A stretch of 64,000 bases of DNA. Source: Punica granatum (taxonomy: Eukaryota > Streptophyta > Magnoliopsida > Myrtales > Lythraceae). Of this stretch, positions 1-64,000 are shown one piece after another. The first letter of the stretch is position 1. Each line of letters begins with the position of its first letter. The position numbers and the translations under genes were made by a program. Below the pieces are notes generated by a model that was not told the origin of the DNA, ran no database searches, and saw only the letters and a list, made by a program, of their open reading frames with translations. The DNA lies in contig NC_045128.1 of NCBI RefSeq assembly GCF_007655135.1, forward strand, positions 7,068,001 to 7,132,000, read 5' to 3'.

Positions 1-1094
1 AGTAAAGGGGGCTATTTTTCTAAAAAAAAAAATCGTAATTTATCATTTGCAAGAGTAACATCTGACGTTGGGATCAAATATTAGAGTAAAAATTTTAGGA
101 GGGCGCATCCTTTGAAAACTTATGTTGCAAGCGCTAACAAGCCGTGATTTGGAAACCTCAATGAAAAAGCAAAAAAAAAAAAATACAAAAAATACAAAAA
201 AGAATCTTTGGATTAAGTATCTCTTTAATTGGAAGTTCATGTGTATAATCACGGGGTACTGAAAAGTGCACCCTTCATGTACCATATAAACTGAGAAGAG
301 GTGTATAGGCCCATGCGGGCAAATACATAATCGGAAGGAAACAAAGCAATGGAATCCCACAATATATAGCGCAAACGATGTCCTAGCATTTCATCCTAGC
401 TTTTCGTCCCTTCAAACTGAATCCATGGGCTATTTATTGCGGAGCATGGAGCCGAAGAAGACAGGACTAACAATTACATACATTCCAGTATCGTTGGAGA
501 TACCCGAGAGACGAGACCGAATGATCTGGAGTTGAACTAAGCGCTTGTAGTTCAACTGAACATGCCAAGGAGTATACATGGCTATGAAGTATGAAATGAG
601 CACTTTCATATATATGCTCATGGAAGTGGGCCGATCAGCATGCGCGAGAGCTGAATCAATAATCCACCATCAACATTTGGGGCTTCCCTCCATAGAGAGG
701 AAGCAGCTCATGCTCTATTGGGCCATGACTGTCTCATCTAATCTGAAATCACAAATCTGTTGGGCCATCTGCCTCCATGTTCGACCCGGTTACGATCGTA
801 GTGAATTGAAATTTAAGTTACATCATGATCATTTTGATATGAACATGGTAAATTTGCTTCGAAACCCGATATTACTGTGTCCCTCGTGCTGACAATCTGC
901 GTTTAAGTCCATTTCACGGTTCCGACTTACCTGCCCAAGCATACTCGGTGTTGTGGAACGGAGAATTTGACCTAGCTTCTTCTCTGTGCAGACACGATGT
1001 TCCGTATTGAAAGCCCAATTGTTCTTCAAAGACTCCCTCGTCATCCCGTGGCTACGGCACACCAAAAGGTCCAAACCCTCCCCCCTTCCCCCCC

Positions 1095-1125
<31 letters not shown>

Positions 1126-1170
1126 AATTCCTGGTGGCCTACTTGGTTAAGGCTTGAATCAGTTGCCTTG
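1..1170. other. AT-rich intergenic sequence with C-run and CA repeat
   Basis: No gene is recognised here; the short open frames lack domains, splice structure or codon bias. The only marked structure is a run of about 24 C (1088-1111) followed by a (CA)n tract to about 1126, a simple repeat whose length may be unreliable in an assembly. Confidence 0.6.
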
Positions 1171-1354
1171 GGTTTGGACGGTTTCCCTCTTATATGGAGA
1201 ATAATGAGGGCGGGTATTGGAGGTAATCTCACATGAAAAAATTGTGAGAAAATCCATAGGTTTATAAGAGACAATGGTCTAGCAACTCATTGGCTTAAAC
1301 TTTTGATTGCGGATGGGTCCGAGTCCAAAGTAGGTCTGTGGATTTATCCTAATA
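1171..1354 (+). repeat. TRIM 1 left LTR
   Basis: Direct-repeat partner of 1536-1720. Both contain the blocks TATATGGAGAAT and GATTGCGGATGGGTC. The 5' end has lost the canonical TG start (GGTTTGGACGG here against TGTTAAGACGG in the partner). Confidence 0.85.
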
Positions 1355-1535
1355 AGTGGTATCAAAGCCCAAGATAACGATCCTGGCGAAGTGCACACGC
1401 TATGCGTGGGAACTCATACCATACCAAGGTCCAAGTGTGAAACTCGTTACTAGTGAATGGCCTAATAATTAGTATCCGAGTTCGGAAGTAGAAGCTCGGC
1501 TCGAAATCCTCCACATAGTCGAGAAGGAGGAGAAT

Positions 1536-1720
1536 TGTTAAGACGGTTTCTCTCCTATATGGAGAATGATGAGGGTGGATATTGGAGGTAATTCTACATG
1601 AAAAAATTAAGAGGAAATCCATAAGTTTATAAGAGGAAATGGTCTAACAACTCATTGACTTAACCTTTTGGATTGCGGATGGGTCTGAGTTCAAAGTAGG
1701 CCTGTGGATTTATCATAACA
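1536..1720 (+). repeat. TRIM 1 right LTR
   Basis: Begins TGTTAAGACGG and ends CATAACA. It follows the polypurine tract and is flanked by CCTTT, close to the left flank CCTTG. Confidence 0.85.
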
Positions 1721-2387
1721 CCTTTATATCTCACTTTCGAGTCCCTCTCCATGCATCAGCAATTCTTCAAATGTAAATTAGGTTTTGCCTCTAGTCACGT
1801 CTTGATGTACGTGGGAGTGGTATTCGGCCTGGTAGGTATACTCATTATAACAGAAGCTATGCCATAGTTATCTGTTTCGTTGCTTATTCTGAGAAAGGCG
1901 AGTAAGATGTTAATGACAAGCGCGGGGTGTACTGTCCGCCCGCTTTCATGTAATAATGTATAACTCCAATTCATTCACACTAAATTAAGAAACAAGTTCC
2001 GAACATATATAATTAACATCGCTCTCTGGCCACGTAAGGAAGTACGTCCTCTGTCGCAAGTGGCCAACGTGAAAATCCATTGCATTTATGGCTTCATGAG
2101 ACTGTATTTTAATTATATATTTAATTTCAGTTTAAGTTTCTCTTATCTTAAAAACTTTTGCCTAAATGCCACACCTGACGTGATGTAGAAATCGGAACCA
2201 ATCGAGACAGACCCCAAAGTATCTTCAAGTTGGAGTCATCCATGCATCCATAAAAATCAATCTGACAATTAGATAAAAGTTGTGTGAAACCGCCCATAGG
2301 ATAGGTAATATGCACTTTGACTGTTAAGTAGTTTGGCCGTGTGCTCTATATATTTTCCCATTAGGAAAGAGACTCAAGGACTCTATA
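1721..2387. other. Intergenic sequence between the two TRIMs
   Basis: AT-rich; I see no gene, RNA gene or further repeat boundary in it. Confidence 0.5.
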
Positions 2388-2527
2388 CGTTGAGAGTAAA
2401 AGATTTCACACCAAAAAATTAGGAAGAATCTAATGGGTTTATAAGAGATTAGATATCACAACTTATCAGCTCAAGCTTTTGAGTTGAAAATGAGCACAAT
2501 CGCTTATAGGTCCAATGATTATTTTCA
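2388..2527 (+). repeat. TRIM 2 left LTR
   Basis: Pairs with 2857-2997. It ends in CA directly before the TGGTATCAGAG primer-binding site. The expected TG start has become CG. Confidence 0.88.
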
Positions 2528-2856
2528 TGGTATCAGAGCGGATAATGCTTCCGCGCGCATGTGTGTGGGTTCACATCACGCCATTTGAAATGTCACTTTG
2601 TCGATAGGCAGCTGAAGTGCGCCCATGTTTCGCCCAAGTGTGAAACTCGTGGTCTCTTTGAAATCTAAGTACGGATAGAAACCCGGCTCATCTTAATTCG
2701 GTCCAAGCGTGGCCTCATTGTCAATTGTCATCCCCCTTCCTCCAGAGTACGAAAGTCCAGTCCCGGCTCATAGTTAATTGTTGAGGATGGGTTGTTCTAG
2801 TTCACGTGGCACGTGTAGTTGACTGTCAAAACCATACATTGTCACGTGAAGGTGGA

Positions 2857-2997
2857 TGTTGAAATTAAAAAATTCCACACAGAAAAGTTAAGAAGAATCT
2901 AATAGGTTTATAAGAGATTTGGTACCACAACCTATCAGCTCGAACTTTTGAGTTGGAGATGAGCCCAATCGCTTATAGGTCTAATGGATATTTTACA
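2857..2997 (+). repeat. TRIM 2 right LTR
   Basis: TG...CA bounded repeat, followed immediately by the CTATA target duplication. Confidence 0.88.
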
Positions 2998-4931
2998 CTA
3001 TATAAAAAATATAAAGTTAAATAACGGAATATAGATAATTTCACTTGCGAGAATCAAACCTGAAACAATTTCATTCCTCAAGAGCATTTGTCTCTGCATT
3101 ACGTTTCCTTTCTCTTATTCTCTCTCTTATTCTGCCTTCCGCATGAAGTCTGGTTAGGAGGAAAATGGCTTCTTTGATCCAATTTTGTAGATGAAGCCGC
3201 ATATACATGTTTTGGTTGTCCGATGTCATAAATGCAAGTTGATGCCATGGCGCATGCCACCCCTGCAATATATGGATCAGCACTTATTTGTACATACGAT
3301 CTACGAAAGCCGGAGTATGACATTTCCGACTAGTTATGAACTAATAATAGTTTGGCTCCAGGTTGGAGGACTTTGTACGCTTTTACGTAAGGGTTAAGTT
3401 AATCATTTATCCCATTAAGCCAATATTGGTTGCGTTTAAGTCCATATAATGAAACACCTCGTTTCATGTCTATCTTCTCTTTCTTATTCTTTTTATGTAA
3501 AAGTTTCATGTTCATCTTATCAAAAATGTTGACTCCACGTTATGATTTTCAGAATACCGAATCCTCTCCCACGTAAACTCTTCAATTTTCAACTTGATGA
3601 CATGTGTACATACTACATAGTTTTCTCAGGTTAATTATTATTGGAAAAGCCCACAACTGCCGTCTCATCATAAAAGAACTCGATGAGCCACCAAAGACTG
3701 TTTTATAAATGGAGAACAAAAATTGCAATCATGAGAGCTTTATCCATAGAATTCATTGAGGTTTTAGATACAAGTAATGCTCATCGAAAAGGGAAAAAAA
3801 GAAAAAAAAGAAAAGAACTCAGTGAGCCACTACAGATTTAATTAATTTCAGAAAGGTATGTGAACTTTGGCCACTATTTCAAATATAGCCTAAAAATAAA
3901 AGTCGTTTCAAAAATGCAATTGTTGTCAATTAATTATATTGAACACGACCAATCGGTACTGATAGTGGATTGCTTTGCACTCAAATTCTTATATATTACA
4001 TGCTAGCGGCGGTGATGCTGGCCGTGATGTTGCCATCACGTAACATAGGTATAATAGTTGCGCTTTCTTATTTTAATTTCATCACTTTTTAAAAAAAAAA
4101 TTCACAAATTTTAGAATATTAATTGTATAATTAGAATTACTATCTCATACATGAGAAGCAAGCATTATGGGGCCGAAACGCAAGATTCTAATAATATCTG
4201 GACATGTCTGAAATAACTAATAAGTTTTGGAAGGTAAATGTCTAAATCTAAAGCAACTTTTTGATAGCAAAATACATTGTCCTTAGTCCTATCCTGGAAA
4301 TGAAAAGTTGACACAATCCGTTACAATAATTAATAGACATATACGATTTCACCCAAAAGAAAAATATGTATACATTATTGGGAAAATTTTCTGATGATGT
4401 TATCTTACCACTTAATATGAGAAAATACTAATAAATTCGCAACTAAATGGATAAATGAGATTGTTATAAACACATAGACGGTGGATCATGAATTCCCATA
4501 ATATTGAAAGAATCTGATCGATTCTTCTTTTACCTTACATTATTATAAGGAAGGACTATTAACTATTTTCTCATATTACTAACAATAGTTTAAGATTCAC
4601 ATGATCATAATCATAATCTTTTTAGTAATTCTACCTCACCATATGACACATATACGAGCAATCTTATATATGTACTTAGTTTTAATTTGAATATGTATAA
4701 ATGAAAGCAAAGAATTGTCGAAGAAGTAAATACTTGTTGTAATTTGATGTTGATAGATACAATTGGAAAATTGGCATTACTTCTCCTCAATGGTCCCAAA
4801 CACTAAAGATTGTTCATCCATAATTATCCACCCCCTTTTTTTTTCAAATTGTTCTATTTAGCATTTTTTTTCTGATTACAAAGGAAACCGTCATGTACTA
4901 GGGGCTGAATTGTAATCAATTTAGAATTTTT
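2998..4931. other. AT-rich intergenic sequence
   Basis: No gene, RNA gene or bounded repeat seen. Open frames are short and of low complexity. Confidence 0.5.
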
Positions 4932-5140
4932 TGAAGGAACCGAGAGGGAGAGTGCATAAAACAATTATGCAAAATATTCTGTGATGATTCATTCATCGGG
5001 GAAATCCCTTATAAGGACAAAATACATCCAAGAGAAATAAGAAAGTCCTAGAAAAACTAAGTAACAAATGAAGTCTAGCCTAAAGTAAGAATACTTTACA
5101 TAATATCAAGATACAGTAAGAAAAATGTACAACTGTAATA
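4932..5140 (-). repeat. Copia element 1, 3' LTR
   Basis: 209 bp, matching 9823-10031 with no indels and about 11 substitutions. On the coding strand it follows the polypurine tract and ends CCTTCA. Confidence 0.95.
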
Positions 5141-5148
5141 TCCCCCTC

Positions 5149-5150
<2 letters not shown>
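5141..5150 (-). other. Polypurine tract of Copia element 1
   Basis: On the minus strand this reads GAGAGGGGGA directly upstream of the 3' LTR, the usual site of plus-strand priming. It overlaps the end of the polyprotein frame. Confidence 0.85.
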
Positions 5151-6636
<1,486 letters not shown>

Positions 6637-6639
6637 TTG

Positions 6640-7283
6640 CTATCGTGGATCACAAGCAGCCTCTTTATATGAACGAGGTTCAACATCCGAATCCAAAGTT
6701 GCGAGAAACACTATATATTTATCGGTAGCACCTATATAGGATAAATAGTTATGGAAGGAATATGGTGTACCTGAGGAGTTTTGATGTTCAGGTGAGTGAA
6801 AAGAGGAAGGATTAGTCATAGTTGTATGACATACATAGTCCTTGAGGAATGAGGGTGGCCTACGCTCTCGATTAGATCGACGTAAGTATGGAATATACCT
6901 TGGAGTCGGCTCCAAAGATGTTGCTGGACTTAAATCGAGCTCTTCTTAGAATCCAACGAAGAAGAAATCCGGACTGGGCTGTTCTGTTCATGGGCTAGCG
7001 TTATAGGCGATCTTGGGCCAGAGCCCATTGATAGGCCATCACCGCTGATCCGGAAAGAAGCGCGACCCGGAGAGGTTTGACCTGGAGAGGCGCGACCCGG
7101 AAATATGTGATCCATTTGGCCATCGTCCGGTCTTATTGGGCTTTCACTGGACTCTTTCATGCCGACGTCGTGGACCAGATTGTGGGCTTCTCCATTCACC
7201 TTGCCCAATTTTCCTTCTTTTTCATGCAAAACAGGATCCCGTATGACCAAAGGTGTGCCATCTTGCTGACCACCTATTCCCAA
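6640..7283 (-). pseudogene. Copia integrase C-terminus and linker to RT (broken)
   Basis: Linker between integrase and RT, including the family phrase LRRSNRERRPPSFLKDYVCH just before the RT domain. A frameshift lies near 6945, between SLDSKK and the SPATSLEPTPRY reading. A TAG at 6640-6642 replaces the Trp of DPRW-QVAMAEE. The upstream part contains a proline-rich, low-complexity GRASPGQTSPGRAS segment (about 7045-7095). Confidence 0.85.
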
Positions 7284-7305
7284 AACTTGAAAAGGGAATG
7301 AATTT

Positions 7306-8100
7306 TCATAAAAGCTGACATCTCTCGAGATAAAAAAATTCTCGAGTCTTCAAGTCATACACACGCCATCCCTTCTTCCCATAGGGATATCCAAAAAAAA
7401 TACATCGCCGTGCTCGTTCTTTGAATTTGTCTTTAGGCGGTGATCTTATCTGCACGTAACAAAGAGAGCCAAAAACTCTCAAATGCGAGTAGATGGAGGG
7501 TTTGCTGAATAGTACTTCATATGAGCTTTTTCCAGATAATATCGGAGTGGGCGTCATATTGATTAAATAAGCCGCCATCAAAATGCATTCACTCCAAAAC
7601 TTAGCTGGAAGAGAGGCTTGGATGAGTAAAGATCGTGCAACATTTAGAAGGTATCGATGTTTTCGCTCAACATGCCCATTTTGTTGAGGAGTATCGACAC
7701 TCGAAGTTTGATGAATGATTTCCTTATGAGCATAGTATTCCTGCATATCCCGAGACAGAAACTCCAATCCATTATCACTTCGAATTATCTTCACACTTCG
7801 ATCGAATTGGTTTTGTACGAGATTGCAAAAATTTATTAAATGTTGCTTTGCCTCAGACTTTTCCCGTATCAAATAAACCCATAAGCCTCTACTGAAGTCA
7901 TTAACTATGGTAAGGAAATAGTATGCACCCGAATCTGATCGAACTCTATAAGCACCCCATATATCAACATGCACCAATTGAAAAATAGAGCTCGTTTTAT
8001 TTAAATTGTTCGGGAATATAGATCGAGTTTGCTTAGCTTTATGGCAAACCTCGCAATCCTTGTTCACATCACTCTTAAACAATAAACCAGGAATAGACAC
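7306..8100 (-). pseudogene. Copia integrase core (broken at its end)
   Basis: Zinc-binding tail CEVCHKAKQTRS followed by the rve catalytic core. Core landmarks are LVHVDIWGAYR, IRSDNGLEF and HQTSSVDTPQQNGHVERKHR, so the DDE-type acids are all present. The frame is open for 264 codons. A one-base shift in an A/T run near 7328-7334 then switches frame: the reading after TREFF should continue ISRDVSFYENSFPF. Upstream it is separated from the protease frame by a TGA at 8101-8103 in the same phase. Confidence 0.95.
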
Positions 8101-8637
8101 TCAGGGAGATGGATGCCTGAGCCTTTGGTGCCACAGATCATTTCCTCGTATTGCTGCCACCTTATTGACTTCACGAGCTTGAGCAATGTGTCGCAAATAA
8201 TAAACTCCTCCATGAAGCTCACCGACTCCAATCAACTTCTTCGACACGCGGTCCTGAATAAGGCAGAGATTAGAGGAAGAAATTATATGGTAATTCATTT
8301 CCTCTGATAGTTGGGTAACAGATATAAGGTTGCAATTAAATTCTGGAACAAGCAAGACATTTGACAATGTGAAATCGCCACCGAGGTGTACATTGCCAGC
8401 ATGCGTAGCTTGAACCGACTTTCCGTTAGGGATAAGAACTGTTGAGTCACCCCGCGAAGACGACGAATTGAATAAGAGCCGGGAACAACAAGTCATGTGT
8501 TTAGAAGCCCCAGTATCAATAATCCATGCCTTATTACAAGATACGAAATCAAAACGGTTACCAGTTTGATTATCTCCTTCTTCATCAGGTCCGATCAAGC
8601 TCAGTAATCGTTGTATCTGTCCTTCAGAGAAAGGCAA
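8101..8637 (-). pseudogene. Copia protease and GAG-pre-integrase
   Basis: Contains the aspartic protease motif in WIIDTGASKHMTC, intact, followed by the usual beta-strand phrases (LIPNGKSVQATHAG, LVPEFNCNLISVTQL). The GAG-pre-integrase region (LWHQRLRHPSP) follows and runs into the TGA at 8101-8103. It is in frame with gag but cut off from it by a TAG at 8641-8643. Confidence 0.92.
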
Positions 8638-8640
8638 GGT

Positions 8641-9729
8641 CTAGGACGACTGGTTTGCTATCTGCTGGTTTACTGCCTGCACTGCATTTGCCTGGCTGAA
8701 ATTAACCGTAGACTTTTTGCCATAAGAGTTGTGCCGTTTCTTTCCATACGAACCTCTTGACCCTTTTGAGCTTCCTGCCTTGTATTGACTGTCTCGGCCA
8801 CCAAAGTTTCGCTGCCCATCCATGTTTTTCGGGCATCCATTCAGCTTATAACATGTGCTTCTTGTATGCCCAACCCGATTGCAATAGTCGTGATGAGGTC
8901 GGTTTCCTCCCTGTTGTGCTGCAGGTCTGCCTTCGTTTGACATTTTCACCACAAAAGCGATAGTTTCTTGCCCTGATGACTTCTGGGAACGAGTTACAGC
9001 TCTCTGTCGTTCTTCTTGACAAATCAACTGATAAATACGATTAAGACTGGGAAAAGGTTCCATGCTAAGAATATTTGAACGAACAATGGTAAACTCGGGA
9101 TTCAATCCCATGAGAAACTGGTGGCCTTTCTCCTTCTCCCTTTGCCCCAGTCAGTTCTGAGCTGCGCCACATACACAAGCGCAGGAGCAAGCTACTAATT
9201 CTAGAAGATTATCCAGTTCATCCCAAAGTCCCTTAAGAAAGCCATAAAACTCTGCTGCTAGTTTCCCTTCCTGTCGAGATGAATAAATCTCACTTTTGAG
9301 TTGGTAAATTCGCATTTCATTTCCCTGAGCGAAACGTTGCTTCAAGTCTTCCCACAAAATTCGAGCATTTTCGATGCACTCTATGCTCGGTTGCAGGTCT
9401 CTTTCAAGCGAGTTTACTATCCACGTGAGCACAAGCGAATTTGCCATCACCCATAATGGGTTGTTGGGATTGTCATCAGTAGGTTCAGGTAGGGTCCCAT
9501 CAATGAAGCCCCTCTTGTTTTTCGCACAGAGAGCCATCCTTATTAACCGAGACCAGGTAAGATAGTTTTCTCCATTTAGTTTGCACTCAGTGAGTCGCAA
9601 AACTGATCCATCCGATGAAGTCACGGAGTATGGAGAAACCAAAGATATTACAGGTGCTGTTGGAGGTGGAGCAGCTTGGACATTTCCTGCAGGAGGGAGG
9701 GCAGTTGGAATTACGTTTCCTCCAGACAT
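8641..9729 (-). pseudogene. Copia gag with CCHC zinc knuckle (broken)
   Basis: The likely start ATG is at 9727-9729 (MSGGNVIP). The N-terminal UBN2/retrotran_gag part shows LNGENYLTWSRLIRMAL and FIDGTLPEP, then RFAQGNEMRIYQLKSEI. The second part has KGHQFLMGLNPEF-type sequence and a zinc knuckle CNRVGHTRSTCYKLNGCP. A TGA at 9151-9153 lies in frame between the two halves and a TAG at 8641-8643 closes the frame. No frameshift is needed within gag itself. Confidence 0.92.
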
Positions 9730-9810
9730 GATTGATAGTGAGTCGACTGATTGATTTGCCGAGAACAAGAAAACGATCGTGATTCAATCACGCGGTCCTC
9801 AGATCGCCAT

Positions 9811-9822
9811 ACTCTGATACCG
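9811..9822 (-). other. Primer-binding site of Copia element 1
   Basis: On the minus strand directly after the 5' LTR: CGGTATCAGAGT, one change from the initiator Met-tRNA complement TGGTATCAGAG. Confidence 0.9.
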
Positions 9823-10031
9823 TGAAGGAACCGAGAGGGAGAGTGCAGAAAACAATTCTGCAGAATATTCTGTGATGATTCATTCATCGGGAAAATCCCT
9901 TATAAGGACAAAATACATCCAAGAGAAATAAGAAAATCCTAGAAAAACTAAGTAACAAATGATGTCGAGCCTAAAGTAAGAATACTTTACATAATATCAA
10001 GATACGGTAAGAATAATGAACAACTGTAATG
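9823..10031 (-). repeat. Copia element 1, 5' LTR
   Basis: 209 bp, partner of 4932-5140. It lies upstream of gag on the coding strand and is bordered by the primer-binding site. Confidence 0.95.
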
Positions 10032-10735
10032 TTTTTGGGCCATTTTGTAAACAATGATTGTTAGGGGTGGCAATTGACAGTTAACCTGTGAAGTATATCT
10101 GTAACTTTGTAAAGGAAATGAAGGTATCGAAGTTGATTGTGGATGCCATCTCTCTCTGAATTCTCTTCCTCACTCTTCTCTCTTTCCTCTCTTTCTCTTA
10201 TGTTTCTCTCCGTTACCATCAAATTCTCGAATTGATCCACACAAGAAACACATCCTAATACAATGGAATAAATATGTTAATAACTAATAAAGGGTACAAG
10301 TAATCCCATAATTAGGATCAAACTCGCAACTCCAAGAGTGTGCACAACTACACTATTTTCTTTCTCTCTCAGTTTCAAATGCATGGAGTCACTTCGAGCC
10401 CTACCTATAGTGTCTTGGCAAGGTTTTTTGTTTGGTCTGACTATGCGTAAGACCCACATGGACTTAATTACTAATGACAAGGGAAGGAGAAATAAATAGG
10501 AATATGAAATATTTACTTACGAAAATCGCATATTGAAAATTTTATATGGAGATGAGGACAGGCACAACCCTGCGCAGGCTGCGCTAAACTACCTTCCCTA
10601 ATAATTTATTTCGTATAAGCTTGCTAGTCCAACCTTTCCCATGAAAAGTCGAAGTCATTGGTGCGTAATTTTTGTGTGTTTTTTTTGGGTAAGCTATCGG
10701 AAATTTTGTGATTCTCTTATAGCAGAATTAGAATT

Positions 10736-11163
10736 TAGCATAAACAAAATATGTGCAGCACATATATTTTGGGAAACCAATTTCAGAAGATTGAGAGGAT
10801 ATATGTGCCGGTGCCATCCTTCTGAGATTCATTGGGACCTAATTTTGTGATTGGTCCCATGATTAGTCAAAGTCAATGGTGTCTAATTTTGTGATTCTTT
10901 TATAACAAAAATTAGAATAAACAACCAACGTAGATTGATTCAAGCGGGTCAGCGATAATTCCGTTTAAGCAAGGTCTTGGGTTCGAGTCTTTATGAATAC
11001 AAAAAATCACGCCACGAGAGTTTTACTCTTTAGTGGGCCTTAAAAATCAGGGTTCACACAAAAAAAAAGAATAAACAAAATACATGCTAAGCATATATAT
11101 TTTAGAAAACCATTCTCAGAAGATTGAGAGGATATATAAGCCGGTGCCATCCTTCTGACATTG
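10736..11163 (+). repeat. Direct duplication of about 95 bp
   Basis: 10736-10828 and 11070-11163 are near copies, both containing ATAAACAAAATA, AGAAGATTGAGAGGATATAT and GCCGGTGCCATCCTTCTGA. A SINE-like copy lies between them. No coding or terminal inverted repeat is visible, so this may be a local duplication or two copies of one short repeat. Confidence 0.75.
10931..11045 (+). repeat. SINE-like dispersed repeat, plus-strand copy
   Basis: Begins GATTCAAGCGGGTCAGCG, which resembles a pol III A box, followed by GGGTTCGAGTC, a close B box, then the shared phrase GAGAGTTTTACTCTTTAGTGG. Part of a family of at least nine copies in this window. Confidence 0.6.
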
Positions 11164-11654
11164 TTTTTCCTCCAATAATTGAAACGGGGATAATTAAATA
11201 AAATTATTATGTAGTTCGACATCTTAATTACTGTGAAATTAATATTGTGATTGACATATATATCACCGGATATATATTGAGAAAATTACATTTGATTTTG
11301 ATCCACCGGCCAGCTGGGAAAAAAAAAGATATCGTGGAGGAAAAATTGCAAAAAAGAAGAAGAAGAAGAAGAGAGAGAGACAGAGAGATAAGAACGAAAA
11401 GGATGGGAAACCGGCCCTACGCCGGATCATATTTTCCCCAGTTGAGACCTCCTGCTGAATTATTGTACAAATTGAGTCAAACGATAATCGAGAGCGAGAG
11501 CAACGATCGATCTTTTGTTTGCGTCCTTTAGCCTCAAGTGGATGCAACTCATGCATAAATGCATAAAGAAAATGTTGGACTTTTCGATTATAGGGAAGTC
11601 TTTTAGCATCTGATGAGAAATAATAAAAAAGAAAATAACGAAGATTAATTTGCA

Positions 11655-12008
11655 TTTGGTAATATAGTGGAGTTGAATTCAACTCCATTCCAAATATAAA
11701 TATATATATTAAATGAGATTATAATGATGGTCAGAAAAAAGTATGTCTGTGAATTTATCATTAAATATGAGGAAAAGAGGAAAATGTAATGATTATGTTG
11801 TTAGGTTGATGAAAGAATTGAGTGAAAATAGAGAATTTACTATTAAAAAATTAACTGTATAATGATAAGGAAAAAATATGTATGAAAATTTATTATTAAA
11901 TAAAAGAAAATAATGAAATAGTAATAATTATGCTGTTGAATATGAAAAAAAAATGGAGTGCAGTGTAATTGAAATGGACTTTAACTCCATTCCCAAACAA
12001 AACCTCCC
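11655..12008. mobile_element. MITE-like element, family A
   Basis: Imperfect terminal inverted repeats: TTTGGTAATATAGTGGAGTTG on the left and CAACTCCATT-type sequence with CCCAAACAAA on the right. The AT-rich interior repeats TTTATTATTAAAT motifs. No coding. The same internal words recur at 17.95-18.32 kb and 62.57-62.76 kb. Boundaries are approximate and no clear target duplication is seen. Confidence 0.55.
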
Positions 12009-12465
12009 AAATATCTTGATCCAAGAATCCGTTCGTTTTCGAATGGAAGGTGAGTGAAATTGTATCATGTCGCATCGTTATAATTAAAGAAAAGAAAATG
12101 CATTTCACACGCATATTTTTTTATATGGTTTACAAGTTAACAAATTTGGAAAGCGCATCGTAGACTAAATATATCGAATAAAATCTGAAACGGGCAAATA
12201 CTTCATTGGTCAGCTGTCTCCAATCATGCTGGAAATTTAGATAGAGGATCAAATGATTGAGCGTGAGTCTAAGAGAAGTTGAATTAGATTTTTCCACATT
12301 AAACACATGAATGATTAAGTTTGCCGCGGTCTTCTTTTGAAAAGCTGAGCAGCAAAAACTTCGAATCTTCCCCCACTGGAATTAATTGGACATGCAAGCC
12401 ATGACGTTCTCTTTTTTAACTTTTCTTGTTTCTTAATATTTACCTCCCTTTCTTCCTTTTATTTT

Positions 12466-12632
12466 TCTTCGGTGTATATCCTGACACTCGAAAGTCCAAT
12501 GGGTACCGGATAATTCAATCCGAGCAAGTCGGCTCCCTAAAAAATAAAACTCTTCCAACCAAATAATTTCTCCTTTCATGAGATTTGAACATGAGACATT
12601 AATTAAATAGGACATATATCGAATCGCCTAAT
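12466..12632 (-). repeat. SINE-like dispersed repeat, minus-strand copy
   Basis: The phrase CGAAAGTCCAATGGGTACCG and a B-box-like GTCTCATGTTCAAATCTC on the minus strand match the family seen at 10.9, 14.1, 16.3, 45.4, 51.2 and 54.6 kb. Confidence 0.55.
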
Positions 12633-14059
12633 TCTTTTTTTTTTTAATTCCAAGCAAATAGGCATGTGAACGGTTTCCCGACATTTAGGCCAGGGTGGTT
12701 ACCATATCTATTGTGGAGGTTTTTTTAATATGAAATCGAGCCATCATAACACATTTGGTACTTTTCAGTTCAAGTGTGTAATACTTTTAGTAATCATGAT
12801 TAAATTATTTTTTACTTCTACTTCTAATTTAAGTGTTTAGCATTACGATTGAAATATTTAATATTTTGTATAATCTATCATCAAAATACTAAACACTTAA
12901 ACTGAAATACTAAACATTTGAACTAAACAACGAAGCGTTTCATCGCAACTCAATGTTATGTTAGAATTGCCCCCATTGTTAAATCTAAACATGTCCAATA
13001 GTTTAATTCCACTTACTTTATACGAAATCTGAAAAAACAAAAGGACAAGGATGAGCAATATTCAGTTTGAAAAATAAAACAAAATCCAACTAAATCGAAC
13101 CGAGATTTGTTTTGAGCAGTTTCATCTTATATTTTTTATTATTATTTAGGGAAAAATTCATATTGCAATCCATATTATTTTTTAAATAAAAATTAATTCA
13201 AGTTATTCGACACTTATTTATCTCAAATAAATTCTAAAGTTCGAGTTTTGTGAATAGAAAAGATTTTTGATTGGAATAACTTTATTTTTTAGGGGACCAA
13301 CTCAGGTCGAACTTGATTAGCTTGCATCCTTTCGACTCCGGATAACAAGATCTACACAGAAAAACTTATATGTCATCATACACATAAACAACTAAAATCT
13401 CTCATACTTTCTGGGAAAATACTGAAAATGAAAAATAATAAGAAAAAGCTGCTACTCTATTATCTTAAAAATCTCTCGCATTTTTTTCTCTATCATTTAT
13501 TTTTAAAATCAACAAATTCTAGAATTAAAACATGGGGACAATTTTTTAAAATTAATAAGAAGCTTTGATTTTGCACAAAAACCCGAGAGCGATCTTGTAT
13601 GCGGACCGCGTACGAAAAGGAATAGTATAGTTTAAGTCCAAACAAATTTATAATTTGAGGGGAAAAAAGATAAAAATATTAAGACCGGTTATGTAATTTA
13701 TTTGGCCTGAATAGGTTATGTAATTCAGTAAATCAGAATAAATTGCCTTTATTTTCCTCATAAAAGCTCTAATTTTCCTAAATTAAAGTCTTTTATTTTT
13801 TTGTGAATTAAAGCCGATTTTTTTTATAGTAATTAACTTATTTGTCTTCCAATACACCAAATTTTTGTTCCAATTCCAAGTTAAGTAAAGTCACTTTCGC
13901 TTTTTTTTTTCTCTCTCTATCAGCAAGATCAATTAATTTCCTTCCGTAAACTAAAAATAAAATACAATAAAAAAACTTTGGGGACATAAGCAAGTTCTCT
14001 ACTTGATTAACTGAATGTTTCTTAAATACTAGAGGTGAATTGGGAGTTTCATTTTCTTT
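12633..14059. other. AT-rich intergenic sequence
   Basis: No gene seen; the sequence is rich in AT and poly-purine/pyrimidine runs. About 12760-12930 contains mutually related phrases around TACTAAACACTTAAACTGAA that could be a decayed short repeat. Confidence 0.45.
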
Positions 14060-14232
14060 TTCCGTTTATACCATAATATCGGAAAGTCTAATGAACTCCG
14101 ATAAATTCAGTTCGAGCTGAATCGGTCCACTAAGAGGTAATATTCTTCAATGAAAGATTTTCTCCATTTACAAGACTCCAATTCGATAGTCTATTTAAGA
14201 GAAAAAATATTGAACTGCTTAAACCACCTCTA
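14060..14232 (-). repeat. SINE-like dispersed repeat, minus-strand copy
   Basis: Contains CGGAAAGTCTAATGAACTCC, CAGTTCGAGCTGAATCGGTC and TTGAACTGCTTAAACCACC, matching the 54.6 kb and 45.4 kb copies in order and orientation. Confidence 0.6.
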
Positions 14233-16305
14233 ATTGGTTGAGAATTTCAAACTTTGTTAATCCAATATCTCTTCTAAATTTTTTAAATAAGTACGTATAT
14301 ATATATGGTAAATCTAATTCCACGCGGTTAAATGCAGTCATTTTTCTTTTTTAAATTTTTTTGGTCTGTTGATTAACCATAGTTGACCGATTTGGCAGAT
14401 ATCAAGTCTAAATCAAACCTTGATAGTTTTTAAAAGCAGAAGTGCACATATCAGTTTGGAGGAAGCTCTTTTTTTATTTTTATTTTTATTTTTAAATTCT
14501 GGTTCTCTGGTTCTGGTAGGAATGGATCCTCTTCAGGTCTGGTTGTTAGGGAAGGAAAGATATTAATCACCAAAGATTTTGGTTACGTGTCCGTTTTAGT
14601 TCCAAGTCTTTGGGGAAGGTCGACCCACCACGAATCAATCAATCAATTAATTAATTATTATTTTTTATTACAAGAGAGATTCATCGATCCGAAATAATAA
14701 AATAAAAATTTTAATAATTAATAAGGGACATGTGCCCAATTACCAATACTGAGCCTGAATCTCTTTAGTTACCAGATTAGAGCGTGCATTATTGCGTATG
14801 CTGCCCCCTTTTGATTGTCAATAATATGATGTTTTATGGTACTTGGTGATCAGAACGCTCATGACTCTGGAAAAAGATTGAAAGAAAGGGAAAGATCATA
14901 AGGGATGTAAAAAAAACCTATAAATGAATCCAAAATCATATGAATTCAGTTTGAGAGAACAAGCGTATTGCACTGAGTTATATTGCCTGATTAATATATT
15001 GTCTTTTTTCGATTACAAAAGAGTTTCATGAGTTCGATAACAATGAAATATGAATCCTTATAGCTAATAAAGGAGTATAAGTTTTCATAACGAATATCGA
15101 ATTTCAAACCTATTAATTATCAAGTAAAACTATACGCCGTAGAGTTACATCCTCTTTGCTGCCATTATCTTGTATTTAAGGCTGCGTGTGATAGAAATCC
15201 ACGTATGTTGCTCCACTTTGATTATAGCCAGAAAAGGCTAATGGCCGACAGATGCATTTATCCACAAATTAGGAGTGTCATATATGCCAGTGGTTTTCAA
15301 AGGAAACATGGCCACAATCTTCGGATTATTGGGGGCCAACTCTGTTCGTCTGTCTCCATTTGTCTGTGCCTGTGGTTGGATTTAGCTGAGAGAATCGCAA
15401 TGAAGTTTCACCAACCAGTCTGCACCCCGAAACCTGAGCTGGTCAATTTTGATTCAATCCACATCCTAATGACTGTTTTATCTTTTCGATTCCAAAACGA
15501 CAACTTGATCGGATCGAATAGTATGACTCGATCGACCAAGGGAAGATCGCCAATTGCTAGCACAGTAAATGTCTACTAGTCAATACCAGACACGAAAGTA
15601 AGGGAAAGTATGCATCACACTACACATGGTCCCCAATAGGCTCGTCCGGTGAGGTGAATGTCCCTTCAATTATCAAAGAGGCCTCATGATCATTCACGTG
15701 CCGAATGGTAGTAATTACATGTTGTTCAATTAGAGGATCGATTTTATAGCCCGTATGTGCTCTCATATGCGACCTAGCCATCTATCTTGACATGTTCGTC
15801 GCCAAAAATAAAAAATAAAAATTATTGACTTGTTCAGTCAAACGAGAAAAGTGTAATATATTCATCCCTGTGATTCGTCTTCTACACTGCTTATATGTAG
15901 ATTATATATTTAATTACTTGGCAGAAAAGAGGCCTTATCAGTTGAGAGGACACTTATAAGCTGCAGCTAGAATTGTCATTTGAGTTATATCAGTGTAATT
16001 ACCTACCTAATTAATTACAGGACTTACAGTTACCACTTGTACCATGGAACAGTCAGTGAAATATATCCACATACATATATAAAAATTATGTTTGATAACC
16101 TTATTGAAAAAAAATTTGACACTGAACTTTATAATCAGATGTAAGGAAGGTATAACATTGGGTTTCTTGAACTCTTGTGCTGATCGCTTGCGCGGTAGGC
16201 GGTTATGAAACTATAGGTGTGCATAAACCTGACTCCATTTCTAAAGGTTTAGATTTAGATAATCCATTATTAGGAAATAATCCACTGGAATCTACCTTAC
16301 AAGAG
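14233..16305. other. Intergenic sequence without recognised genes
   Basis: AT-rich. The longest open stretch (15205-15579, 124 codons, plus strand) has no recognisable domain and no splice or codon-bias support, so I do not call it a gene. Confidence 0.45.
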
Positions 16306-16460
16306 TTAGTTTAAGTGATTTGGCGTTTGCTTTGATCCCCTTAAGTAAGATCTCGTGTTCGAGTCACGTGAATAAAGAAAATTCTTGACTAAAAGAGTTT
16401 TAATTTTTAGTGAAATAATCCGACTCGAATTGAATTAGTATGGACTTGGATTTCCATATA
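16306..16460 (+). repeat. SINE-like dispersed repeat, plus-strand copy
   Basis: AGTTTAAGTGATTTGGCG, then GTGTTCGAGTCACGTGAATA and AAAAGAGTTTTAATTTTTAG, then GACTCGAATTGAATTAG: the same order of blocks as the 10.9 and 51.2 kb copies. Confidence 0.6.
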
Positions 16461-16715
16461 TAAAGGTAGATGCAGAAAAAAAAATTATTGGAGCCTCTCT
16501 AATCCGTCTTCGTATGACTTAATTTATATTTTGTTTTCGCCGCGGCCTGTTTACCTACCGAATAAGAAAGACAACATTTGGGTTATCCACTAATATTGTC
16601 ATCTTCTTCTTTGTTAAATATATAAATAAATATGTACATGCACGCACTTTAAACTCAATGGCTTTCTCATCTTCCTCTCTGTTAATTATGAATTAAGGTT
16701 GTTCACCCATACATG

Positions 16716-16753
<38 letters not shown>

Positions 16754-17949
16754 TTAAGGTTTCTTTGGGCCACAACGTATTCAGGTTGTCTTTTTTAATG
16801 TTCTTCTCCCTGCACCCACAAACTGTTCTTGTTTTCAAAATTATTCAAGATATGACTAATTGAACGGCGCCCGTGGTACGTGCGAATCAAGTAGGTCTAA
16901 TATTATATGAATCATGAGGTTCAAATAATATATCCTGGCAGCGTTATTATTTGATGGCTTCATAAATGATCTAGATTTTCATTTGGCTCATCCATGAAGG
17001 AATTTTAGCACATGTTGATGCTGTACTCGGTGAATTGCTTTGCTTTTTAGAATAAAACGCTAGAAATATGGAGTCCACTGAGAGCTCATGGGAAGCAACA
17101 ACCACTTCGGTACTTAACCCGACTAGCCTTTGTGGTACATAGTCGATAAGGTGTCATCATCCGTGATGTGAATAAGCGAAGCGATCATGAAAGAATTCAT
17201 TAATGCAACCCTCCAAAAAGCAAAAAAAGGCAAAACTTAAATATGAATTTTTATAAAGGTAAATTCCTTCTGTATTCTTTGTGGTTTCGATAATTCTAGA
17301 AAGACCAATTTTTTTTTTAAATAGGACACTTACCACTCTTATTTTTATTGAGTGGTGATTGACTCAGCATGACTTGGACATTTAAATTAACTTGCCCCTT
17401 CATCTGCACGTTGCAGTGGGATTATTGTTTGACTAATTATTTTATATAGTTAATTAGATAATAATTCTATTATATTGTATGGAATAAATTGATATAGGAT
17501 TAATTAACGTTATGTTTTTTTTTCTTTTGGAGAATTTTCATCTTTTAATTAATTAATGTGATAGTTTGATTAATGTGGTCGGCTAATAAATGTCAATCGT
17601 GTAATAGATGAAAGTGCTTAATTAATGTCATGGGAAATGTGAAGGGACGGACCATAAGGAGCTGAAAGTTTGAAAAGTGACAATGTTAATCCTCGCTCTT
17701 TGTTTTAAAATGATATATTATATACAGATGTGATACTAACAATAATAATATTTAGTTTAAATATAAATAAGTTCTAAAAAGTTAAAAATAAATTATAAAT
17801 TATAAAGAATGGGTGGAGTATGGTTGGTTATGATCCTAAGACGGCCACCGCTGCTGGTCCCCACCCCCAATTTGAGGTCATCGGTAAGGCTGTATGGGAA
17901 AAATTTAAAAATCGAAAAAACCTACCCTACACTATAATAAAATCCCGAG
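16461..17949. other. Intergenic sequence with TA microsatellite
   Basis: No gene seen. A (TA)n tract lies at about 16722-16750. Confidence 0.45.
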
Positions 17950-18318
17950 CTTGCATTTGGTTTTCGAGTTAGATAATAATTCAACTCAACTTGATCTTGT
18001 GCAATAATTGTAAGTGTTGACAAATATATTGATGCGTGAAAATAAAATAAAATAAAATAAAAAATATATATATAGATGTGAAAGTATATGAGAAATTTAT
18101 TATTAAAAAATTATTATGTATATATAGATGTAAAAATATATAGAAAATTTATTATTAAAAAATTGATTATAAAAATTATTAAAAAAAAGTATGTCATAAA
18201 ATTTATTTTTAAATTAGAGAAAAATATAAAACAATAATGATTGTATTATTGAATTTGTGAAAAGTAGAGTTGAGTTGAGTTCAGTAAGATATTTTATTCA
18301 AAAAACAAACAAAGCCGA
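17950..18318. mobile_element. MITE-like element, family A, second copy
   Basis: Left end GCATTTGGTTTTCGAGTTAG, right end AGTTGAGTTGAGTTCAG followed by AAAAAACAAACAAAGCC: imperfect terminal inverted repeats. The interior repeats GAAAATTTATTATTAAAAAA twice and contains ATAATGATTGTATTATTGAA, which corresponds to blocks in the 11.7 kb copy. Non-coding. Confidence 0.55.
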
Positions 18319-20504
18319 AATTTTTGATCCCTAGATGAATTTTAGGCGGTTTTTCATTTCCAAAAAACCGAGCCGCCAAAAAAGTTGGTTTCTATGCAAA
18401 GAAACCCGACCGTCCCCTATCCAACCGAAACTAGTAATATTATATTTTTATTTATTAAAATATATAATATATGTAACATTTAGAATATTTATTCATAATA
18501 ATATTTGAAAAAAAGGGAGGAGTAAGATTCTAATATTATACTTTTGAGTTCAATGTTGTTTTCTTTTATGTTTATGGACTTACATTTCACATGATTTAAA
18601 CATTGTACTTGTTCATGATCCTTATATTTGTTATTGGATGGATAATTGCAATGAATTTCATTTTTTTAATTTTATATTTTATAATTTTTCTTTTTAATTC
18701 GGGGACCAAAAAAATACCTGAAAAAACCGGAATCGCTAATGGTCGGTTGTTCTTCATTCCAAATGGTTTATTGTGGGGTGTTAGATTCGAAAAAACCACC
18801 CAAAAAACTTAGGGCTCGAAAAGTTTAACTAAAAGATCAACCCACCCATCCATTTTCACCCCTAGTCATCGGAGAGCTATCGAGCCTTTGGCGACATCAT
18901 CTACGGAAGTGTATGTAGAAGGAAGAAAAAAAGGATTTGAAAAAGAGTACAGTGCAGCAATACTAATCCTTGATTTGAAAGAATGCGTCTGGTGCATCCT
19001 GGATTTAATTCCGATTATCCATGAAGTTGCACCCGTTGCCTTTATTTCTATCCCCTTCTAGATCCAGTAGAGGTTTTTTTTTTTTTTTTGGGTTACCGTC
19101 AAGCAGAGATCTTTAGAATTAAAGAAGACATAATTGTTGATTGTTTACCAGGAAAAAAACGATTTGAAATTATCATCTTATTGCTTTAATAATTGAAAGC
19201 TGCTGCTTGACCGACGGATTATTCGAACATTATCTTCTCATGATTAATTCAATCTATTCAGTCCAACTTATATCTGAGGAATCTTTAAAAAAAGAAGTCC
19301 GAATTTCATCATTCATATAGCAACTTTTCAATTGAACAGGTTTGAGAACGATATCTCTTAATGATTACCAAATTAATGTGATAAACATAAACAGCGATAT
19401 ATACCGACATGTATAAAATTTGAATCAGTATTCAGTTAATTCGTAGACAGTGCTTAGCCATAATTTGAATTATACCACCACATAGTTTTTGAATTTAGAA
19501 TAAGCTGTTCTTACATCTATTATAATTCCCACATTCTTCGCAATTCTATTTTCTTGTCAGACTTTTGCTTCTTTATAATTTGTTTCTTTTATATATGATG
19601 ATACACATGGATATAATTTAATCACTTAATTAAGAAAAGAGATTATTGAATTATAAATGTTAGGCATTGGGAGTTGTAGGATATGCAAACGCTGTTTCCG
19701 ATATATATATCGAAATAGTCAAATTGCATTATCCATAAATTAAAAAATAAAAAAAATAGTCAAATTGCTATTACCAAAAAAAAATAATCAAATTTGCTTC
19801 ATTTATTTATTTATTTATTTAAAAGTCGTAAAAGTTATATAGAATTGACTTCGAAATTTCGTTTACATAATTCAGACGGAGTATGCCTAAAGAAACTATG
19901 CATATGAATGCAAAGGTTGGCATAATTATTGGTCGACCCTACTAAGAGCTGAATGAGGTGCTCGATAATTTGAAAGAGCAAGAAAATAATTTGATTAGTA
20001 GAAGTTGTTGACCGTGAATGAAACAATTAATAGAAAAGTTGACTCGGTTTCGGTTCGACTGCTTATATATTTAGGAAATATATACTTCCCGTGAATATTT
20101 GAGTTTCTGAATATGTCTTCTTTAATTAATTAGCGCGTTTTGCGAAATTTTCTTTGTTTTTAATTCCCCCTCTCCCCTATTAATTATTTTCCCTAATTTC
20201 GCATTTGGGTTTTCTGGTAAAGCGGCACAAAACCGAATAAAGGGATCTTACAAAGCTCCCTCATTCTGGGAAATCACGTTAATAAATATATATATATTTG
20301 GTGTACAATCACGTTGATAATTTGTACAAGAAAACAAAAACGAAAAGTTAATTATGTAGCGGTCAAATCCTACCTAAGGTAACTCCTAAGGAGAACCAAA
20401 ATTAATTTGCGCCTTATTTTTTTAAAAAAATTTAAAGATTTTTCAGAAATGACCTTAATTTTGTTATTATTCGAAAAAGCCTTCTCTGGGATCACATATT
20501 TCTT
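18319..20504. other. AT-rich intergenic sequence
   Basis: No gene, RNA gene or bounded mobile element recognised. Confidence 0.45.
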
Positions 20505-20690
20505 CTTTTTTGGTGAGCATCACATGAAATTCGAAAATTCAATGGGATCCGACTAATCTAAACTCATGCCAGGACAACATATGAAGGGATTGAGCTCTTT
20601 CAATCGTGAATTATTTTTCTATCCACTATACTTGAATCTGAAATTGTAATTAAAAAAAATAAGTACTAAATCACTTAAATCAATTAATCA
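20505..20690 (-). repeat. SINE-like dispersed repeat, weak copy
   Basis: CGAAAATTCAATGGGATCCG with AATCTAAACTCATGCCAGGA matches the 12.5 and 54.6 kb copies in its first third; the remainder is strongly diverged. Confidence 0.4.
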
Positions 20691-21355
20691 ACTCACCTTC
20701 ATTGAATCAAACACATTAATATATATATTTTTCCCCTAAAGACTCTAATTTGAAGGGGTTCCTATGAACTAGTGCTCCCTCTCTCTCTTCGTGAGTTGTC
20801 TGAGAAAGGGTGGCCTCGAGAGGTTATTGGGGCCGGTGCGACGGAGTCCCCACCGTCGAAATTTTTAGAGAGAAGATAGAATGACCTTAAAAAATTAAAA
20901 AAGAAAAATAATTAGGATCATTTGATAAAAAGATAAGCTCTTATTACCAGGATAGGTGACACGATATAATGCTTTGATTATGGTATCAGAATATCACCCA
21001 ACTTACCGTTGGAATATTCGTTTTTAGATGATAATTATTCGGAGTATTCTTTTGTATCCACTACTAATTGTTATGAGTATTATATTCCATCCCTTATGGA
21101 AGTGAGACTTAAAAAACGAAATTCTAATGCCCATCAATTCCTGTCTATATTCATGTCCATATCTTATCAAAAAGATAATTATTGATCTTGTTTAGACCCA
21201 TGAAACACTTACTTGTTGCACTAAACAGTTTTCTTATGGCCATCGAAATATCGACTTTGCTTTGCACCCTCGAGCTTTAGTTGCTTAGCTTGGCCGCACA
21301 AGATAACGGACTTGAACCATAACTATTCCCTCTCCATAAGACATGTTTGGTCTTA
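20691..21355. other. Intergenic sequence
   Basis: No gene seen. A TGGTATCAGAATATCACC phrase at about 20981 resembles a primer-binding site, but no flanking LTR pair was found. Confidence 0.4.
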
Positions 21356-21556
21356 TAAAAAGTCTAGGGTATGGAATTGCTTAATTTCATCCATTGAATA
21401 ACATGTACAGAGCATAGATATATACACTTGTGCCTATGAAGGTAATCGGAAAAATTAACAATTACAAAGGAATAAAGATGGAAAGTACATCACATAATAT
21501 ACATAAGAATATCGAGGGGGATCAAATCTTGTATTCCAACACCTTCATCCTTAATA
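21356..21556 (-). repeat. Copia element 2, 3' LTR
   Basis: Direct repeat of 24885-25087; both contain GTCTAGGGTATGGAATTGCT and ATCAAATCTTGTATTCCA. Confidence 0.9.
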
Positions 21557-21676
21557 CTCCCCATCAAGTTAGAGCGTGAATATCATGAACGCCCAATTTG
21601 CCCAGCAAAAAATGGAATCGTTCCTTGTCAAGAGCTTTTGTGAAAATGTCTGCTGGTTGTTGTCGTGTAGGCACAT

Positions 21677-22339
21677 GCTCTGTGACAATTTTTTTTTTTG
21701 CTGAATAATGAATATTATTAATTAGAAACAGCGTCTACAAAAGTACAAGGGTTGGGGTACCCCTAGAAAATACATAAAGAGGCAAAATTTGAACTTAAAC
21801 CAAGATGGCCTAGATCATGAGCTAGGGTATTATCCGAACTTGGTATCCAAGAACATATCCAATTGGAAAAGCGATTAAGAGTAGATCTAATATCCGATAC
21901 AATGCTCATAATCTCCCACGGTGGGCAGTGCAGGTGCAAAATGGCATCTATCAGTAGCAGGGCATCACATCGAAGCCAAATTTTGGTCAATCCTCTTTCT
22001 GCCGCAATCGATAAAGCAAGGAGTGCTGCTCAAGCTTCTGATTGAAGTGGTTTGTCTTCACGAGAGATCTGGAACCATGAGAATGATGGGGGCTATTCAG
22101 ATGTTGTAGGACTCCTGATAGGCATGATCTGTTGATGTTCTAGGATGCATCCGTGTTGATGATGTTCCACTCAGGCCCCGTGGGTTCTTGTGAAGGTCCA
22201 AGATGCAAAGATGATGTGGATGAGCTTCCTTCTTGCTTCCCTGATCGGCATCCGCTTTCATTATGCTCTATGTAGTAGCTTTTGATTCTTTTGATGGTTT
22301 GATAGAGGTATCCTGGTTTCCCTTAAGCTCTGTGACAAT
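21677..22339 (-). mobile_element. 5'-truncated LINE fragment with 13-bp target duplication
   Basis: GCTCTGTGACAAT occurs at 21677-21689 and again at 22327-22339. Between them lie 637 bp that begin with a T run on the plus strand, that is, a poly(A) tail at the 3' end of a minus-strand insert. The insert encodes an RNase H-like (RVT_3) piece at 21763-21990 with PPWEIMSIVSDIRSTL and SWIPSSDNTLAHDLGHLGL, typical of the C-terminal domain of plant LINE polyproteins. Removing the insert and one repeat restores the Copia RNase H reading across the site, so the insertion is later than the Copia element. Confidence 0.88.
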
Positions 22340-22439
22340 GTGTTTGGCTAATAAATGCTCCCGAATAAAGTGACAATCTATTTCTATATGTTTGGTTCTT
22401 TCATGAAAAACCAGATTAGCCGCAATATATGAATTAACT

Positions 22440-24601
22440 CAAAAGGACGATCCGCTTTATTCATACTTAAAAGGAATGAAAGTTGAGTCTGCTTAGCTCG
22501 CAAACAAACGTCACATAATTTGTTTCATTGCTACGAAATCGAAAACTGGAAATAAGAGATAGATGTTTCAATGACGGGTGCCATAAACGTTTACGTCATT
22601 TCTCACAGTTTTCATTTCTCTAGCTCCAAATGCACACTCGTGAGCCACACCATCAAGTTGATATAAGCCCCCTTGTAATTCAGTCACTTCAATCAGCTTC
22701 CTCTCGGTTAAGTCATGTATCAAATAACGATTTTGTGAGAAAATTAATCCACAATTTATATCCTTCGTCAAACGCAACTAAAATTAGATTACAAGCACAA
22801 TTTGGCACGTAGAGAACATTTTTCAGAGATAGACCCGGTCCTATTTCAACACAACCCATCTATTCAGCATGCACACATCGGCCATCCATTGCCCATATTG
22901 GATAAGGTCAATTAATCAGAACCGGATCAATCAGCCACTTCGAATTTCCTGTCATATGCACAGTAGCGACAATGTCTAGAATCCATCTCGCGTTGTTCCT
23001 ATGGAAAGAAGAACTCATACTAGCAAAGTTGGAGGTATCCTCGATTGGATTAAGCAGCGAGAGCAGTTGTTGGACCTGCTCATGTGTCAGGGTAGCTGCT
23101 TTCCCTTCTGATGATTCACCCACCTCTACATCTTCGGCAGATAAAACAACCTATTGCTGTCTTCCTCCAAATGGTTGTTGCATCTGCTTTTTTAAACTCG
23201 ACTGATTTGATTTACCTAATGATCATAACCAGCCCATTTTCGCTCAAAACCTGTCCTCTTGTGCTGTTTCCAATTAACCGGATAGCCAATTATCTAATAG
23301 CAATCCAACCTTTAGTGGCCTATCTTGTCGCAGGTACTGCAACTCACTCATTTTTGGTGACTTGTTTTACCGCAATAACTACAGGTCGACTTCACATCTT
23401 TGCCTCCTCCATTACTTGCAGCGAAAGCAACTGCGTCCATTGCTCCTCCGCGTCCTTGCGTTGCCACCTGATGTGATGCGGCAGAAGACATGACAAGTCG
23501 GTACCTGGAAAAAAATAGGTTCTGACGACCCTATTTCGAAGGAAATGGCCTCCGGAGCAAAACTCACGCTTCGCCGTAATTTTTCGATATTTAAGGCAAA
23601 TTCCATCGTTTAGGCCTCAAATAGGTAATTTATGTTAATTAGGGTGTTCTGCACTTTTTGAAAAGTTCAGTTCTTTTTATGTAATTTAGGTTTTTTTAAA
23701 CCCTATTTAAGTTTTCTGTAAGCCCTAGGGCAAGGAGAGTCGTCTTTTCATTATCAATACAATTAAGAGCCTTCGTGCTTTGTCCAATCTCGGATTAATT
23801 CGAGTTTGATGCCTATTTATTGGTATTCGTAGAATTATAGAAGGTTGTAGTTCCGGTATTTGTGCGCGAATCAACGGGTTTTTGACTGTTACTCGCGTTG
23901 TACGCTGCGTCATGATGGCTTTCCTCCGGTGAAATCATCTGATACAGCTTTGTTAGCGAGGGAAGTGGATCATTGGTCAGTATCTGTGGTCGCACTATTC
24001 CAAAAGTTTATGTATTTAGCCCCAATAGGAACTGATGAACCGTCTTTGCTTCCCTTTCCCTAACCAACTCTCATGCAGCACCACGCGTACATGCCGTGGC
24101 AGTAAAGTAGTCCTCCAATTCATCCCACAGTGCCCTCAACAGTGTGTAGCACTTTGACACAGAGAGACCCTCCTGGCGTAAGTTGCTCAACTCGGCCTTA
24201 ATCTGTTGTATCCTGGTCGCATTTCCCTGAGAAAACCTCTGCTTAGGTCTTCCCACATCACCTGTACATTAGTTATATATGCTACGCTTGGCCGCAAACT
24301 CGGATCCAGAGAATCGAAAATCCACCTGATTAGCATCGAGTTGCATTGCTCCCAAAATCAACTTCTTGGTGTGCCCTCCTTTGGCTTCGGGATGGCTCCC
24401 ATCGATGAAGCCCGCCTTGTTCTTGGCTAACAAGGCATTCAACATTGCCTTCGACCATGTCGAGTAGTTTGCTCCTGTGAGTTTTATGTTGCATCTGATA
24501 TACGATAGTAGAAAACAATATGAACGAAAAAACAAAAGTGACATACGGAATTGATTACCCAGTTCGTCAGAAATTCTGACTACGTCTGGGGGCACCGTCA
24601 A
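22440..24601 (-). pseudogene. Copia element 2 gag, protease and pre-integrase remnants
   Basis: In coding order: gag at about 24601-24070 (KLTGANYSTWSKAMLNALL, FIDGSHPEA, then RFSQGNATRIQQIKAEL); a zinc-knuckle remnant near 23340-23390 (CDKIGH-RLDCY, with in-frame stops); protease near 23123-22908 where the family D-T-G-A reads D-I-V-A in ARWILDIVATVHMTG, so the active site is destroyed; and GAG-pre-integrase at 22777-22568 (LIEVTELQGGLYQL). Several stops and frame changes. Not functional. Confidence 0.88.
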
Positions 24602-24884
24602 GTCAGGTATTCCACTATTTTAAGTTAGGATTACAAGAGATATAAACTGCTATTTATAAGGGAACAAACCCTAATTACATCACTATTTGGAGTTGGATCG
24701 CCGATCTCGAACCGGATTCACAGTATTTCAGGCTCCATAACTCAACATTTTACACCTACAATTCCAACTCCTGGATTATCTCAACTGCTCAGATAATATG
24801 GTGATAAGAAATCAGTTGGTTTGAACTCTGCTATGGCTACACGCGCTCTAGCTAGGGTTCTTCCTCACCCTTTCTCTGATATCA

Positions 24885-25087
24885 TAAAAAGTCTAGGGTA
24901 TGGAATTGCTTAATTTCATTCATTGAATAACATGCACAGAGCATAGATATATATACTTGTGCCTATAAAGGTCATCGGAAAAATTAAAAATTACAAAGGA
25001 GTAAAGATGGAAAGTACAACATATAATATATATAGAAGAATATCGAGGAGGATCAAATCTTGTATTCCAGCGCCTTCATCCTCAATA
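24885..25087 (-). repeat. Copia element 2, 5' LTR
   Basis: Pairs with 21356-21556. It is bordered on the gag side by the TGATATCAGAG primer-binding site. Confidence 0.9.
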
Positions 25088-26280
25088 CAAATGATATTCA
25101 CACAAACAAGCAAGACCATTACATGTCGACCCCTTTCTCAATTAAAGAAAATTCCCCTCACATGGCTAATTAAATTTGACACCAACGCAATCCTATATCC
25201 ACTTGGAAAAGCCCTGCCGACTTTTACAACCGACTCATCGGATCACCGATGACCATTGTCCATGCAATCCCATGTTGTCACATAGGACGATGACATCTGG
25301 GCCGGCTCAATTCCGTGTGGCAGTCATCCATTGGGCAGCTGCCAATCGCGTGCTGGTTTAGGAAGAAGAATGATTTGACTTTTCTTTTGGCCACGTTTTA
25401 CATCATCAATCAATGCCATAGACAAAGATAAATTATCTCCACCGAAAGAAAAAAAGATAATCAATTACAATAACGCATGGATAAATAACATATAAAGGCC
25501 TATAGTCAGAAGTATAGTAGATAACAATACAGTAAGGATAACAATAATAACAACGAATATTAATAAACATGGTCCGGTGGTTATATGACACAACTTTCTT
25601 GGTGATGATTCAAATTTGAGGCACTGTGACACTTCATGAGATTAAAATCATACCATGCACATGGTCTGTGTGCCGGATTTAAGTGTTTCGTGGGTTTGCA
25701 GAGTGTTTACATGGATTAACTGGGATTAATGGCGCCGATCATTCATAGGCCCCAATTAGGGAAAAAAAAAAACAATAATAATGACAAGAAAGACACCTTC
25801 CATTCAAAACACGTCCCTTACTCTGTGTCATGGCTTCAAACCAACTGGTCATCCTCCATTCCATGCAAGGGACAACCGTTAGACTTCTTCCAAACCTTCC
25901 ATGAAAAAAGAAGACCACATGATCAAAACAAAAACATTAATAATAAAAAAAATATTGGACTGATATAACCTCTCTTTTTCTCTTTCAAGGGGCCAAGAGG
26001 AAGAAGAAGAAATATCAAAGGTGGGAATCGGAGGGAGAGAGAGAGAGAGAACAATCACGCAGTAACATTCTTATGGCCGCAGCTGCGACGAAGAAGCTGC
26101 ACGAGTTGAGCCTCGGCCCGGATTCCGTCTTCTTATATCCCTTCTTCTTTGGCCTTGACTCGAATCGCTCTGATTATAAGGAACATCTCCAAGGCGTCTA
26201 AAACTTCTCGTAATCCACAACGAGGACACCCGTAACGACAACAACAACGAAGGACAAGTCGTTAGCTTTTGAGGTTTCCG
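25088..26280. promoter_or_regulatory. Upstream region and 5' leader of the CIPK gene
   Basis: No gene seen. It ends in a purine-rich leader: (GA)n at about 26034-26050, close upstream of the ATG at 26281, as often found in plant 5' UTRs. No clear TATA box was identified, so the transcription start is not assigned. Confidence 0.4.
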
Positions 26281-29160
26281 ATGGGGCACCGAAGCAACAA
26301 CATAGGGAAGTACCAGTTCCTTCGGACGATCGGTGGCGGCACGTTTGCTAAGGTGAAGCTGGCCGTGGACAGCACAAACAACCAGTATGTCGCGATTAAG
26401 GTCATTGATAAGCACATGGTCATGCAGAGCAATCTCAAAAGCCAGGTCCGGTGACTAATTGAATCACACTCCGTATCTTCGTTTTCACAGCTTCGTGTGT
26501 TTCTTTCTGTTTGCTTGATGATTTTTTTCCAGTTTTCCATGCTTCTGGGAAACGACGACGGGCAGCCACAATTGAGCTCTAGTTTCATGGAAAACTTTCC
26601 TTGTTTCTGGAAGTACGATAATGAATGAATAGGAAACTTACATTGAGCTGAGCTTGTGCGAAGAATTCGGAAAACGAAAACAATGCTTTTCTGCAGTGGC
26701 AGAGTTTGTTCTTTGGGATTTCTTTTATGTTTGGGAAGTGAAAAACGACGGAACTGCATTTCAGGTGCAACGAGAGATTAAGACAATGAGGCTTCTGCAT
26801 CATCCGAACATCATTCGGATACACGAGGTAACTAATAAGCTCATATGCAACTGCTTCCGACAAATTCGGGAACTCAAGAAGGCTTAATCGTATACTGTTT
26901 TCCTAAGTTTGAACCTATTTATATGGCTGCAGGTTATCGGAACAAAAACGAAGATTTACATAGTTATGGACTATGTGTCGGGAGGGCAGCTGACGGACAA
27001 GCTGGTAAAAACTTCAGGCTCGGTCGTCCCAGAAAGGAGAACTTGAATTCTGTTTTTGATAATTTCTTGCACATGTCATAATCCTTAGCTCATTTGATGA
27101 TCAGTCTTATGAGAAGAAACTGAACGAATATGAGGCAAGGAAGCTGTTCCAGCAATTGGTTGATGCAGTGGATCATTGCCATAACAAAGGAGTCTATCAT
27201 AGAGACCTTAAGGTAGGTTGCAACCGACTTTCTTCGATCGGTTTCATTAACTAATTCTCTTCATGGAGTTAAAAAGCAAACGAATAGTAACCGGTTTCTT
27301 TTCGTGTTTTTGGGTTCTTTTGCAGCCCGAAAACTTGCTTTTGGATAACAAGGGGAACGTCAAGGTCTCGGATTTTGGACTAAGTGCTTTGCGGAAGGTA
27401 TTTGCAGGCTTGTGACACACTCGTTGTAGTTTCCGAATCATCTTTACTATGAAATCTGTCTAATAGTTGAATCATTTTAACAGCGAGGAGAACTGCTGTC
27501 GACGGCTTGTGGCTCCCCATGCTATGTTGCACCTGAGGTAAGAGTAGTACTCTTTCCTCGGTATGAACTTTTGAAACACCACTGAAGTTACGGCAATTCA
27601 GTTGTTCGGGAAAATGTTTGGAGAGAAAATAGAGCTGTAAACTATTGGGGGGATGAATCATGTAATTATGTCGGACAAGATTAGTTTGTCGAAGAACAAA
27701 GTTTAGTTTTATCAATCAAGTACTGATGATTTGGCCTTTTGTATGAACAGCTACTGACCAACAGAGGATACGACGGGGCAGCAGCAGATATCTGGTCTTG
27801 CGGGGTAATCCTGTTCGAGATGCTTTCTGGCACTTTACCTTTCGATGATCGCAACCTCATCAACTTATACAAGAAGGTAACCTTCTAATGTTCATCCGTC
27901 GAGCTGAAGGTGTAACTTTCCATGGCACGTAAAGGAAACAGATTACTAAGTAAACTGTTTGCTTTATTTCTGAATGCAGATCTACAAGGCAGAATACAAA
28001 TTCCCGACATGGTTCACAGAGAGTCAGAAGCGCATAATATCGAGAATTCTTGACCCAAATCCTAAAACGGTATGTGTCATATTGATTTCATTTGTACGCT
28101 TAATCTATGAGACAGAGTAACATGTGAGCTCTTGATTTGCAGAGGATAACAGCTCCGGAGATCGGCGAGGATGCTTGGTTTCAGATCGATTATGAGCCTG
28201 CTTACGGCTATGAGTGTGACGGGAAAGACTGTGCCGATGAAGTTCGTGACGCTTTTGAGTCAGTCGAGGTGAAATATATCAGCAAAATCCGGACTTTACA
28301 TAGATAAAATAGAAAGTCATGAAGAAGGAAGCGGTCCAACTATGACTGAATATAAATCAATTTTGAACAGGAAGCAGAAGCAGAGCAGAGCATCCCTAAG
28401 TCGTCGAGTTTCATCAATGCGTTCCAATTGATTGCGATGTCCCACGACCTCGACTTGTCTGGCCTATTCGAAGAGCAGGCAAGTCCTCTGCAAGTAACTG
28501 AGGTTTGAAATTCCAAAGTACGTCTTAAGTTTCAACTTATTCACGGGTTTGATTTCTGCTGGCAGGACGAAGTCAAGGAGAAAGTTATGCTCGTCTCAGA
28601 CAACACACTCGGTGACACCATGACGAAGATCCAAACAGCAGCAGCAGACGTGAACCTGTCGGTTGATCGTTGTAACAACAAGGTGCGTGAAACCTTGCAA
28701 AATACTATATAATTTCTTGGTCTCCTTAAGCTATTATCCTCTTACCGATCAACTTTCTGCATAAATTCCAGTTGAAGATGCACCCGTCTCTGAAAATGAC
28801 CAGGTGTTCTCGATCGTATTTCAGCTTATCGGCAGAGGTAAAAAGATCTACCAGCAATCACTGAAATTTTTAAAAGCGTGTATTGGAGACTTAAATCTCA
28901 CGATATCTTTTGACAATATCAGGTGATTGAAGTTGCTCCGTTGCACTGTGTGATAGAAATATCCAAATCTGCAGGGGAGCTAGGCGAGTATAAAGAGGTA
29001 TCTGAGGATTTTTAATATATCGAACTCCCTTTTATACGCTGATCACGAGTCTGGGAATCTAGTCGGCTGACAATATACCTTCACGAATCAGTTCTGCAGG
29101 AGCTTATCGAACCTACTGAAGGACGACTCAGGTGTTGCATCGCCAGCGCAAGAGTGTTAA
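26281..29160 (+). CDS. CIPK21: CBL-interacting protein kinase, CIPK21-like
   Basis: SnRK3-type Ser/Thr kinase that is activated by calcium-loaded CBL sensors and acts in abiotic-stress ion signalling. Fourteen exons: 26281-26445, 26765-26827, 26933-27004, 27105-27212, 27326-27397, 27484-27537, 27751-27876, 27980-28069, 28143-28268, 28371-28478, 28566-28682, 28772-28837, 28923-28997, 29092-29160. They give 436 residues, the usual CIPK length. All introns are phase 0. Kinase landmarks: Gly loop GGGTFAKV (18-25), Lys40 in VAIK, HRDLKPEN (132-139), DFG (152-154), activation segment ending APE. Then the CBL-binding NAF motif (NAFQLI, 308-313) and the PP2C-binding region around [13 protein letters not shown]. 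Intron richness and the [14 protein letters not shown] and DLSGLFEE phrases place it with CIPK21; orthology is inferred. Intron 10 appears to use a GC donor (CAG|GCAAGT); a GT donor 15 bases downstream would add ASPLQ in frame. The start ATG lies just before the conserved [11 protein letters not shown]. Confidence 0.93.
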
Positions 29161-30035
29161 AAGCATTTGAACCGTATATGCTTCTGAAGTGTCTCCCCAT
29201 TGAGATTCTTCAGCAGACGATAGTGATAATGATGATAAGTTCACCGAAGTAAACAGGATCAAGAACTTCAAAGTTACAGACCAATAGAAGGAGTAAGCCG
29301 AACTCCGAGATGTTTCAACTTATTTACCAGCCTGCACTATGAAGATCGCGGCGGTTAAGTCACGAAAACCAGTCCGATTGTTTTCCTTTTTCACTTGTTA
29401 TTTGGTGTGTGAAAATTTACTTCTCTTTTCGCATTTCTGTAAAGGCAAGGAAATACAGAAACTCCGTTTTATTGCTCGAGTGAGAAAGAGAGGATAATTA
29501 TCTTAAGTTGGTTTGTTGTACTTGTGGACATTCCATGTTGAATTGAAGATACGGTATGCCGAGGTTGTAAATACGAGCAGTTTTGTCATAAGCTTCGGCG
29601 GCAAGTCTAAACATGAAATTTTTTTATCGACGGTACCATTAACACATTCTTTGTATGTACCATAAAATCTATTGATCGAATGAGCATTGCCTCTACTTCT
29701 ACGGATTTAATAACTCTTCCGGTGATCCAACCCCGTAACCGTAACCATCATCGGGTTTCAGGAAGTGATTTCTCGGGGAACCGTAACGAACGGAAATCGG
29801 ACTGCCACGGCATCTTCCGTCATCTACGCTTTCAATTTTTAGGGAAAAACCCCAAAACTTTCGTAATTTTGAAAATAAACCCAAACTTCAAAATTGTGAG
29901 TTTCGTGAAAAAATTTCAAAAATGGCGCCATCGGTAATTTCAGAAGGCTGCGGCGGAAATGGTGCCATGAACAGAAGCAAGAGAAGCAGAGAAGAAGCAG
30001 AGCGTTCCTGAAGGCTTCGGATTCTCAATACAGAG
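29161..30035. other. CIPK 3' flank and upstream region of the next gene
   Basis: Holds the kinase 3' UTR and the leader of the gene starting at 30036. No separate gene or convincing promoter element seen. Confidence 0.5.
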
Positions 30036-32946
30036 ATGAAATCCGATGATCGGGGGATCAGATTCAGGGCGTTCGGGCAGCGATCGATCGTCTCGTCGTC
30101 GGAGTCCTCTCCATCTTCCGCCCTGTAAGAGTAACCCTACTTCATCTTCCGATTTCTGAGCTAATTTTCTGGTTCGGGTCACAAATTGTTGGTTTTTTGG
30201 TTCGTGAATTAGGGCAAAGGGTTCCGGTGGCAGCTCACGGATTTCGTTGTCGGCGTTCCTCAATCGGAAACTGCCGAAGACTTCTGTGCCTGCTGGGACG
30301 GTTCAGGTGCTTGCTTCTGATAATTCTGTTTGCTTGCTGAGAATGTTCAAGCAAAAAAAGGATGAACCTTTAGGGGAAGTTCGATACTTTTTGAGTCCAC
30401 ACTGAGCTAGCTAACCCATTCGACGATATGTTTATTCCCGAATCTCGAAATCCTGTCTCTGTGCAGGTTGTACTGATTTGTTGGGTCTGAGAATGATAGC
30501 AGACCTCTCTTCCCATGGATTAGAGAATATAGCAGAGTGATATGGAGTAGTAGAATTCATATGGTAGAATAATTTCAATTGCATCTGCTATCATGGAAAT
30601 AAAAGCATGATCTATTGGCCTCCTCTTTCGGGTTTTACCTAGTCAGGAATCTGATCGAGTTACATTTTTTATTTTTTCATTTTTTCCTCACTGCGATGAG
30701 TAGTGCAAGTTCAGTCGCAAGTTCATGTTTTTTAATGAGAGGTTCTGTTTTTTGACAGACCAAGTCAAGGCCCTTCTCAACACTAGTGGAACCAAGAGGT
30801 CGTGTTTTGCCCCAAGACGAGCAGGGTGGGGATAAGGATGGAGTGAACAAAGAGAAGCGGAGTATTGATAAAGTAATCTTCCAGCAGTTCAAGCTTAGCG
30901 ATAAAGAAAAGGAAGATTGTGCAGTTTCGTGTAGGTTGGACGAAGGTGGAAATTTCCAAGTTGAAGAGGAAGTGCAGGAGTCAAGGAAGCGGAAAAATCC
31001 TTTTCAAGGTGGGCTTTTGTCCTAACACTATTTGTTGTGCTATATCGCTTTTTCCTGGTGGGTCATCATAACAACCAAGTGAGTTAATCCGAAATTGCAG
31101 TTTCTTAGACAGGGGTTCTGTCAATAATGTAATTAAAGCTTCAAGCATAAACAGTTAGCAGATAATGGAATATGAAGTCATTGCTATTTCCCATTCAAAT
31201 AAGCTGAAACTGGGATGTCATGTCAGTTGTTTGAAGTTATTTTAAGTGGATGAAGTTGTAGACAATCCTTGACGTCTTCAACTATAATGACCATACTTGC
31301 TGCTAGTTGTTTGTGTTAATAAGTAGAGCATTTTGACCATTGCAAAATATTAAAAATTCTCAATTGAGAAACTTTAAGTTCTCACTGAAGGGCCTAAATG
31401 CTTTCTTTTCCTGGATCAGTTGAAGGTTCTTTTTCCCTCCTCTATCTCCATTTTGTTCATTAATTAGGATTTTGTAAATGGCATTTGGCGGTCTTAGTGC
31501 TAGTCCTTATCGAAGTTTGTTGGGCAGGAAATTATAGATGTGCTCTTTATTCTGTCAACTATGCGGGAAACAAGGTAATGAGTTGGGTGGAATTTGATAG
31601 AGCATTGCATCAGCAAGTAATGAGCGTGAATTTATTGCGTGCTAAATAGTAGAATAACGGGATATGCCCACTAATTTCAGATGTTTGCATTCTACATCTT
31701 ACTTGTCCGTCTTATAGCTTATGAAGAAGGTGTTTTTATAGGCCTAAAAATTATGCTATAATTACAAAAGATAAGCTTTGTGGATTATATGTCTATAACT
31801 CATTTTAGTAATTGATGAGTCATACACCGGATATATATGGATACTCAGTTATACGTAGATACTTATTTGTTATACAGCTGAAATGGCAAGCCTTTAGTGA
31901 GTTATGGGAATCCTCTTGCCTGTCTCCTTCAAGAGTAAATAAGCATCTCAAGAAGATGAAGCATATAGGCTTGATTTACAGACGTTTCGGGTATAAGAAA
32001 TTTACCTGCTGATTCAGTAGCATCAGATGATTGGTCTATATATGTGCACGATACCGTGTCAAGTTTATTTTAAAAATGTTTCTATTCTCTTGTTATTAAT
32101 CAGATTTTGGCTCTGCCATGCAATTATATGTACTGCTTACATGTTCCTGCACTACCATTTTGGAGTAATTGGATTTTTAATTAATCTGTTTGGTGAGCAA
32201 CTCCTAGCAATCTTCCTCTTTGATAGTACTGTGAGAAACTTCAAAACCTGAGTCTGATTCTCATATTTATGCCATATCGAATGTAAAGGCATAAAGCAAA
32301 TTCTTTGAGTTCTCCCCGGAGATCTCCAGAACCTTGCCCTCACATTACGAACAAACCATTAGCATCAGCTAATCATCAAATTAAAACCTTCCGTTTCAAT
32401 TACAAAGATATTAATACTTATTCCACTCGTTTTTCATTGCTTCAGCAATCCATTGTTCTCTATTAATATTATAGTCTTTGTTCCACTCGCTAACAAACTG
32501 TGGTCAGTTGAGCTGCAAGGTGGACATCATTCCGGTAAGCATGTCGTCATTCTAGGAAAGGGCCCAGAGCCAAAGCCAAGAGGAAGGACAGAAAGCTTCA
32601 TTAGAAACACGAAGCCAAGGACCGAATATAATCATTGTAAGTATGCAGAAAACTGTATTCATCTAAACGTTGTTCTGGATGTCTCTGTGCTTTCACCGAA
32701 TTCTGCCATTGCTAACATACATTTTGATGAACTTAAGTGAAGCTCGTTGCATATGAAAGGATTGAGTTATGGTTGGTTTATCTGTCCCTTTTGATCATTG
32801 TTATTGTTATTTCTCTGATGGCAGATGAAAACGGCAGTGGCTTTTGGGACTCAAGCATGCTGGGCATTGACAATGATGAAGTAGGGTTCAGTGAGATATG
32901 GGAAGGCGTGGGCTCCACGACCTTGGGCGGAATTGAATGGCACTAA
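30036..32946 (+). CDS. Unrecognised five-exon gene, 211-residue protein
   Basis: I do not recognise the family. Exons 30036-30124, 30213-30306, 30759-31008, 32556-32636 and 32825-32946 join with matching phases (2, 0, 1, 1) into 212 codons with a TAA stop. All four introns are GT-AG. The N-terminus is basic and serine-rich (MKSDDRGIRFRAFGQRSIVS, then SSSESSPSSALAKGSGG). The middle is charged and probably disordered (KEKRSIDKVIFQQFKLSDKE; VEEEVQESRKRKNPFQG). The C-terminus is compact and aromatic (KPRGRTESFIRNTKPRTEYN, then ENGSGFWDSSMLGIDNDEVG and GVGSTTLGGIEWH), the part most likely to be conserved. No signal peptide or membrane segment. Start chosen as the first ATG in frame with exon 2. 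Intron 3 is long (1547 bp). The exon chain is inferred from frame and splice sites alone. Confidence 0.75.
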
Positions 32947-33433
32947 TATTGAGGGATTCTATCCTGAACTTGGCCTTTGTAGATTGGTAGATCATAGCTC
33001 TAGTCTTTATGGGAGTCGAGTGCGTTCGTCGATATCCAGACATAATCCGATATCTCTTGATCAGGTCTCGGCAAGATGGCTCGTCTGTACATTTTGAGTC
33101 TAGCCTAGATTGTTCTGAAGTGAAGCCATCTGTAATATGGTCCTGCTAAACCTCTAACTTGTGTCGCCTAAACCGTTTGATATCAGACGATTCTGATAAT
33201 GATATCGAATTAAGCGTTGAAAGGAATACTTTCTTTGGGTCACGTGCTCGCTGCTGCGGCTTCTGATTATGTACAAATTTATTACGGGACTACAGGATAT
33301 GGCCGAGAGATTTGTGGGATTTCCATGTATCATATTGTATTTATTATGAGCCTTATTAGTCATTGTATTTTAGGGAACAATGTAACTTTACCTTTTTCTT
33401 TCTTTTACTTGGCCTATATGTATCATACAGTAT
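32947..33433. other. 3' flank of the five-exon gene
   Basis: Probable 3' UTR and spacer up to the CACTA insertion. No other gene seen. Confidence 0.5.
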
Positions 33434-34168
33434 AGTAACTACAATTAAAAGGGCCTATCGCGATATTTTTTGGGACTTTAGGGGACCCATACAAGCGTCG
33501 CCAAAAGTCTCGCGACGTTTACGATAGGCGTCGCCAAAGGCCAATCTATGCCGACCCATAATAGTAGTCGTCACAACCCCTAGTTAGCAGAGGACCACCT
33601 AGGGCGATGTTTGTATGGGTAGCCCTAGACTTGGCTATGACGACGTTTGGTAAATGCCGGGCATGGACTACCTATGCTAACGTCGGCCTCAAGAAACCTA
33701 CGCTGATGTTTAGTAGGCGTTGCCTAACATCAACATGGGACGACCCATGTTTGTGTTGATCTAGAATCACCTTAATGGAGCAACCCGATGCTCAAATGGT
33801 GGGTTTTTTGTCAGCAAGCTGTCCGCCTGTTAATGTGCTTAAAAAAAAAAGAAGCCATCGCCAGTCCACCGTCAACAAGCTGATCGCTTGTTGACCGTGC
33901 CTGGCCATGATTTTTGTTAGCCTATGAACAAGCTAATAGCTTGCTATTAGGTTCAACCGAAAAAAAAAAAAAGGGCTTGCTATTAGGATACTCTCGAGAT
34001 TTATTTTAATCAAATCTAAATAATTAATACAAGTATGCATGTAAACTCAAGAATTACATCACATAATTGTGTCAAAGATTACTATTCCACCATAATTACC
34101 AAATCTAATGTTACAATTCCCGACCAAACTAGGCCAATGTCACAAGATCAATAACACCGGAAATATTA

Positions 34169-34378
34169 TCAATAACAATCCCAACAACTTGAAAATTCGT
34201 CATACTCATACAACATGGCCTTATATATGCCCCCTTGTATGATAAGCTTGAGCAACTTCGCCTCTACTGCATTCTTTCGAACCGCAACCTCCTCTTGCAT
34301 TTGTCTTTGTAGAGCTACTTGTTCTTCTCTAAATTGTTCTTCTCGACGTGCTAGAGCTTTCTCTAAATTGTCCTCCAA
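34169..34378 (-). pseudogene. Coiled-coil C-terminal segment of a CACTA-encoded protein
   Basis: A 69-codon frame with a strongly helical, charged start (ARREEQFREEQVALQRQMQE) and then a short tail. Such Glu/Gln-rich coiled coils are common at the end of CACTA TnpA-like proteins; the assignment rests on composition and position inside the element. Confidence 0.45.
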
Positions 34379-34948
34379 TAGAACAACGTTCGATCAATTA
34401 AGCAAAGGAACAATTCAAGGTGAAACCTCAAAATTCAATGCATAGGAAGAGAGAGGGGAAAAAGAGAGAATCGAAAGGGTGTTCAAGCAGACGGATTCAA
34501 CAAACATGAAATTTTTCTCCAATTACCACCACCAACGTTTGTAATCAACCAAACAAGACCTAATTTTATTGCACTGAAACACTAGCAAGACTTTCTTTGT
34601 GCAAACCTCGCAAAATCAACTCTTCATGTATTGCAGAAAATAAAGCCCGTGAGTTATTACATAATTCTCATAGGTAGCAGCCTTTGATTTCACAATTTTA
34701 TCCACTTCATTCTAACTCTAAGCGAACAAATCGATCAAATTTAATTTTCAAATGATAAACACTGAATCGATAGTTTCCCTCAAACATTAGGTTGGAACCC
34801 ATTGACCAAAATTAGACACCAAATGCGACATTTTGGTTCATTGAGAAAATGAGGCAAATTAATGGCAAGAACATGGCTTGCTCAAATGAATTTTGGTCCC
34901 CTATAGAATCCGTCAAGAAAAGATTGAGCATAGGCATAGCGGCCTTAC

Positions 34949-35220
34949 CCGGGTTGCCTTCTCATCTTGAAGCTTTCACTAGCGAACCCGATCATGACTT
35001 GGCCCTTAACATTAGCATCCTTCACGTACATCTCAAAGTAGTAAATCAGCCGCTTGATGGGAGCAGGCCTGTTCGCTTACACAGCCCCGACATCGTGGCC
35101 GCGTAGGTTCTCGCTGGTGTACTTGACGAAGAGCTTGTCGGTGGAGATGACGAGAAAGCCATCGGAGCTGTTGATCGTGTTCAGCTCAGTGGAAGCTTCC
35201 TCCTCCTCGGCCTCGACCAT
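34949..35220 (-). pseudogene. Captured RanBPM-like SPRY-domain exon fragment
   Basis: On the minus strand, frame from 35220: ELNTINSSDGFLVISTDKLF, VKYTSENLRGHDVGAV, a TAA, then ANRPAPIKRLIYYFEMYVKD and GQVMIGFASESFKMRRQPG. This is the start of the SPRY domain of plant Ran-binding protein M homologues, which share the GHDVG, KRL-YYFE-YVK and FKMRRQPG phrases. After MRRQPG the DNA reads GG|GTAAGG, a good splice donor at the point where the host protein continues WEANS, and intron-like T-rich sequence follows. One in-frame stop (TAA) interrupts the exon. GC content is clearly higher than in the surrounding element. Probably captured as genomic DNA from a host gene. Not expected to make a functional protein. 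Confidence 0.85.
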
Positions 35221-35857
35221 AGTGGAGGAAGCCACAGCGGAGCAGAGCCTCACCTGGTCAATTTCTCTATGAGGAATTGATAGAGGGGACAGTGAGAGAG
35301 CCAGATGAAGAAAAGAACATTTTTAATTTGACTTTTAAAATTTGGCTGGGCGGCAGTGAGAAAGGGGGAACTTTCTCGTCTGGCATTTTAAATTTTTTAA
35401 AAGAACTCAAGACTTTGGGCGACGTTTTTATGGGTCGCCCAAGACTTGTTAACAAGCTGCCAATAAGCTATTAGATTAGTGACTGTTGAAAACTTTGATC
35501 AATTCGCACATTATCAACTAGGTGGCAACAAACTTACAGACATTAAACTTGGTGAAACGAATCCCTCTCACCCAATGGCAACTACTTCCCCACCCAACGT
35601 AAGACTATATATGTTTGCTATATATATGATTTCATTTGACCAATGTCTACTACTAATAGTACAACAAATGAATTTGAGTTTAATTTATAACATACATAAA
35701 TAAAGTGAGAGAGGGAAAGTATAATCAAGTATGGGCGCTCCAACCGAAAAAAAAAAGCACATAAAGTTACCATTGCATATCATCTTTTAAACGAGCTTCT
35801 AATCTTTTAAGCGAGATTTATATACAAATCTCTTGAGGAATTGATCTGCATCCAATC

Positions 35858-36151
35858 TTATCTAAACATGGCTACTCCACATACTTGTACAAACCTCATG
35901 AGATTTGTATACAAACCTCTCAAGGAATTAATGTCAACCCAATCACATCTAAACATGGTTACACAAAAATCACCGTAATAGTCCAAATCGATCATACTTG
36001 CATAACATCTGTAATATGGTTTGCCATCGGCAAGAACCATCACATGACAATTTTGAGCTTTACGAGTCCTATCCTGGCTTATGGTATGGAAGTGGAAATC
36101 ATTTATAATCAAAGCACCAAAAGTAGATATCGCATCATTCGGTTCTTGCAC
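35858..36151 (-). pseudogene. CACTA-associated DUF4216 fragment
   Basis: Open for 97 codons: FGALIINDFHFHTISQDRTR, KAQNCHVMV, then DLDYYGDFCVTMFRCDWVDI. The YYG...L/MF-CDWVD block is the DUF4216 hallmark found after the TNP2 transposase in plant CACTA elements. It joins directly to the TNP2 remnant upstream, so a large internal deletion removed the rest of TNP2 and what lay between. Confidence 0.85.
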
Positions 36152-36189
36152 AAGAGTAATTACTTCACAATTTACTTAGTCGGCAGCCG

Positions 36190-36620
36190 AACGACCTTTG
36201 GCACTCCATCCCAAGAGGTTAGCATATGCTAAGAAATTGTTATTAGTCCAAAAGAGGGAAGCTCGTAAAGTGAAACTCGTAGACATAGAGGCATCAAAAG
36301 CTTCAACTCCAACCTGTAATTGTTTCACCCCTCAATCAACAGCTGTAAGTACATGTCAAAATCATTACCCGGTCTTGATCTCTCGCCATGGGTAACCATT
36401 GATAATATGATAGACGACGATTTGATGCAAACCCATGGTATTAGGTTGTAGGGAATGAGAATAACCGGTCACATACTATGTTTGGTGCTCATAGTCTTGA
36501 ACGGATTGAATCCATCACTCGCTAAACCCAACTGAATATTTCGAAGATTAGTGGCAAAGTTCGAATACCTTTCATCGAAAGCTTTCCAAGCTCTGATGAT
36601 CTTCTTGGCTTGGTAATGGG
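36190..36620 (-). pseudogene. TNP2 transposase fragment
   Basis: Minus-strand reading AWKAFDERYSNFATNLRNIQ, LGLASDGFNPFKTMSTKHSM, a TAG where relatives have Trp, then PVILIPYNL, matching the start of the TNP2-like transposase core. Further on it reads LRASLLWTNNNFLAYANLLG WSAKGR, another TNP2 block. Intervening sequence is short and broken. Catalytic integrity is lost. Confidence 0.8.
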
Positions 36621-36899
36621 AGGTCGGGAGGTTTACTCCGCTTGGATATTAATCATTTAGCTAGTCCAGTAGAATAGTGAAAGATTTTGTGGACCACTTA
36701 TGAAGTGATTTAATAAGGAAGAAACGGAGGAGTAAATGAAATGGTCGAGCAAAACATCATAGTCATTTAATGGAGTTTTTGTTATAGATGTTGTACCTTG
36801 AGTCGTCTTAGTAGATTGAATTTCACGATTGTTATCACCTACAACTCCATGTTCAAGCTCGGTATTATTGTTCATTCCAAGGGCATCCGTAATGAGTTC

Positions 36900-37202
36900 T
36901 CATACATGCAATTGATCGTGTGCAACTGCTTCAGTCATTAGTGAACTTCTTGAAGGCTGCCTTGTTTGAATGAACAGCCTCTCAATTGATTCTTCATGGA
37001 AAACCCAATGCTTGTTATCTTGTAAAAAGTTGTGGTCAAGAATATGATTATATGCAATATCCGATGGATGGATAGACACTTTGTTGCATCGACGACACGA
37101 ACAATAAATCTTCCCATTAAGTGTAGAGTTCTCAACCTTGAATGCAATAAATCTATGGAGATGGTCATAAACGGCCATGTAAACCTTGGATGATCGATCC
37201 AA
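36900..37202 (-). pseudogene. Transposase-associated domain of the CACTA element
   Basis: Starts MDRSSKVYMAVYDHLHRFIA and contains IYCSCRRCNK, then a HILDHNFLQDNKHWVFHEE tail. The MDRSW start, the C-x-C-xx-C cluster and the terminal W-x-x-H-G/E correspond to the Transpos_assoc domain that precedes TNP2 in plant CACTA transposases. The open frame runs 100 codons and ends before the TNP2 remnant. Confidence 0.8.
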
Positions 37203-37867
37203 CTTTTATCCATATAATTATTTATGGAAACAATATATAAACATGTGAAACATTTGATTGCAAATTTAATATGCTTTTTGCATACACTGCAAGTATAAGC
37301 ATATACACTCTTCTGACGAGTTTTCAAAGTGGGAGAGAATGAGAGACAATGCTTATTGGCAATTTCATCATTAATCTATCAATTGCGTGCTTAAATGAAT
37401 CGAATTCCTGACCGTTCAGTTCTAGCTCGACATATAATGAATTATCGTCTTTCAACAAGCTGATATATTGTTGATAGTAGGCTCGACAAAAAAATTGGTT
37501 TTGGACGACCCACAAAAACGTCATCATAAATATGAAGGGACGACGTTACGGCATGGGTTGGCAAAGGGTTAACTTGTTGCAACTTTTCCACAAACATCGG
37601 CATCAGAGGACCTTTTGCTGACTCTTTTTCCCCAACTTTATGGTATGGATCGTTTAAAGCGTGTTTTAGGTGATGTTTATATATGGTCGTCCCAAGCCCA
37701 TTTTTTCGTGACTATTGTGGCTGACGTTTATATGGATTGTCTAAAGCACGTTTCTTGCAACGTTTACTTATGGGTCGCCCTAGACTCCACCACATTAAAC
37801 TTTTAGCAACGTTTATTTATGGATCGCCCTAAAAAAGTCTCCCTAAGCCGTTTTTATTGTAGTGAGT

Positions 37868-39828
37868 CAATGAATCTATGAGTCTTTAAGCTGTTCCATT
37901 CTTGACTTAACAAAATTCGGATCAAATTTGCAGCTGAATACATAAAGCTCGCAGATATTATATACTCAATTAATCCAATGTATGAGATGAGAAGTTCCAG
38001 ATAAGGTCGTTTTTTTCATTGATAGTGGTCGTGCTGGAAGATAACGGCCATACATACCGGACAGAATGGCCGTTTTATTTTTTATGCATAAATAAAACAG
38101 ACCACATAGCAAAATCATCTGTCATCTGTTCTGTTGAGTGAAAAATGGAAATGAATAAATAAATAAATGAAAAGTTGAGTAAAATAAAAGGGGCAAATAG
38201 AGAAGTCTCTGCCAGAACATGGCCACTTGCTCCTTGTTCAGTCATGGCATTTTCTCACCATTGATATGTCTCTTTGCTATGCTGTTCAATGCCCAGTCAT
38301 GGCTTTCCTTTTCTTCTCTTTGGAAGTAGTAAGAATTTATTCTCTCTTAATCGCGAGTACAAATTTTAAGGAAATGGCTCAAGACAATGGAAATTACAAG
38401 AACAAAAAAATATCAGAGGAATCATTGAAGCAACTACATACGAATGAAAGATTCATGGGAAAACATTACAGCAGATATGCACAGTTGCTCAGCCATGGCA
38501 TTTTAAAGTTTGTTGCTAATTCTTGCATAATTATCCTAATGCCTTACATTAATAAGCTGCCAGAAGCATGTCAATTTTCTCGAAGGTGGCTTCTTCAAAT
38601 TCAAGTTCTTAATATTGGAATATTAAATATAATAAACTGGTGAATTTGTCAGATATGACACTTGCCAATCTCAACCACACACATTTTTTAGGCTTATTAT
38701 ATATAAGAACGGATTTGTGTAGTCTATAAATATATATATAGTATGTGGCCCGAACCTTCTTTTTCTATTTCCCCTTTGGTTACAAGGGAAATTCTGCGGC
38801 CATGGGACTGGTGAGAACTAGCTCCTATAAAGTCTATTGTTTTCAGGTTGAGTATCATTACAGTAGATCCTCTATCTCAATAGTTGGAAGTAATAATCTG
38901 AGCTTTCTATCCTATCTAACTTTTTGCATATATGTTTACACGTTTATCAAGTTTGTATTTTACCGTAGTCACTTCATGGGTACATCTACTAGATCTATCT
39001 AGTCATGCCAAAATTTGATAACTCTCACACCAATGGGAGCAACCAAATCAATGAAGAGAAACAATCAAAAGGCATGTGTATTGCACCAACGTAGTGGCAA
39101 ATAACCACTTGACATATGAAAATTTGGTCCAAATCTAATTGATGACAAAAGGCCCCAAAGAAAAGGTCGTTAAAGACCTTTTTTTAGTTCAACTTTTTCA
39201 TCGTTCTTTTTCTCAACTAAAGGAGGAGGTTCAAAAATCAAGCAGGAAATGATAAAGGAAATCAAGGCCTCTCACTTACGAATGGAGAATGAGTGAGATT
39301 ATATGCTGAAATCGTTTTTCAAATTAATTCTTTGCAGTTGGGTGTAGAATTTTCTTGAATAGTTAATTAGCCGGAATAGTTTGCCATTGCAATTAATTCG
39401 CCCCTATTGTCCCGTTGCCCAGTACTCTATACATATGTAGTCAAGCTTTTTGCCAATTCATAATGTCCCTTGTCAGTCTGGTAGCCGTTGGATCCATTAT
39501 GTGATAATATAATATAGGGTACATCATCACGTCTCGTTATTGAGCTTTTTTTTTTCAATTAATAAATATTTTGGTGAAGATCCTGTGATTGAGCTTGTGC
39601 CATGGAATGATGGATCACTTCCCATTGGCTATGTATCGGTCCACTTGGCAATTTTTACTACTAATAGTAATACAATATGTATATTGTGGGACCCATCTGA
39701 TCAGAACTCCCACACTATGCACATGTGTCTTGCCCCTCTCTTGTCCATTCATCATATTTCCCCCGTCACACATCTTGAGCCTAGATCAACACATACATGC
39801 ATGTGTATGTATGTTTATGTGTGTGTGT
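37868..39828. other. AT-rich spacer upstream of the PR-1 gene
   Basis: No recognised gene. One stretch (38266-38643, plus strand) stays open for 125 codons in AT-rich sequence but shows no domain. A short 36-codon frame starting at 38219 has a hydrophobic core (IFSPLICLFAMLF) but no supporting signals. Both are left uncalled. Confidence 0.4.
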
Positions 39829-39836
39829 ATATATAC
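39829..39836 (+). promoter_or_regulatory. Candidate TATA box of the PR-1-like gene
   Basis: TATATATA about 85 bases upstream of the ATG at 39919, a usual spacing. The region also contains a TG repeat, so the match could be fortuitous. Confidence 0.4.
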
Positions 39837-39918
39837 ATATAACATTTCTCCCCCGATCTCTGTGCAACTGCAACCCCCTAAGAGTTAGGAAAGGAGCCCT
39901 AAAAAAAGAGAAAAAAGA

Positions 39919-40506
39919 ATGGAGCCACTGAATCCCTTTTCTCTCCATCCTTTCCTTCTCTTCTTCATCATCATTATGATCTCCATCACCCCTCCTAGAA
40001 CTCTTGCAACTCATCAAGAAGGAGCTGGCCCAAAGAACAAGACCGGGTCGATGACCGAGCAACTCCTCGCCCATGTGGTCTCCGAGTCGCTGCAATTCCT
40101 CTACGCGCACAACATCGTGAGGCAGTCCAAGTCCGAGCCACCGCTCACGTGGGACTACAATCTTGAGAAGTACGCCCGGTGGTGGGCGGGTCAGAGGAGA
40201 CACGACTGTGAGCTCATCCACTCGTTTCCTGAAGGCGAGTTCACCCTTGGGGAGAACATTTTCTGGGGTGGCGGGTCGGCTTGGACGCCTGGGGACGCGG
40301 TGAAACTGTGGGTGAGTGAGGAGAAGTACTATGACTACAACAGCAACACGTGCGAGGAGGGTCAGGTGTGTGGGCATTACACACAGATCGTGTGGAAGGA
40401 CACGAGGAAGCTCGGGTGCGCCCGGGTAGTGTGCGATAACAGGGACGTCTTCATTACCTGTAACTATTATCCGCCGGGGAACTATGAAGGCGACCGTCCA
40501 TATTAA
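39919..40506 (+). CDS. PR-1-like secreted CAP-superfamily protein
   Basis: Intronless gene for a 195-residue pathogenesis-related 1 type protein. PR-1 proteins are secreted to the apoplast and bind sterols; many are induced by pathogens. Residues 1-30 form a signal peptide (MEPLNPFSLHPFLLFFIIIM and following, likely cut after TLA). The CAP domain runs from about 50 to the end. Conserved cavity residues are visible: His64, His101, Glu112 in GENIFWG and His153 in GHYTQIVW. Six cysteines in the mature part (97, 145, 151, 167, 172, 181) match the three disulfides of the family. The C-terminus is CNYYPPGNYEGDRPY, which fits the CNYxPxGNxxxxPY consensus of PR-1 proteins that release an 11-residue CAPE signalling peptide (185-195 here). 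High local GC marks the coding region. A long frame on the other strand is a shadow. Confidence 0.95.
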   Translation: MEPLNPFSLHPFLLFFIIIMISITPPRTLATHQEGAGPKNKTGSMTEQLLAHVVSESLQFLYAHNIVRQSKSEPPLTWDYNLEKYARWWAGQRRHDCELIHSFPEGEFTLGENIFWGGGSAWTPGDAVKLWVSEEKYYDYNSNTCEEGQVCGHYTQIVWKDTRKLGCARVVCDNRDVFITCNYYPPGNYEGDRPY

Positions 40507-41680
40507 CAATGGCTCGCTATAGATTATATCCATTGGCCTATATATATCAGAACGACTATATATACTTCGCGTATGAAGTTCTTATAACAATTACTTTTGG
40601 CTGGCGCATTGTGGCACTTAAGATAGTATGTATAGTATGATATCTCATTGTCATGTGAGATTTGTAAGAGATCTAACACGATATATATGTATAAGAAAAT
40701 GTGCTTTGTTATATATATATATATATATTTATTTATTTATATCCATGCATTTGCCAGTTTATGCATCTACGATATGTTGGGTCTCGATGGGCTAGAGAGT
40801 AGGTGGTGGGCGGTGAACGAAATTAATTATTTTCTACAATATAAAAGGTAGAAGATATTCCATAAGAGGAAATATGATGAAAAATCTGAGCAGTTTTAAA
40901 AAATAGAAAAAATAGAAAAAAACCAGTAACTACTGACAGAAAGGTCAGGAAGTCGAAAAATCAGTTTTGCTTAATATGTCTCGTTTTTCTTTTTCTTTTT
41001 CTTTTTGCTTTTTTACTACGTACTTGGGTCTTCTTTGGGGAAAATATATATATGTATACATATATATGAGTACAAGTTACTAATGAGTAATGAAGAATAT
41101 CCACTGTTACTTGCAAATGCGAGCAACCTCTTCTATCGTCTAATCGAGCTGGTTATTTTTTCGGTCAGATCACAAGATATATTCAAATTATCTGGTTGAG
41201 ACTAATTCCCGATCGATATCTTGCTTATCATAACTAGGGAGTGTATTCCATGGGTTTCAATAGCTCGTATTGCACGTAATTCGTGCCCACTAACGGTGCA
41301 ATATACCTCGTGTTTTATTGCACCGGCATCTTAGTCATATGCAATAAACATTGGGGTGGCCAGAAAAATAATGTGATCGCGGTGCAATTACTGAAAATAA
41401 TTTTGGGATCTAAAGACATTGTAATGATAAACGAGATCAGGTATTGCAGTTTGAAGACACCAAAACGATAAATGAGATCATAATTACACGTATTTTTGCA
41501 TGATTCGTTTGAACTAATTTAACTCCTTCGTCGATCGTCAACCTCTTGTCTCCTACGAAAGCGGTAACATCAGTTTGGTGTGGTAGCCACAAATATGAGA
41601 CATTTTGCCTTTGTCATTGCATCTCTTTTCTTCCTACAAACCCTTCTACATCTCCCTCTCAAAGCTCGAGATCAATCGTC
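40507..41680. other. Spacer between the PR-1-like and UGT genes
   Basis: AT-rich, with TA-rich microsatellites near 40710-40730 and 41045-41065. About 41250-41400 contains repeated GTGCAATA and ATTGCACC words in both orientations, possibly a decayed MITE. No gene seen. Confidence 0.4.
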
Positions 41681-43465
41681 ATGTCCGGATCTCGCAAACA
41701 CATAATAGTCTTCGCGTTCCCATTCGCAAGCCACCCGGCCCCGCTCCTGGCCCTCGTGAGGCGGATATCTGCCTCAGCACCCACTGCAGTGTTCTCATTC
41801 TTCAGCACGGAGAAATCCAATGCTGAGAACTTCCCCAAGGACAACCCTTTGGGGTACGAGAGCATAAAGGCATGCAGCGTCGATGATGGCCTTCCGCCTG
41901 GGTTCATGCCCTCGGGGAACCCGGTTGAGCCGGTCCAGTTGTTCCTGAAGGCTGTGCCCTGTAACTTCTATAAGGCTGTCAAGGCAGCCGAAGAGGCGGT
42001 TGGAATCAAGGTAAGCTGCCTGCTGACAGATGCGTTTTTTGGGTTCGGGGCAGATATGGCCCGTGAAATGGGGGTCCCATGGGTCCCAGTGTGGTTCTCA
42101 GGGGATCGACCATTACTCGCCCATATAAACACGGATCTCATCCGGAAAACTTTTGGATCTGGAGGTGAGCAGCAGAAGTTAATTTTGGCAGTTCGAATGA
42201 GTCATTATATACCCGAGATCAGTGATTAGTGCTGGTTAACATAATTTCGGATGCTTACTTATTACTGTCACATGCGTGCATGAGGATCATCAATATGGTG
42301 TGGTTTGCAGAAATCTATAGCTCATTTTACATGTCGGGCGGGATTCGTTTTTGGGTTTCAAACGAGGCCTATAAGCCAATATAGTTGCTTTCAATCGTAA
42401 TACTTCAAATGCAATCTAAAGATATATACAACATAAATGGTTACTATAAGCAATAAATAATTCGTACATTCAATTCGAATTTCTATTTTGATAAAAAAAA
42501 AATTTCCCTTTTCTGATCAATTTTTGATATCCTTACCAAGATGTCCTTATGAAATAGAATCTGTGGAAGCAATGAATTGTGTATGTATGTTTCTTGCAGA
42601 TTTCGAAGGCAAGAACCTTGAATTTATCCCAGGCTTCGAATCAGTTCGTGCAATGGACCTGCCACAAGATATCATTGAACCGAATCCAAACTCCGAGTTC
42701 TCCGTCATGATCGATAAAATGGCTGCAACTCTCTCGCAGGCGACTGCAATCGCCATCAACTCCGTTGAGGAGTTGGACCCTCTCATAGTGAAGCAACTCC
42801 GCTCTCATCTTCAGAAGGTCCTAAGCATTGGTCCCATCACCCCATCGTGCCCAATGACGCCGTTCCCCGACAGCTATGGGTGTATCCCATGGCTGGACGA
42901 GCAGAAGCCAGCCTCAGTCGTGTATATTAGCTTCGGGAGTGTGATAACTCCGCCACCCCATGAGCTAACTGCGCTCTCAGAAGCCTTGGAGGAAATCGGC
43001 GTCCCGTTCCTGTGGTCGTTCCGGGGCAATGCAGAAGAGAAACTCCCTCAGGATTTTGTGAGGAGGACTAGGGAGAGCTCAAAGTCGAAGATTGTGTCTT
43101 GGGCACCGCAGCTCGATGTCCTGAGGCACAAGGCGGTCGCAGCATTCCTGACGCAATGTGGTTGGAACTCTCTGCTGGAGAGTTTCATCGGTGGGGTACC
43201 GACGATCATGAGGCCTTTCTTCGGGGATCAACAGCTAAATAGATTGTCCATTGAAACCTTATGGCGTGCAGGGGTCGGCCTTGAGAGAGGCGTGATCACT
43301 AAAACCGGGACCATTGCTGCGCTAAAGAGGGTTTTGTTCACTGAGGACGGGGTGCAAATGAGGCAACGAGCCAGTGAGTTGAACGGACTTGTCATGAGGG
43401 CCGTCGAGACCAGTGGTAGCTCTACCAAGAATTTCGAGTCTCTGGTTGACATTGTAACAAAATAA
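41681..43465 (+). CDS. UGT78-type flavonoid/anthocyanidin 3-O-glycosyltransferase
   Basis: Family-1 UDP-glycosyltransferase; relatives transfer sugar from UDP-glucose to the 3-OH of anthocyanidins or flavonols in the cytosol. Exons 41681-42164 and 42600-43465 (435-bp phase-1 intron) give 449 residues, the normal length. The catalytic His18 (FPFASHPAPLL) and its partner Asp117 (LLTDAFF) are present. The donor-binding PSPG box spans 329-372 and ends FFGDQ, Gln372 being the glucose-type last residue. At its position 19 this protein has Gln347 (FLTQCGWNS) instead of the nearly invariant His that contacts the UDP phosphate. The acceptor/donor region WFSGD replaces the WTAG seen in grape VvGT1. The rest of the frame is intact and codon use is normal, so this is either a diverged enzyme or one with reduced activity. 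The substrate is inferred from family phrases (SFGSVITPPP, RPFFGDQ). The start was chosen at MSGSRKHIIVFAFPF; upstream in-frame sequence lacks conservation. Confidence 0.9.
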
Positions 43466-44039
43466 ACGACTCCTATTCCTATACACTATTTACACGTACG
43501 TCCTTAATTCATTAGTAATATGAATGATATGATCGGTTGAAAGTCTAACGGGAGTTCGGCGAACTTATTGTGATTGATTATAGTTGATCAAGGAAACTTT
43601 TAGGCGAAGCTTGAAAGTTTAATGTACGTCGGACATATAAGAGATGCCCCCGTCTAGAACTTGTTTTTATTGTCCCCTGTGATCTATTATACCTATATTG
43701 GTTGTGTACAACATTTGATAGTTTTAAATTGTTGTTATCCATATATACTGAGCTATTATAATGGGTGATAAATAACTATTAGCCATTCAACTAAAAAATA
43801 TATACATATTTCCCGAGGAAAGGGAAAGAGGTCTGAATGGATCGCTGGCACAGCAATAGATAATCAAAGGAACACACCAGCCAAAATAAGTAATTACCAG
43901 AACACATAGTAGAACTGAATAAGATAATCCATAGGATGAAAAACACTATTTCATTCTAATTTAGGCATATCGATCGATATAGGTAACTATGACATTCATA
44001 ATTTGCCCCAATTATTCGTGATCGCCTTCATGAATTTCT
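43466..44039. other. Intergenic sequence between UGT and micropeptide gene
   Basis: Convergent 3' flanks of the UGT (plus) and the micropeptide gene (minus). AATAAT-type words lie on both strands. No gene seen. Confidence 0.45.
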
Positions 44040-44171
44040 TCAAATGCATAAAGCGGCCGGTGCTGCAACAAGGGTCACTAAAAGAGAAACTGCGCCAGCG
44101 ACTGCACCCACAACGTTGATCCCCCTAACAATCCATTTAAGAGCAGTCACGACGAAGGACCACCAAGCCAT
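44040..44171 (-). CDS. Probable micropeptide gene, 43 residues, hydrophobic
   Basis: The minus-strand ATG at 44171 opens a 43-codon frame: MAWWSFVVTALKWIVRGINV, then VGAVAGAVSLLVTLVAAPAA and LCI, with a TGA at 44040-44042. The second half is a glycine/alanine/valine-rich hydrophobic stretch able to span a membrane; the first half is Trp-rich with three basic residues and could be an amphipathic helix. I do not know the family. Support for a real gene: a textbook TATA box (CTATAAATAG) 116 bases upstream, a CT-rich leader, and local GC content well above the flanks. Against: it is short, and no second exon or homologue can be tested here. It could act as a small membrane or secreted peptide; that is inference only. 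Confidence 0.5.
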   Translation of the reverse strand: MAWWSFVVTALKWIVRGINVVGAVAGAVSLLVTLVAAPAALCI

Positions 44172-44286
44172 TATATGGGAGAGAGGGGAGAGAGACCTAA
44201 CAGGAAACGATGTTGTGTGCAGCTCTAACTTGAGTTTGAATAAATGTACAAGACTGCATCTATTGGAAGTTGGAACCTCCTTTGGC

Positions 44287-44296
44287 CTATTTATAG
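44287..44296 (-). promoter_or_regulatory. TATA box for the micropeptide gene
   Basis: CTATAAATAG on the minus strand, a perfect plant TATA consensus, followed 3' by a CT-rich leader (CTCTCTCCCCTCTCTCCC) just before the ATG at 44171. Confidence 0.6.
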
Positions 44297-45349
44297 TAGC
44301 TGGAGAGGGGCTAATCAGTAAATATATTGTTTCTTTTAACGATTAATAATGTTGTCGATGACTTCAATTACATGTGCATGAATCTCAGAGGGCATTCATC
44401 GAAGAAGGAGGAGATATAACGATATCCATGCATCCGATTGCATGCGTGCGTGTCTCTGGAAATGTCTTGAATGAGTCCTCTCAGTACCTTAAATTGATTA
44501 GGCTCGCATGAAGTCCTCTTGGTAATCTAATTAATTAGTAAATACCATGGGAAATTGATTAGGCTGGCATTATAACACAGAGGTAGACTCATGGTCTAAT
44601 AAAAAGGAAATGAGAGAATGAAAGAAAGTGTAGCGTAATGACGTACGTTATTTGGTAATTAATCAAGAGATTTGACAATCGATATTCGTGATCGGACTAC
44701 TTGTATCTCTTTATTAGTTATTAAAAATTACATATTTTCGTTATACTAGACTCATGTACTTCACTTATAACCGAAAATAGAAAAGAAGTAAGAGAAGTTC
44801 AAGTGCCACTGTCAACGTTAGAACCTGAAGTATTAATTCCCAGAGACGACAAGAGGCTGTATTACTTTATCAATTTGGAAAAAGTCTTCTATGTAATGGG
44901 TATATCACGTGGCAATGTCAAAAGCTAATAAAGTTTTATCATTTTGGTTTTTAGTATGTAAACAAAAATTTTAAAAAACCCATTGTTGACAAAAACAATC
45001 AATTGTTAATAAAAATAATATTTTTTATGTATCTTGTGACATAATCCTAGGTGATGTATTCATTACAAGACCTTCTTATGTTTGGGGTACAACAGGTTTT
45101 TTGTTAATTGTAAGGAAATATATTGCAGAGGTTGTATTTGGTATTATAATCCCACCTATAGATCTAGTATATTTTATGTGAGGAATTAATGGACGTACGA
45201 GCACGGGTTCGTCCCGACTTCCCCTAAATCCGTTAAGTATACAATCTCTCTTGGGATAATAATGATCCCATACAGTTTCCAAGCTCTAACTTCAAATTAG
45301 TTAATCTCCTAGTCATGTTCACCGTTCTCCATTATTAGATTTTTCTTTT
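44297..45349. other. Intergenic sequence
   Basis: No gene recognised. About 44690-44770 shows a repeat phrase (CTCTTTATTAGTTATTAAAA ... AGACTCATGTACTTC) also seen near 10280, 15060 and 49790, a second short dispersed family. Confidence 0.4.
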
Positions 45350-45540
45350 TTTTTTGTGCCAATTATAGTATCCAAAAACTCAATTTGGTCTTGACTAATT
45401 CAATCGAGCTAGGTCAATCCCTTAAGGAGTAAATTTCTCCCAATGTGAATTTTCTTTATTCACAATGACTCAAATCCGAAACCTTACTTAAACAGAATAA
45501 GAGCCGAACTATTTGAACTAACTCACATTGGTGGGTCTCA
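45350..45540 (-). repeat. SINE-like dispersed repeat, minus-strand copy
   Basis: CTAATTCAATCGAGCTAGGT, then AATGACTCAAATCCGAAACC (B-box-like on the minus strand), then CCGAACTATTTGAACTAACT, in the same order as the 14.1 and 54.6 kb copies. Confidence 0.6.
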
Positions 45541-45719
45541 AAATATTATTGATCTTTTAGTAGCCAACACATGGGTGGATTATTGAATATTATTGCATTA
45601 GCCTATCGACCGACTCTTAATATTATTTGTTAATTTTATATAAAGAATCAAGCCTATGACTTTCAGTCCTTGAAATTTCACTCGGAAAAGAATTGGGATT
45701 AGGGTCCTAGAGGTTGAGA

Positions 45720-45899
45720 GTACGCTTGGTTTCAGAGTTAAAGTAACTTTGATTTTGATTTTGATTTTGATTGTGAAAAAAGACAAATGAGATTGTATTA
45801 TAAATTTGACTTGGGAAACGTGTGTTTTTGTTGTGTAGCGGGTAGAGTTAAAATCAAAATCATGGTTCTAAAATCAAACTCTGAAATCAAACAGACCCT
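45720..45899. mobile_element. Short MITE-like fold-back element
   Basis: Left end CGCTTGGTTTCAGAGTTAAA pairs with the right end AAACTCTGAAATCAAACAGA read on the other strand. Internal inverted blocks TTTGATTTTGATTTTGATT and TTAAAATCAAAATCATGG extend the fold-back. About 180 bp, non-coding. Ends of the GGGTCTGTTTG type are common in hAT-like MITEs. Target duplication not resolved. Confidence 0.55.
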
Positions 45900-46283
45900 C
45901 AATCATTCGACTAATACTGGACATATATGGCTGGCTTATGTCACGGGCAAGATGCCCATAATACTGATATAACGTTATTGTTAAAGATGAGATATATCAA
46001 CATCCGTTTATTGTGGAAAGCAATAATTATTACGAAATAATCACATAAAATGTATCTTATTATGTGTATCTTAGGGAAATGGAGGCACGTGTATGATATT
46101 TTTCCACCATTATAAATTGTGTTAATGGTGAATCGAGACTTATTGCAGGTTTGGATCGAGAACGTTCTCGATCAACATATAATGGCCGGTACCCTTATAA
46201 ATTATTATGTTTTTATTTATGATGCTAACTTTGCAGCACCATCTCTATAAATATAGCTAAATTTTTGTTTGATGATTTATTTA

Positions 46284-46670
46284 AGGATTAATCACCTAGA
46301 AAATCACGACTTTTACACTTTTTTTTAAATATAGTATGATTTTTGAAAAAGCACAAAAATGCACGATCTTTGCATTTTTTCCTAAATATAGTACGACCCT
46401 TATAGAGTATCATAGAAATGCACGACTTTTTAAGTGCTAGAATAGTAGCTAAACCATAAAGTCGTGCCTTTCTGTGTTATTATATAAAGTTCATGTTATA
46501 TTTAGAAAAAAATGCAAAAGTCGTATATTTTTATTCTACTCTCCAAATGTCGTGCTGTATTTAGAAAAAAAAAGTGTAAATTTTGCATTTTTCTGTACTA
46601 TTTTTTAAAAGTCGTGTTATATTTAGAAAAAAAATACAAATATCATACTTTTTTTTAGATGATTAATCCT
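46284..46670. mobile_element. MITE with TTATTTA target duplication and internal repeats
   Basis: Terminal inverted repeats AGGATTAATCACCTAGAAAA and AGGATTAATCATCTAAAAAA (right end on the minus strand). The 7 bp TTATTTA occur directly outside both ends (46277-46283 and 46671-46677). The interior is built of direct and inverted copies of a unit containing GCACGA, CTTTTGCATTTTT and AAATATAGTA, so most of the element can fold on itself. Non-coding, 387 bp. Confidence 0.75.
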
Positions 46671-46677
46671 TTATTTA

Positions 46678-47060
46678 ATTGTGGAGATATGTACTATATT
46701 TTTCATTCTTGTATAGACGATAGGTAGTCTACCGAGGCTGAACTATTTTATGTTTTAGTGGGAATATATGCACATATTATTATACATATGTTTATAATTT
46801 TAAAAAGCCACATTAATTTAATAACTGAACTTATGCTATTCACATAAATTTACATAACCTGGCAAATATATGAGTCCCCACCTTCTCTAAAATTAACTAT
46901 TGCTGCACGCCAAAACCATGTGCGCAAACACCAAATTATTTGCCACTTGAACTAACCCTCAATGCGGCATCCAAATTAATTTGGTGTTAATTTGAACGAT
47001 TAGTCTAGGGAAGAATCTCAAGCCTTCGAGACGAACTTTCTTCGGGTCTTTGACGTACGT
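46678..47060. other. 3' flank of the MYB gene
   Basis: AT-rich sequence, probably including the MYB 3' UTR near 47000-47060. Nothing else seen. Confidence 0.45.
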
Positions 47061-48626
47061 CTAATATATCCCCTCGTGACGCATGACGGAAGTTGTGTCC
47101 CAAGACATTGACGGTCCGGCTCTCATCTCAAAGTCAATAGACCCCCAGAGAAAGCTGTCCTTGGAACCGTTGGATTCCTTGAAGTAGTCAGATGCCTGAT
47201 CCTCCGGTGACATAATTCCTCCGGTTTTGCTAACTAACGTGTTCTGATCAAGTTCTGTTATGTTGTTATGGATGTTCGAGTATTGGTCGATGTTTGGCTC
47301 GATCACACCACACCTATAGTTCATAGGCATCGACCCTCCCGAGCACGACGATATACTGTTTGGGGAACCCAAGGCGAGTGATCTAGTGTCGTACAGTGCA
47401 TCGGAGTATGCTCCTGATTCAACCTGGGAGGACTCGAGATTTTCTATCTTCTCATAAATGACCCTCAGAGAATCATGTTGAGCGGCCGGCTGGATAGATG
47501 TCATGGCGGGGAAGTAGAATTCTCCATTCGGTTCATCCTCGGAATGAGAACCGCGCACGTTGTCACATTCGGGGCCAGGGGTGTGCAGATCAAGGGTTTG
47601 GCCTAGGTTTTGTTGTGGTAGCAAGTGAAGGCTTTGGATTATCCTTTCTTGGAGTAAAGGATGCAGCTTAGGCCAGAGGGCAGGGTTACTGTAGAAATAA
47701 TTAGAGAGAGGGCTCTGAAGGCTTTGAAGCTGCAAATGGAGTTGGAGCCTTTCGAAGGCAGAATGGCTCAATTCGGATGGAGATGACGAGCTGTCTTGAG
47801 GCCCGTCGGCCCCTACATTCGTGCCGAGACGTCCTCTTGCATTACTTTGCTTTCGCCTCCCGAGCAACTTCTTCTTCAGCCGGGTGTTCCAGTAGTTCTT
47901 GATGTCGTTATCAGTTCTTCCGGGCAACTGTGCCGCAATTATTGACCACCTGTGTAACAAAAAAGATTTAATATCATTACGCATTGCAACTTCTACTGAG
48001 GAATATCAATTAAAACTTACATTGCGTAGATTTGCACTCTCAGAAGGTTCGAAATTCTACTACCACAAAGTGAGGTACTACGTCACCTCTAAGATTGATC
48101 AATGCGTTCGAAAGTCATTTGGTATTTTATCAAATTTCTCTGATCCGAATCTATATGTATATCGTTTATTAAAATCGACTTCTCGCATTACAAATTAATA
48201 AGATGTTATGAGAGATTCAGATTAATTTCGGACCTGCTGCCGATGCTGATGTAGAGGCTGCAAATGATGTTGTCTTCTTCCTCAGTAAAGCCACCATGCT
48301 TGATGTTAGGTCTCAGGTAATTCAGCCATCTCAGCCTGCAACTCTTCCCGCATCTCTTGAGCCCTACACCGCACATCATCGATCAACACGGCCACATACC
48401 ACATAACTCAGTCATCTCTGTGATATCAATTTTTTTTTTCTTAATAAAAAGAACACGTGAACACAGAGAGATCGATTGAGGGTCGCCTACCGATTTTATG
48501 AGGAAGAGCAATCCAATTGCCACCGGTTCCGTATTTCTCAATGTAAGCCTTGAGCTTGGCATCCTCTTCGGGGGACCATGGTCCCTTCTTCACGTTGTCC
48601 TTGTCACAGCACGGGGCTCTTCCCAT
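47061..48626 (-). CDS. MYB36: R2R3-MYB transcription factor, MYB36-like
   Basis: DNA-binding regulator. Arabidopsis MYB36 switches on Casparian-strip genes in the root endodermis. Exons on the minus strand: 48626-48491, 48363-48234 and 47949-47061, joined in phases 1 and 2 to give 384 residues. Two introns at these positions are standard for R2R3-MYBs. The N-terminus [20 protein letters not shown] starts R2; R2 runs through [20 protein letters not shown] and R3 through [20 protein letters not shown] to [20 protein letters not shown], with the spaced tryptophans in place. The subgroup-14 tail [18 protein letters not shown] followed by [16 protein letters not shown] is the feature that points to MYB36 rather than RAX proteins. 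The orthology and role are inferred. The C-terminal tail is acidic and serine-rich and probably activates transcription. Confidence 0.92.
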
Positions 48627-48812
48627 CTTTCTTCACTCGTATCCGTGCGACGAACTCCCTTCTCGGCTAATCTATTGATTTCTAGAATTCTTCGAAACCC
48701 CGATCAGGTGATGTTGATGGTGGAGAACTGAGAGTGAGACAGAAGTTAAAATGACTTTCTTGTCAAGAGAGATTTGCTTTGTTGGTGTGATTAGTCGAGG
48801 GAAGGACTGGCA

Positions 48813-48820
48813 TATATATA
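48813..48820 (-). promoter_or_regulatory. Candidate TATA box of the MYB gene
   Basis: TATATATA on the minus strand about 190 bases upstream of the ATG at 48626, leaving room for a typical MYB 5' UTR. Confidence 0.5.
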
Positions 48821-51165
48821 GGTAGGGATTTGCTATACAAAGAGTGGGTAACCTGTGATGTGATGCTTATTATGGGGGACAAAAGTCATAAGCAACATTT
48901 CTTCTTTATTTATTATATTTTATATATAATTTATAGAGCATATATCATGTTGGGATATATGTGAAGCATGTTGTTGATTACTAGGACATACATTTCCTTG
49001 AAAAAAGAAAATTTGTCGAGGATAATACTTATAGGGTGGAACCAGAATAATGACTAGGTTTCGTTTTGTTCAATGCGGCAATTGTCTAATTAATTGTTAA
49101 TCTATTATAAATTGTTAGAGAGTTTAATTAGGATGCCACATGGTATTAAGAAAAATTCAATGAATTTCTAAGAGACTAGTTATTTAATCCAAGCATTGTC
49201 TCACCAAAGTCGGGCAACTTTTTTACTTTGATACTATATTTTTTTAATGAAAATATTGATGCGGTTCTATTTATGAATTTAATAATAACAAAGGATATGA
49301 AATAAATCATCTCTTCAAAAATATCCAATAAATAAATACATTATGAAAGTTTGCAAAAAAAATCTAGAGGTATGTATTAATGGGGAGACTCAAAGCTGGG
49401 ACAATGGACCACAAGATTGAAGGTTTGTCCAAAAAGCTTATGTGGAATACTCTCATCACATGAAAGGGAGAATTCCGTGAGAGAGTAGTTTATATTTATA
49501 TATATAAATTGGGTGTTACAGTCTATCATCAGTTTAAATATTTAGATTGGAAATGCACTTACAACAACGTGGCAATCACCTATAAAATTGAAAATTTCAC
49601 TTAAATCATGGTATATGGTATATCCATCTCATGTGATATCATATTATAAGCTCAATACATAAACCTATTATTCACGACATGGTTTTACTCTTGATCTTAT
49701 CCAAAAGAAACTAATTGATCAAGAGAGGGAATAATACAGTAGTACACCTCTCGCTCGGTGACTAAAAGGTCTCAAGTTCGATACCTAGTGGGACTATTCG
49801 TATCCATTTATTAGATATTTAAGATTTATATTCCAATACACTAGGCCCATAGACCTCCCTTGTAACCGAAAAAAAAAATCGAAACACACTATTAATAGCC
49901 AAATTCTTGCATTTTTTTTTTGGGCCCGATTACATATTTAGAGTTGAATAATTAACTATTTATAAGATATCGTTTGCCATTGGAACCCAGTTTCTAGGGC
50001 TTATGAAATTCCCTTCAAATTAATATTTAGCTGTTAGCATCTCCATATCTCTCTCTCTTCCTTTCTGGATTGGTTAGCCCATCCGTAATTTAACAAATAG
50101 CAGTAGATAGAGATTGGATAAAAAATTTCTTGCTTTCTAATATATTAATATAATAGGGTAGCTTTTTCCATAGGTTATTAATAAAATAACATTTCACACC
50201 AATTATTCATGTAAACGATCGGAATAAAAGAAGCCTTCATCCTCTGGCGGTAATTTGTCGCCAAACGCATGCATCAATTATCAACAACAACCCAATTGAC
50301 CTTTTCATTGGAAAATTATATTTACTGAGAGAACCAGTAGAATATATTGCTGCAGAATTCTATGAAATTAAATGACAGAAACAAAGAGTAAATTTCAATT
50401 AAAAAATGAAGTAGAGAATTATAGATTAACATTATTTCTGTATTATATTTTGACATAATATTTAAGTTGCTCCGTTGTAATTCATTTTTTTTGGCTATTC
50501 TGTTCATATAAAATGGTTTGTAATTAGTTTGCTCTTTTATTTCTGTTGATGTGAGTAAATGTGGGGAGGAAATTTTAAACTGAAAGTGTTATGGATTTAG
50601 ATCTCTCTTGCAAAACCAAAAGAGAATATTGTCTAGTGATACCAGATCCCAATACAACATTTACGTTAAAATGGTTGGACTGCTTGCGTACCATGAAAGT
50701 TTAATATTATATTTCAAAGTTATTTTCTGTTATTTATTACCTGCCAATAATCTGGTTCGGATAATCTTAGATGGTTCTATCTTATAATGACATAATTAGA
50801 AAAAGAAAAAAAATAGAATTATGACAATTAAAAATAAATTACGGTAATTATTCAAGTGATTAACACTCTTTATCCAATTTGTTACGATTTGATTTGTACC
50901 TTTCTCACACTTCATAGTTAGATAAGGGTCACAGAAATTCTCATGGATTATTGTAGTTCCCTGACCTAGGATAACTTATTAGAAATTAAATGAGACAAAT
51001 TAATATTTTTGGAAAATTATAACTATTTTAAACTTTTTCGATTGATAGACATTTTCAGTTATAATAGAGATACATTAATATAGTACAAGAAAATGGACAG
51101 CTAATAAAGAAGCACATGTTCTCTTAGAATAGGATTTAGCCAAGAAAAAATATGTGACTTTTCAA
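48821..51165. other. AT-rich spacer upstream of the MYB gene
   Basis: MYB promoter side and spacer. No gene recognised. A short dispersed-repeat phrase lies near 49735-49860 (GGTCTCAAGTTCGATACCTA, B-box-like). Confidence 0.4.
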
Positions 51166-51296
51166 ATGGCTGATTCAAGCGGTTCAGCGCATGTTTCCTT
51201 CAAACAATATCTCGGTTCAAGTGTTATTAATGGAGAAAATCCTCAATTGGACGAGCTTTACTTTTTAGTGGACCCTCGGCTCTAACTAAATTACTA
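51166..51296 (+). repeat. SINE-like dispersed repeat, plus-strand copy
   Basis: GATTCAAGCGGTTCAGCGC (A-box-like), CTCGGTTCAAGTG (B-box-like), then GACGAGCTTTACTTTTTAGT and GACCCTCGGCTC. This is the clearest copy of the family. Confidence 0.65.
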
Positions 51297-51907
51297 GAAG
51301 CTCGTTGGGCATGTAGATACCAAAGTATAGATCGAAAATGAAAAGTAATAATGCCATTTTTCTCCTATCATTTCAATCTTTGGAAATGTAATGTTTATTC
51401 TATACATACACATATATATATATATATATATTCTATATATATATACATATATATATATATATCAATAGTTTACATAAGAAACGTAATTAGGCCCCCAGTG
51501 GCCGACGTTCTAGAATTTGGTTTCCATTACTTTTAGCTCCTCAAAGTTTCTTCGAATGTTGACTATTTGGTAAGTTTTTCTAATTTTGTACTAACATAAA
51601 TCTTCTTTCAAATTTTGAGAGATGATTCTTCTATTCAAATATGACTTCTTATTTTACTTATAAAAATAAGAATTATACTTCGACATTGAAATTTTGCGAA
51701 TTTCGAAATGCCAACATGAACCCTTTCGCGAATAAAACATAAACCATAAAATGATTGACAATGATAGAATAATATAGGTCATGATATTATTTTTAAAATT
51801 TTCAATATCTTTTGGAATAATCAAATTCACATGGCTAGAGCCATGTATATTCGAATGAAAAATACATGTGAATGCCAAGTATACTGTTAAGTGAAATGTT
51901 CTTTTTT
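51297..51907. other. Intergenic sequence with TA microsatellite
   Basis: (TA)n tracts at about 51413-51461. No gene seen. Confidence 0.45.
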
Positions 51908-52018
51908 TCTACTTAAATAAAATCTCTGATTCGAGTCTTATAAATGGTCAAAGTGAGCCGACCCGACTTGAATTGAATTAGTTGGGGCCAATTGGACTTC
52001 TGAATATCAGAGTGCATA
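51908..52018 (+). repeat. SINE-like dispersed repeat, partial plus-strand copy
   Basis: CTGATTCGAGTCTTATAAAT, then GACTTGAATTGAATTAGTTG and GGACTTCTGAATATCAGAGT, corresponding to the second half of the family consensus. Confidence 0.5.
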
Positions 52019-53014
52019 GCAATAAAAGAAAAAAAAGTGTTGAGTTCATCTTCAATTGAGAAGCGGTGAGAAAGGACAATTCTTACGAAAGAGTAGGATC
52101 ATGCCGAGATGGCTCTAATTGTCAAAACAAAAATCATATTAGTCACTTGTTTATTATTTCTTTTTAACTTTTTTTATTTTTCTATTCAACTTTAAGCACC
52201 TCTATCATATTTCCTGAATTAAGTAATCGTTCTTATTAGGAGCCCTAACTGTTACAACTTGGCTAGGTTTTGAGAATAATTGCAGGCATAAGAAAAGCAA
52301 GAAAAGAGAGGAGCAAGAAGAAAACAAGAGAATAGGGATATACGTGATTATCTCAAACCTTTATTAGAAGAAACAAGTGCCACTCATTGACCTCTGTTCC
52401 CTTTATTTAATTCATTTTCAATTTTCTATGAATTTCTCAATGTGCATACTTTTGAGATGAATATACCACCTAGAAATTACAAGAGGAAAACATCAAAATT
52501 TCAAAAAGCAGAGTCACCTCCTCACATTATCATGTTTATTTTTTAAAATTATCATAGGAAAAAACCATTTAAAATGTCAAATTGGCTCAGTTCTTTTTGG
52601 GGGTGAAGAAAACATGCTTCTGCTTGTCTGATTGAGACCAAAAAGAATCTGGTCATTGTTTGATACATATACGCACTAATCTTGATTTCATCATCATCAA
52701 GACTCTCAAACCTTAAAGGCTTGGATGCCTTTTTATTTTTTTATTTTTTTCCCTTTTTGGTGCGTGAACTGGTGTGGTTTTAGTCTTCGTAAGAGGATAA
52801 GCTTTGGATCACTATTACATTATGATTATACAATAATAATATTTATCTGTCTGAAATTATTGATGCTTTGCTCTTTTTTTTTTTTTTGGGTAAATTGTTT
52901 TGCTTCTTTTTTAGATTTTACATGTCTTGCATAACTTGTTGACGGAACATTAAAATAAGGCTCCATTTGGGTAATGGCAAAAGTATTCAATATATGGTGT
53001 AAAATTTCCACTCA
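52019..53014. other. AT-rich intergenic sequence
   Basis: No gene recognised. Confidence 0.45.
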
Positions 53015-53133
53015 GCCATTAGGGTTATCACAAACTTAAAAGTTCGAGCTAGTAGGTTGTAATACATGATCTCTTATAATTTCATGGTAATCTATATTTA
53101 TTTTTCCGTGTGAGATTTAACTCTCAAAATATA
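53015..53133 (-). repeat. Degraded LTR of the TRIM 2 family
   Basis: On the minus strand: TCACACGGAAAAATAAATAT, ATTATAAGAGATCATGTATT, then ACAACCTACTAGCTCGAACT, which follow the order of the TRIM 2 LTR (2857-2997). No partner LTR is visible nearby, so it is a solo LTR or fragment. Confidence 0.55.
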
Positions 53134-54559
53134 GCCTTGCGATAACACTGAATAGTAATCGTTATATGCTTAAGGTGCCTTTGTATACAGTCAACATATG
53201 TTAAGTCATTTATTCATCTAATCTCTGACCTTAATACCCAATAATGTGATTTGTCAAAGGAGATTTCGTACAACACAGTCTTATATATCTTGCTGACTTT
53301 GGAAAACGGCTTCAATTTTCTCTATTTGCCGATTATTCCACAATGGAAATTCTTAGGACCAACTATTGGAAATTCAGCCGCCTGCCCTTGTATGAAATGT
53401 TTTTGTACTAAAAAAACAATATTTCGTACAAGTACAAAATGTTATTTGAAGTTACGTACAATCGACTGAATTCGGAGAATAATATTTTGTGCAAAGTAAG
53501 AAACGTTATTATCCGAGTATGAAAACATTTCGTACTAAACAGCGACTGAATATTCAATCGTTGGAACGAAGAATTGTCCCATTCCATAAAACATGTTGCC
53601 ATGCGTTCTTTGTTGAGCGTAAGGTATTGTGGTTACATACCAAAAAATCCAAGCTAGATATTTCTTCCTAAAAAAAAAAGGAAGGGAAAAAGACCGAAAA
53701 ATATTAAGCTAAAAGACCAAGAAACGAAGTGTCACAAGCTTTCTTAAGTGGCACGTAATGTGAATATTATAAGGTCCCTGTTGTTATCAGCAAATGTACT
53801 TTGAGAATTAGTGCATGAAAACAAAAGAAGTGTCAACCCTAATTGTATAGCATTTACTTTTTATGTCTCTATATATTATAATTTTTGATAATCAGTAAGT
53901 ACAAACCTGTAATTTAATTTGTGAATCCCAAGAAATTGACTTTCAGATTTATCGATTGCAATCCAGAGCATAGTCTTCACTAACAATAAATTAAATTCGA
54001 TGATCTGGTTTAGTAAATTAATCTCACTATGATGCATAACAACTACACTATCTATTATGTCATCAAGTGGCAGTTTTTCTTTTCTTTTTTTCCGTCAGAT
54101 GAATTTTCCCCATTAATTAACATGAGGATTTGACGAATAAACAGATATTATTTTCTTCTCTCCCTAAATATATGTAAATGAATAATCATTCGAATTGCAT
54201 ATCGTCACATCAAAACATGAACTCAGAAACTAGAACGGTGTGCTAGACTGTTAATCCCGTTCAGCTTGAGGCAATGGCTATTCTTTTTGCCCATCGAGCA
54301 GAAGCAGTAGATACAATCATGTCCTGATGATTCGAACCCGGGTTGTTTACGCTAGGAACTTGAGCTCCTTACAATTTGTAGCAAAAATGCATGAATAAGC
54401 GAGAGCTAGTTTCTCAACGTGTTCTTCAATGTGAGGAAAATCACGATGTTATTAATACATATTAATCCCAGATAATATTCGTTGTTTGCCTGAAATTAAA
54501 AAGGAAAATTTATTCAGACTTTTCATACCCTTTCTTTTTCCATTCCTCATACTTTTTTT
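53134..54559. other. AT-rich intergenic sequence
   Basis: No gene recognised. A GATTCGAACCCGGG phrase at about 54331 resembles a tRNA T-arm on the minus strand, but no cloverleaf could be built around it. Confidence 0.4.
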
Positions 54560-54740
54560 CAGTGTATATATTGATATCTGGAAATCCAATGAGTTCTGAC
54601 TAATTCAATTCAAACTGAATTAACTCTATAAAAGGTAAAATTCTCACAATTAAAGATTTTTTTTTTTCATTTATAAGACTCAAATTTGAAACTTTATTTA
54701 AACAAAATAAATAGTGAACTGCTTGAACTATCTGTAGGTG
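54560..54740 (-). repeat. SINE-like dispersed repeat, minus-strand copy
   Basis: CTGGAAATCCAATGAGTTCT, then TAAGACTCAAATTTGAAAC, then GTGAACTGCTTGAACTATCT: the same block order as at 14.1 and 45.4 kb. Confidence 0.6.
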
Positions 54741-56512
54741 GTTAACCATAATAATAATGATTCTACAGTTTGGGTTAGATCCAGGATTTTTTCGCTGAAT
54801 ATGGGTTAGATCAAGTTAATAAACCGACTGGCTGGCCCTTTGTGTTGGTGACAAGTGTCAAGGCATAGGCATTGCATTGACTTTCACCAAAAAAGTCTTT
54901 CTCGTGCGTTAGGTCTAGAGAGAGAAGCAAACAGTTTATAGATGGAAATTAGTAACGATAAATAAATAAATAAATAAAAATTGAACAAAATAATATTAAT
55001 TTGATGGCGTCATGGAATTTGACTTGGTGGGATTTTCTTGGAAGAAAGTTGGTTTGGTGATGCAAATTGTTCTCTCTCCATCTACTACTAGTTGACTCCC
55101 TTCCTCACTTCGTTAATTAATTATTTGATTTTCTAATTATCCCAAAAAAAAATTATTCCTGCATTCTTCTTTTCCATGCCGGAATATTATAAGGTAGAAA
55201 ATAATAAACATAAATATTAAACTACATAATCTGAATCTTCTCGGAAAATAACACTTGCTTAAAACTCAAGTGCATCAAACTTTTATGGCAAGGTTACCCA
55301 TAATATCGATAGTTATACATAATGAACAATGAACTTGTGAATATTTGTGATCGTAAATATAATTATCTTATACCACCAAGGTTTGATTACACAGTTTGGG
55401 TCAATTGTCTTAAAATTCGAATTGCTTCTCGTGCAACCACAATTTTCCTAAGGTAAGAGTTATGCCCGATGTTACAGGGAGGTCCATTCGAATATGGAGA
55501 AATTCAAGTAAGCTAAACAATCCTGCTCACCACTAGTGCCTTCTTGAACTGTGCCTTGTGAGGGTACTTATGTCAGCGGGGGGGGGGGGGGGGACAAGAT
55601 GTCCCTTCAACATTTGATGAAAGTATAAGCAAAATCAAAATCGATGTAGTAATGAGTCAATGCCAAAGTTTCTTTTTTTTAATCTTTTTTTTCCTAACAT
55701 AAGTAGGTTTAAACATGACATGGACATGCTTAAACCTCGTTTTAGAAGGTAGATTTGATCCGAGCTAATTTTTATAACGTGACGACTCGTGATTCGTTAG
55801 CTATAGCTCTCTCACAGTTAATGATCAGGAAAATGTGTCCTTTATCAGGGTACTCAAATTGTGTGGAGCCAACCTTTGACCCAACGAACGAAGCAACTCG
55901 CCCGGTAAGTCTTCGGTTCGTTATGAGTCCATGTATGAGCAGTCACATCCCAGGCTTAGCTTGCATCAATGGAGAGCCCTCTTAATAATATGCACTTTGC
56001 AGAGGAGGAAGAAGAAGAAAGTCAAGTGAGGATTTTGAAAATTGGACTCCACACATGGGCAGATGAACCAATTCTCGGTTCAGTAGAAATGGAACCCACC
56101 ATCATCACCCACCAAGAATCTCTTCCTAGGTACACCTGTAATTTAAAACGCCTCGAAAAAATTAAAAAGGAATTCTACCATCTAGAACTTCTAGTTCCGA
56201 CAATCCGCTCCGAAATGGATTTTCAGGTACATAATCTCGTACAAGAATTCGCATTGAGATGCACATTCTTGCAGTTCAGATGGTGTTTCCCAAGCTTATA
56301 TCTCAGCTCATCCTTACCAATGATGTCATTTACAAATTGGCAGTATCAATGCGAGTATCTGTAATGTACTTCACTTTTTACGCATTCCGACAAGATCTAA
56401 CAGGGGGAAAACCGAGAGTCCGAGACAGAATGAGGTACATTCGCTAGAATCCTGTCAAATGAGCTGGAGAGTAGACAGCATGTACAAGTATCAAAATGGA
56501 CTGGGGCTTGTA
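54741..56512. other. Spacer and 3' flank of the FGGY kinase gene
   Basis: No gene recognised. A homopolymer of about 16 G lies at about 55579-55594. Two plus-strand open stretches at 55755-56364 look exon-like (a TTTGCAG|AGG acceptor-like site near 55999) but show no domain and lie next to the opposite-strand kinase gene. Confidence 0.4.
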
Positions 56513-59500
56513 CTAAGCCAAAGCTTTGGCCATAGCTGAGCGCTGGGAAAGCTGCTGCTCGTAGAGCTCCCGGAAGATCCGGTACTTGGCATCGTGGTAC
56601 TTCTTCACCTTTGGGTCTTTCGATGGATGTATAACCTGTTCCCGTTTTATTCAACCAATTCCATAAGGCATTAAGCATAACAAACAGTAAAACACCAAGA
56701 CCATGGACATATGAAAGACGCAGCTTTGCCACACGGGGGAGAGATCAAGAAATGTCAAATGTGTGTACTACTAATAACCTAGCAGGATTTGGTGAATTGT
56801 ACATAAGTCGTCATTAATTTTCATCACATTTTGCAAGGAATGTCTATGGTGAGTCGAGGTTCATCCCAGTAGATCTAAGATAAGTTCATTTATTTTAAAG
56901 TTTTTGCTCCAGATAATATGCCCTGAGTCGAGTCACCATAATTTATAGTTGCTTAAGTAGGATAATTCTAGAATATTCCGAACTATCTGGACCCACAAAT
57001 GAAGGAGAAGAATACATAAAAGAAGAATCAATATCAAAATTAATGAACTCTTGTCGATACCTGTCCTGGTGCACTCAGTGCCTTCATGGCCTCATTCAAA
57101 CTAGGATACTTTTTCGCTGCAACTGCCCCGAGAATAGCAGCACCTAAAAGGACAGATTCACTTTCTCTTGGAAGAATAATGGGGCAACCTGCATGACAAA
57201 TGGAAAATCTCTTGGGGTTACTACAACAGCTTGCCAAGGAATGCAGATGTTGATCAGGAGTGCCATTATGAAACCAGAGAAAATACCGATGATATCTGCA
57301 TGCTGTTGAAGAAACAATGAATTCTTAGCAAGTCCTCCACATGCAAGGAGCGTGTCAATCTGGAGGAAAAAAGAGAATCAGTGGGATATATGCTGAAATT
57401 CAGAAACAGTAACATACACGTACAAAGAGTAAATAATATAACCCTGCATAGAGTGAATCGTGGTCACTGAAATTAAATCCCATAAGAGAAGTAATATCTG
57501 ACCATTGAACACTACAAGAAAAATCAGAGGTCATTCTCTGGGATGTACAAGCAAATATATAACTGTAAGCCCGGCGGTATGCCTAATTTCCCACAAGAGA
57601 AGTATCTATTAAATTGAACACAAAGAATTATACGGATGAGAAGGTATTTTTTTATCACCTTATGACCGTGGGCATTGCAATGTTCCACAATGTGGCGTGT
57701 ACCATAAGCAATACCCTGAACAGTAGCGAGGTATAAAAGAGCTAACTGTTTCTCACTGGAGTCGAGAGACAACCCAAAAATTACTCCCTTTGCTTTTGGA
57801 TCAGCAAGTGGAGACCTGTGACAACAAGCCCTCATTTCTTCATTTCTGAATGAAACATTTTGAGCTACGTAACATAAGCAAATCAACCTGTCAACTGTAA
57901 CCAATGCACCTGTTTCCATGAAAGTCGGGTAGGACATGTATATCTTGAGTCAAAGCAGCGAGAAATGGGGAATTGTGGTCTTGAACCATTGCTTCTAACA
58001 TCTTGTTCAGTAGTTCAAACAATGAAATTTCTGTATATGAAAAGATTATAATGCAAGTTAGTGTAAGATGAAAAGGATTGGTTCTTTGGGATGGATATGA
58101 GCATGAAAAGTATCAAAGACGGTTTAGAAATTACTCTGTGAAGCAGCACGATTTGCAAGGATAGAAGAAGCAACATGATTTTCGATTACATAGTCTAGTA
58201 GTGCACCGGTAGCACTCTGCCCACCCTCTGTGAGCCAGTATTCTGGGACCATCGCTGAAGAAAGAAAGAGAGAAAGAAAGAAAGAGATGTGAATTAATAA
58301 TGGAAGAATCTCCAGTATTTTGATAGAAAAATTGCAGCAAAATAAATAAAAAATAAAAAAATCCCCAATAATTTGTTTTCCTTCTGGTGGGAAAAAGAAA
58401 AAAGAAAAAGTATGAGGATTTTGACATGCAGATTTTTCTTGGACAAGTACTCACACTGCAGGCACCTCAACTAGAAATGACTCCAAGAGTGTCATTACTG
58501 GAGTTATTTTCTTCACATAGTTATTAAAGGTTTTTTTTTTTTTGGTGGATCGGTTTATAAAGGTGTTAGATAAACTGATGTAGGAGAGAACTCAATATGT
58601 AATCCACCTGATATGTTAGGCCAAAAGGCTACCGATTATATTAAAGAGATCATCTATAGACTTCCAGTCTGTAGTTCACTGTTGCTTCGGCACATTACAT
58701 CCGCAACACCAGGGATGATTTATGTTTTTCTAGTCAGTGAACTGTCCATGCATGATGAAGCCTATGAGAATTATACCTGACCAAAAAGGTCCCCAAACGC
58801 CAGGAATGAACAGCTTGCTCTGGGATACAGCCATATGGCAAGTAGAAGTACCGCAGACTAGCACCATTCGGCGGCAAATAGCGTCCTTGTCATGCTCTGG
58901 TAACATAAAAAGTTGAGTTAAGACTTATTTACGGCCAAGAATCACGTCTTTCCATAGTTTGAAACAAGAATACCTTTAGCCTCGGTATCTGACTTTGGAA
59001 CACTTTCTATAACCCCAATACCTCCGGCATGAGCATCAATCAATGAAGTTCCTACAGGAGTCCCTGCCACCAGGCCTAGTTCCTAAATATTGAGTTAAAC
59101 TGCTTAGAAAATGATGCACTGTTAGTACATTAGATATATCCTAGAGATAAAACGTGCTTCCCATAGCCTATATATATATGTTAGGATAACTGCCTTTTGA
59201 TTATATATGAACATCAAGGCAGTGCCACTAGAAATTAAAGGGAAAAGCTCTTGCCTTTGCAGCAGTTGGAGTTAAACCAGATCCCAAAGGATGTCCAGGA
59301 AAAGCAACACTTCTTCCTGTGGGCATGAATTATCAAGTGTATAGGTGCAACAAGTTCAGGATGTGGATGAAAAAAATTGTAAAGAATCATAACGCCAATT
59401 GAATAAATTAACTTAATATTCTATTTCTTTTTTAGATAATGTATGCTTAGAAAATTTCACAGTGGTAGAAGAATTTATATCATCACAACTCAGTCTAAAG

Positions 59501-62423
59501 GTCATAACAGACAATCTTGAAAAGAAAACAGCTGAGACAAATTCTCACGCCTGCCCAAAAATCTAAACAGAAAAAGAATAATAAAGGTTATATGAAGTAA
59601 AGTTAGAGTCTATGTTTGCACTTAATATATATCAAAACTTCATTCTCGTTTGTCCATTACAATGATCAAACAATTGAACCTCGTTAAATAATCCACGCGA
59701 TTATTAATCTTACTTCAGCTGGTCAATATTTACTTATCATTTTCACTGAAAAAAAAAAATAAGAAAATAGCAAGACATACATAAGAAAAAGGTCCATTAA
59801 ATTCAAGGCATCTAATGATCTTCCTAAATTAACCTGTAATTGTAGGAAAATTTTGCTTCGAATTTTCCATTATTTACATAAACAGGCATTTGAATGCTTG
59901 AATTATTTGAAAATTAGCCTTCTTATAATAATATGTGGAAGAGGAGGGAGAGTTTGTAAAAAGAATTAAACTATTTCTAAGCAACTGTACCAGGAAATGG
60001 TGAAGTTAACACATCCTATTGTAAGTTGTCCCAAGCATAACAAAAGGAACAGAATGAAGTACCGATTTTAGCATGATGTCCATCTACAAGATCAACCAAG
60101 CCAATTTCTTCCCAGAATTCATCATCCCAACCACAGGCTTCCATATCTCTTGACTCTTTCTCATGGACTCGTTGCATATGTGCATGACCAAGGTAAGTCC
60201 ACTTACAGACCGTGGTGCAAAGGCTCCGTGTATCATCTCCTGTTGCTCTGGAAAAAGCGTAAAATTTACTTCCACTAAACTAGAAAAAAATAAGGATTAG
60301 CCTTGTGAAGTGCATGATGATGAGATAGAAAAACAGATTATACTCATTTCTCTGTTCTGACAGTGTTTCAGGGGTTGAATAAAGTGAAAACTAAAGGACA
60401 TTTTTTGTCCAAATTTTGACATATTTTATTTATAGGAAAATTTTAGGAGCAATAAGGGGGGTAGATTTTCCCTGGTCCCTTATCTTCAGTTATTTAATCA
60501 TCTTTATATTCATTCTTACATTTTTGCAGGTAAACTTAACTAGTGACCCCAAAAATATTTCGAAGCTCCCAGTTCTTTCTCTTCCCGTAAACCAGACAAA
60601 GGTAAACAATGGTTAGCAAGTACAAGGTACCTGTAAGAAACCAATCGCTCAAATCCATCCATCGGAACACCATTGACCAGGATTCTTGCAAATTCTCTTT
60701 CACCCACAAAAGCTGAATGAAAAATTTTGGGTATAAGTGGAAGCAAATGGAAGTCATGATAGAGCAAATTTTACAATTGAAAGAAATACCTATAAAGTTG
60801 AAAGCATGCATCCAGAAGTGCATACAACAGATAAAATCACTTGATTGAGCAAGTTGGAAGTTCATCGCATGTTGCATATAGCCAAGAAAAACATATGTAC
60901 TATGATAGTAGGTTACGATGATAAAGAAAAGGATTAATATGGAGGAGGAACGCTGGACAGCAAATTGATATAAATGAAGCTATTAGTACCTTTGGTGGCT
61001 CCATCTCAGGTGAAACAGCTCCACCACAGTACTGTAACACTGGTGAGTTGCTAGAATTTATCTTCTCGGCTTGCTTTACAGCTCTATGGTCCATCCAGAC
61101 TATGACATTTCTTCTTGAATCACCACTCCAGGAAACTGTGACTGGAGAGCCATCGGCATCCACAGCAACTGAAAAGGACAACGATGCATTCTACTATCTC
61201 AATACCCAACCTTAAAAGACGAACCACATAAAAGTTTCGTTATTTCAGTCAAATGAAAGTTCTTGGATGAATTAGTACCAAGAGAACATGTAGCTGCAAA
61301 CCCAATACCACTGACTTCTTTCCCCTCAACATTTGCCAGATTACATGCAGTCCTTACAGCTGCACATACTGCATGCCAGATATCTGTTGATGATTGCTGG
61401 TGGAGAAGGGTAACAGTTGACTTAGTGAAATGAACAAACAGTTTAGTTTTTTCCAGCTCAATTCTAGACAACTTTACTAGTAAAGTAGATAAAATCACTA
61501 GTAGTAAAATCACTCAGATCCAATTATTATGCATAATAGGACACTAAAATTCGCACTATGACAGAATGAGAATCAACCTTGTAATTTGGCAATTAAATTC
61601 GATTAAAACCTACACAACCAACCGAAAACAATCAGCTTATAAGTGCCCCTGAATAAGAGAAGTTTCAATCAAACGTTACCTCCACGCAGTCGCGCTCTTT
61701 CCATATCTGTATTGGACTGCTAGAAGAACCTAGGAGCTTCCCGTTCTCATCGAAGAGACCTGCATGACTGGAAGCAATAATTAGGCAACTAATTGTACAC
61801 CAGAACACCAAAAATTCTGCAAACGAGCAGATTGCTCAAACATTTCTCGCAGGTAAGGTGATACAGCAAAAAGTGAAACCTAAGTTAGCTACTACACTAA
61901 TGCAAATGAAACAAGTAGCTAGAGAAGTTTGAAATGACTTCAAACTTCGATGGTCGAGAGGAGACTGTAACGGACAGCGCAAAGGCACGTATCATCATCA
62001 ACTAGAAGTGCGACAGGGAAGATTCAAGAGCCAGAGCATGCAGAATCCCCAACTTGAGCACAAGGAAACTTCGAACAGCTAAACGGTGGTGTAAGCTGCA
62101 CCGCATGTTAGGTGATCCTAATCTGATCCTACAATCTGATTTCTACTTCCACGAGCATTGCATTGTATCTGGCACTTCTGCAGTCACTTATATGATGAGA
62201 TAGAGGTAGGGAGAGGGAGAAGGTGCAAGGAAAGACCTGCGCGAGCGCTGCCGGTGCCGACGTCGACGCCGAGGAAGACAGAACGGTGAGGAGCGGCAGT
62301 GGCCATGGCGGACATCTCGATGGATACGAGGGAGGTGGGAGAGCCGGAGCTGTAGGTCGGAGAGATGAGCTGGTGGCGGAGCAGCGGCTGGGAGTCGGAC
62401 CAACTGATCCCCTTACCGGTCAT
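56513..62423 (-). CDS. FGGY-family carbohydrate kinase (FGGY/YDR109C-like), 15 exons
   Basis: ATP-dependent sugar kinase; close relatives phosphorylate pentuloses such as D-ribulose. Minus-strand exons: 62423-62237, 61759-61680, 61396-61279, 61168-60990, 60712-60631, 60245-60063, 59316-59255, 59082-58974, 58896-58777, 58254-58135, 58030-57910, 57815-57659, 57359-57287, 57188-57061, 56635-56513, giving 613 codons. An ATG at 62315 or 62306 ([12 protein letters not shown]) would give 577 or 574 residues, nearer family length. Landmarks: phosphate-binding [13 protein letters not shown] near residue 52; [25 protein letters not shown]; catalytic Asp313 in [102 protein letters not shown]. Exon 7 ends at a GC donor (AAG|GCAAGA). 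At exon 5/6 the frame is kept only by using an acceptor two bases downstream of the expected one, because exon 5 seems to lack one base. Confidence 0.9.
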
Positions 62424-63874
62424 CCTCTACACCTCAGCCTCTTCATCTATATTCACTCTCCGCTGGCGATCCAACGGATGGCGATGATGATGATTAATTA
62501 AGGGCTAAGCTCGTGTTTTATTTTATATATATATTGTATATCTTATTATTAGTTATTTTCAGGGTGTGTGGTAGCGAAATTAAAGTTTAATTTAATTTGA
62601 TTTAATGAAACAATGATAAAAATAATTTGTAAAAGTAAGTGAAAAAATTTTAAAAAAATAAATAAAAATGTAATAATTGTATTGTTGAATTAAATAAAAA
62701 ATATTGAAATTAAACGAAAGTGTTAAATAGTTGAGAATTTAATAAAATTTATTGTAATAATAGATAAAAAAAATAATAGAGATTCGGGAGAATTTAGAGA
62801 AAGGGATAAAAAAAGTTAAGTTAATAACTTAATTTTTTTTTGAAAAAAATATTTTAGTTATATTGTAGCTTCATGCTGGATGATTACTTTAATTCGATTG
62901 AGAGGGACAATGAAATGACAGTTATAAAAAAAATCGCCACGGGCAATTTTTATCTTTTATATTATATATATAGGCTTTAAAAGAATAAATGGTTTACCGA
63001 GCAAAAGAAAAAAAGAATAAATGGTTAAAAAGGATTATTTCCCGAATTTTTCTTCAATTGGTACATTCCCTTCAAACGAGTTTTGTGCATGCGAAATTGT
63101 TGGTAGGTCGTTCTATGAAATCAGGCATTGATATTTTTCTTTTTCTATTTAAATATCACTTTGTCCGAGTTGAAAATAAAATTGAATTTTTTTCTTTTCT
63201 CAATTAAAATTTGGACTTCTTTACGGCTAAACTTGTTCGTTGGTATCTTTCTTTTCGACTAGGGCATTACACGAAGATAGCAGATAGTTTTTGCGATTAT
63301 ATGTAATAGTTGTTAATTTATTAGGAGAAACGAGAGATTTTTTTTCAAATTTATTATTTTTAAAAAAAATTACAATATTTTTGGATAGACACTAATTTTC
63401 TTTTTTAAGCAGAAAGAGTTTCCCTGACACTTACAAGACTAGGAATTTCATAGTGTTCATATTAGATTAAATAGTTTCATTTCTTCTAATATTTTCATCA
63501 AAAGAGAAAATTAGAAAATAGAATAAATTGTAACTTCCTAATTCCTTTTGTAAAATTGACCAAAAAAATCAACTTCACGAGAGTTTTACCTTTTAATGAC
63601 CGATCATGATTGATTAGATTAGTCACAATTCACTAGTTTTTACATATCAGGGGGTGATAATTTGTCTACAGGTAGAAAGAATTTTTCACTTATAAAATGT
63701 AGGAAAAGTAAAAAACAAAAATTGTTAATTTTTACGCGAATATATATTAGAGCAACATTTGCCGGTTAAAGAAAGAAAAGAAAAAAATATAGTAAGGTAG
63801 CCCCCGCCGCGCAGAAGCTCTGGTTTCAAATTTCCCACCGTTGAACTGCCGCCGCCGCCGTTGCCGCCACCGCC
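62424..63874. promoter_or_regulatory. Bidirectional upstream region between the kinase and the right-edge gene
   Basis: The two genes diverge from this 1.45-kb stretch, so it should hold both promoters, but no convincing TATA box was picked. It includes a family-A MITE-like remnant at about 62566-62760 (TAATAATTGTATTGTTGAAT block). The leader of the right-hand gene is rich in GCC repeats (63848-63874). Confidence 0.4.
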
Positions 63875-64000
63875 ATGCTCTCAGTCCTCTCCTTCCTCCG
63901 CCGGCGCCGGCACCATTGCTACCAACTCCGCCTCCTCCACGACCGCCAGTCATCCACCGCCGCTTCCACACTCCGAACCCCACTCTCCCACCCTACCTAC
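63875..64000 (+). CDS. Start of a gene cut off by the window edge, probable organelle-targeted protein
   Basis: An ATG in a good context (CCGCCATGC) opens 42 codons that continue past the window: MLSVLSFLRRRRHHCYQLRL, then LHDRQSSTAASTLRTPLSHP. The local GC content jumps well above the spacer, as at plant gene starts. The arginine-, serine- and leucine-rich, acid-poor N-terminus looks like a mitochondrial or plastid transit peptide, as in PPR or organelle housekeeping proteins. The family cannot be told. A GC-rich frame on the opposite strand over the same bases is an artefact of composition. Confidence 0.6.
   Translation, partial: MLSVLSFLRRRRHHCYQLRLLHDRQSSTAASTLRTPLSHPTY

Follow-up and report, generated by a model that had tools for sequence, protein, structure and literature searches.

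How did the beginning of a RanBPM gene come to lie within a transposon of pomegranate (Punica granatum), and does it still have a role there? The question is raised by a stretch of 64,000 nucleotides (C2:7068001-7132000, here called the window), for which a preliminary description had placed a captured RanBPM exon at 34949..35220 inside a CACTA element. Searches were carried out in the 320-Mb assembly of 474 contigs to which the window belongs. The fragment is almost certainly cargo of a Pack-CACTA element, in which pieces of two host genes, RanBPM and ATG8, are carried together.

The element and its two host-gene pieces

The element occupies 33437..37864 (4428 bp), is non-autonomous, has relatives elsewhere in the genome and possesses features of the CACTA superfamily, namely terminal inverted repeats, a 3-bp target-site duplication, subterminal repeats and transposase remnants. 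Its left tip, AACTACAA at 33437, shows one mismatch to CACTACAA, the left tip of related elements on C3 and C8, at C4:34.9 Mb and at three loci without cargo (L050, L051 and L052); its right tip, TTGTAGTG, is exact and ends at 37864, and substitutions are present in the right tips of the C8, L050 and L051 elements. The duplicated target site AGT was found at 33434..33436 and 37865..37867, and the bounded element that had been described, with AGT on both sides, was thus recovered. Exact duplications also flank the elements on C3 (TGC) and at L051 (TCG); those of C8 (CGT/GGT), C4:34.9 Mb (TGG/GGG) and L052 (AGA/AAA) are one base off, and that of L050 (TTT/TAA) is two bases off.

To the left of the cargo, 33437..34375 contains subterminal repeats and most of a minus-strand open reading frame (34169-34378), for which Pfam gave no match; this region is largely common to L050, L051 and L052. 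To the right, a stretch of the element's interior containing a repeat of the subterminal type (35262..35455), shared with the cargo copies and in part with the cargo-less relatives, is followed by a segment of transposase remnants on the minus strand (35456..37453). These are, in minus-strand order, Transpos_assoc (36990..37166, Pfam E 6.5e-8), Transposase_21 or tnp2 (36185..36316, E 7.1e-9) and DUF4216 (35879..35992, E 5.7e-5), the first two above and the last below the curated cut-off; we take these domains to be marks of CACTA transposases. The coding capacity for transposase has been lost, since only short, disrupted frames with partial domains are left. The RanBPM fragment lies on the same strand as the remnants, as had been observed previously.

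A translation of the minus strand of 34949-35253, with X at the stop, matched plant RanBPM proteins (120 of 256 matches were listed), which bears out the earlier identification. Among the listed matches containing the region once, the best was P0002, a RanBPM homolog of Punica granatum (83% over 99% of the query, E 1.9e-44); a Hibiscus protein in which the region is present twice headed the list (E 7.4e-55, 74% identical over 79%). For the fragment, Pfam yielded no match; those obtained with PDB, to RanBP9/10, were weak (E about 6e-4).

The parent gene, for which a search had been recommended together with a comparison of exon-intron borders, was located on C4 of the same assembly, where exon 1 of P0002 matches at 100%. 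Parent exon 1 (L008:4995-5392) ends with CCCGG|GTAAGG, and exon 2 starts ATAG|TTGGGAAGCCAAC (T TGG GAA GCC AAC), giving G-WEAN in the protein across the border. The window copy has retained this border: its donor, GG|GTAAGG, has the GT at 34947..34948 (minus strand), and the host protein continues with WEAN at the point that had been predicted. The homology extends beyond the donor: it opens inside exon 1, at parent L008 5082, and persists through about 478 nt of intron 1 to 5870, the matching part of the window being 34486-35259. Thus, window 34486-35261 is contiguous genomic RanBPM DNA on the minus strand, consisting of about 313 nt of exon 1 (34949..35261) and 463 nt of the 5' portion of intron 1 (34486..34948; parent L008 5393-5870). 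Capture of genomic DNA including an intron by the CACTA element, as had been suggested, is confirmed by the parent gene, and so is the single in-frame stop, a TAA at 35079-35077 of the minus strand (35077..35079), where the parent codon is CAG; it is the product of two transitions at one symmetric CHG site. The extent given originally was right for the start of the exon part at 34949, but the exon part runs to 35261 and the captured DNA begins at 34376. The second captured gene piece, the larger cargo and the absence of the start codon and of the first 85 nt or so of exon 1 had escaped notice. This absence goes back to a deletion of about 270 bp with its junction at 35261..35262, by which the start of exon 1, the 5' UTR and the border between cargo and element were removed; the copies on C3, C8 and C7 still possess this DNA.

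Two further features of the parent locus may be mentioned. In intron 1, at L008 about 5443-5469, the motif of the exon/intron border is repeated, and this repetition is missing from the transposon copies. About 6 kb downstream of the gene, the C-terminal exon of RanBPM occurs once more (G000:C4:7048650-7048934, 93% identical), apparently as a partial tandem duplication.

The second piece, at 34376..34488 on the minus strand, comprises about 17 nt from the end of exon 1 and about 97 nt of intron 1 of an ATG8 gene. When all candidates of a genome search were scored, it was matched at five places, namely in the elements on C2, C3, C4:34.9 Mb and C8 and at C7:27014215-27014328, to which the copies are 84-88% identical (window, 85%). 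The latter is the sole match outside CACTA elements, and the 3.1 kb around it were found to contain neither CACTA tips nor any further match to the elements of the window, C3 and C8. The minus strand of this source locus encodes ATG8, an exon MAKSSFKLEHPL being followed by ERRQAEAARIREKYPDRIPV (Pfam ATG8 4.9e-4, below cut-off) and by a further exon (Pfam ATG8 4.5e-18); the identity rests on Pfam and PDB. Transfer in the opposite direction, from the element to the ATG8 gene, was rejected because the piece holds conserved ATG8 coding sequence.

Both host pieces straddle an exon-1/intron-1 border and are inserted in the same sense; their sources on C4 and C7 are unlinked, and in the element they abut directly. 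At this junction a microhomology of 4 bp, GCTG, is present; random junctions of the two loci share at least 4 nt with a frequency of 0.020, and the motif, having been picked by eye, could be due to chance. The border between ATG8 and element shares GAACA, which is suggestive only. None of the junctions is exact to the base, since the copies have diverged from the parent exon by K2P distances of 0.13-0.19.

Sibling copies, cargo-less relatives and a probable single capture

With window 34900-35300 as query, and with five of five candidates scored, five places were obtained: the window itself, the parent gene and copies on C3, C7 and C8; two additional rows represented short stretches next to the copies on C7 and C3. 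A query with parent L008:4500-6100 gave the same five places, although this is not independent proof of completeness, since its first 230 bases or so are a dispersed repeat and only 40 of 2362 candidates were therefore scored. The repeat (L008 4500-4720), which recurs dozens of times in the genome, immediately precedes the parent gene and did not take part in the capture.

The search for other copies with the same cargo, which had been proposed at the outset, thus produced three, on C3, C8 and C7, besides one at C4:34.9 Mb from which most of the cargo has been deleted; the element evidently remained mobile after the capture. The four cargo elements (C2, C3, C8 and C7) occupy different insertion sites and are 80-85% identical in DNA to the query region or the parent. 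Those on C3 (2712 bp, target-site duplication TGC) and C8 (2731 bp, CGT/GGT) are complete; of the C7 copy, the right end is present and the left end is missing. In the fifth copy (L022, C4:34946795), the cargo is reduced to the ATG8 piece and some 60 bp of RanBPM intron. The start region and 5' UTR or flank are retained on C3, C8 and C7, on C3 and C7 with some 170 nt preceding the ATG, and among the four main copies the one in the window alone has lost the start codon, as part of a deletion of some 270 bp.

The breakpoint on the intron side, parent L008 5870/5871, is the same in all three copies that reach it (C2, C3 and C8; C7 is truncated before), and the opposite breakpoint lies at about parent L008 4823-4826 in both C3 and C7. 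The shared breakpoints indicate one capture followed by a burst of amplification. Nine sites of the exon and 23 of the intron distinguish all four copies from the parent, and the other differences form a nearly star-like pattern, which fits the same course of events. For some 55 bp at the right border of the cargo in the C3, C8 and C7 copies, a source was searched for and not found. That an old RanBPM pseudogene, broken and diverged as the fragment indeed is, merely became surrounded by a CACTA element by chance can practically be dismissed, because the same fragment with the same breakpoints resides in the C2, C3, C8 and C7 elements at different sites.

The three cargo-less relatives are collinear with the window element on both flanks of the captured patch and differ in a middle part of about 0.9 kb. 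On the left, L050, L051 and L052 align from window 33438, 33529 and 33507, respectively, each up to about 34342-34360; on the right, the alignment resumes at 35275/35304, takes in the transposase segment, where it is interrupted by internal gaps, and ends at about 37864. Since they carry this segment (35456-37453) collinearly, it may be read as ancestral to the family and lost from the C3, C8, C7 and L022 copies, which are without it. Its insertion into the window copy as a separate event was ruled out on the same grounds, the three relatives having the segment in collinear position and with internal gaps of their own.

The middles of the relatives (L050 1064-1979; L051, reverse, 1046-1988; L052, reverse, 1078-2037) are of two unrelated kinds. 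Comparison of 24 middle segments yielded seven of type A and three of type B; the rest, the RanBPM copies among them, were unclassified, hybrid or truncated. A source or parent gene for type B outside the family was sought in the genome and not found at the sensitivity used, and a host origin is claimed here for the RanBPM and ATG8 pieces, not for type A or B. It is a tentative and rather doubtful thought that the family has an interval of internal exchange at about window 34376-35275, in which at least three unrelated middles of about 0.9-1.1 kb (RanBPM with ATG8, type A and type B) stand between halves that are otherwise collinear. If types A and B should also be host DNA, breaks at one fragile site would have been repaired repeatedly with transcribed 5' ends of genes as templates, and capture by Pack-CACTA elements would be a recurrent, site-focused gap repair rather than a fusion of neighbouring insertions.

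Decay of the copies and predicted genes

Exon 1 is damaged in all four copies. The window copy has the TAA and no start codon, the C3 copy a TGA, the C7 copy a gap of one base, and in the C8 copy the ATG start and the splice donor are lost, although a frame of 87 codons is kept there. The donor is preserved in the window and on C7 and lost on C3 and C8. Between copies, K2P distances are 0.17-0.21 for the exon and 0.09-0.14 for the intron. Transitions against the parent, summed over four copies, amounted in exon 1 to 59/248 at CG, 42/243 at CHG, 30/413 at CHH and 22/577 at A/T sites, and in the intron to 27/90, 26/101, 43/433 and 53/880, respectively; since the copies are not independent and the parent served as reference, these counts are indicative only. 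Their concentration at CG and CHG sites suggests that the copies have been methylated, and the higher divergence of the exon fits its richness in such sites.

Ratios of dN/dS (NG86) were 0.47-1.1 when copies were compared with one another and 0.34-0.64 when they were compared with the parent; they are not cleanly neutral, transition bias lowers them, and weak constraint is neither proved nor excluded by them. The exon part of the window copy (34949-35261) lies at a distance of 0.131 from the parent and of 0.174-0.199 from its siblings, whereas the intron part (34486-34948) is nearer to the siblings (0.093-0.131) than to the parent (0.216). This conflict does not agree with a simple tree and is perhaps a result of gene conversion. 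Altogether, the four copies would appear to be decaying non-coding passengers and not working genes, and a function of the fragment is unlikely.

Two gene models for Punica bear on this point. P0153 (85 aa), from another annotation on a contig of 344390 bases, joins a tnp2 remnant to the RanBPM fragment and is fully encoded by the window element: its first exon corresponds to 36369..36436 (minus strand, donor GG|GTAATG) and its second to 35077..35266 (minus strand, acceptor CATAG|A), ending at the TAA. P0147 (87 aa), on a contig of 260575 bases, agrees with the translation of the C8 copy outside alignment gaps. The insertion in the window thus appears to be present also in a second pomegranate assembly, and both copies were called genes by prediction. 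P0153 could be taken for a real chimeric gene, in which a transposase exon would be spliced to the RanBPM exon; it is wholly encoded by the element with a plausible donor and acceptor, and splicing of CACTA cargo exons into transcripts is on record (PMC1947982). We regard this as highly improbable, however: P0153 is a prediction, it terminates at a premature TAA inside the SPRY region, and the modelling of the C8 copy as a protein of 87 residues suggests mis-annotation of Pack elements. Both models are probably spurious, and the capture accounts for them.

Hardly more credit can be given to the notion that the fragment is kept for regulation, with antisense or small RNAs from the elements restraining the RanBPM gene. 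In its favour, four elements are 80-85% identical in DNA to the parent or the query region, and the C3 and C8 copies have 18 and 12 21-mers, respectively, in common with parent exon 1, which they match exactly over runs of 30 and 31 nt. The window and C7 copies, in contrast, share only 5 and 6, and the decay pattern is seen in all four copies. The siRNA pressure on the parent gene which the preliminary description had envisaged is therefore doubtful for the window copy, with its five shared 21-mers and a longest exact run of 25 nt.

Probable mechanism of capture and known elements

Taken as a whole, the following course of events is probable, including gap repair with template switching. A break would have occurred in the internal region of a CACTA element in which remnants of the transposase were still present. 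During repair, a stretch of RanBPM would have been copied, comprising 5' UTR or flank, exon 1 and the 5' half kilobase of intron 1, and also a short stretch of ATG8 with the end of exon 1 and the start of intron 1; template switches at short shared sequences could have joined the two. The patch would replace about 0.9 kb of other DNA, as seen in the cargo-less relatives. The chimeric element would then have been mobilised in trans, giving rise to the copies in the window, on C3, C8 and C7 and to the mostly cargo-deleted one at C4:34.9 Mb. Subsequently, the 2-kb transposase segment would have been lost from all of these except the window copy, and the RanBPM start codon from the window copy, and the copies presumably decay now as methylated, non-coding passengers.

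A different model has been published for Pack-CACTA elements of Arabidopsis (PMC8903248 and PMC13317346), according to which two related elements insert in tandem on both sides of a host segment, lose their inner ends and move as one hybrid. The internal position of the cargo, with a left and a right element half on either side, would agree with it. Yet the cargo in pomegranate stems from two unlinked loci, on C4 and C7, which abut with no element DNA between them, and the halves match collinear relatives in which only the middle is exchanged, so that a second event and matching deletions would be needed; moreover, the authors of a study on Chenopodium cite Rubin and Levy for the mechanism of capture (PMC8978399). 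Tandem insertion is thus an unlikely explanation here. Gap repair with serial template switching would account in one step for pieces from C4 and C7 abutting inside otherwise collinear halves.

The capture is of a known kind, Pack-CACTA, and more intricate than first noted. With the Pack-CACTA (Pack-TYPE) elements of Arabidopsis and maize, the pomegranate element shares its non-autonomous nature, CACTA ends, a 3-bp target-site duplication, an internal host-gene fragment and the occurrence in several copies. They, too, have been reported to combine cargo of different loci (PMC8903248), as has Tgm-Express1. The differences are the host, the transposase remnants kept in the window copy, and the direct abutment of the cargo pieces, in an interval that differs between subfamilies. 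Tgm-Express1 from the wp allele of soybean is likewise a CACTA element with several unrelated host gene fragments, exons as well as introns (PMC1947982); it has five fragments and demonstrated chimeric splicing, whereas the pomegranate element has two, is diverged and multi-copy, and its chimeric transcript is a predicted one. CACTA-like elements of Chenopodium, a member of a different plant family, also contain captured fragments, and capture-prone regions are noted by their authors; the consulted passages of that account (PMC8978399) trace no parent gene or exon-intron border, which was possible for pomegranate. For animal Pack-TIRs, template switching with short microhomology has been proposed in gap-filling and FoSTeST models (PMC8277862); the parts of that article consulted are concerned with animal elements and include no CACTA case, in contrast to the plant CACTA element described here.

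Within the open-licence PMC literature, no report joining CACTA and RanBPM was found. Judged by title and beginning of abstract, articles in the same collection on CACTA or other transposable elements of pomegranate did not describe the family in the window, and those retrieved for CACTA with captured ATG8 dealt with other topics; none of the listed matches there on Pack or CACTA elements named pomegranate. The case is well resolved, with both parents, the exon-intron borders, sibling copies and cargo-less relatives available in one assembly. The direct junction of RanBPM and ATG8 at a short shared sequence has a bearing on how CACTA elements acquire host DNA and leans towards template switching.

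Other open frames are present in the window to the right of the element: on the plus strand, a CAP-domain (PR-1-like) frame at 39889-40506, about 2 kb away, and a UDP-glycosyltransferase exon at 42461-43465, and on the minus strand an exon with a Myb domain at 47061-48005.
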